Origin: Bryobacteraceae bacterium
Lineage (GTDB): Bacteria > Acidobacteriota > Terriglobia > Bryobacterales > Bryobacteraceae
DNA length: 56,884 nt
Assembly (NCBI GenBank): GCA_019748195.1
Contig: JAIEPW010000091.1
Coordinates: 1-56,884 of the forward strand
Reading direction: 5' to 3'
Part shown: in pieces, positions 1-56,884 of the stretch
Position numbering within the stretch: position 1 is the stretch's first letter
Layout of the letters: each line of letters starts with the position of its first letter
Notes under the pieces: model-generated
What the model saw: only the letters and a program-made list of their open reading frames with translations
Told to the model about the DNA's origin: nothing
The model's database searches: none
Position numbers and translations under genes: made by a program

Positions 1-555
1 TTCAACCCGGAGCCGCTGCGGGACCTGCCCGCGATGTACTACGGGGGGGTGCGGATGAGGCCGGATGCCGTGGGGGCCCTGCAGCGGGCCTCCTATGAGA
101 AGTTTCCCACCGTAACCGTGATCAACATCGCCGATGCGCTGTCCATGGTGCAGGAGGTGGTGGACCAGATCGCCGTGGTGATCCGCTTCCTGTCGGCTTT
201 CGCGATTCTGGCGGGCGCCGTGATCCTGGCCGCGAGCGTGGCCGGCACGCGCTTCCGGCGGGTTCGCGAAGTGGTGATTCTGAAGACCATCGGCGCGCGG
301 CGCAAGCAGATCGCGCGGATCTTTTCTGTCGAGTTTCTGGCTCTGGGCGCGGTCGCCGGCCTGCTTGGCAGCCTGCTGGCGATCCTATTCTCCAACGTTG
401 TGATGAAGCGCCTGCTGGAAGCGGAGCTGCACTTCGACGTCGTGGCGGTGCTGGTGTCGGTGGCGGCGACGGCGCTGCTGGCCAACGCGGCCGGCTGGCT
501 CGCCAGTTTCCGGATCCTGGGGCAGAAACCGCTGGAAGTGCTCCGCGAAGAATAG
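1..555 (+). CDS. FtsX-type ABC transporter permease, C-terminal part (5' end outside window)
   Basis: The reading frame is open from base 1, so the gene begins before the window and 184 codons remain. The fragment has a short periplasmic stretch, then hydrophobic segments near residues 60-80, 110-130 and 145-165, the usual end of an FtsX domain. The cytoplasmic loop RRVREVVILKTIGARRKQI matches the motif of FtsX/YbbP-like permeases, and so does the tail FRILGQKPLEVLREE. Such proteins work with a LolD-like ATPase in exporting or extracting envelope substrates. The ATPase gene is not visible here and may lie upstream. The substrate cannot be inferred. Confidence 0.85.
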   Translation, partial: FNPEPLRDLPAMYYGGVRMRPDAVGALQRASYEKFPTVTVINIADALSMVQEVVDQIAVVIRFLSAFAILAGAVILAASVAGTRFRRVREVVILKTIGARRKQIARIFSVEFLALGAVAGLLGSLLAILFSNVVMKRLLEAELHFDVVAVLVSVAATALLANAAGWLASFRILGQKPLEVLREE

Positions 556-615
556 TCGTGGCGCCATGATCCCATGCTTCCCCCGTTCGCGCGGAAGCAT
601 ATGGAGAAACCGCCC

Positions 616-942
616 ATGCCCATCGAAATTCGCGAGCTTCAGATTCGTGTCAATGCCGGCCCGTTGAAGGCCGGACCCGAGCAGCCCTTCAGCGGCGATC
701 TCACCGAGTTGTACCGGCAATTGCCTGCCCGCGTGCGATCCTCGAGGCTGAAGGCGATCGCGATTCAGGCCTCCAGCCGCGCTGCTTTCACGGAACTCAC
801 GGACGCGAATGGGCATATCATCGCCATCTTGATCGGCCTGCTGCTTCCCGCCGTGCAGAAGGTCCGGGAGGCCGCCCATCGCCCGGCGGTTCTCGGGCCG
901 CTCGCCCAACTGCTTCGCCCGGACGGCATCGTCATCGTCTAG
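616..942 (+). CDS. Small chimeric protein: DUF5908-like N-terminus with a DUF1559/prepilin-like segment
   Basis: This is a 108-residue protein. I chose the ATG at 616 because GGAG at 603-606 lies nine bases upstream and because the product then begins MPIEIREL, the typical opening of short DUF5908 proteins found near phage-tail-like injection systems. Residues 69-87 (IAILIGLLLPAVQKVREAA) match almost exactly the segment after the cleavage site in DUF1559 (planctomycete-type) prepilins. The residues before it (AFT at 58-60) recall the FTLIELL start of such pilins, but the first half of the hydrophobic helix has become polar. No injection-system or pilus genes are in the window. Family recognition is from memory of the motifs and the function is unknown. 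Confidence 0.6.
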   Translation: MPIEIRELQIRVNAGPLKAGPEQPFSGDLTELYRQLPARVRSSRLKAIAIQASSRAAFTELTDANGHIIAILIGLLLPAVQKVREAAHRPAVLGPLAQLLRPDGIVIV

Positions 943-990
943 GACGCCTCCGGAACCGGGCCGCTTGCCGGCCCTCCCAGCGCGATTTCT

Positions 991-1037
991 TCGTAACCTT
1001 CGGCCGCCTCGCCCGTATCGTATATACGGCGTTACGA
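991..1037. promoter_or_regulatory. Inverted repeats upstream of padR, candidate PadR operator/promoter
   Basis: The heptamers TCGTAAC (991-997) and GTTACGA (1031-1037) are exact inverted copies, and between them lies the perfect 10-bp palindrome CGTATATACG (1019-1028). The stretch is AT-rich in a GC-rich neighbourhood and ends 33 bp before the padR start. PadR proteins usually autoregulate through palindromes in their own promoter, so an operator role is the natural inference. No -35/-10 pair is clear enough to call. Confidence 0.45.
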
Positions 1038-1070
1038 TATGTGTCGAGGCAATATATGCTGGAGCCACCT

Positions 1071-1406
1071 ATGAAACCGCGACAGGACGTCCCGCGCGGC
1101 CTTCCGGAGATGCTGGTCCTGAGCCTGGTGGAGGAGCGCGCCCGCCACGGCTACGAGATCGCGAAATTCATCGAAGTCCGCTCCGGGGGCGAACTCCAAT
1201 ATCACGTGGCCTCGCTCTATCCGATTCTGTACCGGCTGGAGCAGCGCGGCTGGATCCAGGGCCGCTGGGTGGAGAAGCCCGGCGAACGCCGCCGCCGCTT
1301 CTACCGGATCACCGCATCCGGCCGCAAGGCGCTGGGCGCGCAACGCCAGTCCTGGAAGGACTTCGTCGACGCCATCGAAAGGATTGCCCCATTCCGCCAT
1401 GCCTGA
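1071..1406 (+). CDS. PadR family transcriptional regulator
   Basis: This is a 111-residue winged-helix regulator of the short PadR type. I chose the ATG at 1071 because GGAG at 1061-1064 lies six bases upstream; GTG 1041 and ATG 1056 are in frame but less well placed. The N-terminal half carries the PadR signature (LVEERARHGYEIAKFIE), and the recognition helix and wing follow with VASLYPILYRLEQRGWI and RRRFYRIT. The 3' end overlaps the ADOP permease start by eight bases, so the two are almost certainly co-translated. PadR-ADOP pairs are common in Acidobacteriota, where the regulator probably represses its own transporter gene. The effector is unknown. Confidence 0.93.
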   Translation: MKPRQDVPRGLPEMLVLSLVEERARHGYEIAKFIEVRSGGELQYHVASLYPILYRLEQRGWIQGRWVEKPGERRRRFYRITASGRKALGAQRQSWKDFVDAIERIAPFRHA

Positions 1407-4116
1407 TCAGCCCGCGCCCAACTGGAACCGTTTCGTCCGGGAGCGCCTGCCGGCGCTGCCGGTCGCGCCCGCTCGCGAGGCGGAGATCATCGAGGAGCTT
1501 GCCGGGCAATTGGAGGAAGCCTACCAGGAGGCCCTGGCTCGCGGTCTGAATGACGCCGCGGCGCGGGACACGGCGGAGCGCCAGTTCTCGCCCGATGAGG
1601 CGTTGAAGCTGTCGCGCGAGATCGCCGCCGCCTCGCCGGCCCGGCGCCCGCCCGCGATTCCCGGCTTCGCCGGCGGCGGGGCGCGCCCGTTTTCGGGGAT
1701 CGCCGCCGATGTGCGCTTCGCGCTGCGGCAGTTGCTTCTCAATCCTTATTTCGCGTCGTTCGCGATCCTGCTGGCCGCGCTCGGCGTCGGCGCCAATACC
1801 GCCATCTTCAGCGTGGTAAACGCGGTGCTGTTCCGTCCGCTGCCTTACGAGAATCCCGCGCAACTGGTGGCGATCGAAACTCGCGCGGTTGCCGATCCTT
1901 CCCTTGAACCCTGGACGAGCTACCTGGATTACGTCGACCTGCGCGCCCGGACCCGGTCGTTCGAACGGATCGCCGCGATCTCTCCTGTTTGGAATGTAGT
2001 GATCCGCGCCGAGGGCGAAACGGAGCGGCTGGAAACCCTGTTCGCCACCGCCGGCATCTTCCCGCTGCTGGGCGTCCGGCCGCGGTTGGGTCGCGTCTTC
2101 ACGGAGCAGGAGGACCAGCAGGGGAGACCCGCGCCGGTCGCGGTGCTCAGCCACTCTTACTGGATGCGCCGCTTCCGCCGCGATCCGGGGGTGATCGGCC
2201 GGACGCTCGCGATCGAAGACCGTTCGATAACCGTCGTCGGAGTTCTGCCGGAGAGCTTTCGCTATCACGGCCTTACGCCCGGCGCCGCGCAAGGCGAAAT
2301 CGACTTATGGGTGCCGCTCTCGGCCAACCCGCTGATGTCCCGGGGGCGGGAGGTGCGCTTTCTCAAGGTGGCGGGCCGCCTGAATCCCGGCGTCAGCGCG
2401 GCGCAGGCCGCCGCGGAACTGGACGCCTTCGGAAGGGCGATGGCGGCACAGTATCCCGACTCCAACCGCGGCCTGGCGACCTCCGTGCGTCCATTCGTGG
2501 ATCTTGCCACCGGCAGGGTGCGGACTGCTCTTCTGGTGTTGCTGGGGGTAGTCGGACTGGTGCTCCTGATTGCCTGCGCCAGCCTGGCCAACCTGCTGCT
2601 GGCGCGCGCGGCGGGTCGCTCGCGGGAGATTGCCATCCGTATCGCCATGGGAGCATCACGCGCGCGCCTGCTGCGCCAACTGGTGACGGAGAGCATGGTG
2701 GTGGCGGCGCTGGGCGGACTCGCCGGCGCCGGACTGGCGCATTTCATGGTGCGAGCGATCCTGCGATTCGCTCCAGCCACGCTGCCTCGCAAGGAAGAAA
2801 TCGCCGTGGATCCCCAGTCGCTTGGGTTCCTGTTGTGCGCCTCGATCGTCACCGGGCTGGTCGCCGGGCTTGCTCCGGCGTTTCAGGCATGGCGCGGAGA
2901 GCTTTACGACTCGCTGAAGGACGGCGCCCGTTCCACGCCCGCCGGTGCGCAACGCCTGCGGGCTGCCCTGGTGGTGGTGGAGGTCGCGGTTTCCGTGATT
3001 CTGCTTTCGGCGGCCGGCCTGCTGGTCCACAGCTTCGCTCGCATGCTGGGCTCCGATCCCGGATTCCGCGCGGCGGGCCTGGTGACCCTCAGCACGCAGA
3101 ATCCCGCCTCCGTGTCCACGCCCGCGCAGCGCGCGGCTCTCTATCGCGCGCTGGAGGAGCGGATTGCGGCGTTACCCGGAGTGGAAGGCGTGGCCGCCGT
3201 CAGCCGCCTGCCCCTGATGGGCGTGAACCTCGGCAGCATGATTCAGATCGAAGGCCGGACGTTCGAGCGGGGCCAACAGCCCGAGGTAGAGTACCGGCGC
3301 AGCACTCCGGGTTACTTCGCCACCATGGGCATCCCGATTCTCAAGGGCCGGGCGTTCGACGAACGCGACTCCGATCCCCGGAATCAGGTCGTGGTGATCA
3401 ATGAGGCCCTGGCCCGGAAGTTCTTCCCCGCCGAAGATCCGGTGGGCCGCCGCATCGCCCTCGGTCCCGTTACGAATACGCCACGATGGATCACCATCAT
3501 CGGCGTGGCCGGCAGCGTTCGTCACTCGGGACTGGACCTGGAAGCGCCGCCGGAAGTGTATCAACCTTACGCGTACAGCCCCATGACCGCGCCGATTCTG
3601 GTGGTCCGCGCCTCGGAGGCGCGGCTGCCGGAAATCCGCGCCGCCGTACGCGCCGTGAATCCCGGCATCGCGCTGTATAACGCGTACTCCATGCCCCAGT
3701 TGCTGGATCGCGCCGTAACCCCCCGGCGCTTTCCGATGCTGTTGCTGGCCGGTTTCGCGCTGCTGGCGCTGGTGCTGGCGGCCGCCGGCCTCTACGGCGT
3801 CATCGCCCAGGGGGTGGAACAGCGCTCGCGCGAGATCGGCGTCCGCATGGCGCTCGGCGCGGCACGGGGGGACGTACTTCGGATGGTGCTGCGCGGCGGG
3901 CTGCGCCTCGCGGCCGCCGGAATCGCCGTGGGGTTCGCCGGATCGTTCGCGGTCACGCGCCTGATGAGCACGATGCTCTATGAGGTCAGTCCGCGCGATC
4001 CGCTCACCTTCACGCTGGCGCCGCTGGTGCTGTTGCTGGTGGCGATCGCCGCCTCCGTAATCCCGGCGGCGCGGGCCTCCCGCATCGATCCCGCGGTGAT
4101 CCTGCGCGGCGCCTAG
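1399..4116 (+). CDS. ADOP family ABC transporter permease (duplicated MacB/FtsX)
   Basis: This is a 905-residue inner-membrane protein. Residues 1-85 form the soluble helical prefix domain seen in ADOP permeases (RFVRERLPALPV, then an acidic helix). A MacB-type unit follows: a membrane helix at about 118-140 with the motif GVGANTAIFSVVNAVLF, a periplasmic domain to about 350, and three helices at about 375-480. A second unit repeats this from about 520 to the end, closing with QRSREIGVRMALGAARGDVL and ARASRIDPAVILR. The ATG at 1399 overlaps padR; an upstream TTG at 1384 is less likely. The protein should need a separate MacB-like ATPase, and none is adjacent. The likely role is export of peptides, toxins or lipoproteins. 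Confidence 0.93.
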   Translation: MPDQPAPNWNRFVRERLPALPVAPAREAEIIEELAGQLEEAYQEALARGLNDAAARDTAERQFSPDEALKLSREIAAASPARRPPAIPGFAGGGARPFSGIAADVRFALRQLLLNPYFASFAILLAALGVGANTAIFSVVNAVLFRPLPYENPAQLVAIETRAVADPSLEPWTSYLDYVDLRARTRSFERIAAISPVWNVVIRAEGETERLETLFATAGIFPLLGVRPRLGRVFTEQEDQQGRPAPVAVLSHSYWMRRFRRDPGVIGRTLAIEDRSITVVGVLPESFRYHGLTPGAAQGEIDLWVPLSANPLMSRGREVRFLKVAGRLNPGVSAAQAAAELDAFGRAMAAQYPDSNRGLATSVRPFVDLATGRVRTALLVLLGVVGLVLLIACASLANLLLARAAGRSREIAIRIAMGASRARLLRQLVTESMVVAALGGLAGAGLAHFMVRAILRFAPATLPRKEEIAVDPQSLGFLLCASIVTGLVAGLAPAFQAWRGELYDSLKDGARSTPAGAQRLRAALVVVEVAVSVILLSAAGLLVHSFARMLGSDPGFRAAGLVTLSTQNPASVSTPAQRAALYRALEERIAALPGVEGVAAVSRLPLMGVNLGSMIQIEGRTFERGQQPEVEYRRSTPGYFATMGIPILKGRAFDERDSDPRNQVVVINEALARKFFPAEDPVGRRIALGPVTNTPRWITIIGVAGSVRHSGLDLEAPPEVYQPYAYSPMTAPILVVRASEARLPEIRAAVRAVNPGIALYNAYSMPQLLDRAVTPRRFPMLLLAGFALLALVLAAAGLYGVIAQGVEQRSREIGVRMALGAARGDVLRMVLRGGLRLAAAGIAVGFAGSFAVTRLMSTMLYEVSPRDPLTFTLAPLVLLLVAIAASVIPAARASRIDPAVILRGA

Positions 4117-4155
4117 TTTTTCGTGCCCGGAGCCGGTGCGTGGCATACTGAGTCC

Positions 4156-5403
4156 GTGACCCGGTTCCTATTGCTTTCCGTATTCGCCTTCCCGCTCGCG
4201 GCCCAGACCAGCATCCGCTGCGGCAAGCTGCTGGACGTTCGTACGGGCCAGGTCCGCAATAACGTTGTGATCACGGTGGAGAAGGACCGGATCCTTGCCG
4301 TCGGACCGGGTTCCACCGCGGCGGCGATCGATCTCTCACGTGGTACCTGCCTGCCGGGTATCATCGACGCCCACGAACACCTCACCTCCGATCCGTCGCA
4401 AAGCGGCTACCAGGGTCTGGGGACGTCCGTGCCGCGACAGGCGATCCTGGGCGTCAAGAACGCGCGCGCCACCTTGCGAGCCGGGGTGACCACCGTGCGC
4501 AACGTAGGCGCCGACGGATTTTCCGACATCGCGCTACGGGACGGCATTAACGAGGGCGACGTTGAAGGACCCCGGATGCTGGTGTCCGGCCCCTCGCTGG
4601 GCATCACCGGAGGACACTGCGACAATGCTCTGCTCGCGCCGGAATTCAAGTATTCCGGCGAGGGAGTCGCCGATGGTCCGTGGGCGCTGCGGGCCAAGGT
4701 CCGGAACAACATCAAGTACGGCGCCGACCTCATCAAGATTTGCGCCACGGGAGGCGTGCTCTCCAAGGGCGACTCCGTCGGCGGGCCGCAACTCACCGAA
4801 GAAGAAATCCGGGCGATCGTGGATGAGGCGCACCAGCATGACCGCAAGGTGGCTGCGCATGCTCACGGAACGGAAGGGATCAAGCGCGCCATCCGCGCCG
4901 GAGTGGACTCCGTTGAGCACTGCTCCTTCATTGACGAAGAGGGAATTCGCCTGGCCAGGGAGAAAGGCACGTTCCTGGTGTTCGACATTTACAATGACGA
5001 CTTCATCCTGCAGGAAGGGATCAAGGTGGGCATGCTGCCGGAGTTCATCGAGAAGGAAAAGCTGGTGGGCAAGACCCAGCGCGAGAACTTCCGCAAGGCG
5101 TACCTGGCGGGGGCGAAGCTGGCGTTCGGCACCGACGGCGGGGTGTATCCGCACGGCGACAACTGGAAGCAGTTTCCGTACATGGTCGAGTTCGGAATGA
5201 AGCCGGGCGAAGCGCTGCGGGCCGCCACCCTGACCTCGGCGGAGTTGCTCGGCCTGGGCGGGAAAACCGGAGTCCTGGAAGCGAATCACCTGGCCGACAT
5301 CATCGCCGTGGAAGGCGATCCGCTCGCCGACATTCGGGTGATGGAGAAGGTCCGCTTCGTGATGAAGGACGGCAAGGTGTATCGCAACGACTGGGGTCGC
5401 TAG
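4156..5403 (+). CDS. Exported metal-dependent amidohydrolase (imidazolonepropionase-like)
   Basis: This is a 415-residue TIM-barrel hydrolase. The GTG at 4156 is preferred over GTG 4123 because it puts a signal peptide (MTRFLLLSVFAFPLAAQ) at the N-terminus, pointing to the periplasm. Metal and catalytic residues of the superfamily are visible: HEH in GIIDAHEHL, a probable carbamylated lysine in ADLIKICATGG, histidines in AAHAHGTEG and DSVEHCSFI, and the aspartate in AFGTDGGVYPHGDN. Relatives are often annotated as Xaa-Pro dipeptidase or imidazolonepropionase, so a peptide-like substrate is possible but not shown. It starts 39 bp after the ADOP gene and ends 19 bp before the acyl-CoA dehydrogenase. 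Confidence 0.88.
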   Translation: MTRFLLLSVFAFPLAAQTSIRCGKLLDVRTGQVRNNVVITVEKDRILAVGPGSTAAAIDLSRGTCLPGIIDAHEHLTSDPSQSGYQGLGTSVPRQAILGVKNARATLRAGVTTVRNVGADGFSDIALRDGINEGDVEGPRMLVSGPSLGITGGHCDNALLAPEFKYSGEGVADGPWALRAKVRNNIKYGADLIKICATGGVLSKGDSVGGPQLTEEEIRAIVDEAHQHDRKVAAHAHGTEGIKRAIRAGVDSVEHCSFIDEEGIRLAREKGTFLVFDIYNDDFILQEGIKVGMLPEFIEKEKLVGKTQRENFRKAYLAGAKLAFGTDGGVYPHGDNWKQFPYMVEFGMKPGEALRAATLTSAELLGLGGKTGVLEANHLADIIAVEGDPLADIRVMEKVRFVMKDGKVYRNDWGR

Positions 5404-5422
5404 GCGGCTGTAGGATGATTTC

Positions 5423-6592
5423 ATGACCACTGCCGCGCCTGATGTCCGCCGCGCCCGCGGCCCGTTCTACACCGAAGAGCATGAAGCCTGGCGGAAAACG
5501 CTGCGGCGTTGGGTGGACCAGGAAATCGCGCCTTTCGTCAATGACTGGGATGAAGCGGAGACGTTTCCCCGCGAGCTGTACCGCAAGGCGTCGGAGATCG
5601 GGCTCCTAAGGCTGGGCTACCCCGCGGAGTACGGTGGCATCCCGGACAAGGATCCGTTCCTGAGCATCGTAACCACGGAGGAGTTGAACCGCCCTGCCTG
5701 CGGCGGCCTGGCTGCCAGCCTGATGAGCCACTCCATAGGTTCTCCGCCCATCGCCGCCGCCGGAACCGCCGGGTTGAAGGCCAGAGTCCTTCCGCGAATT
5801 CTGAGCGGCGAAAAGATCTCCTGCCTGGCCATCACCGAGCCCTCCGGCGGGTCCGACGTTTCGGCGATTCAAACCTCGGCGGTGCGGGACGGCGAGGACT
5901 ACGTGGTGCGCGGCTCCAAAACGTTCATCACCTCCGGCATGCGCGGCGACTACTTCACGGTTGCCGTACGCACCGGAGGTCCGGGGATCGACGGGATATC
6001 GCTGCTGCTGATTGAGGCGGACCGCCCGGGGGTCGCGCGGACGGAACTCAAGAAAATGGGCTGGTGGGCATCGGACACCGCGACATTGTACTTTGATGAC
6101 GTGCGCGTGCCCGCCGCCAACCTTCTGGGCGAGGAAAACCGCGGCTTCCGGCTGATCATGAACAACTTCAACTCGGAACGGCTGGGCATGGCCGCCGGCG
6201 CGAACATGAACGCGCGAGTCGCGTTCGAGGAAGCCCTTGCCTGGGCGCGGGAGCGGCACACGTTCGGGCAGAGGCTCGCGGATCATCAGGTGATCCGGCA
6301 CAAGCTGGTGGAGATGGCGCGCGCGGTTAACGCCACTCAGGCATATCTCGAGTTGACCGCATGGCGGCTGGCCAACGGCGAGTCGCCCGTGGCCGATCTC
6401 GCCATGCTGAAGATTCAGGCCACGCAGACCATGGAGTTCTGCGCGCGCGAGGCGGTCCAGATCTTCGGCGGCGCCGGCTACATTCGCGGCCATAAGGTGG
6501 AGCGGATCTACCGCGAGGTCCGCGTGAACGCGATCGGCGGCGGATCCGAGGAGATCCTGCGGGATCTGGCGGCGCGGCAAATGAAGATCTGA
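5423..6592 (+). CDS. Acyl-CoA dehydrogenase
   Basis: This is a 389-residue flavoenzyme of the acyl-CoA dehydrogenase fold: N-terminal helical domain (to about 120), beta domain (CLAITEPSGGSDVSAIQT and GSKTFITSGMRGDYF, binding FAD and acyl-CoA) and C-terminal helical domain (FGGAGYIRGHKVERIYREV). It catalyses alpha,beta-dehydrogenation of acyl-CoAs and passes electrons to ETF. The usual catalytic Glu near the C-terminus (YEGT in short-chain enzymes) is replaced by IGGGSEE. As in isovaleryl- and long-chain enzymes, the base is probably the Glu in NSERLGM. The substrate is not determined. No beta-oxidation genes are adjacent. Confidence 0.92.
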   Translation: MTTAAPDVRRARGPFYTEEHEAWRKTLRRWVDQEIAPFVNDWDEAETFPRELYRKASEIGLLRLGYPAEYGGIPDKDPFLSIVTTEELNRPACGGLAASLMSHSIGSPPIAAAGTAGLKARVLPRILSGEKISCLAITEPSGGSDVSAIQTSAVRDGEDYVVRGSKTFITSGMRGDYFTVAVRTGGPGIDGISLLLIEADRPGVARTELKKMGWWASDTATLYFDDVRVPAANLLGEENRGFRLIMNNFNSERLGMAAGANMNARVAFEEALAWARERHTFGQRLADHQVIRHKLVEMARAVNATQAYLELTAWRLANGESPVADLAMLKIQATQTMEFCAREAVQIFGGAGYIRGHKVERIYREVRVNAIGGGSEEILRDLAARQMKI

Positions 6593-6596
6593 TCGC

Positions 6597-6848
6597 TTAA
6601 GCGGGCTCGAAACCGGCGGCGCGGATCGTGTCGCGGGCCCGTTCCAGATCGCCGGGAAGCACGTACAGGAACGCGCCCACGCGTTCCGTCCGGAAGATCA
6701 TCCCGCCCACGTAGGTCCCGGTCTCCACCGCGTAGTCGATCTTGGCGCTCTCGAGCAGCGACTCGACGGCCAAGGCGTGCTTTAGCTTCTTGGCGATGTA
6801 AAGGAGATCCAGTTCCTGGTCGCCGAAGAACTCGGGGTCGCGGCGCAT
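6597..6848 (-). CDS. Small DUF2007-like protein
   Basis: This is an 83-residue soluble protein, starting at the ATG 6846-6848 two bases after the stop of the upstream 145-residue gene, so it is probably translationally coupled. The pattern of a helix with alternating leucines followed by VESLLESAKIDYAVE and a closing VLPGDLERARDTIRAAGF resembles DUF2007, a ferredoxin-like fold often called a putative signal-transducing protein. The match is by pattern only. A longer reading frame reaching 6956 would overlap the neighbour by about 100 bp and is not supported. Confidence 0.6.
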   Translation of the reverse strand: MRRDPEFFGDQELDLLYIAKKLKHALAVESLLESAKIDYAVETGTYVGGMIFRTERVGAFLYVLPGDLERARDTIRAAGFEPA

Positions 6849-6850
6849 CC

Positions 6851-7288
6851 CTACCGCGCGCGGGCTCTCTTCAGGAACGTTTCGTAGAACTCGTCGCCTT
6901 CCGTCTTCTTCAGGTAATCCCCGAATTCGTTGCCGACTTTCTCCAGGTGCTTCCACAAGCCCGGATTCTTCCGCAACTCACGGATCTCGGCGATCAGCGG
7001 GCGCACCTTCTCCCACACGATCACCAGCTCGCGGTTGGACTGATAGAAGAGTTCGGCGTTCAGAATCCCGCCGGTGATGAAGGAGGCGGCCATGTCCCAG
7101 TAGGTCACCACCATGCGGAAGTTCGCGTCCATGCCGGAGCCCTGCGGGGCGATCTTGTTGAGTTCGTCCACGGTGGCGGCGCGGAACTCGCTCATCATCC
7201 ACTGCCTCGCCTGGCGCATCCTCTCCTCCCGCCGGAGTTCGTAAAGTCGGAGGACCAGGTTTGCGTCATCGTAGGTCGCTTGAGCCAT
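6851..7288 (-). CDS. Conserved hypothetical helical protein (DUF4760-like)
   Basis: This is a 145-residue, mostly helical and charged protein with no signal peptide or clear membrane segment. Its N-terminus (TYDDANLVLRLYELRREERMR), central tryptophan-rich VVTYWDMAASFI and a stretch ending in KKTEGDEFYETFLKR recall acidobacterial proteins of the DUF4760 type, but I cannot confirm the family. It is the first gene of a two-gene minus-strand unit with the DUF2007-like gene and is transcribed away from dprA. The function is unknown. Confidence 0.65.
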   Translation of the reverse strand: MAQATYDDANLVLRLYELRREERMRQARQWMMSEFRAATVDELNKIAPQGSGMDANFRMVVTYWDMAASFITGGILNAELFYQSNRELVIVWEKVRPLIAEIRELRKNPGLWKHLEKVGNEFGDYLKKTEGDEFYETFLKRARAR

Positions 7289-7338
7289 TACTCCTCAGTC
7301 TACTGAGAATTCCACGTGTCCGGCGGCACCACTAGGAT

Positions 7339-8499
7339 ATGAGGGCTTCGGCGATGGACGCGGAGGAAGTGCTGCACTGGCTGGCGTTGCTCCTGGTGCC
7401 GGGGCTAGGCCCGCGAAAAGGCGCGGAACTGGTCAGCCGGAGGCGCGGTGTCCGGGGCATTTTTCAGTCCTCGCGATCCGAACTGGAGGCGGAGGGCGTG
7501 TCCGGAACGGTGGCCCAGACGATTGCCAGCGGCTGCACGTTTGAGCTGGCGGTGGAGCAGCAGCGCAGAATCAACGCCTCGGATGTTGAGGCGATACCCC
7601 TTTGGGATCAACAATATCCGGCCCCACTTCGGGAGATCTTCGACCCTCCCTTGGTTCTTTTCTGCCGCGGCCGCATCGAATTGTTAGGCACCGTGATGCT
7701 GGGGGTGGTGGGTACCCGCCGTCCCACGGCTTATGGCGCCATGGCCGCTGAGAGGCTCTCCGCCGACCTGGCGAAGGCTGGCCTCACCATCGCCAGCGGG
7801 ATGGCTCGCGGCGTCGATACGGCGGCTCACCGGGGCGCGCTGGGGGCCCACGGGAACACGGCGGCCGTGTTTGGATGCGGTTTGGATCACATTTATCCGT
7901 CCGAAAACCGGAAGCTCGCGGCGGAGATTGGGGAGAAGGGTCTGTTGATTTCGGAGTTCCCGATGGGGACCCCCGCTTACCCTCAGAATTTTCCTATCCG
8001 CAACCGGATCATCAGCGGGCTGAGCTCCGGGGTGTTGATCGTCGAGGGGGCCGAGTATTCGGGATCCGCGATTACCGCCAAGCTCGCGCTCGATCAGGGC
8101 CGGGAGGTCTTCGCCGTGCCCGGGAACATCACTTCCCGCATGAGTTGGGCGCCTAACCTGTTGATCAAGCAGGGGGCTAAGTTGGTGCAGGAGTGGAATG
8201 ACGTGGTGGTGGAGCTGCGGCCCGAACAGCGGCGGATGCTCTCGGCCGAGCGCCGCAATCAGTTGAATCTATTGGAGGAATCGGGCCCGGACCTGAACGA
8301 TGCCGCGCGCCGCGTGCTGCGCGCCTTGAAATTGGACCAGCCGGTGCAACTGGACGTGCTGATGGAGCCAGGGCGGCCTGAATCCTTAGACACGCTTTCG
8401 TCATCCGAGATCATTGCAGCCTTGTTCGATCTCGAACTGCAAGGGCTGGTCCGGCAACTGCCGGGCAAGCAATTTATCAGGGTTTGGGCCGAGTCTTAA
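7339..8499 (+). CDS. dprA: DNA-processing protein DprA (DNA uptake/recombination mediator)
   Basis: This is a 386-residue protein with an N-terminal helix-hairpin-like region (GLGPRKGAELVSRRRG), the Rossmann-like DprA core from about residue 110 (VMLGVVGTRRPTAYG, ASGMARGVDTAAHRGALGA, ISEFPMGTPAYPQNFPIRNR) and a C-terminal winged-helix region from about 310. DprA protects incoming single-stranded DNA and loads RecA during natural transformation. The start is either ATG 7339 or ATG 7354 (MDAEEVLHW); GAGGG before 7354 makes the second possible. dprA next to topA is a common bacterial order, and topA follows after 106 bp. Confidence 0.95.
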   Translation: MRASAMDAEEVLHWLALLLVPGLGPRKGAELVSRRRGVRGIFQSSRSELEAEGVSGTVAQTIASGCTFELAVEQQRRINASDVEAIPLWDQQYPAPLREIFDPPLVLFCRGRIELLGTVMLGVVGTRRPTAYGAMAAERLSADLAKAGLTIASGMARGVDTAAHRGALGAHGNTAAVFGCGLDHIYPSENRKLAAEIGEKGLLISEFPMGTPAYPQNFPIRNRIISGLSSGVLIVEGAEYSGSAITAKLALDQGREVFAVPGNITSRMSWAPNLLIKQGAKLVQEWNDVVVELRPEQRRMLSAERRNQLNLLEESGPDLNDAARRVLRALKLDQPVQLDVLMEPGRPESLDTLSSSEIIAALFDLELQGLVRQLPGKQFIRVWAES

Positions 8500-8503
8500 G
8501 GGC

Positions 8504-8540
8504 GTCTCCCGGACGGGTTAGACAGCCGGACTCGGGAGAC
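8504..8540. promoter_or_regulatory. Inverted repeat between dprA and topA
   Basis: GTCTCCCG (8504-8511) and CGGGAGAC (8533-8540) are perfect inverted copies separated by 21 bases, immediately after the dprA stop. There is no T-run, so it is not a classical terminator. It could be a rho-dependent or processing hairpin, or a protein-binding site in the topA leader. The remaining 65 bp before topA are plain. Confidence 0.4.
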
Positions 8541-8605
8541 CGTGGTAAGATTCGGGTTGTTCGGAACCCTCATACTCAAGACCGTAATCTTAAGAACTTT
8601 TCAAT

Positions 8606-11038
8606 ATGGCGAAATCGCTGGTAATCGTCGAGTCGCCGGCCAAGGCCAAGACGATCGGCAAATATCTCGGCAAGCAGTACCTGGTGAAGGCCTCACTCGG
8701 TCATGTGAAGGATCTGCCCAAGAAGGACCTGGCGGTGGACGTCGAAAACGACTTCCGGCCGCGCTACGAGGTGATCGAGGGCAAGAAGAAGCTGATCTCG
8801 GAGCTGAAGCAGGCGGCCAAGGGCGTGGACAACGTGTATCTCGCGGCCGACCCGGATCGCGAAGGTGAGGCGATCTGCTTCCATCTCCAGGAGGAGCTGG
8901 AGGACAAGCGTCCGAAAAACGGCGGCCCGGCGTTTTACCGGGTGATGTTCAACGAAATCACCAAGAACGCGATCGAGAAGGCGTTCGAGAAGCCGCTGCA
9001 GGTGAATCTCAACCTGGTGGATGCGCAGCAGGCGCGCCGCGTGCTCGACCGCCTGGTGGGGTACAAGATCTCGCCGCTGCTGTGGGACAAAGTACGTCGC
9101 GGTTTGTCGGCCGGACGCGTCCAGACGGTGGCGCTGCGGCTGATTGTCGAGCGCGAGCGGGAGATCCGCGCGTTCGTCAAGCGCGAGTACTGGACCATCG
9201 ACGTCAACCTGAACGCCAAGAAGCCTCCGGTGCTTGCGGCGCACTTCCTGAAGCGCAATGACGAGTCCATCGAGATCGGGGACGAGGCCTCGGCGAATGC
9301 GCTGGTGGACCAGATCCGCGAGTCCGAGTATGTCGTCAAGAGCGTCACCACGCGGGAGAAGCGGCGCAATCCGGTTCCTCCGTTCATCACTTCCACGCTG
9401 CAGCAGGAGGCGGCTCGCAAGCTCCGCTTCAGCGTCAAGAGAACGATGATGCTCGCGCAGCGGCTCTATGAAGGCGTGGAGATCGGGGCGGAGGGCGCGG
9501 TGGGTCTGATTACCTATATGCGTACGGACTCGACCCGTGTATCCGCGGACGCGTTGGCGGAAGTGCGGGGGATGATCGGGGAGCGCTACGGCACGCAGTA
9601 CCTTCCGGAGACGCCGAATTTCTACAAGTCCAAGAAGGACGCGCAGGACGCGCACGAGGCGATCCGTCCCACTTCGGCCGTTCGATCGCCCGAGTCGCTG
9701 GAAGGCGTGCTGGCGGAAGACGAACTCAAGCTCTACCGGCTGATCTGGATGCGCTTCGTGGCGTCGCAGATGCGCCCGGCCGTTTTCGACCAGACCACCA
9801 TCGACGTGAACGCCACCGGCAAGGACGGGAATCTGTACCTGTTCCGGGCCACGGGCAGCGTCCCCAAGTTCGACGGCTTCCTGCGCGTTTACGAGGAGGG
9901 CAAGGATCAAAAGGACGAGGACGACGAGGAGTTGAAGCACAAGCTTCCCAAGGTGGAAGAAGGAGAAGCGCTGAAGCTCAAGTCGATCGAGCCGGAGCAG
10001 CACTTCACGGAGCCGCCGCCGCGTTTCACCGAGGCGACGCTGGTGAAGGAGTTGGAGGCGGACGGCATCGGCCGGCCGTCCACCTACGCTTCCATTCTTT
10101 CGACCATCCAGGAACGCGAGTACGTGAAGAAGGAAGGCGGCAAGTTCGCGCCCACCGAATTGGGCATGGTGGTCACCGACCTTTTGCTCGAAAGCTTCAA
10201 CGACCTGTTCGACATCCGCTACACCGCGCGGATGGAGGACGAGCTTGACGAAATCGAAGACGGCAAGATGGACTGGCGTACGGCGATGAGCGAGTTCTAC
10301 CAAAGGTTCCAAAAGGACCTGGAACACGCCGAGCAGCACATGACCGACATCAAGCGCATGGAGAAGCCGACCGACCTGGTCTGCGACAAGTGCGGCAAGC
10401 CGATGGTCATCAAGTGGGGCCGCCACGGGAGTTTCATCGCCTGCACCGGTTATCCGGAGTGCTCGAACACCCGCGAACTGACGGTGGACCTGCCGGATGT
10501 CGACAAAGCGGACCTTTCCGAGCAGGACGCGGAGGAATACTGCGACAACTGCGGCCGCACCATGGTGCTGAAGAAAGGCCGGTTCGGACAGTTCCTGGCC
10601 TGCTCGGGCTACCCGGACTGCAAGACCACCAAGCAGTTGGGACAGCCGCAGAAGCCGGCGGATGAGCCCTTGGATGAGGATTGCCCGCAGTGCGGCTCCA
10701 AGCTGGTGAAGAAGTTCGGACGATTCGGCGAGTTTATCGCCTGCTCCAACTACCCCAAGTGCAAATTCGTCAAGCAGAAGACGATTGGCGTGAAGTGCCC
10801 GAACTGCAGCGAAGGCGAGATCGTGGAGCGGAAGTCCAAGCGCGGTAAGACCTTCTTCGGCTGCAACCGCTATCCCGAATGCGACTTCGTCGCCTGGGGC
10901 AAGCCGATTCCCGAGAAATGCCCGGAGTGCGGCGGCAGCTACCTGATCGAGAAATACCTGAAGGCCGGCGCGTTCGCGCAGTGCCCCAACAACGAATGCA
11001 AGTTCAAGAAGCCGCTTGAGGTGCAGGCGACAGCCTAG
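8606..11038 (+). CDS. topA: DNA topoisomerase I
   Basis: This is an 810-residue type IA topoisomerase that relaxes negative supercoils. The Toprim domain opens with VIVESPAKAKTIGKYLG and carries the DPDREGEAI metal motif. The active-site tyrosine is Tyr304 in GLITYMRTDSTRVS. The core continues through EADGIGRPSTYASI to about residue 580. Five Cys4 zinc ribbons then follow from about 592 to 798, each of the form CxxC...GYPxC or a variant; E. coli TopA has three plus two degenerate ones. An acidic, lysine-rich insert (DEDDEELKHKL) lies near residue 440. The start MAKSLVIVES is the conserved one. The gene is seven bases upstream of the methyltransferase. Confidence 0.98.
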   Translation: MAKSLVIVESPAKAKTIGKYLGKQYLVKASLGHVKDLPKKDLAVDVENDFRPRYEVIEGKKKLISELKQAAKGVDNVYLAADPDREGEAICFHLQEELEDKRPKNGGPAFYRVMFNEITKNAIEKAFEKPLQVNLNLVDAQQARRVLDRLVGYKISPLLWDKVRRGLSAGRVQTVALRLIVEREREIRAFVKREYWTIDVNLNAKKPPVLAAHFLKRNDESIEIGDEASANALVDQIRESEYVVKSVTTREKRRNPVPPFITSTLQQEAARKLRFSVKRTMMLAQRLYEGVEIGAEGAVGLITYMRTDSTRVSADALAEVRGMIGERYGTQYLPETPNFYKSKKDAQDAHEAIRPTSAVRSPESLEGVLAEDELKLYRLIWMRFVASQMRPAVFDQTTIDVNATGKDGNLYLFRATGSVPKFDGFLRVYEEGKDQKDEDDEELKHKLPKVEEGEALKLKSIEPEQHFTEPPPRFTEATLVKELEADGIGRPSTYASILSTIQEREYVKKEGGKFAPTELGMVVTDLLLESFNDLFDIRYTARMEDELDEIEDGKMDWRTAMSEFYQRFQKDLEHAEQHMTDIKRMEKPTDLVCDKCGKPMVIKWGRHGSFIACTGYPECSNTRELTVDLPDVDKADLSEQDAEEYCDNCGRTMVLKKGRFGQFLACSGYPDCKTTKQLGQPQKPADEPLDEDCPQCGSKLVKKFGRFGEFIACSNYPKCKFVKQKTIGVKCPNCSEGEIVERKSKRGKTFFGCNRYPECDFVAWGKPIPEKCPECGGSYLIEKYLKAGAFAQCPNNECKFKKPLEVQATA

Positions 11039-11044
11039 GCGCGC

Positions 11045-11764
11045 ATGGCGGCGAGTGTCGATTACGGCCTGGACGATCCGAAACGGGTGCGGACGTACGC
11101 GATCCGCGCCGCGATGCTGCTGGCGTTCGCGGTCGCGGTGTTTTTCGTGAACCGCCAGGACGCGCCCCGGCAGGGCGCGGCGATCAGCGGCATCAGCGCG
11201 CTGGCGGGAATCGGCTTCGCCGGGGCCGCGTGGTGGCTGTATCAGTCCAGCAAAAGCGGCAAGCTGAAGCTGCGGGACGAGATGATCGCCGCGCTGGACT
11301 TAAAGGGCGATGAGAAGGTCCTCGACGTCGGCGCCGGCCGCGGGCTGCTGGCCATCGCCGCCGCCAGGAAATTGAAATCCGGCAAGGTGACCGCCGTGGA
11401 TTTGTGGCGGCCGGAAGATCTGTCCGGAAATTCGATGGACGCCCTGAAAGCCAACGCGCAGGCCGAAGGCGTGAAGATCGACGCGCAGAACTCCGATCCG
11501 CGCAAGCTGCCCTTCAAGGATGCGAGCTTCGACATTGTGATCTCCAGCTACGCGCTACACCGGCTGGGCGGTCCGCCGCAGCGTGAAATAGCCTTGCGCG
11601 AGATCGCCCGCGTGCTGAAGCCCGGCGGAAAGGCGGTTCTCTTCGATGTTCACCACGCCGGCGAATATGCCGCCGTGCTACAACTGCTGCGATTGCAGGT
11701 TACGCGCGGCGATCGCCGCTGGCTGTGGTGTGCGCCCGGGGAAATCCTTCGCGCCGTGAAATAG
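11045..11764 (+). CDS. Membrane-anchored class I SAM-dependent methyltransferase
   Basis: This is a 239-residue protein with two predicted membrane helices (about 21-36 and 48-66) followed by a cytosolic Rossmann methyltransferase domain. SAM-binding motif I is VLDVGAGRG at 92-100, the acidic end of strand 2 is TAVDLW, and motif III-like KPGGKAVLFD comes after the ubiE-like ALREIARVL. The membrane anchor suggests a lipid, quinone or envelope substrate. It begins six bases after topA and is probably co-transcribed. The specific substrate is not recognisable. Confidence 0.85.
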   Translation: MAASVDYGLDDPKRVRTYAIRAAMLLAFAVAVFFVNRQDAPRQGAAISGISALAGIGFAGAAWWLYQSSKSGKLKLRDEMIAALDLKGDEKVLDVGAGRGLLAIAAARKLKSGKVTAVDLWRPEDLSGNSMDALKANAQAEGVKIDAQNSDPRKLPFKDASFDIVISSYALHRLGGPPQREIALREIARVLKPGGKAVLFDVHHAGEYAAVLQLLRLQVTRGDRRWLWCAPGEILRAVK

Positions 11765-11831
11765 ATTCCGCTTCCCCTTGCATGATTGCGTGCGATACGC
11801 TCCAATGAACGTTGGAGGTTCGCAAAGAACT

Positions 11832-12344
11832 ATGAGAATTTTGGGGTTAACGGTTGTGTTCGCGGCCGGCAGCTTCGCGCAGGATGCCGCGAATCCGCTG
11901 ATTGCCGGATCGAAGTCCCTGTTCGAGCAGGCAAAGAACGTAATCATGCGTTCGGCCGAGAAGATGCCGGAAGAGCACTTCAGCTATAAGCCCACCGAAG
12001 GCGTCCGCGGCTTTGGGGCGATTCTGGGACATGTCGCGGACGCGCAGTACTTCTTCTGCGGCGCCGCGTCCGGCCAGCGCGTGGCGCCCAAGGGCGTCGA
12101 GAAATCGGCTACCACCAAGGAAGCCATCATCGCGGGGCTGAAAGAGTCCTTCGCTTTCTGCGATTCGGTGTACGCCAAGATGACCGACGCCAACGCCGCC
12201 GAAATGGTGAGCCTGATGGGTCAGCGCACCAAGCTATCCGCCTTGGATTTCAATGTCGCGCATAACTACGAGCACTACGGAAATCTGGTGACGTACATGC
12301 GCATGAAGAACATCGTTCCGCCCTCCAGCGAACCTCGCCGCTAG
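11832..12344 (+). CDS. Exported DinB-like four-helix protein
   Basis: This is a 170-residue protein starting at ATG 11832, which gives a signal peptide (MRILGLTVVFAAGSFAQ); GGAGG at 11814-11818 is 13 bases upstream, and ATG 11805 is an in-frame alternative. The mature part matches the DinB/YfiT metalloenzyme bundle: KMPEEHFSYKPTEGVRGFGAILGHVADAQYFFC holds the first histidine region and FNVAHNYEHYGNLVTYMR the second, consistent with a three-His metal site. DinB relatives include thiol transferases, but secreted acidobacterial versions have no known role. A terminator-like hairpin follows. Confidence 0.8.
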   Translation: MRILGLTVVFAAGSFAQDAANPLIAGSKSLFEQAKNVIMRSAEKMPEEHFSYKPTEGVRGFGAILGHVADAQYFFCGAASGQRVAPKGVEKSATTKEAIIAGLKESFAFCDSVYAKMTDANAAEMVSLMGQRTKLSALDFNVAHNYEHYGNLVTYMRMKNIVPPSSEPRR

Positions 12345-12369
12345 GAACTCCCTGTAGCCAGAACACTCG

Positions 12370-12396
12370 CCGGGCCGGATTTCCCGCGGCCCGGCT
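12370..12396. terminator. Bidirectional terminator-like hairpin
   Basis: GCCGGGCCG (12370-12378) and CGGCCCGGC (12388-12396) form a perfect nine-pair GC stem with a nine-base loop, followed on the plus strand by TTGCTTGT. It sits between the convergent DinB-like and cytochrome genes, where a shared terminator is expected. The T-tract is imperfect. Confidence 0.7.
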
Positions 12397-12402
12397 TGCT
12401 TG

Positions 12403-13365
12403 TCAGTACTCGCAAACAGCGCTGTGGACTTCGTACTGCTTCACGACGCTCTTAGGGCCAGTCTCGTTGTGGCAATCCTGGCATCCCGGATTGGTCAGCA
12501 CGCGGCGATGCTTCAGCGTGTCGCTCTTGTGCAGGCTGTGGCAGCCGAGACAGGTGAGGTCCGAGCCGTTCACCATTACGTCGCGTACGGCGCGGTAGAC
12601 GTGGCGATCGCCCGGATTCAGGTTGGCGTCCTCCGCCTTGGACCAGTCCACCTGATAATCCTTGAAAAGATTGTCGCCGGGAACGAAGTTGTTGGCGTAG
12701 GGCGCTCCCGTGGACCTCGACTGGGCGAAGTCGCGCAGGTGGCAGGAAGCGCAGGTGGCGGTAATCGCCTTGGCATCGGAGCGCTGCTTCTTGGACAGGA
12801 AGATCTTGGACGTGTCGTTGGTGTGCTCCAGGTCTACAACGCCGTGGCAAGCGTAGCAGTCGTGGCCGATTCCGCTGGCGGCCTTCGTCGCCGGATCCAC
12901 GGCGGTGGCGTGGCAGCCGGCGCAACGGCCCGCGAATTTCGCGGAACCCTCCCATTTGGGCGAATCGGCGTTGACGATGGAGCGTACCTTGCGTTCCGGC
13001 GTCAGATCGATCCGCGCATTCAGGACGTCGTACTTGCCGTAACCGTCCTGCTTGAGAAAGCGGACGTGGTTGCGATAGCCGAGCGTGTGGGTCACCTGCC
13101 GGGCAAGGGACGCGGTCTTGGGGCCGGCCGCGAGGAACTGCACCAGCGCGCCCGCATCTTCGCGCTGCATCATGGTGGTGCGATGCGCGTTTCGCTGCCA
13201 GGCGTTGCCGATCTCGTTGCGATGGCAGAACAAGCATTCGTCCCCTTGCGTGTACTCGGGAACCGCCTTGCCCACATGGTCGGATCCCCACGCGGCGGGG
13301 TCGAGCGGGGTCTGGGCGGCAAGTACGCCGCCGAGCAGTGACGAAGCGATCAGGAGTCGCATCAT
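12403..13365 (-). CDS. Exported hexahaem c-type cytochrome
   Basis: This is a 320-residue protein with a signal peptide (MMRLLIASSLLGGVLAAQ) and six CXXCH haem-binding motifs at about residues 44, 148, 170, 205, 272 and 295. The long stretch between the first and second haem is unlike compact NrfB/NapC-type cytochromes and resembles the multihaem cytochrome c family with doubled CXXCH modules that donate electrons in the periplasm. No cytochrome maturation, nitrite reductase or nrfHA genes are nearby, so the partner is unknown. It is divergent from the exported TPR gene with an 89-bp spacer. Confidence 0.9.
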   Translation of the reverse strand: MMRLLIASSLLGGVLAAQTPLDPAAWGSDHVGKAVPEYTQGDECLFCHRNEIGNAWQRNAHRTTMMQREDAGALVQFLAAGPKTASLARQVTHTLGYRNHVRFLKQDGYGKYDVLNARIDLTPERKVRSIVNADSPKWEGSAKFAGRCAGCHATAVDPATKAASGIGHDCYACHGVVDLEHTNDTSKIFLSKKQRSDAKAITATCASCHLRDFAQSRSTGAPYANNFVPGDNLFKDYQVDWSKAEDANLNPGDRHVYRAVRDVMVNGSDLTCLGCHSLHKSDTLKHRRVLTNPGCQDCHNETGPKSVVKQYEVHSAVCEY

Positions 13366-13454
13366 GCGTCCATTCTATATGGCGAATCGCCTCGAGCCGC
13401 GCGTCCCGGCGCGGCCATCGTGTTACCAAAGGGAAATGTGACAAAATCGTGGAT

Positions 13455-15083
13455 ATGACTCGTTTGGCCGCCGCCCTGGTTTGCTGCGCTGGCGTTTTCG
13501 CGCAGAGCTCCCTTGCCCAACCCAAATCCAAGGACTTGTGCGCGCCGCCTCCCGGACTCGCCGCGCCTTCTCTTCCCGCGAAGTGGATGGCGGGGCAGGG
13601 GACGGAGTATGTCCACCTGCCCATCACCACCGCGAATCCGGAGGCGCAGAAGTTCTTCAATCAAGGTCTGGCGCAACTGCACAGTTTCTGGGCCAGCGAA
13701 GCCGAGCGCAGCTTCCTGCAGGCAGCCGCGCTGGATCCGGAAGCGCCCATGCCATGGTTTGGCGTCGCGATGGCGGCCGGCGGCGATTACCGCCCGCGAT
13801 TTCAGATCGACTTGATCGAGGAGATGTGGGGCAAGCAGCAGGATCCGCGGCTGACGCCTTCGCGTGCGTCCAAGGCGGCTGAGAAGGCTCAGGAGCTCGC
13901 CAAAGTTCCCGGCAAAGCCACGGAGTTGGAAAAGATGTACATCGCGGCGGCGGCGGCGCGCCGCCTGCCCGGCGACAAGAACGCTCACGATGCTTACATC
14001 GAGGCTCTGCGGGCGATTGTCGAAAAGCATCCAAAGGAAGTGGAAGCCCGCACCTTCCTGGCCCTGCACCTGATGCGCGGCTTCACGCTGCCGGATCGCA
14101 AGCCGCGCCCCGGCACCATGGAGGCGGTGGAGATGCTTCGCCAGTTGGCCAGGGATTTTCCGCGGCATCCCGGCGTGCACCACTACATCATTCACGGATG
14201 GGAAGGCGGCAGCTTCGCCCGGGATGCCTGGGGCAGTTCCGAGCAGTACCCGCAACTGGTGCCCAACATCCCGCACGCCCTGCACATGCCCGGTCACATC
14301 TGGTCCCAGACCGGACGCTTTGCCGACGCGGTGAAAAGCTTCACCGCCGCCGCGGTAAATGAACTCGGCTACCTGAAGGCCGATCCTCTGATGGGCAGCG
14401 GCCACCACGGCCACAATGTCCATTACCTTTCGACGGCGAACGCATTCGCGGGCAATCACGAGGAAGCGATGAAGGCCGCGCGAAGCCTGCTCGAGTTCAA
14501 GGAAAACCCGCGCGAGGCTGCGTCCATCGACAACTATCGAACGGCCTATCGCCAAGGCTGGTTTGCCCTGATGCGGGCACTGGTGGTCGCCGAGAAGTGG
14601 GACGAGATTCTGGACGGCAAGACCCTGCCCGCCTACGGCCGGCCTCGCGAGACAGCGTGGACGCATTGGGCCCGCGGTCTGGCGCTTGCCGCGAAAGGCG
14701 ACGGCGCGGCGGCGCGTGCCGAGGCCAAATGGATGGATCAGGCATTCGACAAGTTCCTGGAGCTCAACCGCCGCAAGCCCAGCCCGGAAATGCAAGCCGC
14801 GCGCATGGAGCTGGAGGGTCATGTCCAGCTCGCCGAAGGTGCCAAGCAGGGCTGGAAAGTGCTGAAGAAGGCGGCGTCGGTGCAGCGGTCGCTGACGTAC
14901 AGCGAGCCTCCGCATTACCCCCGGCCGGTTTCCATCGCGCTGGGCAACGCGCTGCTGAAGGCCGGCCAGAATGAGGACGCGGAGAGATGGTTCCGCATGG
15001 CGCTTGATGAGATTCCGGCCTTGGCGCAGGCCGAAGCGGGACTGCGCGCGGCCGCCCGTCCCGGCGTCAGCGGCGGCAAATAA
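13455..15083 (+). CDS. Exported TPR-repeat protein
   Basis: This is a 542-residue protein starting at ATG 13455, which gives a signal peptide (MTRLAAALVCCAGVFAQ). An upstream frame reaching 13338 would overlap the cytochrome gene and lacks signal-peptide character. The mature protein holds helical repeats, for example AERSFLQAAALDPEAPMPWFGVAMA near residue 80, a central histidine-rich segment (HHYIIHGWEGG, HALHMPGHIW, GHHGHNVHYLS) and a closing TPR (AEGRALDEIPALAQAEAGLR-like). The histidine clusters could bind metal. Acidobacterial genomes carry several such proteins with no known function. Its divergent neighbour is a multihaem cytochrome, which may hint at a shared envelope role. Confidence 0.8.
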   Translation: MTRLAAALVCCAGVFAQSSLAQPKSKDLCAPPPGLAAPSLPAKWMAGQGTEYVHLPITTANPEAQKFFNQGLAQLHSFWASEAERSFLQAAALDPEAPMPWFGVAMAAGGDYRPRFQIDLIEEMWGKQQDPRLTPSRASKAAEKAQELAKVPGKATELEKMYIAAAAARRLPGDKNAHDAYIEALRAIVEKHPKEVEARTFLALHLMRGFTLPDRKPRPGTMEAVEMLRQLARDFPRHPGVHHYIIHGWEGGSFARDAWGSSEQYPQLVPNIPHALHMPGHIWSQTGRFADAVKSFTAAAVNELGYLKADPLMGSGHHGHNVHYLSTANAFAGNHEEAMKAARSLLEFKENPREAASIDNYRTAYRQGWFALMRALVVAEKWDEILDGKTLPAYGRPRETAWTHWARGLALAAKGDGAAARAEAKWMDQAFDKFLELNRRKPSPEMQAARMELEGHVQLAEGAKQGWKVLKKAASVQRSLTYSEPPHYPRPVSIALGNALLKAGQNEDAERWFRMALDEIPALAQAEAGLRAAARPGVSGGK

Positions 15084-15086
15084 GCT

Positions 15087-15752
15087 CTACTGCGGCTTCT
15101 TCGTTACCGGAACTTCACCCTTGCGAAGCAGCGTGGGAGGCTTGCGCTGCTTCTTCTCTTCCTTCTTCTCGGCGATCTCCGCGGCTTTCGCGGCATCCGG
15201 CTTCACCGCGGCGGTGGCGGGCTCCACCGGCGCCAGCATCTCCTCCCGATCCTTCTTCTCTTTCTCCACCTTCGCCGCGACTTCCCCGGTACGCGAGGCC
15301 AGATCCTTTGCGTTCAGCTCCGCGGAATCGTTGGTGGTCTCGATCGCCTGCTCCAGAACGAACTGGTAGCGCGACAGGTCCTTCGGCTGGCTCTCCTGGA
15401 TCCTCAGCAGCTTCGCCGCGATCTCCTTTTCCGCGCCCGCCACCTCGGTGAGGCCCACCGACAAGGGCAGCTTGCGGCGCAGCGCGTCCTCCACCACCGT
15501 GTCGATCGCCTCGATAATCCTGGTGTACTCGTCCAGCTTCTCCCGGATCAGCACGGATCGCCCAGGTTTTTCCCGCGCGAACTGCTGCTCGATCAAATCG
15601 ATCCGCTGCCGCGCGAACGTGACGTAAAGCTTCAGTCTTTCGTTGGGCTCCTGCGCGAGGCGGATCTGATCCACCTCGTCGGGCGTCAGGAAGTCCTTCG
15701 TCTGGGCCGTCAATGCGGCCGCGGCCAGCAGTATAGCCAAACCGAAACGCAT
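15087..15752 (-). CDS. Exported coiled-coil hypothetical protein
   Basis: This is a 221-residue protein with a signal peptide (MRFGLAILLAAAALTAQ). The middle is helical and charged with heptad-like runs (ARQRIDLIEQQFARE, DLASRTGEVAAKVEKEKKDREEM), and the C-terminal 50 residues are rich in Lys, Ala, Glu and Pro and look disordered. A strong AAGGAG site lies six bases upstream of the ATG. It starts three bases after the upstream 138-residue gene, so the two belong to one operon with the TPR gene. I do not recognise a family. Confidence 0.75.
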   Translation of the reverse strand: MRFGLAILLAAAALTAQTKDFLTPDEVDQIRLAQEPNERLKLYVTFARQRIDLIEQQFAREKPGRSVLIREKLDEYTRIIEAIDTVVEDALRRKLPLSVGLTEVAGAEKEIAAKLLRIQESQPKDLSRYQFVLEQAIETTNDSAELNAKDLASRTGEVAAKVEKEKKDREEMLAPVEPATAAVKPDAAKAAEIAEKKEEKKQRKPPTLLRKGEVPVTKKPQ

Positions 15753-15755
15753 AGT

Positions 15756-16172
15756 TTACTCCTTGCGCGACAGCACGCCGTTCAGCAACTCGTCATGAAT
15801 CTCGGTCACGCGCGCATGAACCTTTTCGATGGTCCGGCGGTCGTCCACGGAGAAGCGATCCTTCAGCTCGCCCAGCTTGCGCGCGAGATCGCGCGTGCCT
15901 AACTCCGCCTTCTTCGCCGAGCGCGACCGCCGCAGGTTCTTTCCCGACTCCAGCAGCGAAGTGCGCGCCATCTCCACCGACTCCAGGACCTCGGCCAGCG
16001 CCGCGTCCGTTGCCTTCAGATCGCCCTCCTCGTACCTGGCGCGCACCGCCGCCAGCGCGGCGGACGCGTTGGCCATCGCCTTTTCCGAGCGTTTCTCCAG
16101 GTTCGGTTCCGCCTTCACCGACTCCAGGTCCCCCGCCAAAAGGCACCAGAGGAACGACATCGCCAGAGTCAT
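15756..16172 (-). CDS. Exported helical hypothetical protein
   Basis: This is a 138-residue protein with a short hydrophobic N-terminus (MTLAMSFLWCLLAGDLESVKA) that could be a signal peptide or an anchor. The rest is helical and charged, including ARTSLLESGKNLRRSRSAKKAELGTRDLARKL-type repeats of basic and acidic residues. Its ATG overlaps the TPR stop codon by four bases (ATGA-type overlap), showing translational coupling. The next gene downstream starts after three bases. The function is unknown; the operon suggests an envelope complex. Confidence 0.72.
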   Translation of the reverse strand: MTLAMSFLWCLLAGDLESVKAEPNLEKRSEKAMANASAALAAVRARYEEGDLKATDAALAEVLESVEMARTSLLESGKNLRRSRSAKKAELGTRDLARKLGELKDRFSVDDRRTIEKVHARVTEIHDELLNGVLSRKE

Positions 16173-17368
16173 CGCTTCTTCAACTCCTTCTCCAGTATGC
16201 GAGCCCGCTGCCGGGCTTTGAATTCCTCATTCGGGCTCTTGCCCTCGCTCAATTCCAGAAACTTCCGATAGCTATCGTAGGCGGGCTGGAACTGATTCAG
16301 ATGATCGAGCGCGAGCGCCCGGAAGAAAAAGTGCGCCGCGGTCTCCGCCTGCAACTGCCGCACTTTGTCGAGGGCGGCCAGGGCGCGTGGATAATCCTCC
16401 AGGAGGATCAGCGCGCCGGCGAACTCGCTCCAGGCCTCGGAGGAATCCGCCCGGATCTGCGTCGCCGCATAGAACTGATTCGCCGCGCCCTGGAAGTTCC
16501 GCCCGTCCCGCAGGATGCGTCCATACAACAGCCGCAGCGCGGCGTCGCGCGGCTCGCTCTTCACCGCGAGATCCAGTTGCTCAATCGCCTTTGCCGGTTG
16601 CTTGGTTTCCCGATAGGCCTGCGCCAGCGCGAGCCGGTTGGCCGCGCTCGGACTCGCGGCGGCGGCCTTTTCCAGGTGCGGGATCGCCTCCAGGGGCCGT
16701 TTCTCCAGCAGCAGCACGCCCAGCCGCTCCTGCACCGCGACGCGATCCGCGAACTTCTCGTAAATCGCGATGGCCCGCTCCGGCTGCTTCGCCGCTTCGT
16801 ACACCGAGGCGAGTTCAAGCGGCCCATCCGTGTAATCTGGGTTGCGTTCGCCCGCGCGGGTGTAGTGTCTTTCCGCCTCGTCGAGGCGGTTCAGGCGCGC
16901 GAGCGTCCGCGCGAGCCCTAGTTCCGCGTCGGCCGACTTGGGGTCGCGCTCCAGCGCCGCGGCATAGCTCGCCTCGGCGGCCGCCATGTCGCCCGAGGCG
17001 AATTGCGCCTCCCCCAGGTAGTAGCGAGGCCGGAACTCGCCCGGCTTTTGCGCCGCGGCAGCCTGCAGGAGCGGGATCGCATCGGTGGCCTGCTTCTGGT
17101 CCAGCAACGCGATTCCGAGGTTCAATTGTGCCTCATAAAGCCCCGATTTGCGCTCTAAAGCGGCCTTAAAGTGCGGAATTGCGGCCGCTGTGTCGCCTTT
17201 CAGCGAGTACGCCAGTCCCAGGTGGAAGCGCGCGGCATAGTCCGCCGGGTCCGCCTGCGCGGCTTTCGTGAAGGCTTCGATCGCCGCTGTGTAATTCCTC
17301 TGGTCGAGGGCTTTCATCCCCTCCCCCACCGGATCCTGGAACAGCGCGAGAAACAGCCAGAAGATCAT
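16169..17368 (-). CDS. TPR-repeat protein, membrane-anchored or exported
   Basis: This is a 399-residue protein made of about ten tetratricopeptide repeats after a hydrophobic N-terminus (MIFWLFLALFQDPVGEG). I chose the ATG at 17366-17368 because it gives that signal-like start and leaves 23 bp to the methyltransferase stop; a longer frame to 17743 would run through the methyltransferase. Typical repeats are NYTAAIEAFTKAAQADPADY and TAAAIPHFKAALERK. It is the first of three overlapping or adjacent genes with two small helical exported proteins, suggesting a scaffold. The partners are unknown. Confidence 0.85.
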   Translation of the reverse strand: MIFWLFLALFQDPVGEGMKALDQRNYTAAIEAFTKAAQADPADYAARFHLGLAYSLKGDTAAAIPHFKAALERKSGLYEAQLNLGIALLDQKQATDAIPLLQAAAAQKPGEFRPRYYLGEAQFASGDMAAAEASYAAALERDPKSADAELGLARTLARLNRLDEAERHYTRAGERNPDYTDGPLELASVYEAAKQPERAIAIYEKFADRVAVQERLGVLLLEKRPLEAIPHLEKAAAASPSAANRLALAQAYRETKQPAKAIEQLDLAVKSEPRDAALRLLYGRILRDGRNFQGAANQFYAATQIRADSSEAWSEFAGALILLEDYPRALAALDKVRQLQAETAAHFFFRALALDHLNQFQPAYDSYRKFLELSEGKSPNEEFKARQRARILEKELKKR

Positions 17369-17391
17369 GATTCCGCTTTCATTGTACGGCC

Positions 17392-18171
17392 CTATCGTTG
17401 GACGAGGGCGCAGCGGAACCGGTTCCTGGCGGCCAGCGATCCGTCCGGCTGTGCGAAATTCGACATCGACCGGCGCAGCGCGTCTTCCACCGCGGGGCGG
17501 CCAAGGATTTGCGCCGCCCGTTGTGAGGGTCCGGTACCCATCTGGGCCCGGACGCCGGCCTCTAAGTTGTCGAAAGCAAAAGAGATGTCGATCTCCGCGA
17601 GGGTGAACCGCAGGCCCGCCAGCAAGGCCTCCAGTTCGCCTGGGCCCGCCAGCTCGAAGGCTCCGCGCCCGGCGGGAGGCTTGGGGAACAGGGCGCGGAT
17701 CGCGTCGAACACCACGCGCTGTTCGGAATGTTGCTGATTCCAAACGACTACGGCAATGCGGCCGCCGGGCCGCGTCACCCGCAGCAGCTCCAACAAGCCG
17801 CGTTCCGGCCGAGGCGTGAACTGCAGCGAGTTGATCGCCATTGCGGCGTCAAACATGCTGTCCGGAAAGGGGATATTCTCCAACTCACCGGGCTGGAACG
17901 GGATCTGGGGAAAGTCCGCGGCGGCCGCTTGGAGCATGCCCTCGGACGGGTCGAAGCCCGTGACTTCGGCGCCTCGCGATCGCGCCAGGTGAGAAGCGCC
18001 GCCCGCGCCGCATCCGGCATCCAGAAGGCGTTCTCCCGGACGGATCTCCAGGCGATCCAGAACGAAGTTGTGGAGCGGAGGCATGAACCGGCGCTGGATG
18101 TCGAGCCAGCCGCCGACGTCGGCGCCCCAAAGCTCGCCCTGCTGCCGCGCTGCTTCCGAGAGTTCGGGCAT
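17392..18171 (-). CDS. Class I SAM-dependent methyltransferase
   Basis: This is a 259-residue soluble methyltransferase of the UbiE/Methyltransf_11 type. Motif I is LLDAGCGAGGASHLAR, followed by EVTGFDPSEGML (acidic residue binding SAM ribose), FPDSMFDAAMAINSLQF and RPGGRIAVVVWNQ. The C-terminal part varies as expected for substrate recognition. It follows guaA by 18 bp on the same strand and is probably co-transcribed with it. The substrate is unknown. Confidence 0.88.
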   Translation of the reverse strand: MPELSEAARQQGELWGADVGGWLDIQRRFMPPLHNFVLDRLEIRPGERLLDAGCGAGGASHLARSRGAEVTGFDPSEGMLQAAAADFPQIPFQPGELENIPFPDSMFDAAMAINSLQFTPRPERGLLELLRVTRPGGRIAVVVWNQQHSEQRVVFDAIRALFPKPPAGRGAFELAGPGELEALLAGLRFTLAEIDISFAFDNLEAGVRAQMGTGPSQRAAQILGRPAVEDALRRSMSNFAQPDGSLAARNRFRCALVQR

Positions 18172-18189
18172 ATAGGGGTAGCGTAACGG

Positions 18190-19941
18190 TTATTCCCACT
18201 CGATGGTCGCGGGCGGCTTATTGGTCAGATCGTATAGGACCGCGGCGATCCCCTCCTGCGCCAGCAGTTCCCGCGCGATCGACGCGAGTAACGCGTGGTC
18301 CATCCACACGGAGCGGGCGGTCATGCCGTCGACGCTCTCGATGGGGCGCAGGACTACGCTGTCGGGATGGGTCTCCGTGCCGAGGGGGAGGAGCACCACC
18401 GGGAACTGCCACACGGTCGCGTCGAACCCGGCTTCGTGCGACAATCGCCGAACGGTCGCGTCCGCGAGGCGGAGCCGCCGTAGCCGATTCGCGGAGAGGA
18501 ACGCGCGCTGTACTCGCAAGAAACGTAGCGGTTCCCGTGAAGCGGCCACCGACGCGACGCGATTCACGTGCGCCACCCGGTTCACCAGGTCGGCGGCAAC
18601 TTCGGGGGAAGCCGGGAACTCCTCCAGCGCCAGCACGGGGCGATACGTGCGGGAATCGCCCTGCACGCCCACGGAACGAACCGGGACCACCCAGCCTTCG
18701 GGGCATTGCAGCGGTGAACCTTCGCTGTCCGAGCACAGGCAGCGGATCGCGAGACCGGGGCCGGGAAAGGGGTGCCGCTGGAGCAGGTCGGCCGGAATCC
18801 CCAGCCGCGCGCCGATCTCGCGAACCTCGTCCTTGTAGAACTGCGTCAGGGGCTCGATGATCCGGTTAGCATCGATCAGCTTCTGGATGCCCTCCACCCG
18901 GTTGTGGTGTGTCTTGATCTTGTCCGCTTTCTTGGTGCCGCCGGATTCGATGGTGTCGGGGTAGATGGTGCCTTGACCCAGGATCCAGTGGCCGTCCAGG
19001 AAGTGCTCCGTTTCCAGGATGCGCTCCTGCACTTCCACGAACTTCGCGCCGATCACCATCCGCTTTTCTTCCGGATCGGTGATGCCGGTGAGGGCGGAGA
19101 GAAACCGCGATTCGGCGTTGACCACTTCGAAGCGCCGGGCGCCCAGCTTGCCGAACATGTCGCGGACGAAGTCCGTCTCGCCCTCCCGCATGAAGCCGGT
19201 GTCGACATACGTTCCGTGCACGCGGTCCGGACCCAGCGCGCGCAGGCAGAGCGTGAAGGCCACCGTGGAATCGACGCCGCCCGAGACGAAGAAGAACACG
19301 TTGCGTCCGGCCACAGCGTCCCGGATCTGCTGCTCGATGGCGTCGATGCGCCCGGCGGGATCCCAGTCCTGCTTGCATCCTGCGATGCCGAAGACGAAAT
19401 TGGCAAGCACCTGCTTGCCCGGATGCGTGTGCACCACCTCGGGATGAAACTGGACGGCGTACAGCTTGCGCGCCGGATCGCTCATGGAGGCGATCGCGCA
19501 CGTTTCCGTGCGCCCGGTCACCGTGAATCCGGAGGGCGGCGCGGAGACGGTATCGCGATGGCTCATCCAGACCTGCTGTCTTCCCGTGACGCCGTCGAGC
19601 AGCGGGTCCGCGGAGAGGACTTCGAGGTGAGCCAGGCCGTACTCGCCTTTCTCGCCCTTCTCCACCGCGCCATCCAGATTGTGGGCGATCAGTTGCTGAC
19701 CGTAACAGATTCCGAGCACCGGCTGCCGGCTCGTCAGCAGCGCCGGATCAATTCTAGGGCTCTCGGGCTCGTAGACGCTCGAGGGCCCGCCGGAGATGAT
19801 GACGCCGCGGGCCTCGCGCAGATCGCCGGCCGGAGTCTCACTGGCGAGTACCTCCGCGGTGACGCCGAGCTCGCGCACCTTGCGCGCAATCAGATGGCAA
19901 TACTGGCCGCCAGCGTCGAGGACAACAATTTGGGGGTGCAA
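18190..19941 (-). CDS. guaA: GMP synthase (glutamine-hydrolysing), long eukaryote-like form
   Basis: This 583-residue enzyme makes GMP from XMP, glutamine and ATP. The N-terminal class I glutaminase has Cys79 in VLGICYGQQ and His166/Glu168 in AVQFHPEVV. The ATP-pyrophosphatase domain has the P-loop SGGVDS at 220-225, and the end is KPPATIEWE. The start is inferred as TTG 19939-19941, because no ATG or GTG in frame lies just before the conserved HPQIVVLDAGGQ. The C-terminal domain is about 60 residues longer than in E. coli: HPFPGPGLAIR, then VPVRSVGVQGDSRTY, an insert with VNRVASVAASRE, and VVLLPLGTETHPDS, an arrangement like the human enzyme. Confidence 0.95.
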   Translation of the reverse strand: MHPQIVVLDAGGQYCHLIARKVRELGVTAEVLASETPAGDLREARGVIISGGPSSVYEPESPRIDPALLTSRQPVLGICYGQQLIAHNLDGAVEKGEKGEYGLAHLEVLSADPLLDGVTGRQQVWMSHRDTVSAPPSGFTVTGRTETCAIASMSDPARKLYAVQFHPEVVHTHPGKQVLANFVFGIAGCKQDWDPAGRIDAIEQQIRDAVAGRNVFFFVSGGVDSTVAFTLCLRALGPDRVHGTYVDTGFMREGETDFVRDMFGKLGARRFEVVNAESRFLSALTGITDPEEKRMVIGAKFVEVQERILETEHFLDGHWILGQGTIYPDTIESGGTKKADKIKTHHNRVEGIQKLIDANRIIEPLTQFYKDEVREIGARLGIPADLLQRHPFPGPGLAIRCLCSDSEGSPLQCPEGWVVPVRSVGVQGDSRTYRPVLALEEFPASPEVAADLVNRVAHVNRVASVAASREPLRFLRVQRAFLSANRLRRLRLADATVRRLSHEAGFDATVWQFPVVLLPLGTETHPDSVVLRPIESVDGMTARSVWMDHALLASIARELLAQEGIAAVLYDLTNKPPATIEWE

Positions 19942-20047
19942 GTTCCATTGTACGACGCGAGGTCCGCTTCGCCATGCCACGCGGTGCCGGAAAATCGAAC
20001 GCGGACCCGCGGCGGGGCGTATTCCTTGAGTGCAACGGCGCAACAGC

Positions 20048-20440
20048 ATGCCGCGGTTTCTCCACGTGCTAACGGCGGTTCACGCGATCGGGGCTTGCGC
20101 CTGCTTCGTGATGGCCGCGGGGAGCGCGGGGTCTCCGGCTTTCCGAGAGGCGCTTGCCGTGTCCGGCGGCAGCCGGATCATGCTCACCTGGTTCGGCGCC
20201 TGGACCTGGGTATTTCTTGTGTTTGTCGGGACGGTCCTCGCCGTGCTGGCTTACTCTTCCTGGCGCGTTCGCCCCTGGGCGTGGTTGATGACCCTGATTG
20301 TTTACGGCGTCGGGGTCGTCGGGGGATTGTGGCAGGTGAGCGTCGGAATTCCTCAGGGGTGGGCGGCGGCCGCGGTGAACGCGGCGGTGTTCGCATACGC
20401 GAGCTCGCCGGCGGTGCGGCGGGCCTACACGGGCCGATAG
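20048..20440 (+). CDS. Small four-helix membrane protein
   Basis: This is a 130-residue integral membrane protein with four hydrophobic segments (roughly residues 5-25, 45-70, 78-98 and 103-122). I chose the ATG at 20048 as the start because the longer frame from 20030 adds only charged residues. It is divergent from guaA with 106 bp between them and lies 22 bp before the selenoprotein gene, so the two may be co-transcribed. No family is recognised. The first helix contains two cysteines (GACACF). Confidence 0.65.
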   Translation: MPRFLHVLTAVHAIGACACFVMAAGSAGSPAFREALAVSGGSRIMLTWFGAWTWVFLVFVGTVLAVLAYSSWRVRPWAWLMTLIVYGVGVVGGLWQVSVGIPQGWAAAAVNAAVFAYASSPAVRRAYTGR

Positions 20441-20462
20441 CTCGCCTGCAGATTGGGCTACG

Positions 20463-21341
20463 ATGCAACTCATGGTCGATTCGTACCGTTTCCTGGACGG
20501 CATCTCGAAGAAAGTGATCCGCCACTGGTGTGGTTTGGAAGCGGCCCGGTCGCGACCGTGGACCCCGCTTGCGAAGCGGCTGCCGGACTGCACCGTGGCT
20601 CTGGTCAGTTCCGCGGCGTTGGCTTTGCGGAGCGACTCTCCGTTTCAAACGGAAATCGAGCAGCTCGATCCCTGGTTTTCCGACCCTTCTTATCGCATCC
20701 TTCCGAGCGATGCCCGGACCGCGGATACCGGCATCCACCACCTGCACATCAATACGGAGTATGCCGCGCGGGACCTCGATTGTGTGATGCCGCTTGCACG
20801 ATTGGCCGAAATGGCCTCGGCGAAGGAGATCGGCGGCTCCGCGTCTTCGCATTACTCCTATAGCGGATACACGCTTCGGCCCCAGCGGTTGTTGAAGGAG
20901 TCGGCGCCGTCGATGGTTGAGCAGATGCGGCGGGAAGGCGTGGACGTAGTGGTGCTTGTGCCGGTGTGACCCGTCTGTTGCTGGTCCGTGGGACTGGTGC
21001 AATGCGAGCTCGAAGCCGCCGGGTTCACCACGATCTCGCTCTCCATGATTCCGGAACTCACCGCGAGCACCGGGGCGCCCCGTATCGCCGGAGTGGAGCG
21101 GCCGTTCGGAATGCCGCTCGGGCTACCGGGCGACGCCGCGGGCCAGCGAGCGGTTCTTCGGGGGGCCGTACAGGCCATCGGCTCGATTCCAAAGCCCGGC
21201 GGCGTGGTGGACCTCGGTCTGGACTGGCCGGACGACCTGAGGGTGAACACGAGCCCGCCCAAACCACCGCCGATTGTCAGTTACCTGAAGCGGCATCCCT
21301 GGGCGCTGGCGCAGTTCTACAGTCGAACACCGCCTCACTGA
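20463..21341 (+). CDS. GrdB-like selenoprotein (glycine/betaine/sarcosine/D-proline reductase selenoprotein B family), UGA read as Sec
   Basis: The frame holds 292 residues if TGA 20967-20969 (residue 169) is read as selenocysteine. Before it come GrdB-like motifs: MVDSYRFLDG, WTPLAKRL, VALVSSAALAL, DPSYRILP, HLHINTEYAARDLD and GVDVVVLVPV. After it the frame continues with U-P-V-C-C-W-SVGLVQCELEAAG, then PRIAGVERPFGMPLGLPGD, and ends at TGA 21339-21341. Family members have PVU-PLC at this place, so U169 and C172 form a UxxC redox pair. A SECIS-like hairpin follows the TGA. No grdA, grdC or prd genes are nearby, so this is a stand-alone homologue, probably a redox protein rather than part of glycine reductase. 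ATG 20472 is an alternative start. Confidence 0.85.
20967..21002 (+). promoter_or_regulatory. In-frame TGA (Sec) codon with bacterial SECIS-like hairpin
   Basis: After the TGA, GGTCC (20983-20987) pairs with GGACT (20991-20995, one G-U pair) around a GTG loop. After a small internal bulge, TTGC (20978-20981) pairs with GCAA (20999-21002). The loop G is 18 bases after the TGA, within the spacing reported for bacterial SECIS elements. The 5' arm GTTGCTGGTCC (20977-20987) also resembles the E. coli fdhF SECIS arm. The structure was drawn by hand and not energy-minimised. Confidence 0.6.
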
Positions 21342-21512
21342 GCTATTTTCGCGGGCTGCGGACCACCGATCCGGCGCTGAACCACGACCTGGAGCGGGCC
21401 ACGCGGGAAGCGTACCTGATTGCCACCCGCGAGCTCGTCCGCCAGGCGGAACTGCGGGCGGAGGTCGGCTCGGCCTCGGGGGCGCTGCTCCATGCGGGTG
21501 CTCGTATAAGCC
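21342..21512 (+). other. Unassigned spacer with a coding-like fragment
   Basis: Between the selenoprotein stop and the TPR remnant, one plus frame (reading through 21345-21538) encodes a protein-like stretch, DPALNHDLERATREAYL then TRELVRQAELRAE, that is helical and balanced in charge. It has no usable start and opens inside the selenoprotein gene in another frame. It may be a leftover of a disrupted gene or a chance frame; I do not recognise it. Confidence 0.3.
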
Positions 21513-22067
21513 TTGCCATTGTGGCTTTTTCGTGCTGAGGCAGCGAGGCGGTACGATGCCCCGTTGGAGATACTGGCAAGACTTGCGAAGCTAAGTCCGG
21601 CAAGCGTTTCGACGCAGCGGGATGCGAGCGTCGGTCTCGACAACGTCGGAACTGTCCTGCTCGCCGCGCGGAAGCTGGGTGAGGCGCGAAGGTTTTTCGA
21701 GGCGTCACTAGGAATACGGGAAAAGCTGGCGACGCAAGACCCAGCGAGCGCTGAGGCTCAGAGAGATCTGATCGTCAGCTTGGACAAGCTGGGTGACGTG
21801 CTCCAGGAGGAGGGAGCGGCGGGGGAGGCTCGCCGACGATACCAGGCCTCTTTGGTGATCGCTGAGAAGTTGGCAGCGGCAAATCCGGGGAGCGCGGAAG
21901 CGCAGCGCGATGTAGCTGTTGCCTGTTTCAAACTGGGTCGGGTGACCGGCGAAGCAAACTGGTTCGGTCGAGCTCGTTCCATTCTGGAAGAACTGTACAA
22001 AACGGGCCGAATGCTGAAACGCGATTTGCCGTATCTAGAACAATTACGCAAAATGCAGACACCTTAG
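21513..22067 (+). pseudogene. N-terminally truncated TPR protein remnant
   Basis: The frame encodes two clear 48-residue repeats (QRDASVGLDNVGTVL... and QRDLIVSLDKLGDVL...), each with a TPR-like GEARR-x-(F/Y)-x-ASL core and ending in PxSAEA, plus a third partial copy and a C-terminal tail. Such repeats normally form the C-terminal half of large acidobacterial TPR proteins, often Ser/Thr kinases. Here no kinase or other N-terminal domain precedes them, and the only in-frame starts upstream of the repeats are TTG codons, the first ATG being near the end. I read it as the 3' remnant of a gene broken by rearrangement; expression as a short protein cannot be excluded. Confidence 0.55.
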
Positions 22068-22083
22068 CGGCGCGCCGCAGCTC

Positions 22084-23520
22084 TTACCGCGCAAGCGCCC
22101 AGCGGGCCGAGTGCGCCAGGAATTCGAACGCAGGCTTCGGGTACAGCCCCAGCCAAAAGATCAGCGCGAGCAGCGGGGCGCAGACGGCGAGCTCGCGGAA
22201 GCCCAGGTCGGGGTGCTGCGCCGAGGTCTCGCCCAACATCGTCCGCTGGTACAACCACAGCAGATACGCCGCGCTCAGCGCGATGCCGATCACGCCCCAC
22301 AACGCCCAGTTCCAGGACATCTCGAAAGCTCCGCGCAGCACGGTGAACTCGCCGATGAACCCGTTCAGCGGCGGCATGCCCATGGAACTCAGCGCCGCGA
22401 TCGCGAACACCGCCGCGAAGCGCGGCATGGGACGCCACAGCCCGCGAAACGCCGCGATCTCGCGCGACGGCTGCCGGTCATACATCATGCCGAACAGCAG
22501 GAACAGCAGCGACGTGGAAACGCCGTGGTTCACCTGCTGCAGCATCGATCCGGTCATCCCGGCTTCGTTGAAGGCGAAAATCCCCAGCGTGCAGAAGCCC
22601 ATGTGGCTGATGGACGAATACGCGATCAGGCGCTTCCAGTCCTTCTGCATGATGCACAGGAGCGCGCCGTAAACGATCGCGATCAGGGACAGCAAACCCA
22701 TGGCGTAGACGGTGGCGGGCTCGCGCGCGACGTCGGGCGCCAATTTCAACGAGAACCGGAGCAGCCCGTAGGTTCCGAGCTTCAACAGCACGCCTGCCAG
22801 GATGACGGAGCCGGCGGTGGGCGCTTCCGTGTGCGCGTCCGGCAGCCAGGTATGCAACGGGATCATGGGGATTTTCACCGCGAATCCGGCCAGCAGCAGC
22901 CAGAAGATCCAGCGCTGCCATTCGAGCGGAATCGGGGTCTGCGCCAGCGCCTCATAGTCGAAGGTGCGCCCGCCGTGCACATACGCCAGCAGAATCCCCA
23001 GCAGCATCAGGATGCTGCCGGCGATCGTATATACAAGGAACTTGGTGGCCGCGTAGGAGCGCTGCTTCGATCCCCAGATCAGGATGATCAGGTACACGGG
23101 CGCGAGCACGAATTCGAAGAACACGAAGAACAGCAGCAGGTCCATCGCGGCGAAAGCCCCCAGCGCCGCGGTTTCGCTTACCAGGAGCAGCGCGTAGAAC
23201 TCCTTGCGGCGGGTCTCGATCGAATTCCAGCTCGCCGCCGCGCTGAGCAGTGTCGCCAGCGCGGTCACCAGCATCAGCGCGGCGCTGTATCCGTCCGCGG
23301 CCAAGTGATAAGACGCGCCGAGGGTGGGAATCCAGTCCGCTTTCTCGATGAACTGGAAGCCGGCGGAGCGGTCGAGCGCGAACCACAACGGCAGGCTGAG
23401 AAGGAAGATTCCCGCGGAAGCGGCCAGGCCCGCGGCGCGGGCGAGACGGCCCGGAAGAAGCAGAATCGCCAGCGCGCAGGCAAGAGGCGAAAAAATCAGA
23501 ATGGAAAGGAAATGTTCCAT
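22084..23520 (-). CDS. nuoM: NADH-quinone oxidoreductase subunit M (proton-pumping membrane subunit)
   Basis: This is a 478-residue antiporter-like membrane subunit of respiratory complex I with about 14 helices. The conserved glutamate of helix 5 is Glu136 in FFEFVLAPVYL and the helix-7 lysine is Lys216 in FAVKIPMIPLHTWLPDAHTEAPT. The segments KRLIAYSSISHMGFCTLGI and SSMGMPPLNGFIGEF identify NuoM rather than NuoL or NuoN. Unusually, no nuoL or nuoN flanks it: upstream is a secreted repeat protein behind a terminator-like hairpin, downstream is a convergent TPR remnant. It may be a second copy serving an alternative complex, or the nuo operon may be split. Confidence 0.93.
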   Translation of the reverse strand: MEHFLSILIFSPLACALAILLLPGRLARAAGLAASAGIFLLSLPLWFALDRSAGFQFIEKADWIPTLGASYHLAADGYSAALMLVTALATLLSAAASWNSIETRRKEFYALLLVSETAALGAFAAMDLLLFFVFFEFVLAPVYLIILIWGSKQRSYAATKFLVYTIAGSILMLLGILLAYVHGGRTFDYEALAQTPIPLEWQRWIFWLLLAGFAVKIPMIPLHTWLPDAHTEAPTAGSVILAGVLLKLGTYGLLRFSLKLAPDVAREPATVYAMGLLSLIAIVYGALLCIMQKDWKRLIAYSSISHMGFCTLGIFAFNEAGMTGSMLQQVNHGVSTSLLFLLFGMMYDRQPSREIAAFRGLWRPMPRFAAVFAIAALSSMGMPPLNGFIGEFTVLRGAFEMSWNWALWGVIGIALSAAYLLWLYQRTMLGETSAQHPDLGFRELAVCAPLLALIFWLGLYPKPAFEFLAHSARWALAR

Positions 23521-23562
23521 CAGGAACGGAAGCTGCTGTTGGTGCAGAAACCGTTAGAGTAA

Positions 23563-23597
23563 CGCGGAGCGGCTGGCGAACGCAAAGCCGCTCCGCG
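23563..23597 (-). terminator. Terminator-like hairpin after the TIGR03437-domain gene
   Basis: CGCGGAGCGGCT (23563-23574) and AGCCGCTCCGCG (23586-23597) form a perfect 12-pair stem around an 11-base loop. On the minus strand it lies 18 bases after the stop of the secreted repeat protein and 43 bases before nuoM. The tract after it (GTTACTCT) is only weakly T-rich, so termination may be partial, but the stem is very strong. Confidence 0.65.
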
Positions 23598-23614
23598 GGA
23601 GGAGGAGAGCGGGA

Positions 23615-25990
23615 CTACTGGATCGCCATCGTGGTTCCGGGCTGCGAGTTTACACCGCCGATGTTCACCGTGAGCGGCACGGCCAGCCCGCGCGGAATAT
23701 CATCCGGCAGCCGGACGTTGATCTGGTACAGTCCGGCGGTGTAGGTGGGGGCCGCGCCCGCGTACTCCGGCGTCAGCGTGCGCCCGCCGATGGTTACGGT
23801 CAGGTTGCGGACGAAGCGCAGGCCCGTCGCCACGGAACCGGTGGTGAGCGGCGGGTCGGTCTGGCCGCCGCCGGTCATGTAAATCGAGATCACGGAGCCG
23901 GGCGCCGCGGGAATGGTGAACGCGGCGGGCGCCCCGTTGAACGATCCGTTCTGGTTGACGATCGCCGCCTGTCCCGAGCCTGAGGAGTTGGCGGTGAACA
24001 GGCCGGGCGATGCCGCGGCCACGGCGTTGTCGGTGGGGCTCGACGGCCGACCCTGATACTCCACGACGATACGAGTCACGGTCCTGCCGGCGAGCTCGAA
24101 CGGCGCCACGACGTTGATCTGTTCCGCCTGGGCATAAAGAGGGGTTCCCGGAATGCCGTCGAACAATACACGGACGCCGGAGAGCAGGGGATCGATGCCG
24201 CCCTGTCCGTTCAGCGCAAAGGTCACGCCCTGCGCGGGCCCGAGTTGGCGGCCCTTGATGGTCACAATGTTGCCGGGGCTGATGGGGCCGGCCTGGAAGC
24301 TGCCGCCGTTGGTAATGCTGGTGATCAGCGGCGGTCCGGCAGGCGCGGCGGTGACGTTGAGGGTGACGGGGACGCTGCGCGGATTGGGCAAGACGGACGA
24401 TCCCACGGTGACGAAGCCGTTGTAGCGGCCCGGCGCGAGCCCATCCGCGAGCACGGAAACGGTCGCGGTCAGCGGGGTGTCCCCGAACGCGGGCTGCGCC
24501 CGCAGCCACTGGCCGCCCTGCAGGGTGAAGGTGGACAGCGTCACGCGAGCCGTGCCGGTGCTGGTGACCAGCAATGACTGCCCCGCGGGCGCGGGGCCGC
24601 CGGACTGCACGTTGAACGTCATGGCCAGCGGGCTGATCGTGATCACCGGCGCCGGCGCTTCGGTTACGGTCATGGTCACCGGGATCTGCAGCGGCGGCAG
24701 GCCGGTTACCGCCACCTGAATCGTGCCGTCATACACGCCGGGCGTCAGATTCCGGCCGTCCACCGATACGGTAAGCTCGCGCGGGAGCGTTCCGCTGACT
24801 GGGGCGACGGTGAGCCACGGCCCGCCGCTGGCCGTGGTTGCCGTGGCGGCAAAGTTGATGGCGCCGGTGGAGTGCGTCACCGTAACCAGGCGCGTCGCGG
24901 GCAGCATGCCGTTGCGGATCTGCTCAAAGCTCAAGGATGTGGGAGTCGCCGACAGCGTCGACTGCGGGCTTATCACCAGCATCACCGGGATGGTCACCGG
25001 CGCCTGCAGCGGCGCGATGATGTTGATGGTTCCGAAGTAGGCGCCCTGCTGCAATCCGGTCGTATTGGCGCTGGCGGTGACGCTGGAAGGTGTCGTGCCG
25101 CCGTTGGAGCTGAGCTGCAGCCAGCCGCCGCCCGTCGCGGTGGCGGCGCTGATGTTGTAGGCGATCGTGCTCGCCGGCGAGGTGCTGGCGATGTTGATGG
25201 GAATCGACACACCGCCGCTGGTCCCGGGGGCGGCGTTCAATTGGATGGCCAGCGGAGCCACGGTGAGTTGCGCCTGGCTGGTGACGGAAACGATTACCGG
25301 AATGGTCAGGGATCCCCCGCCGGAGTTCACCGTGACGGCGCCCACGCAGGTTCCGGCCAACAGGGACGCGGGATTGATGGACACGGTTATCGATCCCGGC
25401 GTGCTACCCGCCGGCGCGCTGACCTGCAGCCAGTTGGATCCGCAGTTCAGCGTATTCGCCGCGGCCGTATAGGCGAGGGCCGCGCCGGTGGAACCGATGG
25501 CGATGTTGACCGGCGGCGGAGCCGGCTGCGAGAGCTGGTGGCGGAAGTGGACGAACGAGGGCGACGCGGTCAGCCGCGCGGTTTCGCCTACGATCAAGGT
25601 CACCGGCAGGCTGACGGACGGATTGCTGACATCGGCGGCGGTGATGCGGATGGTCGCTTCGTAGGTTCCGGCGCTCAGCCCGGCGGGGTTCACGCGAGCG
25701 AACACCGTGCGCGGGGTCGCTCCGCTGCCCGGATCCACCAGGAGCCAGGAGGGCGCGGTGGACGGATTCAACGGGTTCACCGCCTGGGCGGAGAAGCCGA
25801 GGCTGGCGCCCGAGGAAACCACGGCGATCGCCTGCGGGCCCGGAGGGATGTCGCCGGGGCGATGGTAGAACGTCAGGGGCGCGGACGGGAGCACCTGCAA
25901 TGTGTTCGACTGCGCCCCGGCTGTGTCCAGGCAACCCATCGCCGCCAGACCAGCCAGCGCCACGCGGGCGGCAAAGTTACAGAACTGCAT
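23615..25990 (-). CDS. Secreted multi-domain protein with Ig-like (BACON-type) repeats and C-terminal TIGR03437 domain
   Basis: This is a 791-residue protein starting at the ATG 25988-25990, six bases after GGAGG; two in-frame upstream starts are less well placed. It has a signal peptide (to about residue 28) and then six repeats of about 85-90 residues. Each has a WLxV or WLQL core, a GxTP turn, LxxGxYxGTIxI and VPVxLxV, the pattern of BACON-like beta-sandwich modules. The last ~220 residues (ITNGGSFQAGPISPGNIVTI ... YQINVRLPDDIPRG) are the TIGR03437 domain typical of Solibacter-type bacteria. The protein is probably a surface or secreted adhesion or carbohydrate-binding protein; no catalytic domain is seen. 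Confidence 0.9.
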   Translation of the reverse strand: MQFCNFAARVALAGLAAMGCLDTAGAQSNTLQVLPSAPLTFYHRPGDIPPGPQAIAVVSSGASLGFSAQAVNPLNPSTAPSWLLVDPGSGATPRTVFARVNPAGLSAGTYEATIRITAADVSNPSVSLPVTLIVGETARLTASPSFVHFRHQLSQPAPPPVNIAIGSTGAALAYTAAANTLNCGSNWLQVSAPAGSTPGSITVSINPASLLAGTCVGAVTVNSGGGSLTIPVIVSVTSQAQLTVAPLAIQLNAAPGTSGGVSIPINIASTSPASTIAYNISAATATGGGWLQLSSNGGTTPSSVTASANTTGLQQGAYFGTINIIAPLQAPVTIPVMLVISPQSTLSATPTSLSFEQIRNGMLPATRLVTVTHSTGAINFAATATTASGGPWLTVAPVSGTLPRELTVSVDGRNLTPGVYDGTIQVAVTGLPPLQIPVTMTVTEAPAPVITISPLAMTFNVQSGGPAPAGQSLLVTSTGTARVTLSTFTLQGGQWLRAQPAFGDTPLTATVSVLADGLAPGRYNGFVTVGSSVLPNPRSVPVTLNVTAAPAGPPLITSITNGGSFQAGPISPGNIVTIKGRQLGPAQGVTFALNGQGGIDPLLSGVRVLFDGIPGTPLYAQAEQINVVAPFELAGRTVTRIVVEYQGRPSSPTDNAVAAASPGLFTANSSGSGQAAIVNQNGSFNGAPAAFTIPAAPGSVISIYMTGGGQTDPPLTTGSVATGLRFVRNLTVTIGGRTLTPEYAGAAPTYTAGLYQINVRLPDDIPRGLAVPLTVNIGGVNSQPGTTMAIQ

Positions 25991-26048
25991 CGCAAACCTC
26001 CGGGGCCGGGACAGCTTCATGCGTTTCAAGTTGCAATCCCGGAGCCAC

Positions 26049-26074
26049 AAAACAATTCTAGACGGAATTGTTTT
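26049..26074. promoter_or_regulatory. AT-rich perfect inverted repeat in a divergent promoter region
   Basis: AAAACAATTC (26049-26058) and GAATTGTTTT (26065-26074) are exact inverted copies around TAGACG. The site lies in the 120-bp spacer between the secreted TIGR03437 protein (minus) and the ABC ATPase-clpC unit (plus). It is markedly AT-rich in a GC-rich genome. It could be an operator controlling one or both sides or, since it ends in T4, a weak terminator. CtsR-type operators are tandem repeats, so this is not an obvious CtsR site. Confidence 0.5.
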
Positions 26075-26110
26075 ATCCGGCCACGGGAGTAGACTGGTAG
26101 AAAGCTTGCT

Positions 26111-26882
26111 ATGACAGGGTCAGTGGCTGGGACCGCGATCCGCGCTGTCGATCTCACCAAGGCGTACCGCTCGGGGCGTACGGACTTAGTGGTATTCGAC
26201 CGCCTGTGCCTGGACGTCCGCGCCGGGGAACGAGTGTCGATTATCGGCGAATCAGGGGCGGGCAAGAGCACCTTACTGCATCTTCTGGGCGGTCTGGACA
26301 CTCCAACGAGTGGTGAGATATACTTCGGTCAGAACGAGATAGGCCGATTCCGGTCGGAGGAACTCGCCGAGTTCCGCAACCGGGAAGTCGGTTTTGTCTG
26401 GCAGATGGCATCGCTTCTGGTGGAGTTCACCGCCTTGGAGAATGTCATGATGCCGTTGCTGATACGGAACGTACCCTCGGGTCAAGCCCGGGCCGTCTCA
26501 CAAGCGAGGTTGGATGAGGTTGGATTGGGCAACCGCGCGGCGCATCGGGCCGGCGAACTCTCAGGCGGCGAGCAGCAGCGGGTGGTTCTCGCGCGCGCCC
26601 TGGCGGGAGATCCGAAGGTTCTTTTGGCGGATGAACCCACGGGAAACCTCGATCCCAGGACCGGTGAAATGATCATGGGTCTGATGGAGGACCTGCACCG
26701 ATCCCATGGACTTACCACGGTTTACGTCACGCACAATCTAAGTTTTGCCGGCCGTGCCGACCGCGTCCTACTGCTGGACCGGGGGCGCTTAGTCGATATG
26801 ACCGGTAGCAGCCTGAGTACGGCATCCAGCGGACAGAATCAGTCCCGCGGCCGCGAGCCGGGGATCAGTGGGGGCGGACCTT

Positions 26883-26890
<8 letters not shown>
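26111..26890 (+). CDS. LolD/MacB-type ABC transporter ATP-binding protein
   Basis: This is a 259-residue ATPase with Walker A GESGAGKST, signature LSGGEQQRVVLARAL, Walker B VLLADEPTGNLD and the switch His in VYVTHN. LolD-like features are the early YRSGRTDLVVF and FTALENVMMPL. The Q-loop is unusual: VWQMASLLVEFTALENV instead of VFQxHxLLPEF. The last 35 residues are low-complexity. Its stop overlaps the clpC start by eight bases (ATGTTTGA). No FtsX/LolCE permease is adjacent, so the membrane partner must be elsewhere in the genome. Confidence 0.92.
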
Positions 26891-29351
<2,461 letters not shown>

Positions 29352-29368
29352 CCGGCTACTGCCGACAA

Positions 29369-29404
29369 CAAAAAAACCGCGCCCTCCCCGGGGCGCGGTT
29401 TTCT
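29369..29404. terminator. Strong bidirectional rho-independent terminator
   Basis: CCGCGCCC (29377-29384) pairs with GGGCGCGG (29391-29398) around TCCCCG, flanked by an A-run before and TTTT after. The A/T flanks extend the stem and make it function in both directions. It separates clpC from the convergent DUF4097 lipoprotein gene. Confidence 0.92.
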
Positions 29405-29427
29405 GTTGATTCCTCTCTTTTGCCGCC

Positions 29428-30345
29428 TTACTGCCGGTAAATCTTGATGGAGCCGTTCGACGTGGATAGTTCCATCATCGGCCCGCCGGTTCCGATCCGG
29501 CCCTCCAGCCGGTTCTTCGAAAGCGAACCCGACGTGCTGACATCGAAGTCGCTGCTGATCGATGAGTTGGAGGTGGTCGCTCGGATATTGGCGTTTCCAT
29601 CCGGGGGCAGCCGCAGCACGATGGAGGAGTTCGACGTGCTCGCCCGCAATTCGCGCGGAGTGTCCAGGGTCAGGTCAATCTTGCCGTTCGAGCCTTCCAG
29701 GCGGATCGGCTGCGAAGGGTCCGTCTCGCGCAGGCGAAGCTCGATGGAGCTGTTGGAGGTGACGGCCTCGAACGCGCCTTTCGCCAGGTCCCCGGAAATG
29801 GAACCGTTGGAGGTGCGCAGGTAGGCGCCGCCGATGCAACCGGCGCATTCGATGCTTGCGTTGGAGGTGTCGGCGCGCAGTTTGCCGTTCAGCCGGTAGA
29901 CACGGACGGATCCGTTCGAAGTGCGCAGCGTGACCGGGCCGTCGATATCCTCCACGCGAATGGCGCCGTTCGAGGTGTGAATATCGCTCAGATCCACCCG
30001 CTTGGGAACGCGGAGCACAAACTTCACGCCGGAATTGCCCCGTCCGGTGGGGCGCGTGGCGCGGATCCGCAGGGAATCGGGCGTGGAGTCGACATCGATC
30101 TTGATGTCGCGAAGCCGGGCTTCCGTGGAAGCTGACTTGGTTCCGAAAACCTCCACTGAGTTCTTTTCCCAGCTCCGGATCTCCACGGAGCCGTTGAAAC
30201 TCTCCAGCAGAATCTTGCCGCCCGGTTTCAACTGGTGCTCCTGACGGAAGTCTTCCTTGTATCGGTCCAGCACCCCGAGGTCGAGGTCGTCGCAGCCCGC
30301 AAGCACCAAAGCCGCGGCCGGGATCAGCATGATTTGTGCGCGCAT
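29428..30345 (-). CDS. DUF4097-family beta-repeat lipoprotein
   Basis: This is a 305-residue protein starting at ATG 30343-30345, six bases after AGGAG. A lipoprotein signal ends in LVLAGC (lipobox), so the mature protein should be tethered by a lipidated Cys. From about residue 130 it is made of nine short repeats centred on TSN-(G/S/A)-x-(I/V), for example HTSNGAIRV, RTSNGSVRV, TTSNSSISS and STSNGSIKI, which should stack as a right-handed beta helix. Such proteins are frequent in Acidobacteriota and are sometimes linked to envelope stress or adhesion; no function is established. It is divergent from the slipin gene. Confidence 0.88.
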   Translation of the reverse strand: MRAQIMLIPAAALVLAGCDDLDLGVLDRYKEDFRQEHQLKPGGKILLESFNGSVEIRSWEKNSVEVFGTKSASTEARLRDIKIDVDSTPDSLRIRATRPTGRGNSGVKFVLRVPKRVDLSDIHTSNGAIRVEDIDGPVTLRTSNGSVRVYRLNGKLRADTSNASIECAGCIGGAYLRTSNGSISGDLAKGAFEAVTSNSSIELRLRETDPSQPIRLEGSNGKIDLTLDTPRELRASTSNSSIVLRLPPDGNANIRATTSNSSISSDFDVSTSGSLSKNRLEGRIGTGGPMMELSTSNGSIKIYRQ

Positions 30346-30440
30346 CGCTTCTCCTAAGGACATTCTACGGATTGCCAGGAGCGTTCGTTCCCACACTTTG
30401 CTGACCCCAGGGGCCTAAACTGGAGGGCGGAGGCTGGCTC

Positions 30441-31202
30441 ATGGATCTCACGTTCGTCGTTCCCATCGCCATCTTGGCGCTGTATCTGATCTCCTCTGTC
30501 AAGATCCTGGCCGAATACGAGCGAGCGGTGATTTTCCGGTTGGGCCGCGTGCTGCCCCAGCCCAAAGGCCCCGGCGTGGCGCTGGTATTTGTGCCTATCG
30601 ATCGCATGGTTCGAATTTCCTTGCGGGTGGAGGCCATGGAAGTGCCCGCGCAGGACGTCGTAACGCGCGATAACGTCACGGTAAAGGTCAATGCAGTCAT
30701 ATACTTCCGGGTAGTGGATCCGACTCGCGCGGTAGTGGAGGTCACCAACTTCCTGTACGCCACGTCGCAGGTGGCGCAAACCACGCTGCGCAGTGTGCTG
30801 GGAGAAGTCGAGCTGGACGAGCTCCTCAGCCAGCGGGAATCCCTGAACGTACGTCTCCAGGCCGTTCTGGATAAGCACACCGGTCCCTGGGGCGTGAAGG
30901 TGACCATGGTGGAGGTGAAGCAGGTGGACCTGCCGGACCAGATGATCCGGGCGATCGCCAAGCAAGCCGAGGCGGAACGCGAACGCCGCGCCAAGATCAT
31001 TCACGCGGACGGCGAGTTCGCGGCGAGCGCGAAGCTGGCGGCCGCGGCCGAGCAGATCCAGCGGCAGCCGGCAGCCATCCAGTTGCGCTACCTGCAAACG
31101 TTAGTGGAGATCGGGGCGGAGAAAAACACCACCATCGTGTTCCCGCTGCCCATCGACATCCTGAATGCCATCCACAAAAGCGTTCGTCCGGCAGCCGAAT
31201 AG
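30441..31202 (+). CDS. Slipin / SPFH (band 7) membrane protein
   Basis: This 253-residue protein has one N-terminal membrane helix (residues 2-22, [20 protein letters not shown]), then a stomatin-type SPFH domain ([59 protein letters not shown]) and a charged helical stretch ([20 protein letters not shown]). It should oligomerise in membrane microdomains and regulate a protease or channel. The usual NfeD partner is not adjacent. It begins a four-gene plus-strand cluster with the SPOR protein, lipA and lnt. Confidence 0.93.
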
Positions 31203-31237
31203 CCGCCGTTTGCGATATTCTCAAGATTCATCCTCTC

Positions 31238-31834
31238 ATGGCCCGAAACGAAGACGGCGAACTGGAGCTGATACTCGGCAACAAGCAGTTGCTGAGCGTA
31301 TTCTTCATCATTGTGTTCCTGCTGGGCGTTTTCTTCTCAATGGGTTACATTGTGGGACGCAACAGCACCAGCACGCTGGTGGCAAGCGCGGGATCACCCG
31401 AGCAGGCGGCCGGGAGCGGTCGTGTTCCGGAGCAGACGCCGTCTCCTTCGCCCCGCGGGGAAGCGCCCGCCGTGGTGACGCGCGCCGCCGATCCGAAGCC
31501 TGAGCTAGCCAAGCCGGAACCCGCGGGCGTCGAAGCCCGGCCGGAACCACGCCGTGAGCCGAAGGCGGAAGGGCCGCTGAAGCCCCAGGAGCCCGCGAAA
31601 GGTGTTGTATATCTGCAACTGACCGCGATCGCGAGGCCGGACGCGGATACTTACGTGGCGGCGCTGCGGAAGAAGGGTTTCGCCGCGCTGTTCGCCCCGG
31701 TGCCGGAGAATCCGTCGCTGCATCGCGTGCTGGTGGGACCACTGAAGGACGCGGCAGCCGTTAACAAAGCCCGAGCCGAGTTGGAAGAATCCGGATTTCC
31801 GGGCGGCAAGGCGATCCGTAAGCAGTTCGATTAG
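31238..31834 (+). CDS. Membrane-anchored SPOR-domain protein
   Basis: This is a 198-residue bitopic protein with a short cytoplasmic N-terminus, a membrane helix (about 20-42, LLSVFFIIVFLLGVFFSMGYIV), a Pro/Ala/Glu-rich periplasmic linker, and a SPOR fold from about 125 (GVVYLQLTAIARPDADTYVAAL ... HRVLVGPLKDAAAVNKARAEL). SPOR domains bind denuded peptidoglycan glycans at division sites, so a role in cell division or wall remodelling is likely. It starts 35 bp after slipin and ends two bases before lipA. Confidence 0.9.
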   Translation: MARNEDGELELILGNKQLLSVFFIIVFLLGVFFSMGYIVGRNSTSTLVASAGSPEQAAGSGRVPEQTPSPSPRGEAPAVVTRAADPKPELAKPEPAGVEARPEPRREPKAEGPLKPQEPAKGVVYLQLTAIARPDADTYVAALRKKGFAALFAPVPENPSLHRVLVGPLKDAAAVNKARAELEESGFPGGKAIRKQFD

Positions 31835-31836
31835 CG

Positions 31837-32751
31837 ATGTCCAATATTCTTGTTCAAATCGCCGCGGCCGAACCCGCGCAGCCCCGGCTGCCTGGATGGC
31901 TGCGCAAGAATCAGAACCAGTTTGAGGCCGTGCAGACGTTGAAGAACGATCTGCGGCGGCTGAACCTGCACACGGTGTGCGAATCGGCGCGCTGTCCGAA
32001 CATCCATGAGTGCTTCAGCCGGGGTGCGGCCACCTTCATGATCCTGGGCAATCTCTGCACGCGAGGCTGTACGTTCTGCTCGGTTCCGAAGGGGTCGCCC
32101 GCGAAAAAGGAGTTCACCCTCGATCCGTTGGAGCCCTCGAATGTAGCTCGCATGGCGTCGGCCATGAATTTGCGCTACGTGGTGATTACCAGCGTGAATC
32201 GCGATGACCTCCCGGACGGGGGCTCGCATCACTTCGCGGAGACGGTACGCGAGGTTCGCCGCGCGCTGCCGGAGGCGCGGGTGGAGGTGCTGACGCCGGA
32301 CTTCCTCGGCGATACGGATGCCGTGGCTCGCGTGCTCGACGCCGGACCGCATGTCTTCAACCACAACATGGAGACGATTCGCAGGCTGTATCGCGGCGTG
32401 CGCCCCCAAGCTGATTACCAGCAGTCGCTGGACGTGCTGCGGTTCGCCAAGCGTTATCGCCCGGAGGCACTGGTCAAGTCCGGGCTGATGGCCGGCTTGG
32501 GTGAGCGCCCGGCGGAAGTGGAGCAGTTGCTGCGCGACCTGCGCCGGCACGACGTCGATATCGCCACCATCGGGCAATACCTGCAGCCCACGCGCCGCAA
32601 CCGCCGCGTGGCGGAATACGTTACCCCGGCCCAGTTCGACGCCTATCGCGACTTCGGACTGTCCATCGGCTTCCGCATGGTATTCTCGGGTCCGTTCGTG
32701 CGCTCATCCTACATGGCGGATCTGGTAAACGAAGAAGCTGCTCACTCTTGA
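31837..32751 (+). CDS. lipA: Lipoyl synthase (radical SAM)
   Basis: This 304-residue enzyme inserts two sulfurs into octanoyl chains on lipoyl domains. The auxiliary cluster motif CX4CX5C is at Cys48, Cys53 and Cys59 (CESARCPNIHEC), and the radical-SAM CX3CX2C is at Cys74, Cys78 and Cys81 (CTRGCTFC). Other family motifs are ITSVNRDDLPDGGSHHF, FNHNMETIRRL and KSGLMAGLGE. The C-terminal RSSY serine motif, which supplies a cluster ligand, is present. The gene is two bases after the SPOR gene and overlaps lnt by four bases. No lipB is adjacent. Confidence 0.97.
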   Translation: MSNILVQIAAAEPAQPRLPGWLRKNQNQFEAVQTLKNDLRRLNLHTVCESARCPNIHECFSRGAATFMILGNLCTRGCTFCSVPKGSPAKKEFTLDPLEPSNVARMASAMNLRYVVITSVNRDDLPDGGSHHFAETVREVRRALPEARVEVLTPDFLGDTDAVARVLDAGPHVFNHNMETIRRLYRGVRPQADYQQSLDVLRFAKRYRPEALVKSGLMAGLGERPAEVEQLLRDLRRHDVDIATIGQYLQPTRRNRRVAEYVTPAQFDAYRDFGLSIGFRMVFSGPFVRSSYMADLVNEEAAHS

Positions 32752-34187
32752 ACCTGCTGTTGGCCATCCTGACCGGGCTGCTGCTGATCCTGCTGTTTCC
32801 CCGCTGGAGTTGGACTTTCCTTGCGCCCGTGGCGCTGGCGCCACTGCTGATTTCCGCCGCCCGGGAGTCCCGGCCGTGGCTGCGCTTCCGCAACGGCTGG
32901 GCCGCGGGAGCCCTCTTCTGGTTCGGTGTCTGCACCTGGATCCAGCAGACGCTGGCCCTCTACGGAGGGCTGGACGGCTGGCTGGCGTGGCTCACGTTTC
33001 TGCTGTTCTGCCTGGCCAAGGGCTTGCATCTGGCGGTGTTCACGGCCCTGGCGGGATGGCTGATCCGGTCGCCATTCGCGCTGCTGCTGGTTCCGGCGCT
33101 ATGGGTGGGAGTGGAACGGACGCACGGGCCGCTCGCTTTTGCCTGGCTGACCCTGGGGGACGCCGGAGTCGACATGTCCTGGCTGTTGCGCCTGGCGCCG
33201 TGGACCGGGGTGTACGGATTGTCATTCGTCTTTGCAATGACCGCCGCGGCGTCGGCGCTTGCGGTTTTTCGGGCAGACCGGATGCGGTTCGCGCCCCTGG
33301 GCGTATTTCTTGGAATTCCCCTGCTTCCCGCGCTGCCCGCGCCGCGGCCGTCGCAAGCCGCGGTGGTGGTGCAACCCAACATCCCCGGCCACATGGACTG
33401 GACCTGGGACGTCGCGCACGCCACGCAGCGGGAGCTGCTGGAGCTGTCGGCCTCCGGAACCGGGTCTCCCCTGGTGGTATGGCCGGAAATGCCCGCGCCG
33501 CTGTACTTCGACACCGATCCCGTCTTCCGGGGCGCGGCTCAGGACCTGGCGAGATCGCGCGGCGCCTATTTCCTGTTCGGCGCGGTGGCGCGCACGCCCG
33601 CGGGAGCGCCGCTGAATTCCGCCTATCTGCTGAACCCGGCGGGTGACCGCGTGGATCGCTACGACAAGATCTTCCTGGTCCCGTTCGGGGAGTTTGTGCC
33701 CGATGTCTTTTTCTGGATCGAGAAGATCACCCAGGAAGCAGGGAACTACGTGCCCGGCTCGCGCGTGGTGAGCTTCCCGTTTCAGGACCAGCGAATCGGC
33801 GTGTTCATCTGCTACGAATCGGCGTTTCCCCACCTGGTCCGGCAGTTCGCGAAGTCGGGAAGCACGGCGCTGTTCAACCTCTCCAACGACGGCTACTTCG
33901 GTAAATCCAAAGCTCGTGAGCAGCATTTGAGCCTGGTGCGGATGCGGGCCGCGGAGAACGCGCGATGGATTGTCAGAGCCACCAACGACGGCATCACCGC
34001 GGCGGTGGACCCCGCGGGCGGAATCTCCGCGAGGCTTCCCAGCGATCAGCGGCTGGCGGCGCGGCTGCCGTACGGTTTCTCGCCGGCGCTTACCTTTTAC
34101 TCCCGGTGGGGCGACATCTTTGCCTGGCTTTGCCTGGCTGTAGGTGTATTCTTTTCCGCGAGTTCCGCATTTCGAAAGGCGATTTAA
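32748..34187 (+). CDS. lnt: Apolipoprotein N-acyltransferase
   Basis: This 479-residue inner-membrane enzyme adds the third acyl chain to lipoproteins. It has an N-terminal set of about six to seven helices (to about residue 200), a periplasmic nitrilase domain with the catalytic triad Glu247 (VVWPEMPAP), Lys307 (RYDKIFLVPFGEFVP) and Cys355 (GVFICYESAFP), and a last membrane helix. The start is a TTG at 32748 whose last bases are part of the lipA stop (TTGA), so translation is coupled. The DUF4097 protein and other predicted lipoproteins nearby would be substrates. Confidence 0.95.
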   Translation: MNLLLAILTGLLLILLFPRWSWTFLAPVALAPLLISAARESRPWLRFRNGWAAGALFWFGVCTWIQQTLALYGGLDGWLAWLTFLLFCLAKGLHLAVFTALAGWLIRSPFALLLVPALWVGVERTHGPLAFAWLTLGDAGVDMSWLLRLAPWTGVYGLSFVFAMTAAASALAVFRADRMRFAPLGVFLGIPLLPALPAPRPSQAAVVVQPNIPGHMDWTWDVAHATQRELLELSASGTGSPLVVWPEMPAPLYFDTDPVFRGAAQDLARSRGAYFLFGAVARTPAGAPLNSAYLLNPAGDRVDRYDKIFLVPFGEFVPDVFFWIEKITQEAGNYVPGSRVVSFPFQDQRIGVFICYESAFPHLVRQFAKSGSTALFNLSNDGYFGKSKAREQHLSLVRMRAAENARWIVRATNDGITAAVDPAGGISARLPSDQRLAARLPYGFSPALTFYSRWGDIFAWLCLAVGVFFSASSAFRKAI

Positions 34188-34278
34188 TCCAAGCTTAACG
34201 AATTTAGGGGTTGATCGCTTTCCGGCCTCCGTGTTACCGTAATCAGGTCCCTACTTCTATTGGCGAAAGGAGCAGCTC

Positions 34279-34344
34279 GTGAGAATTGATCTATTCGAAA
34301 GATTGCGAACGATCCGGCTCCTGACCGCCGTCCAGTTCGCGTAA
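34279..34344 (+). CDS. Possible 21-residue leader peptide
   Basis: A GTG at 34279 follows a full AAAGGAG (34266-34272) by six bases and opens a 21-codon frame ending at TAA 34342-34344: basic and hydrophobic, with four Arg and four Leu, starting MRIDLFERLRTIRLL. The rest of the 284-bp gap between lnt and the four-Cys protein holds hairpins (see 34380-34445) but no longer gene. The ribosome site makes translation plausible; there is no homology evidence. Confidence 0.4.
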   Translation: MRIDLFERLRTIRLLTAVQFA

Positions 34345-34379
34345 CTCCCCAATCCAACTCAGATGATCCGCCGGCCGAA

Positions 34380-34445
34380 GGGCCGCGCGGCCCGGCAATT
34401 TCGCGGGCGCGCTGCCGGCGGCGGGCAAAACAGACTCTCTGTTTT
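34380..34445 (+). promoter_or_regulatory. Tandem hairpins in the leader of the four-cysteine gene
   Basis: GGGCCGCGCGGCCC (34380-34393) is a perfect palindrome. Further on, AAAACAGA (34427-34434) and TCTGTTTT (34438-34445) form an exact eight-pair stem with a CTC loop ending in a T-run. The last one is 13 bases before the AAGGAGG site of the next gene. Together with the small upstream frame this is an arrangement that could attenuate transcription, but the T-side stem is AT-rich and weak. Confidence 0.4.
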
Positions 34446-34471
34446 TCGTTGAGCATGCAAGGAGGAATTCC

Positions 34472-34801
34472 ATGCCTATCTCTGTGCGCGGCGGCGATCG
34501 TGCCCCCAGTGCGCCGCGGCTATGCGACTCCTGCTGGAATGGAGTTACGATGCGCGGCGCTTCGGACAGCGAGGAGCGGATCTACTGCCGCGCCATTATG
34601 CGGGAGATTCGCATTCGCGTGGTCGAATGCAACGAATACTCGGCGCGGGGCGAGCCATCGCTCTATGACCTTCGCAAGATTGCCTGGGTCATCGATGTGG
34701 ACGCCAGCCGCGAAAAAATCGGATTCCTGCGCGCCACCGAGTGGTCGCGCCGCAATCCCGACGAAGAAATGATTCCCGCGGTGCTGGACAGCACTGCATA
34801 A
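34472..34801 (+). CDS. Small four-cysteine (zinc-ribbon-like) protein
   Basis: This is a 109-residue protein with an ideal ribosome site (AAGGAGG 34459-34465, six bases before ATG). Cys18 and Cys21 form a CxxC (RLCDSCWNG), and Cys39 and Cys53 (YCR, VECNEY) could complete a four-Cys metal site. The remainder is a mixed alpha/beta segment with DLRKIAWVIDVD and KIGFLRATEWSRRNPDEEM. The family is not recognised. It lies 134 bp before the TROVE gene on the same strand, which suggests a possible link with RNA metabolism, but that is only positional. Confidence 0.65.
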   Translation: MPISVRGGDRAPSAPRLCDSCWNGVTMRGASDSEERIYCRAIMREIRIRVVECNEYSARGEPSLYDLRKIAWVIDVDASREKIGFLRATEWSRRNPDEEMIPAVLDSTA

Positions 34802-34935
34802 CCGGAACCGGTGCGGGTCGCCGGGCGGTCCCTGAACGTTACCGAAACACGAATGCCTCTGGAGGCGGGGACGCCAATTCTTTATCCGCACAGCGTTTTG
34901 TTGGCGTAAGTGAAAGCGAAAAGAAGGACGTTTGT

Positions 34936-36456
34936 ATGAGCCACCTGACACGGCTGTTCTCCCAACACCCCGCGCGTCCGGCCGGACCGCTGCACCCGGA
35001 GCAGGTTGTCGACCGGGGAAGCGGCCCGGTGACACCCGCCGGCCTGTGGACGCAACTCAATCATTTCTTGATTCTCGGCACGGCCGGAGGAGTGTTTCCT
35101 GCCCGGCGCCCCCGGCCCAGCATGACCGCCGCCCAGCCGGTGCAGGCGGCGCTGGCTCTCGATGGCGCGCGCGTGGTCAATCTGACCATTGAGGCTTCGT
35201 CGTCCGAGCGCGCCGCGCGCAGGGACCCCGCGCTGTTTGTGCTCGCGATGGCCGCGAGCCCGGTGTTCGCGGATGCTCGCACCAATCAGCTCGCGCTGGC
35301 CGCCCTGCCGCTGGTGGCGCGCACCGGCAGGCAGTTGTGCCGTTTCGCCGAGTACGTGGACGCGATGCGCGGATGGGGCCGCGGGTTGCGCTCCGCCATC
35401 GCGCACTGGTATCTCGCCAAGCCGGTTCCGGAACTCACCCGGCTCATGCTGCGGCAAAAGCAAGGTGAGCGCTGGACGCATCGCGATCTGCTGCGTCTGG
35501 CTCATCCCAAACCCGCGAGCGAGAGCCAGCGCGCGCTGTTTGGCTGGGCCGTGGAGGGACGGCTGACTACCACGTCGGAAGATCTCAGCCAATTGTACGC
35601 CTTCGAACTCGCCCGGCAATCGACGGAGGAGTCGGAGATCGTGCGGTTGGTGGAGGACTACCGGCTCACCCACGAAATGATCCCGGCGCGTTGGACGGAT
35701 TCGCCACGGGTGTGGGAGGCGCTGCTGGATACGCTGCCTTATACGGCCATGCTGCGGCGGTTGCGGAAGATGACCGGTATCGGGCTGCTGCAGCCCTTCA
35801 GTCCCGCCACCGCGCTGGTAGTGTCGCGGCTGATCGACCGGAGACGGATCGAACGCGCGCGGGTTCACCCCGCCGCTCTGCTGGCGGCGCTGGCGGCGTA
35901 CCGCCGGCACTCGCCGGTCCGCAGCATTTCCGACGCGCTGGAAGAGGCGTTTTATCGCTCCTTTGAGTTTGTGGAGGCGTCCGGGAGCCGTATCTACCTG
36001 GCGCTCGACACGGGCGCACCCGCGGCGCCGGCGTCCGCGGTGATGGCCATGGCCACCACGCGCTCCGAGCCGGACGCGATCATCGCCGCGTTCGATGAAC
36101 AAATCCGGCCTCTCGCCATCGGACCCAGGGACCGCCTGGATCGTGTAAGCGAAGCTCTGCGCGGCGGGGCTGGCGCCAGCGATGCCTCTCTGCCGCCTCG
36201 GGATGCGCTCGAACGGGGGTTGCGCGTGGACGCGTTCCTCATCGTGACCGGAAGTGAGGGTTGGGACAACAACCGCCAACCGGTGCGCGCGCTGGAGGAA
36301 TATCGCCGCCAGACTGGAATTCCGGCCAAACTGGTGGTGATCGCGGTGAATCCGCTGCGCACCGCGGTCACCGATCCTGGCGACTCGCGGCAATTGCTGG
36401 TGGCGGGGTTCAACGCGGGCGTTCCCGCCGTGATTCGCGAATTCCTGCGAGAGTAG
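34936..36456 (+). CDS. TROVE-domain protein (Ro60/Rsr homologue)
   Basis: This is a 506-residue protein. The ATG at 34936 follows AAGGA by about eight bases. The N-terminal 300+ residues form the alpha-helical TROVE ring: QVVDRGSGPVTPAGLWTQLNHFLILGTAGGVF and later WEALLDTLPYTAMLRRLRKM are characteristic of Ro60, which binds Y RNAs and misfolded RNA 3' ends. The C-terminal vWA-like domain begins near 350 (SGSRIYLALDTGAPAAPAS). Where a functional MIDAS has DxSxS, this protein has D358-T-G-A-P, so metal coordination is probably lost. No rtcB or rtcA is adjacent, and no Y RNA gene is obvious. Confidence 0.88.
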   Translation: MSHLTRLFSQHPARPAGPLHPEQVVDRGSGPVTPAGLWTQLNHFLILGTAGGVFPARRPRPSMTAAQPVQAALALDGARVVNLTIEASSSERAARRDPALFVLAMAASPVFADARTNQLALAALPLVARTGRQLCRFAEYVDAMRGWGRGLRSAIAHWYLAKPVPELTRLMLRQKQGERWTHRDLLRLAHPKPASESQRALFGWAVEGRLTTTSEDLSQLYAFELARQSTEESEIVRLVEDYRLTHEMIPARWTDSPRVWEALLDTLPYTAMLRRLRKMTGIGLLQPFSPATALVVSRLIDRRRIERARVHPAALLAALAAYRRHSPVRSISDALEEAFYRSFEFVEASGSRIYLALDTGAPAAPASAVMAMATTRSEPDAIIAAFDEQIRPLAIGPRDRLDRVSEALRGGAGASDASLPPRDALERGLRVDAFLIVTGSEGWDNNRQPVRALEEYRRQTGIPAKLVVIAVNPLRTAVTDPGDSRQLLVAGFNAGVPAVIREFLRE

Positions 36457-36537
36457 CTGCCCTGCAAGTTCCGGCCTCTCCTGCCGATTATTGTAACGAC
36501 CCTGAAATCATAGGCATCGAATAGGCAGGAGAGGCAT

Positions 36538-36744
36538 ATGGCAGCCATCGCGCGGATCCAGAGCCCTTATCTACAGCAGCTATTGAACCAGGAGAACTTC
36601 GACCCCACGCGCCGGGATGACTTGATTCACTTGGCGCAGTTTGTCCGGATCGACCCGCGAGGTTGGGAAGACCGGCTCTGGTTCGAACATCTGAAGGATC
36701 AATATCCTGCTGAATTTAAAGCACTTTCTGCTGAAGCGAGTTAG
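36538..36744 (+). CDS. Small conserved hypothetical protein
   Basis: This is a 68-residue soluble helical protein with a good AGGAGAGG site just before the ATG. Aromatic and charged residues (YLQQLLNQENFDPTRRDD and WEDRLWFEHLKDQYPAEF) look like a small folded domain. It follows the TROVE gene by 81 bp on the same strand and its last 29 bp overlap the end of the convergent bacilliredoxin gene. No family is recognised. Confidence 0.65.
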   Translation: MAAIARIQSPYLQQLLNQENFDPTRRDDLIHLAQFVRIDPRGWEDRLWFEHLKDQYPAEFKALSAEAS

Positions 36745-37168
36745 CCGGCGCGCAGAATTTCTCAAAGGCGCTGGTGAGCACCTCGGCGATTTCCTCCGGT
36801 CCCCGTGACTCGATGCCGCTGCGGTGCAGATAGAAAACCGCCTTCCCGTCCTGAAACAGCGCCACCGAAGGCGATGAAGGGGGGTAATCGGCAAGATAGC
36901 GGCTCCGAACGTGCGCCGTTGCTTCCTCATCTCCGCCCGCAAACACCGTGATGGCGCTTTCCGGCCGGATTTCGTTTTGTAACGCCAGACCGACTCCCGG
37001 TCGGGCCTTCCCCGCCGCGCAACCGCACACCGAGTTGATCACCAGCAGCACCGTGCCCGATGCGCTGTGTAGAGCCTGATCCACGGCCTCCGGCGTACGA
37101 GTCTCCGTCAGCCCGTGTTGTGTGAGGTCTTCCCTCATAAGTCGAATTAATTGTTCCGGATAGGGCAT
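36716..37168 (-). CDS. BrxA/BrxB-type bacilliredoxin (DUF1094)
   Basis: This is a 150-residue thioredoxin-fold protein starting at the ATG 37166-37168 (MPYPEQLIRLMREDL, the usual family start). The active site is CGC in LVINSVCGCAAGKARPGV, as in B. subtilis YphP/YqiW, which remove bacillithiol from protein thiols. The C-terminal half keeps FAGGDEEATAHVRSRYL and YPPSSPSVALFQDG. Bacillithiol production in this organism cannot be judged from the window. Its 3' end overlaps the small convergent gene by 29 bp. It is divergent from the 201-residue unknown gene. Confidence 0.92.
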   Translation of the reverse strand: MPYPEQLIRLMREDLTQHGLTETRTPEAVDQALHSASGTVLLVINSVCGCAAGKARPGVGLALQNEIRPESAITVFAGGDEEATAHVRSRYLADYPPSSPSVALFQDGKAVFYLHRSGIESRGPEEIAEVLTSAFEKFCAPANSLQQKVL

Positions 37169-37240
37169 AAGGTGTTGTGATGCGCCAAGGTCCCGTTGCG
37201 ACGCAGGAAACGCCCGGCCGGTTGGGCTGTCTACCCAGTG

Positions 37241-37846
37241 ATGAGATATCGAGTTGCTTTCACCAAGCGCTACCAAGCGGATGGGACCGAGGCCACGCAG
37301 GACCCCACCGCGGAGCTGGATGTCTATCTGGCGGAAGGAGTTGTCGCGGAAAAACTATTCGTCGAGCGGCTGGAACCGGCAGCCCAGCACAACCAGGAGA
37401 TCCTGGATGAGGACGACGCCTGGCTGGGAATGGCGGCGCCCGAGGTTTGGGAGTACGAAGTGGTGAACGCGCGCCAGGGCGAATTCGAGGATGCCATCCG
37501 TAACTCACAGATGGTGCTCGAGTTCGAGATCATTGATGCGGGCGATACCGCGCCCGAGGACGCTACCGCTGTTGCTCTCGCGGAGCCGCCGATAAACCCA
37601 CAGGGGACCGGGAGTTCGCCAACCGCGGCCATCGACGATCTTACCGTGACCGACGCCGCCGATCCGAGGTTGGGGCTGACGAACATCGGCGACACGCCTC
37701 CGCTGGATTGGGCGGCGAATACCGGACAGACGCGAAATCCGGAGCGGGGCGTGAAGTCCGATCGTCTGGCGGATCGCGCCAGCACGCTCGCACCCGACCG
37801 ACCTCGAGCCAAGCGGCCGCGCAAGCCAGCCAGGAAGTCCGCTTAA
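37241..37846 (+). CDS. Hypothetical protein with basic tail
   Basis: This is a 201-residue protein; ATG 37241 is chosen because the upstream codons to 37196 are unlike a domain. The first 110 residues look folded (MRYRVAFTKRYQADGTEA, VAEKLFVERLEPAAQHN, WEYEVVNARQGEFEDAI); the middle is acidic and likely disordered, and the last 15 residues are very basic (RAKRPRKPARK), suggesting nucleic acid or membrane contact. The stop shares the TTAA with the convergent hpnE stop. The family is not recognised. Confidence 0.6.
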   Translation: MRYRVAFTKRYQADGTEATQDPTAELDVYLAEGVVAEKLFVERLEPAAQHNQEILDEDDAWLGMAAPEVWEYEVVNARQGEFEDAIRNSQMVLEFEIIDAGDTAPEDATAVALAEPPINPQGTGSSPTAAIDDLTVTDAADPRLGLTNIGDTPPLDWAANTGQTRNPERGVKSDRLADRASTLAPDRPRAKRPRKPARKSA

Positions 37847-39168
37847 GCGATGTCGGGGATCAGGAACCGGTGGGGAAGGCCCGCGGCGCCAGCCAACGCC
37901 TCCGCCGCCAGGTAGCCGCTGCGTACCGCGCCTTCCATCGTGGCCGGCCAGCCGGATCGGGTCCAGTCTCCCGCGAGGAACAGGTTGGGGATGGCAGTTT
38001 GATTCGGCGGGCGGTGTTCTTCGAGTCCGGGACAGGCGGAAAACGTCGCGCGGATCTCCTTGACCACGTGCGCCTTTTCCAACGTCGCGCCGGCCGCCGC
38101 GGGAAAGAACTCGGCCAGCTCGCGCAGCGCCAGCGCGATCACATCGGAACGCGACATGGAGGAGAGCGACCGCGAGGCGCTGACGACCAATTGGATATAG
38201 CGGCCCTGGTGCTTGTTGAACATCCATTGGATCGTGCGGTCCAGCAGCGTGGCATGGGGCAGATCCGTCACGGCGCGGTCAAACCACAGATGAATGCCGG
38301 TGATCGGCGAGTGGTCGAAGCCGGAGAGATCGAGAGCGAGTCCGGGCAGCAGCGCGGACGCCCGTTCGAAGGGCACGGCGCTGATGTAGAAGTCGGCGCG
38401 CAGGGGCTCGCCGGCGGAGAGCGCGGCCGAGACCCGGCCGTTTCCGGCGTCGAAGCGGTCTACCGTGCGTCGCGGGTGCAGCGTCACGTTCGGGATTCTG
38501 GTCCAGGCTTCGGCGGAGTAGAGTTCGGCCAGCGGGACCGAGGGGATGCCCATCTCGTACGAATTCGACTGGGCGACGAAGCCGAGCCAGAACACCTGGA
38601 AGCCATGCAAGGCCGCCATGCGATCCAGTTCCTCATTGATGGCGCTGACCAGCACCTGCCGCCAAAAGCGTTCGATTGCCTGCGGCGTCTGCCCGTTCGC
38701 GCGCAGCCAGTCGAGCATGGTGATGCGATCCAGATCCTTGCGTGTGCGGTATTCGGCGCGGATTTTGAGAAGGCCCCGCGCCACCGCGATCTTGTCGCGC
38801 AGGCTGAGAAAGCGGAGCTTCAGAAAGGACTCGCTGAAATGCAGAGGCGCGGGGAGCAGCCCGGACTCCATCGTGGATGTCCGGCCGCCAGGTTCGATGA
38901 AGTAGAACGTCCGGTGGAAGTGAACCCGCCCGGCCACTCCCAGCCGCTGGTAAAAGTCCATCAGATTTCCGCAGCAGCGCAGCAGTATGTGCTGGCAGTT
39001 GTCGATGACTTCGGTGTCGCCGCCCGAATTGTTGAGAGGGTATGACGTGGCTCGGCCGCCAAGGAACGGGCGGGATTCGAGGAGGTCCACTTGGAAACCG
39101 GAGCTACCGAGCGCGGCCGCGGCCGCGAGTCCGGCAAGCCCTCCGCCGGCGATGATCACCGACGGCAT
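37843..39168 (-). CDS. hpnE: Hydroxysqualene dehydroxylase (hopanoid pathway)
   Basis: This is a 441-residue FAD-dependent amine-oxidase-fold enzyme. The dinucleotide motif GGGLAGLAAAAAL is at residues 8-20, followed by LLESRPFLGGRATSY and DNCQHILLRCCGNLM, and the closing NQTAIPNLFLAGDWTRSGWP and TMEGAVRSGYLAAEAL are typical of HpnE. It reduces hydroxysqualene to squalene for hopanoid synthesis, after HpnD and HpnC. Those partners and shc are not in the window, so the pathway must be dispersed. Upstream by 18 bp is a 35-residue membrane peptide gene. Confidence 0.92.
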   Translation of the reverse strand: MPSVIIAGGGLAGLAAAAALGSSGFQVDLLESRPFLGGRATSYPLNNSGGDTEVIDNCQHILLRCCGNLMDFYQRLGVAGRVHFHRTFYFIEPGGRTSTMESGLLPAPLHFSESFLKLRFLSLRDKIAVARGLLKIRAEYRTRKDLDRITMLDWLRANGQTPQAIERFWRQVLVSAINEELDRMAALHGFQVFWLGFVAQSNSYEMGIPSVPLAELYSAEAWTRIPNVTLHPRRTVDRFDAGNGRVSAALSAGEPLRADFYISAVPFERASALLPGLALDLSGFDHSPITGIHLWFDRAVTDLPHATLLDRTIQWMFNKHQGRYIQLVVSASRSLSSMSRSDVIALALRELAEFFPAAAGATLEKAHVVKEIRATFSACPGLEEHRPPNQTAIPNLFLAGDWTRSGWPATMEGAVRSGYLAAEALAGAAGLPHRFLIPDIA

Positions 39169-39186
39169 TGAAGGTGCTCCCGGACG

Positions 39187-39294
39187 TCAGACAGGCAGGC
39201 GGAGCCGGCGGCGTCCGCCGCCTTCGCCGTCGTCCATGAGTCGAAGCGCGATCCACAGAACCAGCAGGTAGAAAGCGACGTCGGCAATCGGCAT
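39187..39294 (-). CDS. 35-residue single-pass membrane peptide
   Basis: A short frame from ATG 39292-39294 to the stop 39187-39189 follows GGGAGAG by three bases. The product is MPIADVAFYLLVLWIALRLMDD followed by a Gly/Arg-rich tail: one hydrophobic helix (about residues 6-20) with a positively charged C-terminus. It lies 18 bp upstream of hpnE on the same strand and 42 bp downstream of the cysteine-rich membrane protein. No homologue is recognised, but the ribosome site, membrane helix and position favour a real gene. Confidence 0.5.
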   Translation of the reverse strand: MPIADVAFYLLVLWIALRLMDDGEGGGRRRLRLPV

Positions 39295-39336
39295 AAGCTC
39301 TCCCAGTATCGTTCGCGGGCGCCGATCCCGCAAGTG

Positions 39337-39690
39337 CTATCCGTTCCAGTACCCATCGTATATACCCATCGCGAGCCCCAGCGCGGTCCCGGTTACCGGG
39401 AACGCCGCGATCGCCGCCGCCAGGCGGACCTGCCAGCGCATGGGGCGCTTGCGGAAGCTGATCCAGGCCTGCGGAATCACCATCGCCGCGAATACGGAGC
39501 CGTAGCCCGCCAGCCCGCGGGCGCAGAAGGGGCACCGTCTGCCGTGATTCTGGTGGACATTGCAGTGGTCCGCGGCTTTGGCCCATAGGGATTCACAGCC
39601 GCAGGCGAACAGAAGGTCGCAGAAGTTAAGAAAGAACGCGCAGGTCATGGTGAAGGACGCCGCGAAGATGAGGAGCTTACCGGTTCGCAC
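39337..39690 (-). CDS. Small cysteine-rich membrane protein
   Basis: This is a 117-residue protein with a GTG start at 39688-39690 that overlaps the trpEG stop by 14 bp. It has hydrophobic segments at about 5-25, 58-75 and 86-108. Between the first two lies a cluster of cysteines and histidines (CDLLFACGCESLWAKAADHC, NVHQNHGRRCPFCARG), a possible metal or disulfide site. I do not recognise the family. Position suggests co-transcription with trpEG and hpnE. Confidence 0.7.
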   Translation of the reverse strand: MRTGKLLIFAASFTMTCAFFLNFCDLLFACGCESLWAKAADHCNVHQNHGRRCPFCARGLAGYGSVFAAMVIPQAWISFRKRPMRWQVRLAAAIAAFPVTGTALGLAMGIYDGYWNG

Positions 39691-41833
39691 GCACCACCTG
39701 CGCGCGGCCGTACAGGCGCACCATGTTCTCGATGATTTTCAGGCCGCAGCCGGATTCGAGCGAGAGGATCGATTCCGGGTGAAACTGCACGGCCTCGATG
39801 GGAAGGTGGCGATGACGCACGCCCATGATGACACCGTCTTCGGTGCGGGCGGTCACTTCCAGCGCGGCTGGCAGATGCTCCGGCTTAGCGAAGAGGGAGT
39901 GATAGCGTCCCACGCGGAAGGGCGACGGCAAGCCCTCGAACACGCCTTCGCCTGTGTGTGAGACCAGCGAAGGCTTGCCGTGCATGGGGTAATCGAGAAC
40001 ACCCAGTTCGCCTCCGAAAGCCTCGACAATGCCCTGCAGGCCGAGGCAGACGCCGAAGGTGGGGATCTCCAGTTCCGCGGCGTGGCGCACCAGGCCGGGC
40101 ACGCCGAAATCGGCGGGGCGGCCGGGGCCAGGCGATATCAGGATCACGTCCGGGGCGATCTCCCGGATCAGCGAAAGGGGGAAGCCGGCGCGATAGGTGA
40201 CCACGTCGGCGCCCGTTTGCCGGGCGTAATTCGCCAGCGTATGGATGAAGCAGTCGTCGTTGTCCACCAGCAGCAGGCGGACCCCGCGGCCCTGGTCCGG
40301 CGCTGTGTCGGCTGCGGCCGCAGGATCGGCGGGCGGTTGCATCACGCGGAAGAAGCCGGTGGCTTTCATGCGCGTTTCCTGCTCCTCGGCTTCGGGGACC
40401 GAGTCGTAGAGGAGTGTCGCGCCCACCGGATAGCGGGCGATTCCGTCGCGGAGGTGTACGGTACGGATCAGGATGCCGGTGTTCATCGTGCCATCCATGG
40501 AGAGCATGCCGACTGCTCCTCCGTACCAGCCGCGCGCGTCCCGTTCCAGGTCCTCGATAGCCTGGGCCGCGGATTTCTTGGGCGCGCCGATCACCGTGAC
40601 GGCCCACATATGAGTCAGAAAAGCGTCCAGCGAATCGAAGCGGCCGTCAAGGATGCCTTCCACGTGATCCACCGTGTGGAACACGCCGGCATAGGACTCG
40701 ATGAGCCGGCGCCCGATCACCTTCACGGAGCCGGGGACGGAGACGCGGGACTTGTCGTTGCGGTCCACGTCGGAGCACATGGTGAGCTCCGATTCCTCCT
40801 TGGCGGAGTTCAACAGCTCGCGGATACTCTCGGCATCGCGGATGGGATCCCCGGTGCGGCGCGCGGTGCCGGAGATCGGACAGGTTTCCACGCGGCGCCC
40901 TTCGACTCGAACGAACATTTCCGGCGAAGCGCCGATCAACTGCTCGTCGCCGAACTGCAGGAAGAATTCGTAGGGACTGGGCGAGGCCTGCTGAATCCCC
41001 TTGAACAGCTCCGAGGGCTTGCCGGAGTAGGTGGTGGAGAAGGTCTGGCGGAGGACGACTTCGTAGAAGTTGCCGATCCGCATGCCCTCGCGGACGGTTT
41101 CGACGTTGGCCATGTACTCGGCCGGCGTGTGATCCGAGACGATCGGCGAGGGTTTGCGGCGAGGCGGCTTCGGCACCGCCGCTCCGTTCCGCGGCAAACC
41201 TCGGGTGGAGAATTCGCCGCGCGCGAAGTCATACTGGAAACGCTCGATCACTTCCTTCTTGCGATCCATGAAGTAGATGTCGTCGCAGAGGAAGAGGCGC
41301 AGGTCCCGCACGCCTTCACGCGGGTGCTTCAAGGCGATGGGATCGAATTGGAAAAGGAGGTCGTAACCGAAAGCGCCCACCAGGGCCAGACGGCCGTCGC
41401 CGAGACCTCCGAATTCCTGCATCAGGAGGCGCAAGATAGAGAACGGGGAGGGCTGGCGGCTGCGCTCCTCCTCGGGAAAGAGCGGGGGCAGCGGCTTGAG
41501 CGCGCCAGTGAGCACGCTGCTGTCGCCGCCGAACGAATCCCAGTGAGGATGCTGCTCGAGGAGCGGGCGGAGGATCTGATTCAACTTTTCACCGCGGGCG
41601 TTCCGCGCGCGGAACTGCATCGCTCGCCCGGCGCTTGCGATTTCCAGCGGCGGGCACACCGCGGCCACATCCCAGCGCGAGTAGCGCTCCGGATACTCGT
41701 ATCCCGAGGAAAGGTAAATCCCGGCCCGGCTATTCAACTTCTCCAGCAGATGATGCAAACCCTTGGCGAACGAAGTCCGGGAAGCGGATCGAAAAACACG
41801 TATGCCGGAAGGCGTTTCAAGCGTGGAATGCAT
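39677..41833 (-). CDS. trpEG: Fused anthranilate synthase, TrpE and TrpG in one chain
   Basis: This 718-residue enzyme makes anthranilate from chorismate and glutamine. The TrpE part covers the first ~500 residues (SSGYEYPERYSRWDVA, GASPEMFVRVEGRRVETCPISGTA, ELTMCSDVDRNDKSRV, HTVDHVEG). The TrpG part (from about 525) has catalytic Cys596 in FGVCLGLQG with His685 and Glu687 in VQFHPESI. Overall it matches the single-polypeptide type known in rhizobia and other bacteria, not separate trpE/trpG. No other trp genes are adjacent. It is divergent from the YyaL gene with only 34 bp between, and no Trp-rich leader is seen. Confidence 0.95.
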   Translation of the reverse strand: MHSTLETPSGIRVFRSASRTSFAKGLHHLLEKLNSRAGIYLSSGYEYPERYSRWDVAAVCPPLEIASAGRAMQFRARNARGEKLNQILRPLLEQHPHWDSFGGDSSVLTGALKPLPPLFPEEERSRQPSPFSILRLLMQEFGGLGDGRLALVGAFGYDLLFQFDPIALKHPREGVRDLRLFLCDDIYFMDRKKEVIERFQYDFARGEFSTRGLPRNGAAVPKPPRRKPSPIVSDHTPAEYMANVETVREGMRIGNFYEVVLRQTFSTTYSGKPSELFKGIQQASPSPYEFFLQFGDEQLIGASPEMFVRVEGRRVETCPISGTARRTGDPIRDAESIRELLNSAKEESELTMCSDVDRNDKSRVSVPGSVKVIGRRLIESYAGVFHTVDHVEGILDGRFDSLDAFLTHMWAVTVIGAPKKSAAQAIEDLERDARGWYGGAVGMLSMDGTMNTGILIRTVHLRDGIARYPVGATLLYDSVPEAEEQETRMKATGFFRVMQPPADPAAAADTAPDQGRGVRLLLVDNDDCFIHTLANYARQTGADVVTYRAGFPLSLIREIAPDVILISPGPGRPADFGVPGLVRHAAELEIPTFGVCLGLQGIVEAFGGELGVLDYPMHGKPSLVSHTGEGVFEGLPSPFRVGRYHSLFAKPEHLPAALEVTARTEDGVIMGVRHRHLPIEAVQFHPESILSLESGCGLKIIENMVRLYGRAQVVRANR

Positions 41834-41867
41834 TGTCGGGACTAATTTCTAGTGTGGCACAGGTACA

Positions 41868-43997
41868 ATGAAGGTGCCTTCCATGCCCTCCCCCAATCGC
41901 CTTTCCCGAGAGAAGAGTCCGTACCTGCTGCAGCATGCGAATAACCCCGTGGACTGGTATCCGTGGGGAGAAGAGGCGTTCGCGAAAGCCCGGGAGGAAG
42001 ACAAGCCGATTTTTCTTTCCATCGGTTATTCCACCTGCCACTGGTGCCACGTGATGGAACGCGAGTCGTTCGAAAGCGAGGAAGTCGCGAAGGTGCTAAA
42101 CGAGCACTACGTGCCGGTCAAAGTAGACCGCGAGGAACGGCCCGACGTCGATCGCATTTACATGTTGTTTGTGCAGGCCACGACCGGATCGGGCGGGTGG
42201 CCGATGTCCGTCTTCCTGACGCCGGATCTGCGGCCGTTTTACGGGGGAACCTATTTCCCGCCAGACAATCGATACGGCCGGCCGGGCTTCCGGACGCTGC
42301 TGGAACATCTGGCTACGGCCTGGAAGCAGGACCGGCCACGGATCGAGGAGGCCGGATCGCAGGTAGTGGGACAACTGCGGCAGTACGCATCCCTGCCGGA
42401 CCGGCGTCCGCAATTGGATCCGCAAGTCCTGGATCACGCCTTTCTGCAGTTCCGGCGGAGCTTCGACAAACAATACGGAGGCTTCGGCGGCGCGCCCAAG
42501 TTCCCGCGGATGGTGACCCATAACTTCCTGCTGCGTTATTACGCAACCACCCGCAACGAGGAGGCGCTGGATATGGTGCTGGCGACGCTGCGCGAGATGG
42601 CGCGCGGCGGAATCAACGATCAGCTCGGCGGCGGATTCCATCGCTACGCGGTGGACGAGAAGTGGTTCGTTCCCCACTTCGAGAAGATGCTGTACGACCA
42701 GGCGCAAATCGCGCAGTCGTACCTGGAGGCGTACCAGCTTACCGGCGACGATGCGATGGCGTCGACGGCCCGGACGATTCTCGATTATGTGCTACGCGAC
42801 CTGACGCATCCCGAGGGCGGCTTCTACTCGGCGGAGGACGCCGACAGCGTCCTTGATCCCGCGAATCCCCACGAGAAGGGGGAAGGTGCGTTCTACATCT
42901 GGAGCCACCAGGAGCTGTCGCGGTTGCTCGACCCGAAGGTCCTAAAGTGGTTCTGCTACCGCTATGGCGTGGAACTGGGAGGCAACATCGCGCACGATCC
43001 CCACGGCGAATTCACGGGACGCAACATCCTGGCCGAGGTCTGGAGTCTCGAGGACACCGCGAGGCGCTTCGGCGCATCCCCAACGGAAGTGGAGGCGGCA
43101 TTCGAGCGCGCTCGCGAGGTGCTGCTGGAAGCACGATCCCGCCGGATTCGCCCGCATCTGGATGACAAGATCCTGACCGCCTGGAACGGTTTGATGATTT
43201 CCGCGTTCGCGAAAGGCGCGCAAATTCTTCGAGAGGAGCGTTATGCGGACGCCGCCGTCCGCGCCGCGCAATTCCTTTTGAAGCGTCTCTATCAGCCGGA
43301 GAACGCGGAACTGCTGCGCCGCTTCCGCGACGGCGAGTCCGCGATCCCCGGATTCCTTGATGACTATGCCTATTTCATCCAGGCGCTGCTCGACTTGTAT
43401 GAGGCCACGTTCGAGATCTATTACCTGGACCTGGCGGTTCAACTCGCCGGCAGAATGCGGGACTTGTTCGAGGACCGCGAAGCGGGCGGGTTCTTCTCCA
43501 CCCGCGAGGGCGCGGGGGACCTGGTGCTGCGCATGAAAGAAGACTACGACGGCGCGGAGCCCTCCGGGAACTCGATTGCCGCGCAAGCGCTGCTGAAGCT
43601 CGCGGCCATCACCGACCGCGAGGATCTTGAGACGAGCGCGGAGCGTGCCGTCGACGCTTTTTCCTCCCGGCTGGCGCAGTCCGCCACGGGCGTGCCCCAG
43701 ATGCTATGCGTCTATATGCAACAGTTGCTGCCGCCCCGGCAGGTTGTGATCGCGGGCCACCGGGATGCGAACTCCACGCAGGCGATGGTCGCGCTGGCGC
43801 AGCGCACGTTTCAGCCGAACGCGGCGGTGCTGCTGGCCGATCCCGAGCTCGCCCGCTATAGCCCGGCCTATGCCGGGATGACGCCGGTGGACGGCGAGCC
43901 GGCCGCTTACGTGTGCGAAAACTTCAGTTGCAAGCTTCCGGTGACGGATGTGGAAGAACTGGCCGAAATGCTGCGGGGAGTGGCTCGCCAGGACTAG
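41868..43997 (+). CDS. YyaL/SSP411-family thioredoxin-domain protein (DUF255)
   Basis: This is a protein of about 709 residues (ATG 41868; ATG 41883, [12 protein letters not shown], is also good). The N-terminal DUF255 thioredoxin-like domain has the family hallmark [13 protein letters not shown] and the active site [14 protein letters not shown]. The rest is an alpha/alpha-barrel like N-acylglucosamine 2-epimerases ([47 protein letters not shown]). Human SSP411 and bacterial YyaL are homologues, and their activity is poorly defined. It overlaps nothing; the next gene is convergent. Confidence 0.93.
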
Positions 43998-44251
43998 CGG
44001 GATTTCGATTCGCGGACGGGAATGCGCCGGGCGACTTCCTGCCCGCCGTCTTCGATGCAGCGCACCGTGACGCGAGTCTGCTTCTTCAGAGTCCCCGCCA
44101 AACGGGGCGATGGGAAGGAGCAGAAGGCGCGCCGCTACTTGATTGTTCCGAGCACGGCGCGTTTCACCACGATGCCGCGCTCCACGCGGTTTTCGTTACC
44201 GGATCCCTGAAGCAGGGAAGACCGTGCGTTAAATCGGCTTCATTGGGCGTC
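43998..44251. other. 254-bp spacer without a clear gene
   Basis: No confident gene lies between the YyaL-like gene and gpmI. On the minus strand one frame gives a short C-terminus-like tail (KKQTRVTVRCIEDGGQEVAR, stop at 43994-43996) after an in-frame TAG at 44135-44137. Before that stop the same frame gives another short stretch (NRVERGIVVKRAVLGTIK). Neither has an ATG or a ribosome site. They could be two tiny genes or relics; no strong terminator hairpin is visible. Confidence 0.35.
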
Positions 44252-45790
44252 TTAGTTCTTTCGAATTCGCAAATCGTGACCCTTCATCTCGGCGGGCTGC
44301 GCCACCTCCAGCAATCCCAATACTGTCGGCGCTACATCCTCCAGCGATCCGCCCGAGCGCAGCGGTGTGCGATCCTCACCAACGATCATGAAAGGCACCG
44401 GATTGGTAGTGTGATAGGTATGCGGCCCTTTGGTGACCGGGTCGATCATCATCTCCGCGTTTCCGTGATCGGCGGTGATCAGCCACGTGCCGCCCCGCCG
44501 CCGCAACGCGTCATAGATCCGGCCCAGGCCGCCGTCCACCGCTTCCACCGCCTGAATGGTGGGCCCCAGTTTGCCCGAATGTCCCACCATGTCCGCGTTG
44601 GCATAATTCATGACGATCACGTCGAAGCCGCCTTTCTCGATCGCCTCCACCACGGTTTCGGTCACCCCGTCGGCGCTCATTTCGGGCTTCAGGTCGTAGG
44701 TGGCCACTTTGGGCGAAGGCACCAGCGTGCGTTCCTCGCCGGGGTAGGGCTTCTCGTTGCCGCCGTTGAAGAAGTACGTGACATGCGCATATTTCTCCGT
44801 TTCGGCTACGCGTAAGTTCTTCCAGCGATGCTCGGCCATGACGTTGGCCAGGATGTTGTTGGGATGTTCGCGGGTCAGCACATACGGAGCGTCGAACGTT
44901 TTGTCGTACTGCGTCATGGTGACGAAGTGCAGATTTCGCGGGCAAGCGGCGCGGGGCGGAACCGCCAGCGTCTTCGACGTGAGGGCCTCGGTCATTTCGC
45001 GGCCGCGATCGGCGCGAAAATTGAAGAAGATGCAGGCGTCCTCATCGCGGATGCGGCCCACGGGCTCGCCACGCGAGTCGGCGATGGTCACCGGCTCCAG
45101 GAATTCGTCGGTGATTCCGCGTTCGTAGCTGCGCCTTACCGCGGCGGCAGGATCGGTTGCCTTCTCTCCGGCCCCAAGCACCATGGCGTTGAAGGCCCGC
45201 TCGATCCGCTCCCAGCGCTTGTCGCGATCCATGGCGTAGTAGCGCCCGGAAAGGCTGGCGATGCGGCCTACGCCGATGGTCCGCAACTGTTGTTCGATTT
45301 CCTCTACGTAGCCGGCCCCCGATTCCGGAGGGGTGTCGCGGCCATCCAGGAAACAGTGAACGGCGACATCGGCGACGCCCTCCTGGCGAGCCATGCGCAG
45401 CAGGGCGAAGCAATGAGTCAGCATGGAATGCACGCCGCCGGAGGAGCACAAGCCCATCAAGTGCAGGCGCCGCGTCCGGGCGTGGCGCATCGCGGTCAGC
45501 AGGGTTTCATTGCGATAGAACTCGCCGTTGGACAACATCAGATCGATGCGGGTCACGTCCATGTGCAGGATGCGTCCGGCGCCGATGTTCAGGTGGCCCA
45601 CCTCGCTGTTGCCCATCTGTCCTTCCGGCAGGCCCACGAAAGGGCCGGAGGTATGGATCAGCGTGTTGGGGTATTCCGCCAGGAGCCGGTCATAAACGGG
45701 CTTTCGCGCGAGTGCGATGGCGTTGCCTTCGGCGGACGGCGAATAACCCCACCCGTCGAGGATGGTCAATACCAGAGGTCTGCGGTTCAA
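44252..45790 (-). CDS. gpmI: 2,3-bisphosphoglycerate-independent phosphoglycerate mutase
   Basis: This 512-residue two-domain enzyme interconverts 3- and 2-phosphoglycerate with two Mn ions. The first metal motif is LDGWG and the phosphorylated serine is Ser62 in [16 protein letters not shown]. Others are [40 protein letters not shown] and [10 protein letters not shown]. The start is TTG 45788-45790, preceded by GGGAG at six bases; it gives the usual N-terminus and length, whereas upstream codons are unrelated. It follows the amidohydrolase stop by 17 bp. Confidence 0.96.
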
Positions 45791-45807
45791 TCCAATCTCC
45801 CGGGAAG

Positions 45808-47049
45808 TTAAGCGTTGCGAAGCGGCACAACCACCTCGCCGCCCTTCATCACCCACTTTACCCCGCGCACCACCGCCTCGATACTCTTACGCGGGTCGCC
45901 GTCCACCGCGATCAGGTCGGCGAAAGCCCCGCGCGCCACGCAGCCCAGCTCGCGTTCCACCCCCAGCATCGAGGCGGCGTTGGCGGTGGCCGTGGCCAGC
46001 GCCTGCTCCGGAGTCAGGCCGGCCTTCACCATCCAGGCGAGCTCGCGCGTGTTCTGGCCGAACATCGAGTTCACCGCGTCCGATCCCATGGCCAGGCGGA
46101 CGCCCTTGCGGTGGGCGCGCCGCGCGGTCTCCACGTTGCGTTCGATGAATTGCTGAAACGCGGCCTGCACTCCGGCGGGCCAGTTTTTCTGTTCCGGCGC
46201 GATGTCGGAATAGTAACGGTTGTGATCGATGGTGGGGACGTAGAAGACTCCCTGTCGGGCCATGCCTTCGAGCGTCTCGTCGTCCAGGTCCACCGCGTGT
46301 TCGATCGAATCGGCGCGGGCGCGCAGGGCATCGCGGGCGGCGGCGGGACCGTAGCTGTGGACGGTGATCCCGCGGCCTAGCGCGTGGGCTGTATCCACCG
46401 CGGCGCGGATTTCCTCGTAGGAAAACGTCGGATCGCCGCTGACGTCCGGGCCGGAGCCGGTGGAGGCAAACATCTTGATGAAGTCGGCGCCCTCGGCGAT
46501 CTGCTTGCGCACCAGCGCCTCGACTTCGGCGGGACCTTCGGCGGTTTGATCGTTGCGGCGGCCGCGGGTGGCCTTCAGGCTGAGGATGCCGGCCCCGCAG
46601 ACGAACATTCTGGGACCTTGCATGCGACCGGCCTGGATGAGGTCCCGCATGGCGATGCTAAGCCCGGCGGCGGCGTTGAGGTCGCGGACGGTGGTGACGC
46701 CGGTTTCGAGTGTCTTGCGGGCGTTTTCCTCCGCCAGTACGAGCCGCGCCGCGGGGGGCCATTGGCCGCCGCCGGGCTTGGGCGCGTTGTTGTAGGTCAT
46801 GTGCGTGTGCACGTCGATCAGCCCGGGGAGTCCGGTGAAGCGGCGGAGGTCGATTTGCTGGTAGCCTGCGGGAGCCCGGCGTCCCTTCGCCAGTACGTCC
46901 TCAACCTGATCGCCACGGATCAGGACGGTGGCATCGGATATCGCGCCGCCGCGCCCGTCCAGCAGAAGCCCGAAGCGGATGGCGCGGGCGGTTTCGCCTC
47001 GCAGCAAGGGCAGGGAGGAAGCAGCGAGAAACGTCCGGCGCGACAGCAT
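45808..47049 (-). CDS. Exported amidohydrolase with Tat-like signal
   Basis: This is a 413-residue TIM-barrel hydrolase. The N-terminus [19 protein letters not shown] has twin Arg, suggesting Tat export. Active-site elements are HTH in [12 protein letters not shown], the carbamylated Lys candidate in [11 protein letters not shown], His in [14 protein letters not shown] and [10 protein letters not shown], and Asp in [12 protein letters not shown]. It is a paralogue-type relative of the hydrolase at 4156-5403. The substrate is unknown. It is 19 bp downstream of the aldo/keto reductase on the same strand. Confidence 0.88.
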
Positions 47050-47068
47050 CGCCCGATGCTATCGCAAA

Positions 47069-47845
47069 TTACAGGCCGCGAATTCCGGCGCCGACGCGGC
47101 GCATCCAGGCGAGCTCGTCGGGATCCATGGGACCTCGCTCGACGGTGGAGATCGCTTCTTCCGCCTCGGCTTCGTTCGCGGGTCCGGTCATTACGCAGTC
47201 GATGGCGGGGTTGGACAACACGAAGCGATAGCAGTCGCTGGCGCGCGGGGTGGCCTCGCCCGGCGGCGTTTTTCGCGGGTTGCACAAGCGGCCCCAACTG
47301 GTGGCCGTGAAGGCGACCAGGCCCGGCTTGGGGGAAGGCAGACACGGCATCACCTCGTGTTCCACGCGTGTGTCGGCGGCGCTGTAGCGGAGGTGGAAGA
47401 CGCTGGCGGCGTCCCGGGCATCGGATACGATGACGGGTGAGCGGTGCGTGGAGAGAGCGATATGTCGCACCAGGCCGCGATCGCGCAGCCGCTGGGCTTC
47501 CTCGCGAACGTAACCCCAGACGGCGCCATTCCAATAGCCAAGTACGAGCATATCCGCGTAATCGGCTTGCAGCGTTCGCAAGTCCTTCTCAACGCCGCGG
47601 GTGAGCAGCCGGGGCAAGCGTGCGTAGGAGCAGACGCCGAGGACGAAAGAGTCGCGGCGGCCCTTCAGGGCGCGGAGGCCCCGGGCCATGCCGTCGCGCT
47701 GTATGCTGCCCCAAATCATATAGTTGCAGCCACGCTCGACGGCTCGTTCGACGGCTTTCGCCGGCAATCCATAGCTGGCGCCGAACGCAATGGGCCCCAC
47801 TTTCAGTCCGCATTGACCCAGTGTCCGAGAGACGAACGACGCCAC
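47069..47845 (-). CDS. Aldo/keto reductase family protein
   Basis: This is a 258-residue protein beginning with the family start RTLGQCGLKVGPIAFGASYG. The start is uncertain; GTG 47843-47845 is the nearest codon that keeps that motif. The usual catalytic Asp/Tyr/Lys/His order is altered: the region that normally has DTA-x-x-YG reads RGCNYMIWGSIQRD, and QADYADMLVLGYWNG replaces the usual YIDLxxxHxP, so the His is missing. It may therefore be a catalytically changed member. The closing DEAEEAISTVERGPMD-like part is normal. The divergent neighbour is an M24 peptidase. Confidence 0.8.
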   Translation of the reverse strand: MASFVSRTLGQCGLKVGPIAFGASYGLPAKAVERAVERGCNYMIWGSIQRDGMARGLRALKGRRDSFVLGVCSYARLPRLLTRGVEKDLRTLQADYADMLVLGYWNGAVWGYVREEAQRLRDRGLVRHIALSTHRSPVIVSDARDAASVFHLRYSAADTRVEHEVMPCLPSPKPGLVAFTATSWGRLCNPRKTPPGEATPRASDCYRFVLSNPAIDCVMTGPANEAEAEEAISTVERGPMDPDELAWMRRVGAGIRGL

Positions 47846-47935
47846 GAGTTTAATATTAGACTCGGCAGGCTTTCGGCCGTAACGCGCGAATGAATGCGCC
47901 GCCCGGAGTGCGATCGGGCGTATACTAGCCGGATC

Positions 47936-49363
47936 ATGAACCGGCTGACCGCGGGCACGCTCCTGGCCTGCGCCACGACACTTTGGGCGCAGGATATCCC
48001 TCTGTTTACAAAGGACTTCCCGCCTGAAGAGTTCGCGGCGAGGCGCGCCAGAATCTACGATGCAATCGGATCGAAAGCCATTGCGCTGGTGCAGGGCGCC
48101 CCCAGTCCGGAAGGCTACACGCGATTTCGCCAGAACAACGAGTTCTATTACCTGTGTGGAATCGAGGCGCCGCACGCTTACCTGCTGCTGGACGGGGCGG
48201 CGCGCAAGGCTACCGTTTTCCTGCCTCGCCGGAATGAGCGCCGGGAGCGCAGCGAGGGCAAGGTCCTGTCGTTCGAGGACGCGGATCAGGTGAAGCAGCT
48301 CACCGGGATCGACGAAGTGTCGGCGGTGGATCTGCTGGCCGAAGCGCTGGTCCGCTACGCGCGCCAGGATTGGATGCCGGCGCTCTATAGCCCGCTGCAG
48401 CCGCCCGAGAATTACGCCAATTCGCGTGACCTTGCGCTGCGTGTCGCCGCCGACATCTCCGCCGATCCGTGGGATGGGCGACCGGCGCGGCATGAGCGTT
48501 TTCTAGAACTGGTTCGCCAGCGGTTCCCGCAGTTCCCGATCCAGGATCTCTCGCCGGTGCTGGACAAGATGCGGCTGATCAAGAGCCCGCGCGAGATCGC
48601 GATGATCCGGGAGGCGACCAAGCTGTCCGGGCTGGCGCTGCTGGAGGGCATGAAATCCACCAAAGCCGGGCTGATGGAGCACGAGCTGGACGGGATGGCC
48701 AAGTTCATCTTCTTCCGCAACGGCGCGCAGGGAGACGCGTACTATTCGCTGATCGCCAGCGGACCCAATGCGATGTTTCCGCACTATAACGCGGGCAAGC
48801 GGACCATGGACGGCGGCGAGTTGCTCCTGATGGACTATGCGCCCGATTACGGCTACTACATGGCCGACGTCACCCGCATGTGGCCGGTGAACGGGCGGTT
48901 CAACGACTGGCAGACTCAGCTCTACACGTTCTACCTGGAGTGCTATGAAGCGATCCTGGCGGGGATTCGTCCGGGCGTCCCGGTGAAACAGATTCAAAAG
49001 GAGGCGCACGCGAAAATGGAAGCGCTGCTGGCGCGCACCCGCTTCCTGAAGCCGGAGTATGAACGCGCCGCGAAGAAATTCGTGGAGCCGTTCGCGACAC
49101 CCTCGGGCCGACTCGGGCACTGGATCGGAATGGCGACCCACGATGTCGGCGGCACGGTCGAGATGCTCGCGCCGGGGATGGTGTTCACCATCGAGCCTGC
49201 CCTGGTGGTTCCGGAGGAAAAGATCTACATCCGGCTGGAAGACATGGTGCTGGTGACGGAGAAGGGTTCCGAGGTCCTGTCCGACTTCGTGCCGCGGACG
49301 TTGGCCGGGATCGAGAAGGTGATGAAGGAAGACGGCCTGCTGGACAAGTATTCGAAGCAGTAG
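47936..49363 (+). CDS. Exported M24-family metallopeptidase (Xaa-Pro aminopeptidase-like)
   Basis: This is a 475-residue protein with a signal peptide (MNRLTAGTLLACATTLWAQ), starting at ATG 47936. The N-terminal creatinase-like domain (residues about 25-215) precedes a pita-bread catalytic domain. Metal ligands are the aspartates in LLLMDYAPDYG and MADVTRMW, the His in GMATHDVGG, and the glutamates in VFTIEPAL and IRLEDMVLV. It should release N-terminal residues before proline in the periplasm. The partial gene at the right end of the window is another M24 member. Confidence 0.92.
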   Translation: MNRLTAGTLLACATTLWAQDIPLFTKDFPPEEFAARRARIYDAIGSKAIALVQGAPSPEGYTRFRQNNEFYYLCGIEAPHAYLLLDGAARKATVFLPRRNERRERSEGKVLSFEDADQVKQLTGIDEVSAVDLLAEALVRYARQDWMPALYSPLQPPENYANSRDLALRVAADISADPWDGRPARHERFLELVRQRFPQFPIQDLSPVLDKMRLIKSPREIAMIREATKLSGLALLEGMKSTKAGLMEHELDGMAKFIFFRNGAQGDAYYSLIASGPNAMFPHYNAGKRTMDGGELLLMDYAPDYGYYMADVTRMWPVNGRFNDWQTQLYTFYLECYEAILAGIRPGVPVKQIQKEAHAKMEALLARTRFLKPEYERAAKKFVEPFATPSGRLGHWIGMATHDVGGTVEMLAPGMVFTIEPALVVPEEKIYIRLEDMVLVTEKGSEVLSDFVPRTLAGIEKVMKEDGLLDKYSKQ

Positions 49364-49368
49364 AAAAC

Positions 49369-50619
49369 TTACAGTTCGCGGTCGCGGAGGCCGATGAGGT
49401 ACAGGATCGCGTCCAGCCCGAGAGTGGATAAGGACTGCCTCGCAGTTTCGCGCACGATACGCTTGGCGCGGAACGCGATTCCGAGCCCTGCGCGCTGCAG
49501 CATCGGCAGATCGTTGGCGCCGTCGCCCACGGCGATCACCTGCTCCATGCTGATGCCTTCCTTCCGCGCGATTTCCTCCAGTAGTTCGGCTTTCCGGCGG
49601 CCGTCAACGATGGGTCCGTGGACCTCGCCGGTCAGGACGCCGTCCCGCACGCCGAGTTCATTGGCGTACAAGTAGTCGATCCCCAGCCGGGATTGCAGGC
49701 GCTGGCCGAACCACTGGAATCCGCCGGAAAGAATCGCCGTGCGATAGCCAAGCTGCTGGAGCGTCGCGATCAAGCGTTCGGCGCCGTCGGTCAGCGGAAT
49801 GCGGCCGGCTACGCGTTCCAGGGCATCGACCGGAAGGCCTCTCAGCTCCTTTACTCGCCGGCGCAGGCTGTCCGCGAAGTCGATTTCTCCGCGCATGGCC
49901 GCGGCGGTGATCGCCGCCACGGTATCGCCGGCGCCGTTCTCCCTGGCGAGTTCGTCGATCACCTCGCCCTGAATCAACGTGGAATCCATGTCGAAGGCGA
50001 CCAGACGGCGATGGCGGCGCCAGATGTTGTCGTGCTGAAACGCGATGTCGATTTCGCTGGCGGCGGCGAGATCGAGGAAGCGCGTGCGGACCAGATCCTC
50101 ATCGGAGGGGTCGCCGCTGATCAGAAACTCGATGCACATCCGGCTGCCTTCAGCGGCGGAATCACGCGGCAGCCGCCCGCTCAGCCGGTCCACCCGGTCG
50201 ATATTCAGGTTGGCCTCGGCGAGGATTCGGCTGATCTTCTCGAGGTGCTGCGCGGTGATGGCGCGTCCGAGCGCCGTAACGAGGAATCGCCGTTTGCCCT
50301 GCTGCGACACCCACCCGGTGTAGTCCTGATCGCTGACGGAAACGAACTGGACCTGCAGATTGGATTCGGTGGCCTTCTGCATCAGCGCGGCAAGCAGGGG
50401 AGAAGAAGAGATCTCGCCTTCCACCTCCACCAGGATGCCCAACGCCATGGCGTTGTGGATCACGGCCTGGCCGATATCGAGAACGCGCTTGGCGTGCTCC
50501 GCCAGGATTTGCGTGAAGGAATGCGTCAGACCGGGCTGGTCATGGCCGGCGACCTGAATCAGCAGGATATTGGTGTCCTCGGGGGATCCGATATTCGCAG
50601 GGGTGCCGAGGCTGCTCAT
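49369..50619 (-). CDS. serB: Phosphoserine phosphatase with two N-terminal ACT domains
   Basis: This is a 416-residue protein. Residues 15-95 and 110-170 form two ACT-like regulatory domains (ILLIQVAGHDQPGLTHSFTQ, RFLVTALGRAITAQHLEKIS). The HAD phosphatase core starts at VAFDMDSTLIQGEV with catalytic Asp210, Asp212 and Thr214, followed by ILSGGFQWFGQRL and GDGANDLPMLQRAGLG. It removes phosphate in the last step of serine synthesis and is probably feedback-controlled through the ACT domains. Its ATG overlaps the stop of the sigma-54 activator by four bases. Confidence 0.95.
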   Translation of the reverse strand: MSSLGTPANIGSPEDTNILLIQVAGHDQPGLTHSFTQILAEHAKRVLDIGQAVIHNAMALGILVEVEGEISSSPLLAALMQKATESNLQVQFVSVSDQDYTGWVSQQGKRRFLVTALGRAITAQHLEKISRILAEANLNIDRVDRLSGRLPRDSAAEGSRMCIEFLISGDPSDEDLVRTRFLDLAAASEIDIAFQHDNIWRRHRRLVAFDMDSTLIQGEVIDELARENGAGDTVAAITAAAMRGEIDFADSLRRRVKELRGLPVDALERVAGRIPLTDGAERLIATLQQLGYRTAILSGGFQWFGQRLQSRLGIDYLYANELGVRDGVLTGEVHGPIVDGRRKAELLEEIARKEGISMEQVIAVGDGANDLPMLQRAGLGIAFRAKRIVRETARQSLSTLGLDAILYLIGLRDREL

Positions 50620-51947
50620 CGCAACTGAAATTTCTTCATCTTGTAGCGCAGCGTGTCGCGGGTGATCTCGAGCAACTGCGCCGCCTTGGTCTGGTTCCCG
50701 CCGGTTTTTTCCAGCGCTTCAGCCAGTAGACGCCGTTCCTGATCGTAAAGCGACATCCCGTTCGCGGCCGGGATCGGCGCCCCGTATCCGGCGATGGAGG
50801 GCTGCGCCACCGATAGCGGCAGGCTGGCGGCGGTGATCTGGGGCGAATCCTCCAGAATCATCGCGCGTTCCACGGCGTTCCGGAGTTCGCGCACATTGCC
50901 CGGCCAATCGTGCGCCAGCAGCACGCGGGAGGCGTCGGGCGTGATGCCCTCGATGCGGCGCTTGAACTTGCGGTTGTAGTGTTCGACGAAGAACCGCGAC
51001 AGCGGAATGATGTCTTCCCGGCGATCCCGCAGGGGCGGGATCACGATGTGGATCACGTTCAGGCGGAAGTACAGATCCTGCCGGAAGTTGCCCTGCTCCA
51101 CGAACTGGTACAGGTTGCGGTTGGAGGCGGCGAGTACGCGCATGTTCAGCCGGATATCGCGCAAGCCGCCGAGACGCCGGAACGTCTGATCCTCCAGCAC
51201 GCGCAGCAGCTTGGCTTGCAGCATCATGGGCATCTCGCTGACTTCATCCAGGAACAGCGTGCCCCGGTCGGCGAGCTCGAAAATGCCCTTTTTCTGCGAC
51301 CGGGCGTCGGTGAAGGCGCCTTTCTCGTAGCCGAAAAGCTCGCTCTCCAGCAGCGTCTCCGGGATCGCGGCGCAGTTGATGGCCACGAAAGGCTCCGCGC
51401 TGCGCAGGCTTTCGTAGTGCAGGGTCTTGGCGATCACATCCTTGCCGGTGCCGTTCTCGCCTTCCAGCAGAATCGTGGTGGCCTCGCTGGCGGCGACTTT
51501 GCGGGTGAAGTCCACCACCGAGCGCATCAGCGGCGATTCGGCGATGATCTCCCGGCGCTGCGGAGCGAACTCCTCGGTGATGTCCTTGAATACAGCGACC
51601 ACGACTTCCACCCGGCCGCTCTCGTCGAAAAGCTGCTGGGTGCTCATCACCGCGATCCGCTCATGCCCGTTGGTGGTCCGCAGGTGCACCGTGCTGCGGC
51701 TGACCGAGGGCGCCTGCTCCAGCCCGACCAGAACACCGCACCCGGGCCGGCAATCCTGGCAATGGAAGACTTCGTGGCAGTGGCGGCCCACCAGCATCTC
51801 GCCGCTCATGGCGAACAGCCGTTCGGCGGCACGATTGGCCCCCACGATGTGCATGGCGGGATCGTAAAGCACCAGCGCGTCGGAGATCTGATCGAAAACC
51901 GCTTCCAGGATCTCCGGCCGCTTCCATTTCGGGAGAAGCCTTGACAT
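50616..51947 (-). CDS. Sigma-54-dependent activator with a cysteine-rich PAS domain
   Basis: This is a 443-residue NtrC-type enhancer-binding protein with no receiver domain. Residues 12-125 form a PAS sensor that carries Cys57, Cys63, Cys66 and Cys70 (GRHCHEVFHCQDCRPGCG), a cluster suited to a metal or redox centre. The AAA+ domain has Walker A GENGTGKD at 163-170, the sigma-54 loop GAFTDA at 210-215 and Walker B LFLDEV at 231-236. The C-terminal Fis-type helix-turn-helix is NQTKAAQLLEITRDTLRYK. The target promoters are unknown. Coupling to serB is unusual and probably places both under one promoter. Confidence 0.95.
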   Translation of the reverse strand: MSRLLPKWKRPEILEAVFDQISDALVLYDPAMHIVGANRAAERLFAMSGEMLVGRHCHEVFHCQDCRPGCGVLVGLEQAPSVSRSTVHLRTTNGHERIAVMSTQQLFDESGRVEVVVAVFKDITEEFAPQRREIIAESPLMRSVVDFTRKVAASEATTILLEGENGTGKDVIAKTLHYESLRSAEPFVAINCAAIPETLLESELFGYEKGAFTDARSQKKGIFELADRGTLFLDEVSEMPMMLQAKLLRVLEDQTFRRLGGLRDIRLNMRVLAASNRNLYQFVEQGNFRQDLYFRLNVIHIVIPPLRDRREDIIPLSRFFVEHYNRKFKRRIEGITPDASRVLLAHDWPGNVRELRNAVERAMILEDSPQITAASLPLSVAQPSIAGYGAPIPAANGMSLYDQERRLLAEALEKTGGNQTKAAQLLEITRDTLRYKMKKFQLR

Positions 51948-52047
51948 ATAGCCCAGTTGTTACTCTCAGTTTAGCCCATCGGCGCGGCACCGGGCTCCGC
52001 CTCTGACAGATTTTCCGGTATTTCTTCTCGAGGGTTTCCGAGTACCT

Positions 52048-53001
52048 TCAGGTCTTCAGCTCCGCGGCGATTTCCATTGCCGCCTCGCGGGCCTGACGCA
52101 CCGCGCCGATGGGGAAGCTGATGGCCCCTACCTTGGGGTGCCCGCCGCCGCCGTACCGCTCGCAGATTGTTGCAAGATTGTGAGTTAGCGGCTTGGGCGC
52201 CCACGGGTTCGAACCCACGCTCACCTTGGTGCGGAAGCTCGAGTTGGAGACGGAAACGGTATACTGCGAATCCGGGAAAAGGTAGTACGGAATGAACTTA
52301 TTGTAGCCTTCCAGATCGAATTCCACCAGATCGAAGAACACGACGCCGCTGTCCGACCGAGCCTGCTTCCCGATGACGTCCATGGACCGGAGGTGCCGGT
52401 CGAACAAAGGCATGTACTGCTCCTGGATTTCCGGGTCGGCGATGATCTCTTCCAGCCTGGCGGTCCGCATCCGGCGAATGATGTTTTGCACCGTTCCCGA
52501 CCCTTTGGCGCCCTCGATGACCAGCGTCAGTTGCGTGGCCGGCGCCCGGAGGTCGACGGCTTCCTTGGCATCCCGGTACTGCGCCCCATCGACGATATCG
52601 GCCCAGTGCACCAGATCGTCCAGGTCCGGCGCGTGCCAGCCGAACTTGTCGCGCGCCAGGCGAGCGATGAACATCGTGCAGGACTTAAAGCTAGTGTCCA
52701 GGAACTTGCGCCCGCTGGTATCCCGGCGGAAGTGTTCGGCGTCCTCCGGCGAGAGGAAGGCGCTCTGGTGATGGTCGAACCACCAGGTGAGCTTGGGGTG
52801 AGGGGAGTACTTGAAGTCGACAATGGCGTTTACGTCGCCGTCAAAAAGGTGATCCTCGAAGATCTGCGTCGCCTTGTGAGCCATGCCGGTGAACCCGAAC
52901 TCGGCCCCGGGGTGGAAGCGTTCTTCCAGAAACCGGGAAAAGACCGCAGCCGAGGCGGCGCCGTCGAAGCAGTGGTCATGATAGAGGATGCGCGCGAGCA
53001 T
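52048..53001 (-). CDS. DHH-family phosphoesterase
   Basis: This is a 317-residue protein with the first metal motif YHDHCFDGAAS (Asp9, Asp13), DHH at 76-78 in WWFDHHQSAF and a C-terminal DHHA1-type GGGGHPKVGAISF. Members degrade short oligonucleotides, cyclic dinucleotides or polyphosphates (nanoRNase, GdpP, PPX1). The first motif differs from the common (H/D)xNPDxD of NrnA, so I do not assign a substrate. Its 3' flank is a 100-bp spacer to the sigma-54 gene; upstream it is divergent from a GNAT gene. Confidence 0.85.
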   Translation of the reverse strand: MLARILYHDHCFDGAASAAVFSRFLEERFHPGAEFGFTGMAHKATQIFEDHLFDGDVNAIVDFKYSPHPKLTWWFDHHQSAFLSPEDAEHFRRDTSGRKFLDTSFKSCTMFIARLARDKFGWHAPDLDDLVHWADIVDGAQYRDAKEAVDLRAPATQLTLVIEGAKGSGTVQNIIRRMRTARLEEIIADPEIQEQYMPLFDRHLRSMDVIGKQARSDSGVVFFDLVEFDLEGYNKFIPYYLFPDSQYTVSVSNSSFRTKVSVGSNPWAPKPLTHNLATICERYGGGGHPKVGAISFPIGAVRQAREAAMEIAAELKT

Positions 53002-53057
53002 GAGAAGCTCAAAGATCGACCGGAAAACTTACTAGCTTGCCTGATGGAGGAACACAA

Positions 53058-53558
53058 ATGCAAGTGGGGCATACCGAGAGGCTTTGGATCCGGACCTGGG
53101 AGGCCGCCGACCGCGACGAGTTTTGCGGAATCGCCGGCGACCCCGAGGTGATGCGCTACATCCAGGACGGCCGCCCGTGGTCCGTGGCCCGGGTGGAGAA
53201 GTGGATTCTGAGGCAGCAGCGGAACTTCGAGGAGCTGGGCTACAGCCTGTTCAAGCTGGTGAACAGGGGCGACGGGTCCATCGCCGGGATGTGCGGCATT
53301 CAACCCTATGGCGAACAGGAGACAGAGATTGGCTGGTGGCTGCGGCCGGACGCGTGGGGACGCGGCCTGGCGACCGAAGCCGCGCGGGAAGTGCTCCGGT
53401 TTGGCCTCTATGAGCGCGGGTTGGCGGAGATCGTGGCGATCGCCGATCCTCGCAACCTCGCCTCGATCCAGGTAATGAAAAAGCTGGGCATGACTGGTGG
53501 GGGGATCGCCGTGGAGGACGGGCGCGAGCTGGTCAAGTACCGGATTGCGCGGACCTGA
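53058..53558 (+). CDS. GNAT-family N-acetyltransferase (RimJ-like)
   Basis: This is a 166-residue protein; ATG 53058 follows GGAGG by seven bases. It has the acetyltransferase_3 pattern: [36 protein letters not shown] (acetyl-CoA-binding Q/RxxGxG/A) and [17 protein letters not shown]. Proteins of this type acetylate amino groups of proteins or small molecules; the substrate is unknown. Its end overlaps the convergent ribE end by 26 bp. Confidence 0.92.
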
Positions 53559-54138
53559 GCAGCTTCTCCACGTGCTTGGCGAGAATGTCGCATTCCAGAT
53601 TGACGCGATCGCCGGGGCGATGCCCGCCGAGCGACGTCATGTCGTAGGTGTGCGGGATGATCGCGATGGACAGCACATCTCCCTCCAGCTTCGCGATCGT
53701 GAGGCTGATACCGTCGATCGCGATGGAGCCTTTCTCCACCAGGTAGCGGTCAAGTTGAGGCGGAACGCGGATGCGCAGCCACCAGTTCGAGTCGCCCAGC
53801 GCATCCAGGCCGAGGAACTCGCCGGTTCCGTCGACATGCCCCTGGACGACATGGCCGCTCAGCCGTCCGTTGGCGGCCAGCGGCCGCTCCAGGTTCACGC
53901 GCGACCCAGGCCGCAAAGCTCCCAGGTTGGTGCGTGACAGCGTTTCCGGCGCGAGGTCGGCGGAAAACCCGTTCCGTGTCACCTCCAGGGCCGTGAGGCA
54001 GACGCCGTTCACGGCGATGGAGCAGCCCTCGGCGGCATCGGACAGGACGGCGCGGCAACCCACCCGGATGCGCGCGCCGGTAGGGCGCGGCTCCAGCGAT
54101 TCCACCTCTCCGAGTTCTTCAATGATCCCTGTGAACAT
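53533..54138 (-). CDS. ribE: Riboflavin synthase, alpha subunit
   Basis: This 201-residue enzyme converts two 6,7-dimethyl-8-ribityllumazines into riboflavin. It starts [12 protein letters not shown] and contains two similar lumazine-binding halves, the first with [15 protein letters not shown], the second with [14 protein letters not shown] and [24 protein letters not shown]. Its 5' end overlaps ribD by 20 bp, so the genes are coupled. Together with ribD it forms part of the riboflavin pathway; ribBA and ribH are not in the window. No FMN riboswitch is seen upstream. Confidence 0.96.
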
Positions 54139-55231
54139 GGTCGGTCCAGGCTTCCACCGCGAATTCGTCTTCCGTGATCTGATGCAGTTTCACCGCGCGG
54201 AAGCGGATGGCGTCGGCGCGGCGGCGCCTGCCGACCCCGCCCGCCACGGGCAGCGATTGCATTCCGCCGAGAATCTTGGGGGCGTAGTAAAAGAAGATCT
54301 TGTCCACCACGCCGGATTCAAGCGCGGCCCAATTCACACGGCTGCCGGCTTCGATCATCAGCGATTGGTACTTCTCGATTGCCAGCCAATCGACCAGGGC
54401 TGGAAGACTGGTGCGTCCGTCCTCGGAATCGAGCGCGACCACGCGGACGCCACGGTGTTCCAGCCGTTCGCGGCGCTCCGCCGACGCCGCCGACGTTGTG
54501 ACCACCAGCACATCTTCCCGCGCGGTCTCCACCATGCGGGAGGTAACGGGAAGCCGCAACTGAGAATCAAGGATGATGCGGAGCAGCGGGCGGGCGCGAT
54601 CGAGGCCGCTGCGATCGTTCAGAAGGCAGTCGTCAGCAAGCACCGTCCCGATTCCGGTCAGAATCGCATCCGAGCGGTGGCGAAGCGTTTGCACGTGCGC
54701 CCTCGCTGTTTCCGAGGTGATCCAGCCGCGGTTGTCCTCGGGCGCGGCGATCTTGCCGTCCAGCGTGACCGCCGATTTCAGCGTCACCAGCGGGCGGCCG
54801 GCGCGCATGAAGTGAACGAAGGCTTCATTCAGGCGCTCCGCGTCCGCCGTGTATTCAGCCGCGATCTCCACGGGAATCCCCGCTTCCGAAAGCTTTCGAA
54901 AGCCTTCTCCGCGCACCAGCGGATTCGGATCTTCCATCGCAGCCACTACCTTGGCGACGCCGGCTTCGATCACCCGGTCCGCGCACGGCGGAGTCCGCCC
55001 CTGGTGGGAGCACGGCTCCAAGGTGAGATACAACGTGGCGCCTTGCGCGCGGACTCCGGCTTCCTCAATGGCGAGAACTTCGGCGTGCTTCACGCCGGCC
55101 CAGGTGTGGAAGCCGCGGCCCACGATCTCGCCGTCACGAACGGCCACCGCGCCCACCGCGGGGTTGGGACTTGTGAGTCCCGCGCCCCTCCAGGCCAGCC
55201 GCATCGCCTCATCCATGAATTCGTTGGGCAT
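54119..55231 (-). CDS. ribD: Bifunctional riboflavin biosynthesis deaminase/reductase
   Basis: This is a 370-residue, two-domain enzyme. The deaminase domain has the zinc ligands His49 and Glu51 ([10 protein letters not shown]), Cys74 and Cys83 ([13 protein letters not shown]). The reductase domain (from about 145) has [17 protein letters not shown] and [21 protein letters not shown]. It carries out two steps from the GTP cyclohydrolase II product. Its ATG shares one base with the ftsY stop and it overlaps ribE. Neighbouring genes and order support co-expression. Confidence 0.96.
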
Positions 55232-56178
55232 CAGTCAAAGAGGGATGCGACGTAACTTTCCGGCTCGAACGGCAGCAGGTCGTCCGCTTTCTCGCCTACT
55301 CCGACGTAGCGGATGGGCAGGTTCAGCTCCCGCGAGATGGCCACCACGACCCCGCCTTTTGCCGTCCCGTCGAGCTTGGTCAATACTATGCCGGTGACGC
55401 CGGCGGTCTCGGTGAACTTGCGCGCCTGTTCCAATCCGTTCTGGCCGGTGGTGGCGTCCAGCACCAGCAGCACCTCGTGCGGCGCATCCGGGATGACCCG
55501 CTTGGTGGTGCGGTCCATCTTCTCCAACTCCGCCATCAGATTGGTTTTGGTGTGCAGGCGGCCCGCGGTGTCGACGATCACATAATCTACTTTGCGAGCT
55601 TTCGCGGCTTGCAGCGCGTCGAACAGCACCGCGCTCGGGTCGGAGCCTGCCTGCTGCCGGATCACGTCCGTTTGCGTGCGCTCCCCCCACACTTCGAGCT
55701 GCTCGATGGCCGCGGCGCGGAAGGTATCAGCGGCGCACAACAGAACGGAGCGGCCTTCGTTGCGGAAGCGTTGCGCGAGCTTGCCGATGGTGGTGGTCTT
55801 GCCCGCGCCGTTCACCCCCACCACCATCACCACGGCGGGCGGCTGGCTGACCTGAGGCAGCGGCCGCTCGGTGGCTTGCAGGACCTCCACCACGTGCTCC
55901 CGGATCAACTGCTTCAGCTCGGAAGCGTCCCCGAGCATGTGGCGATCCACGCGCTGGCGTGCCCGCTCCAGGATCTCCTGCGTGGTCTTGACGCCGATGT
56001 CCGCGCTGAGCAGAGCGTACTCCAGCTCATCCAAAACGTCCGCGTCGATTTCCTTGCGGCCCTGGAACACGTCCTCCAGCTTCTCCACCAGGCCGGTGCG
56101 GGTCTTTTGAATGCCCGATTTGAGCCGGTCGAGTAGAGAAGGCTCGGGCGTCTCCGAACCGAAGAGGGTTTTGAACAT
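55231..56178 (-). CDS. ftsY: Signal recognition particle receptor FtsY
   Basis: This is a 315-residue SRP-type GTPase with no long acidic A domain (residues 1-25 only), a helical N domain (30-105) and a G domain with G1 [10 protein letters not shown] at 121-130, [26 protein letters not shown] and [10 protein letters not shown]. It receives ribosome-SRP complexes at the membrane. Missing the A domain is common outside Enterobacteriaceae. It is the first gene of the ftsY-ribD-ribE unit. Confidence 0.97.
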
Positions 56179-56218
56179 GGCGTGGGTGCTCTTTTCAGTT
56201 TACCAATCGACGCCGGGA

Positions 56219-56884
56219 TCAACGCACCAGATGGAACCGCTCCTGGCGTTTCAGGATCCAGTTCATGCGGCCGCTTTCATCGAGCACCGCGTCCTCTTCC
56301 ATGCCGACGAACAACTCCTGTCCGCCCATCTCGGGAACCTTGGTGCGGGCCGCGAGCTCGATGGAGAACCAGGAGTTGGGCAGCAGCAGCACATCGCCGC
56401 GTCCCGGAACTCCTTCCTGGCGATCCCACAGGCCGATGAGCGGTCCGGCGCCATGGCCGTGATCCCCGATCGGGTGCGTGTAGAACGTCCCGTTGATGCC
56501 TTCCGAGCGCATCTGCGCCAGCGCGTCGAATAAAACCTGATTGCCGGAGATCCCGGGGCGCATTTTAGACATCAGGATCTCCTGCATGCGCTGCGCATTC
56601 CGCAGCGCTTTGACGATTCCAGGGGGCGGCTCGGTTTCGCCGGCCTTCAAGACGTATCCCATATGCTGCGTGTCGGTGGCCAGGCGCATGGCGGTGAGGC
56701 CGTAGTCGACGTGCAGCACGTCACCGCGCTCGATCACTACGGGTTCGTCCTCGGCAAGGATATTGACGTCGGCCTTGGAGGGCTTCTGAACGCGAACGCT
56801 CGGCTGGAACCAGGTCCCGAAGCCGAGGTTCAAGGTCTGCTGGCGCAGCCACCACACCACGTCGGCGTTGGTGGTCTTGCCGGG
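56219..56884 (-). CDS. M24-family metallopeptidase, 3' part (5' end outside window)
   Basis: The frame stays open to the window edge, so 221 codons of the C-terminal catalytic domain are present. Metal-ligand motifs are HVDYGLTAMRLATDTQHMGY (two Asp), HPIGDHGHGAGP (His-rich turn) and FSIELAARTKVPEM (Glu), as in pita-bread peptidases. The tail VGMEEDAVLDESGRMNWILKRQ holds the last Glu. It differs from the M24 gene at 47936-49363 in sequence. It is 40 bp upstream of ftsY. The N-terminal part cannot be judged. Confidence 0.88.
   Translation of the reverse strand, partial: PGKTTNADVVWWLRQQTLNLGFGTWFQPSVRVQKPSKADVNILAEDEPVVIERGDVLHVDYGLTAMRLATDTQHMGYVLKAGETEPPPGIVKALRNAQRMQEILMSKMRPGISGNQVLFDALAQMRSEGINGTFYTHPIGDHGHGAGPLIGLWDRQEGVPGRGDVLLLPNSWFSIELAARTKVPEMGGQELFVGMEEDAVLDESGRMNWILKRQERFHLVR

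Follow-up and report, generated by a model that had tools for sequence, protein, structure and literature searches.

The reading frame at nucleotides 20463–21341 raises the question whether an internal TGA ends a short gene or is decoded as selenocysteine (Sec), and what kind of protein would be made in the latter case. The window, i.e. the whole stretch of 56,884 nucleotides that was analysed, belongs to a Bryobacteraceae genome of 5.83 Mb (99.67% complete). Translation of the + strand gave 292 codons and a stop, with a sole internal TGA at codon 169; the site reads VVLVPV-U-PVCCWSVGLVQCELEAAG (wider reading VVLVPV-U-PVCCWSVGLVQ), with PFGMPLGLPGD further on. Judged from sequence comparisons, the evidence points, with a probability of about 0.93, to a genuine PrdB-like selenoprotein without a PrdA partner.

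Table 1. Coordinates of the features at the locus within the window
Feature	Position	Strand	Details and basis
136-aa ORF upstream, apparently encoding a small membrane protein (judged by eye)	20030..20440	+	22 nt before the selenoprotein CDS
Putative PrdB-like selenoprotein CDS, 292 aa with Sec169	20463..21341	+	terminal stop TGA 21339–21341; translation, TIGR04483 121.7 bits
In-frame TGA, probably read as selenocysteine (residue 169)	20967..20969	+	homologue conservation and Sec machinery in the genome
Codons of Cys172 (C of U-x-x-C) and Cys173	20976..20981	+	translation; homologue columns
Predicted SECIS-type hairpin	20980..20998	+	stem 20980–20987 with 20991–20998, loop GUG 20988–20990; folds, family position, covariation

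The original prediction was of one frame running through the TGA with GrdB-like sequence on both sides, which a standard gene caller would report as two truncated genes. Such a split was obtained in a mechanical ORF list (20463–20969, 168 aa, and 20988–21341, 117 aa), and the continuous frame and the common family of both halves were borne out, the best family being PrdB instead of GrdB. Since the downstream frame was left open in 6% of mononucleotide shuffles, the open frame alone is weak evidence; the continuation is regarded as more than chance because the PrdB model TIGR04483 is hit by each half alone (70.6 and 35.4 bits) and by the joined protein (121.7 bits), and because G+C by codon position carries on across the TGA. 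ATG 20463 was favoured over ATG 20472 as start codon, since in an alignment over query residues 1–291 the M of the homologue from genome G390 falls on the query's first M.

The joined protein does not reach the equivalog cut-off of TIGR04483 (300 bits); among the controls a true clostridial PrdB scored 310.2 bits, the G390 homologue 142.8 bits and ten family members 68.8 to 183.9 bits. The Pfam profile GRDB (PF07355) gave 18.3 bits, below its cut-off of 22, and TIGR01917 (GrdB) 26.1 bits against a cut-off of 602.2; a PF07355 profile search of the window's genome carries no weight, having matched nothing in the controls either. As PrdB is the best family match and GRDB stays below cut-off, the protein was classed as PrdB-like, the term GrdB-like being right at superfamily level only. 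With the true PrdB of Peptoclostridium acidaminophilum it shares 32% identity over 223 residues, with the Sec aligned on U169 and UxxC in both, whereas the active site is UPxCC in the window protein and UGTC in the clostridial enzyme. The window protein differs further by a score far below the cut-off that true PrdB passes, by extra N- and C-terminal parts common to the homologues from G390 and G263, and by a PrdA-type partner not having been found. Similarity to protein B of glycine, sarcosine and betaine reductase (GrdB/GrdF/GrdH; PF07355, TIGR01917, TIGR01918) is distant (25–32 bits to NCBIfam models): all cut-offs are missed, the N-terminal half of GrdB is lacking, and neither the GrdE/PrdA family nor GrdA was found in the window's genome.

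In a quick tree of 106 rows, in which two long branches were flagged, the window protein was placed with G390 (SH-aLRT 94), then G263 (96) and G324 (97). UPxCC, and with it Cys173, is common to these four. The three relatives all keep the TGA at the same codon and reach into the window protein's C-terminal tail, while most other matches end near residues 240–260; G390 and G263 also align from its N-terminus. To explain the active-site residues of all tree rows, 7 or more changes are needed.

Homologues were searched in 297 genomes of the same phylum and matched in 81 of them, at 97 places; 216 genomes were without a match, so that the gene appears dispensable. In the same class, 39 of 299 genomes gave a match. 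The alignment took in 81 of the 97 places, the remaining 16 being not fetched or not used. Residue 169 corresponds there to U in 52 rows, C in 12, S in 12, E in 3 and D in 2; Cys172 corresponds to C in 70, S in 10 and U in 1. The joined product thus aligns across residue 169 with homologues that carry U or C, as had been anticipated; the stricter expectation of Sec or Cys at exactly this site is matched by those 64 rows, but Ser, Glu and Asp also occur. The search table also contains a few additional in-frame TGAs, located near the C-terminus and away from the Sec site.

A second scan, of named genomes, was run with a tight alignment of 11 Sec-form sequences. The best 80 of 105 relatives, which are kin of the query subgroup from outside the window's subclade and were chosen in a way that favours Sec-form likeness, all have UxxC, one TGA each and no other stop; by origin they comprise 41 Acidobacteriota records, 34 from Poribacteria and 5 others. 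Homologues ending at this stop had been named as evidence against Sec; instead, the TGA is read through in 52 of the 81 aligned rows and in 80 of the 80 named-genome relatives kept. When genome contigs were scanned with the single window protein, no relative was found, and a search for phage homologues gave none. Plasmid matches came from 22 records (Terrisporobacter, Enterococcus, Ligilactobacillus, Peptoclostridium, Acetoanaerobium, Paraclostridium), where annotated mostly as PrdB.

The nearest homologue, in G390, is 55% identical over residues 3–291, with its TGA at the same codon. Decay of the downstream half, which would speak for a relic, was not seen: at the amino-acid level, the identity of 0.55 ahead of the TGA compares with 0.56 behind it. 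By codon position (1/2/3), the identities are 0.62/0.79/0.42 in the first part and 0.69/0.79/0.45 in the second, third positions being the least conserved in both halves.

The Sec machinery, whose absence would count against the Sec reading, is present in the same genome: selA (484.9 bits), selB (361.3 bits), a tRNA-Sec (72.8 bits, anticodon TCA) and selD (369 bits), which has its own in-frame TGA in KAAGUASK. Across the phylum, a strong selA match, with passing status read from E-values, was found in 47 of the 49 genomes with an aligned TGA form, the two others being G104 (91% complete) and G226 (77% complete). The selA cut-off was passed by 191 of 297 phylum genomes and by 144 of the 248 without an aligned TGA form (Fisher p 2.5e-8 for co-occurrence, a value that overstates independence because the genomes are related). 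As a side observation, selB and tRNA-Sec of genome G000 (contigs C92 and C146) stand ~2 kb apart on C146, and selA is located on a different contig.

Recoding of UGA in bacteria involves a hairpin that closely follows this codon and has a G in its apical loop. The hairpin predicted in the window has 8 bp, all eight pairs being standard, with a spacer of 10 nt after the UGA and the loop GUG 18 nt after it; stem and loop are identical in G390. In predicted folds, an apical loop 16–37 nt after the UGA with G within the first two loop positions was obtained for 118 of 123 Sec forms vs 9 of 29 non-Sec forms. Covariation was tested on 70 of 118 UxxC sequences with 500 shuffles: 92.3% of cells pair vs 77.4% in the shuffles, and the covariation score is 0.464 vs 0.192, neither value being reached by any of the 500. 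When the stem was slid along the alignment, paired cells dropped to 19–48%. Pairs changed on both sides number 6; taken alone, this figure is unremarkable, as 154 of the 500 shuffles attain it. Against synonymous codon shuffles, the 122 Sec forms have a mean fold-energy z of -1.31 after the UGA and the 29 non-Sec forms one of -0.66; Sec-form means at six offsets elsewhere range from +0.03 to -0.38. The window's own hairpin region is ordinary in fold energy, with z +0.25 in synonymous shuffles and values between -0.34 and +0.26 in dinucleotide ones (-0.14 for a 45-nt piece). A search of the window against Rfam gave no family.

Partner proteins were searched by profile. PF09338 (GrdE/PrdA) was not found in any of 25 genomes, i.e. 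the window's and 24 others with the TGA form. Because 14 control genomes were also without it, two clostridial records were searched as positive controls, and both gave matches, including beside prdB. GrdA was not found in the four genomes searched (the window's, G263, G390 and G324), while both clostridial control records match. These results agree with the claim that glycine reductase partners are absent; the stand-alone status holds as far as tested, and a role outside amino-acid fermentation is likely. A PrdC-like match in the window's genome (160 bits vs a cut-off of 490, without a TGA), which eight control genomes have too, was taken by us as an RnfC-type relative.

For the gene neighbourhood, counts were made with a home-made gene caller, and the target was masked when clustering; before masking, the top neighbour cluster had been an opposite-strand ORF over the target, which was taken as an artefact. 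The ORF directly upstream in the window belongs to no Pfam or NCBIfam family and had no relative at tblastn E 1e-3 among the other family loci compared; its co-transcription with the selenoprotein gene is possible. The window's four nearest genes likewise gave no tblastn match in the other family loci compared, and no neighbour gene common to the window and its nearest relatives was found: window and G263 have no shared neighbour cluster, and in G390 and G324 little of the surroundings is visible, the contigs being shorter than 5 kb. In Poribacteria, a same-strand gene of a Gfo/Idh/MocA-type cluster (two members Pfam-checked) stands directly upstream of the Sec-form PrdB-like gene in 28 of 34 loci (among L157–L212), vs 14 of 255 other neighbouring genes, and such a gene is next downstream in 18 of the 34. 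This neighbour is the best contextual hint to function, and it does not extend to the window's subclade. Elsewhere in the window, a GMP synthase ORF of 619 aa (18190–20049, - strand) has ~100 residues (roughly 440–538) between its matched parts and ~40 extra N-terminal ones, and in an 811-aa ORF (23615–26050, - strand) Pfam recognises, at E 0.001, one BACON domain and nothing else.

The predicted structure (mean pLDDT 78.3, pTM 0.83) places U169 between strand 162–166 and helix 172–185 of a Rossmann-like domain. In fold searches, nothing matched at E 0.001 with Foldseek and every Z stayed below 8, matches in the PDB being weak and generic; a profile search of solved structures listed a designed protein and otherwise just weak hits. 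In glycine and sarcosine reduction, a Schiff base polarises the C–N bond for selenocysteine attack, according to the available part of one account (PMC10838667), and D-proline reductase is described as analogous to that scheme in the available part of a review (PMC13188914). Another GrdB-like Sec protein is FarB, the fluoroacetate reductase of Synergistota, compared here by its description in the accessible text (PMC10838667), with a proposed substrate without an amine; FarB keeps a GrdE-type partner (FarE) and is itself predicted to feed GrdA and GrdC, whereas PF09338 and GrdA were not found here.

On this basis, a working scheme can be proposed for the window protein. UGA 20967–20969 would be decoded by SelB and Sec-tRNA(Sec), aided by the hairpin, and Sec169 would thereby be placed in a U-x-x-C motif with Cys172, a step for which the sequence evidence is strong. 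The protein would operate without a pyruvoyl subunit (PrdA/GrdE) and without GrdA, presumably as a selenol-thiol reductase. The selenolate of Sec169, in the strand–helix loop of the Rossmann-like domain, would attack a small substrate at a carbon activated by the carbonyl of the substrate itself, with release of a leaving group; Cys172 (perhaps Cys173) would then resolve the adduct as a selenenylsulfide, which a thioredoxin-type donor might re-reduce. Since no pyruvoyl partner is available, the substrate must supply its own activation, which favours cleavage beside an existing carbonyl. Given a genuine PrdB-like selenoprotein without PrdA, C–X cleavage chemistry has about even odds, and another thiol or peroxide redox role is somewhat less probable. 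The most specific form of the proposal is offered tentatively, with the odds clearly against so detailed a statement: a large PrdA-independent PrdB branch, Sec-dependent in most of the members compared and common in Acidobacteriota and Poribacteria, may, in a reaction not yet described, reductively cleave a carbon–heteroatom bond beside the substrate's own carbonyl, e.g. in an oxidised sugar, with the UPxCC subclade as a specialised form with a second resolving Cys.

The main rival, by which the selenoprotein does not reduce C–X bonds but serves as a general oxidoreductase of the thiol-disulfide or peroxide type, has a chance of roughly one in three in our estimate. UxxC is the classic selenol-thiol pair, and the available text of the Sargasso Sea survey groups PrdB with redox UXXC selenoproteins (PMC1088965); AhpC/TSA-type genes (one member Pfam-checked) occur at 12 of 161 family loci, G263 included, 7 of 16 such genes being adjacent. 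The model, however, is a Rossmann-like domain whose listed structural matches, though all weak, are not thioredoxins, and the characterised relatives act on C–N bonds, with a GrdB-like operon proposed for C–F cleavage in the accessible part of the FarB report (PMC10838667). Replacement of Sec by Ser, Glu or Asp in some lineages also fits poorly to disulfide exchange.

Far less room is left for a working subunit of D-proline reductase whose partner escaped recognition, a reading that we regard as very improbable. PrdB being the best family match and the aligned Sec within 32% identity over 223 residues speak for it, yet 121.7 bits stand against a cut-off of 300 and the 310.2 bits of true PrdB, PF09338 matches beside prdB in clostridia and in 0 of 25 genomes here, and PrdC appears only as the 160-bit match below 490. 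That the TGA is a true stop, of a truncated gene or of a pseudogene with a leftover 3' half, is scarcely credible: the ordinary hairpin energy of the window and the 6% of open shuffles would be compatible with it, but the TGA is kept at this codon over very diverged homologues with an equally conserved 3' half, the Sec machinery is complete, and covariation is seen downstream of the UGA. Equally remote is near-cognate readthrough or reassignment of UGA to another residue, or a 168-aa product functional when selenium is short. Other members of the family do accept Cys, Ser, Glu or Asp in this position, but the gene's own terminal codon is a TGA, which speaks against a general reassignment of UGA, and a product ending at the internal TGA would lack two conserved elements, Cys172 and most of the PP-R motif.

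A PrdB-like selenoprotein as such is of a kind already known, since PrdB UxxC selenoproteins have appeared in ocean metagenome surveys since 2005. In the accessible portions of these sources, the Sargasso Sea survey (2005) counts 42 'Proline reductase PrdB' UxxC selenoproteins (PMC1088965) and the Global Ocean survey (2008) 235 PrdB selenoproteins and 110 Cys homologues (PMC2398784); these marine proteins share the family name and UxxC with the window protein and are likened to it by description alone. As far as the respective texts were available, a 'proline reductase' selenoprotein is given for Anaeromyxobacter and a Geobacter (PMC1794560), PrdB is named in reviews of 2022 and 2026 (PMC9312934, PMC13188914), and it serves as an outgroup in PMC9751293. 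In the open-licence literature, no paper was found that treats PrdB selenoproteins together with Acidobacteria, and the available parts of the survey and review accounts cited gave no discussion of the lack of PrdA, the UPxCC subclade or the breadth in Acidobacteriota. The interesting part is the prevalence of PrdB-like Sec proteins without PrdA in Acidobacteriota: it implies selenocysteine use in this phylum in a probable redox enzyme without amino-acid-fermentation partners, and it raises the question of the role of a PrdB without its pyruvoyl subunit. As genes of this family are split in two unless UGA is decoded, automated annotation can miss or shorten an enzyme that is widespread.

Several lineages of the family vary at the active site. 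The homologue at L081:6460–7131 (G219), on a long tree branch, has two in-frame TGAs in UPIUHQSV, the second at the Cys172 position, and may be a UxxU selenoprotein. One lineage, with 12 aligned rows of a single family, f21 (L108, L109, L111, L113–L117, L119, L121, L122, L125), retains Cys172 but has Ser in place of Sec (PASRLCHQ / PASKLCHQ); a DUF4149-type membrane gene is located upstream in 11 of these loci and adjacent in 10, and the carriers G204 and G227 have weak selA-like matches only. Homologues with Glu, Asp or Cys in the Sec column and Ser in the Cys172 column (GEVLSHQ, GDCLSHQ, GCELSHQ and alike; L055, L057–L059, L061, L065, L080, L085, L086, L127) have a cation-efflux-like gene, judged by eye, upstream in 8 loci. 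A further subgroup (L095, L098, L099, L101, L104, L123) is marked by VCLCPV-U-PNC and carries ~170 extra C-terminal residues.
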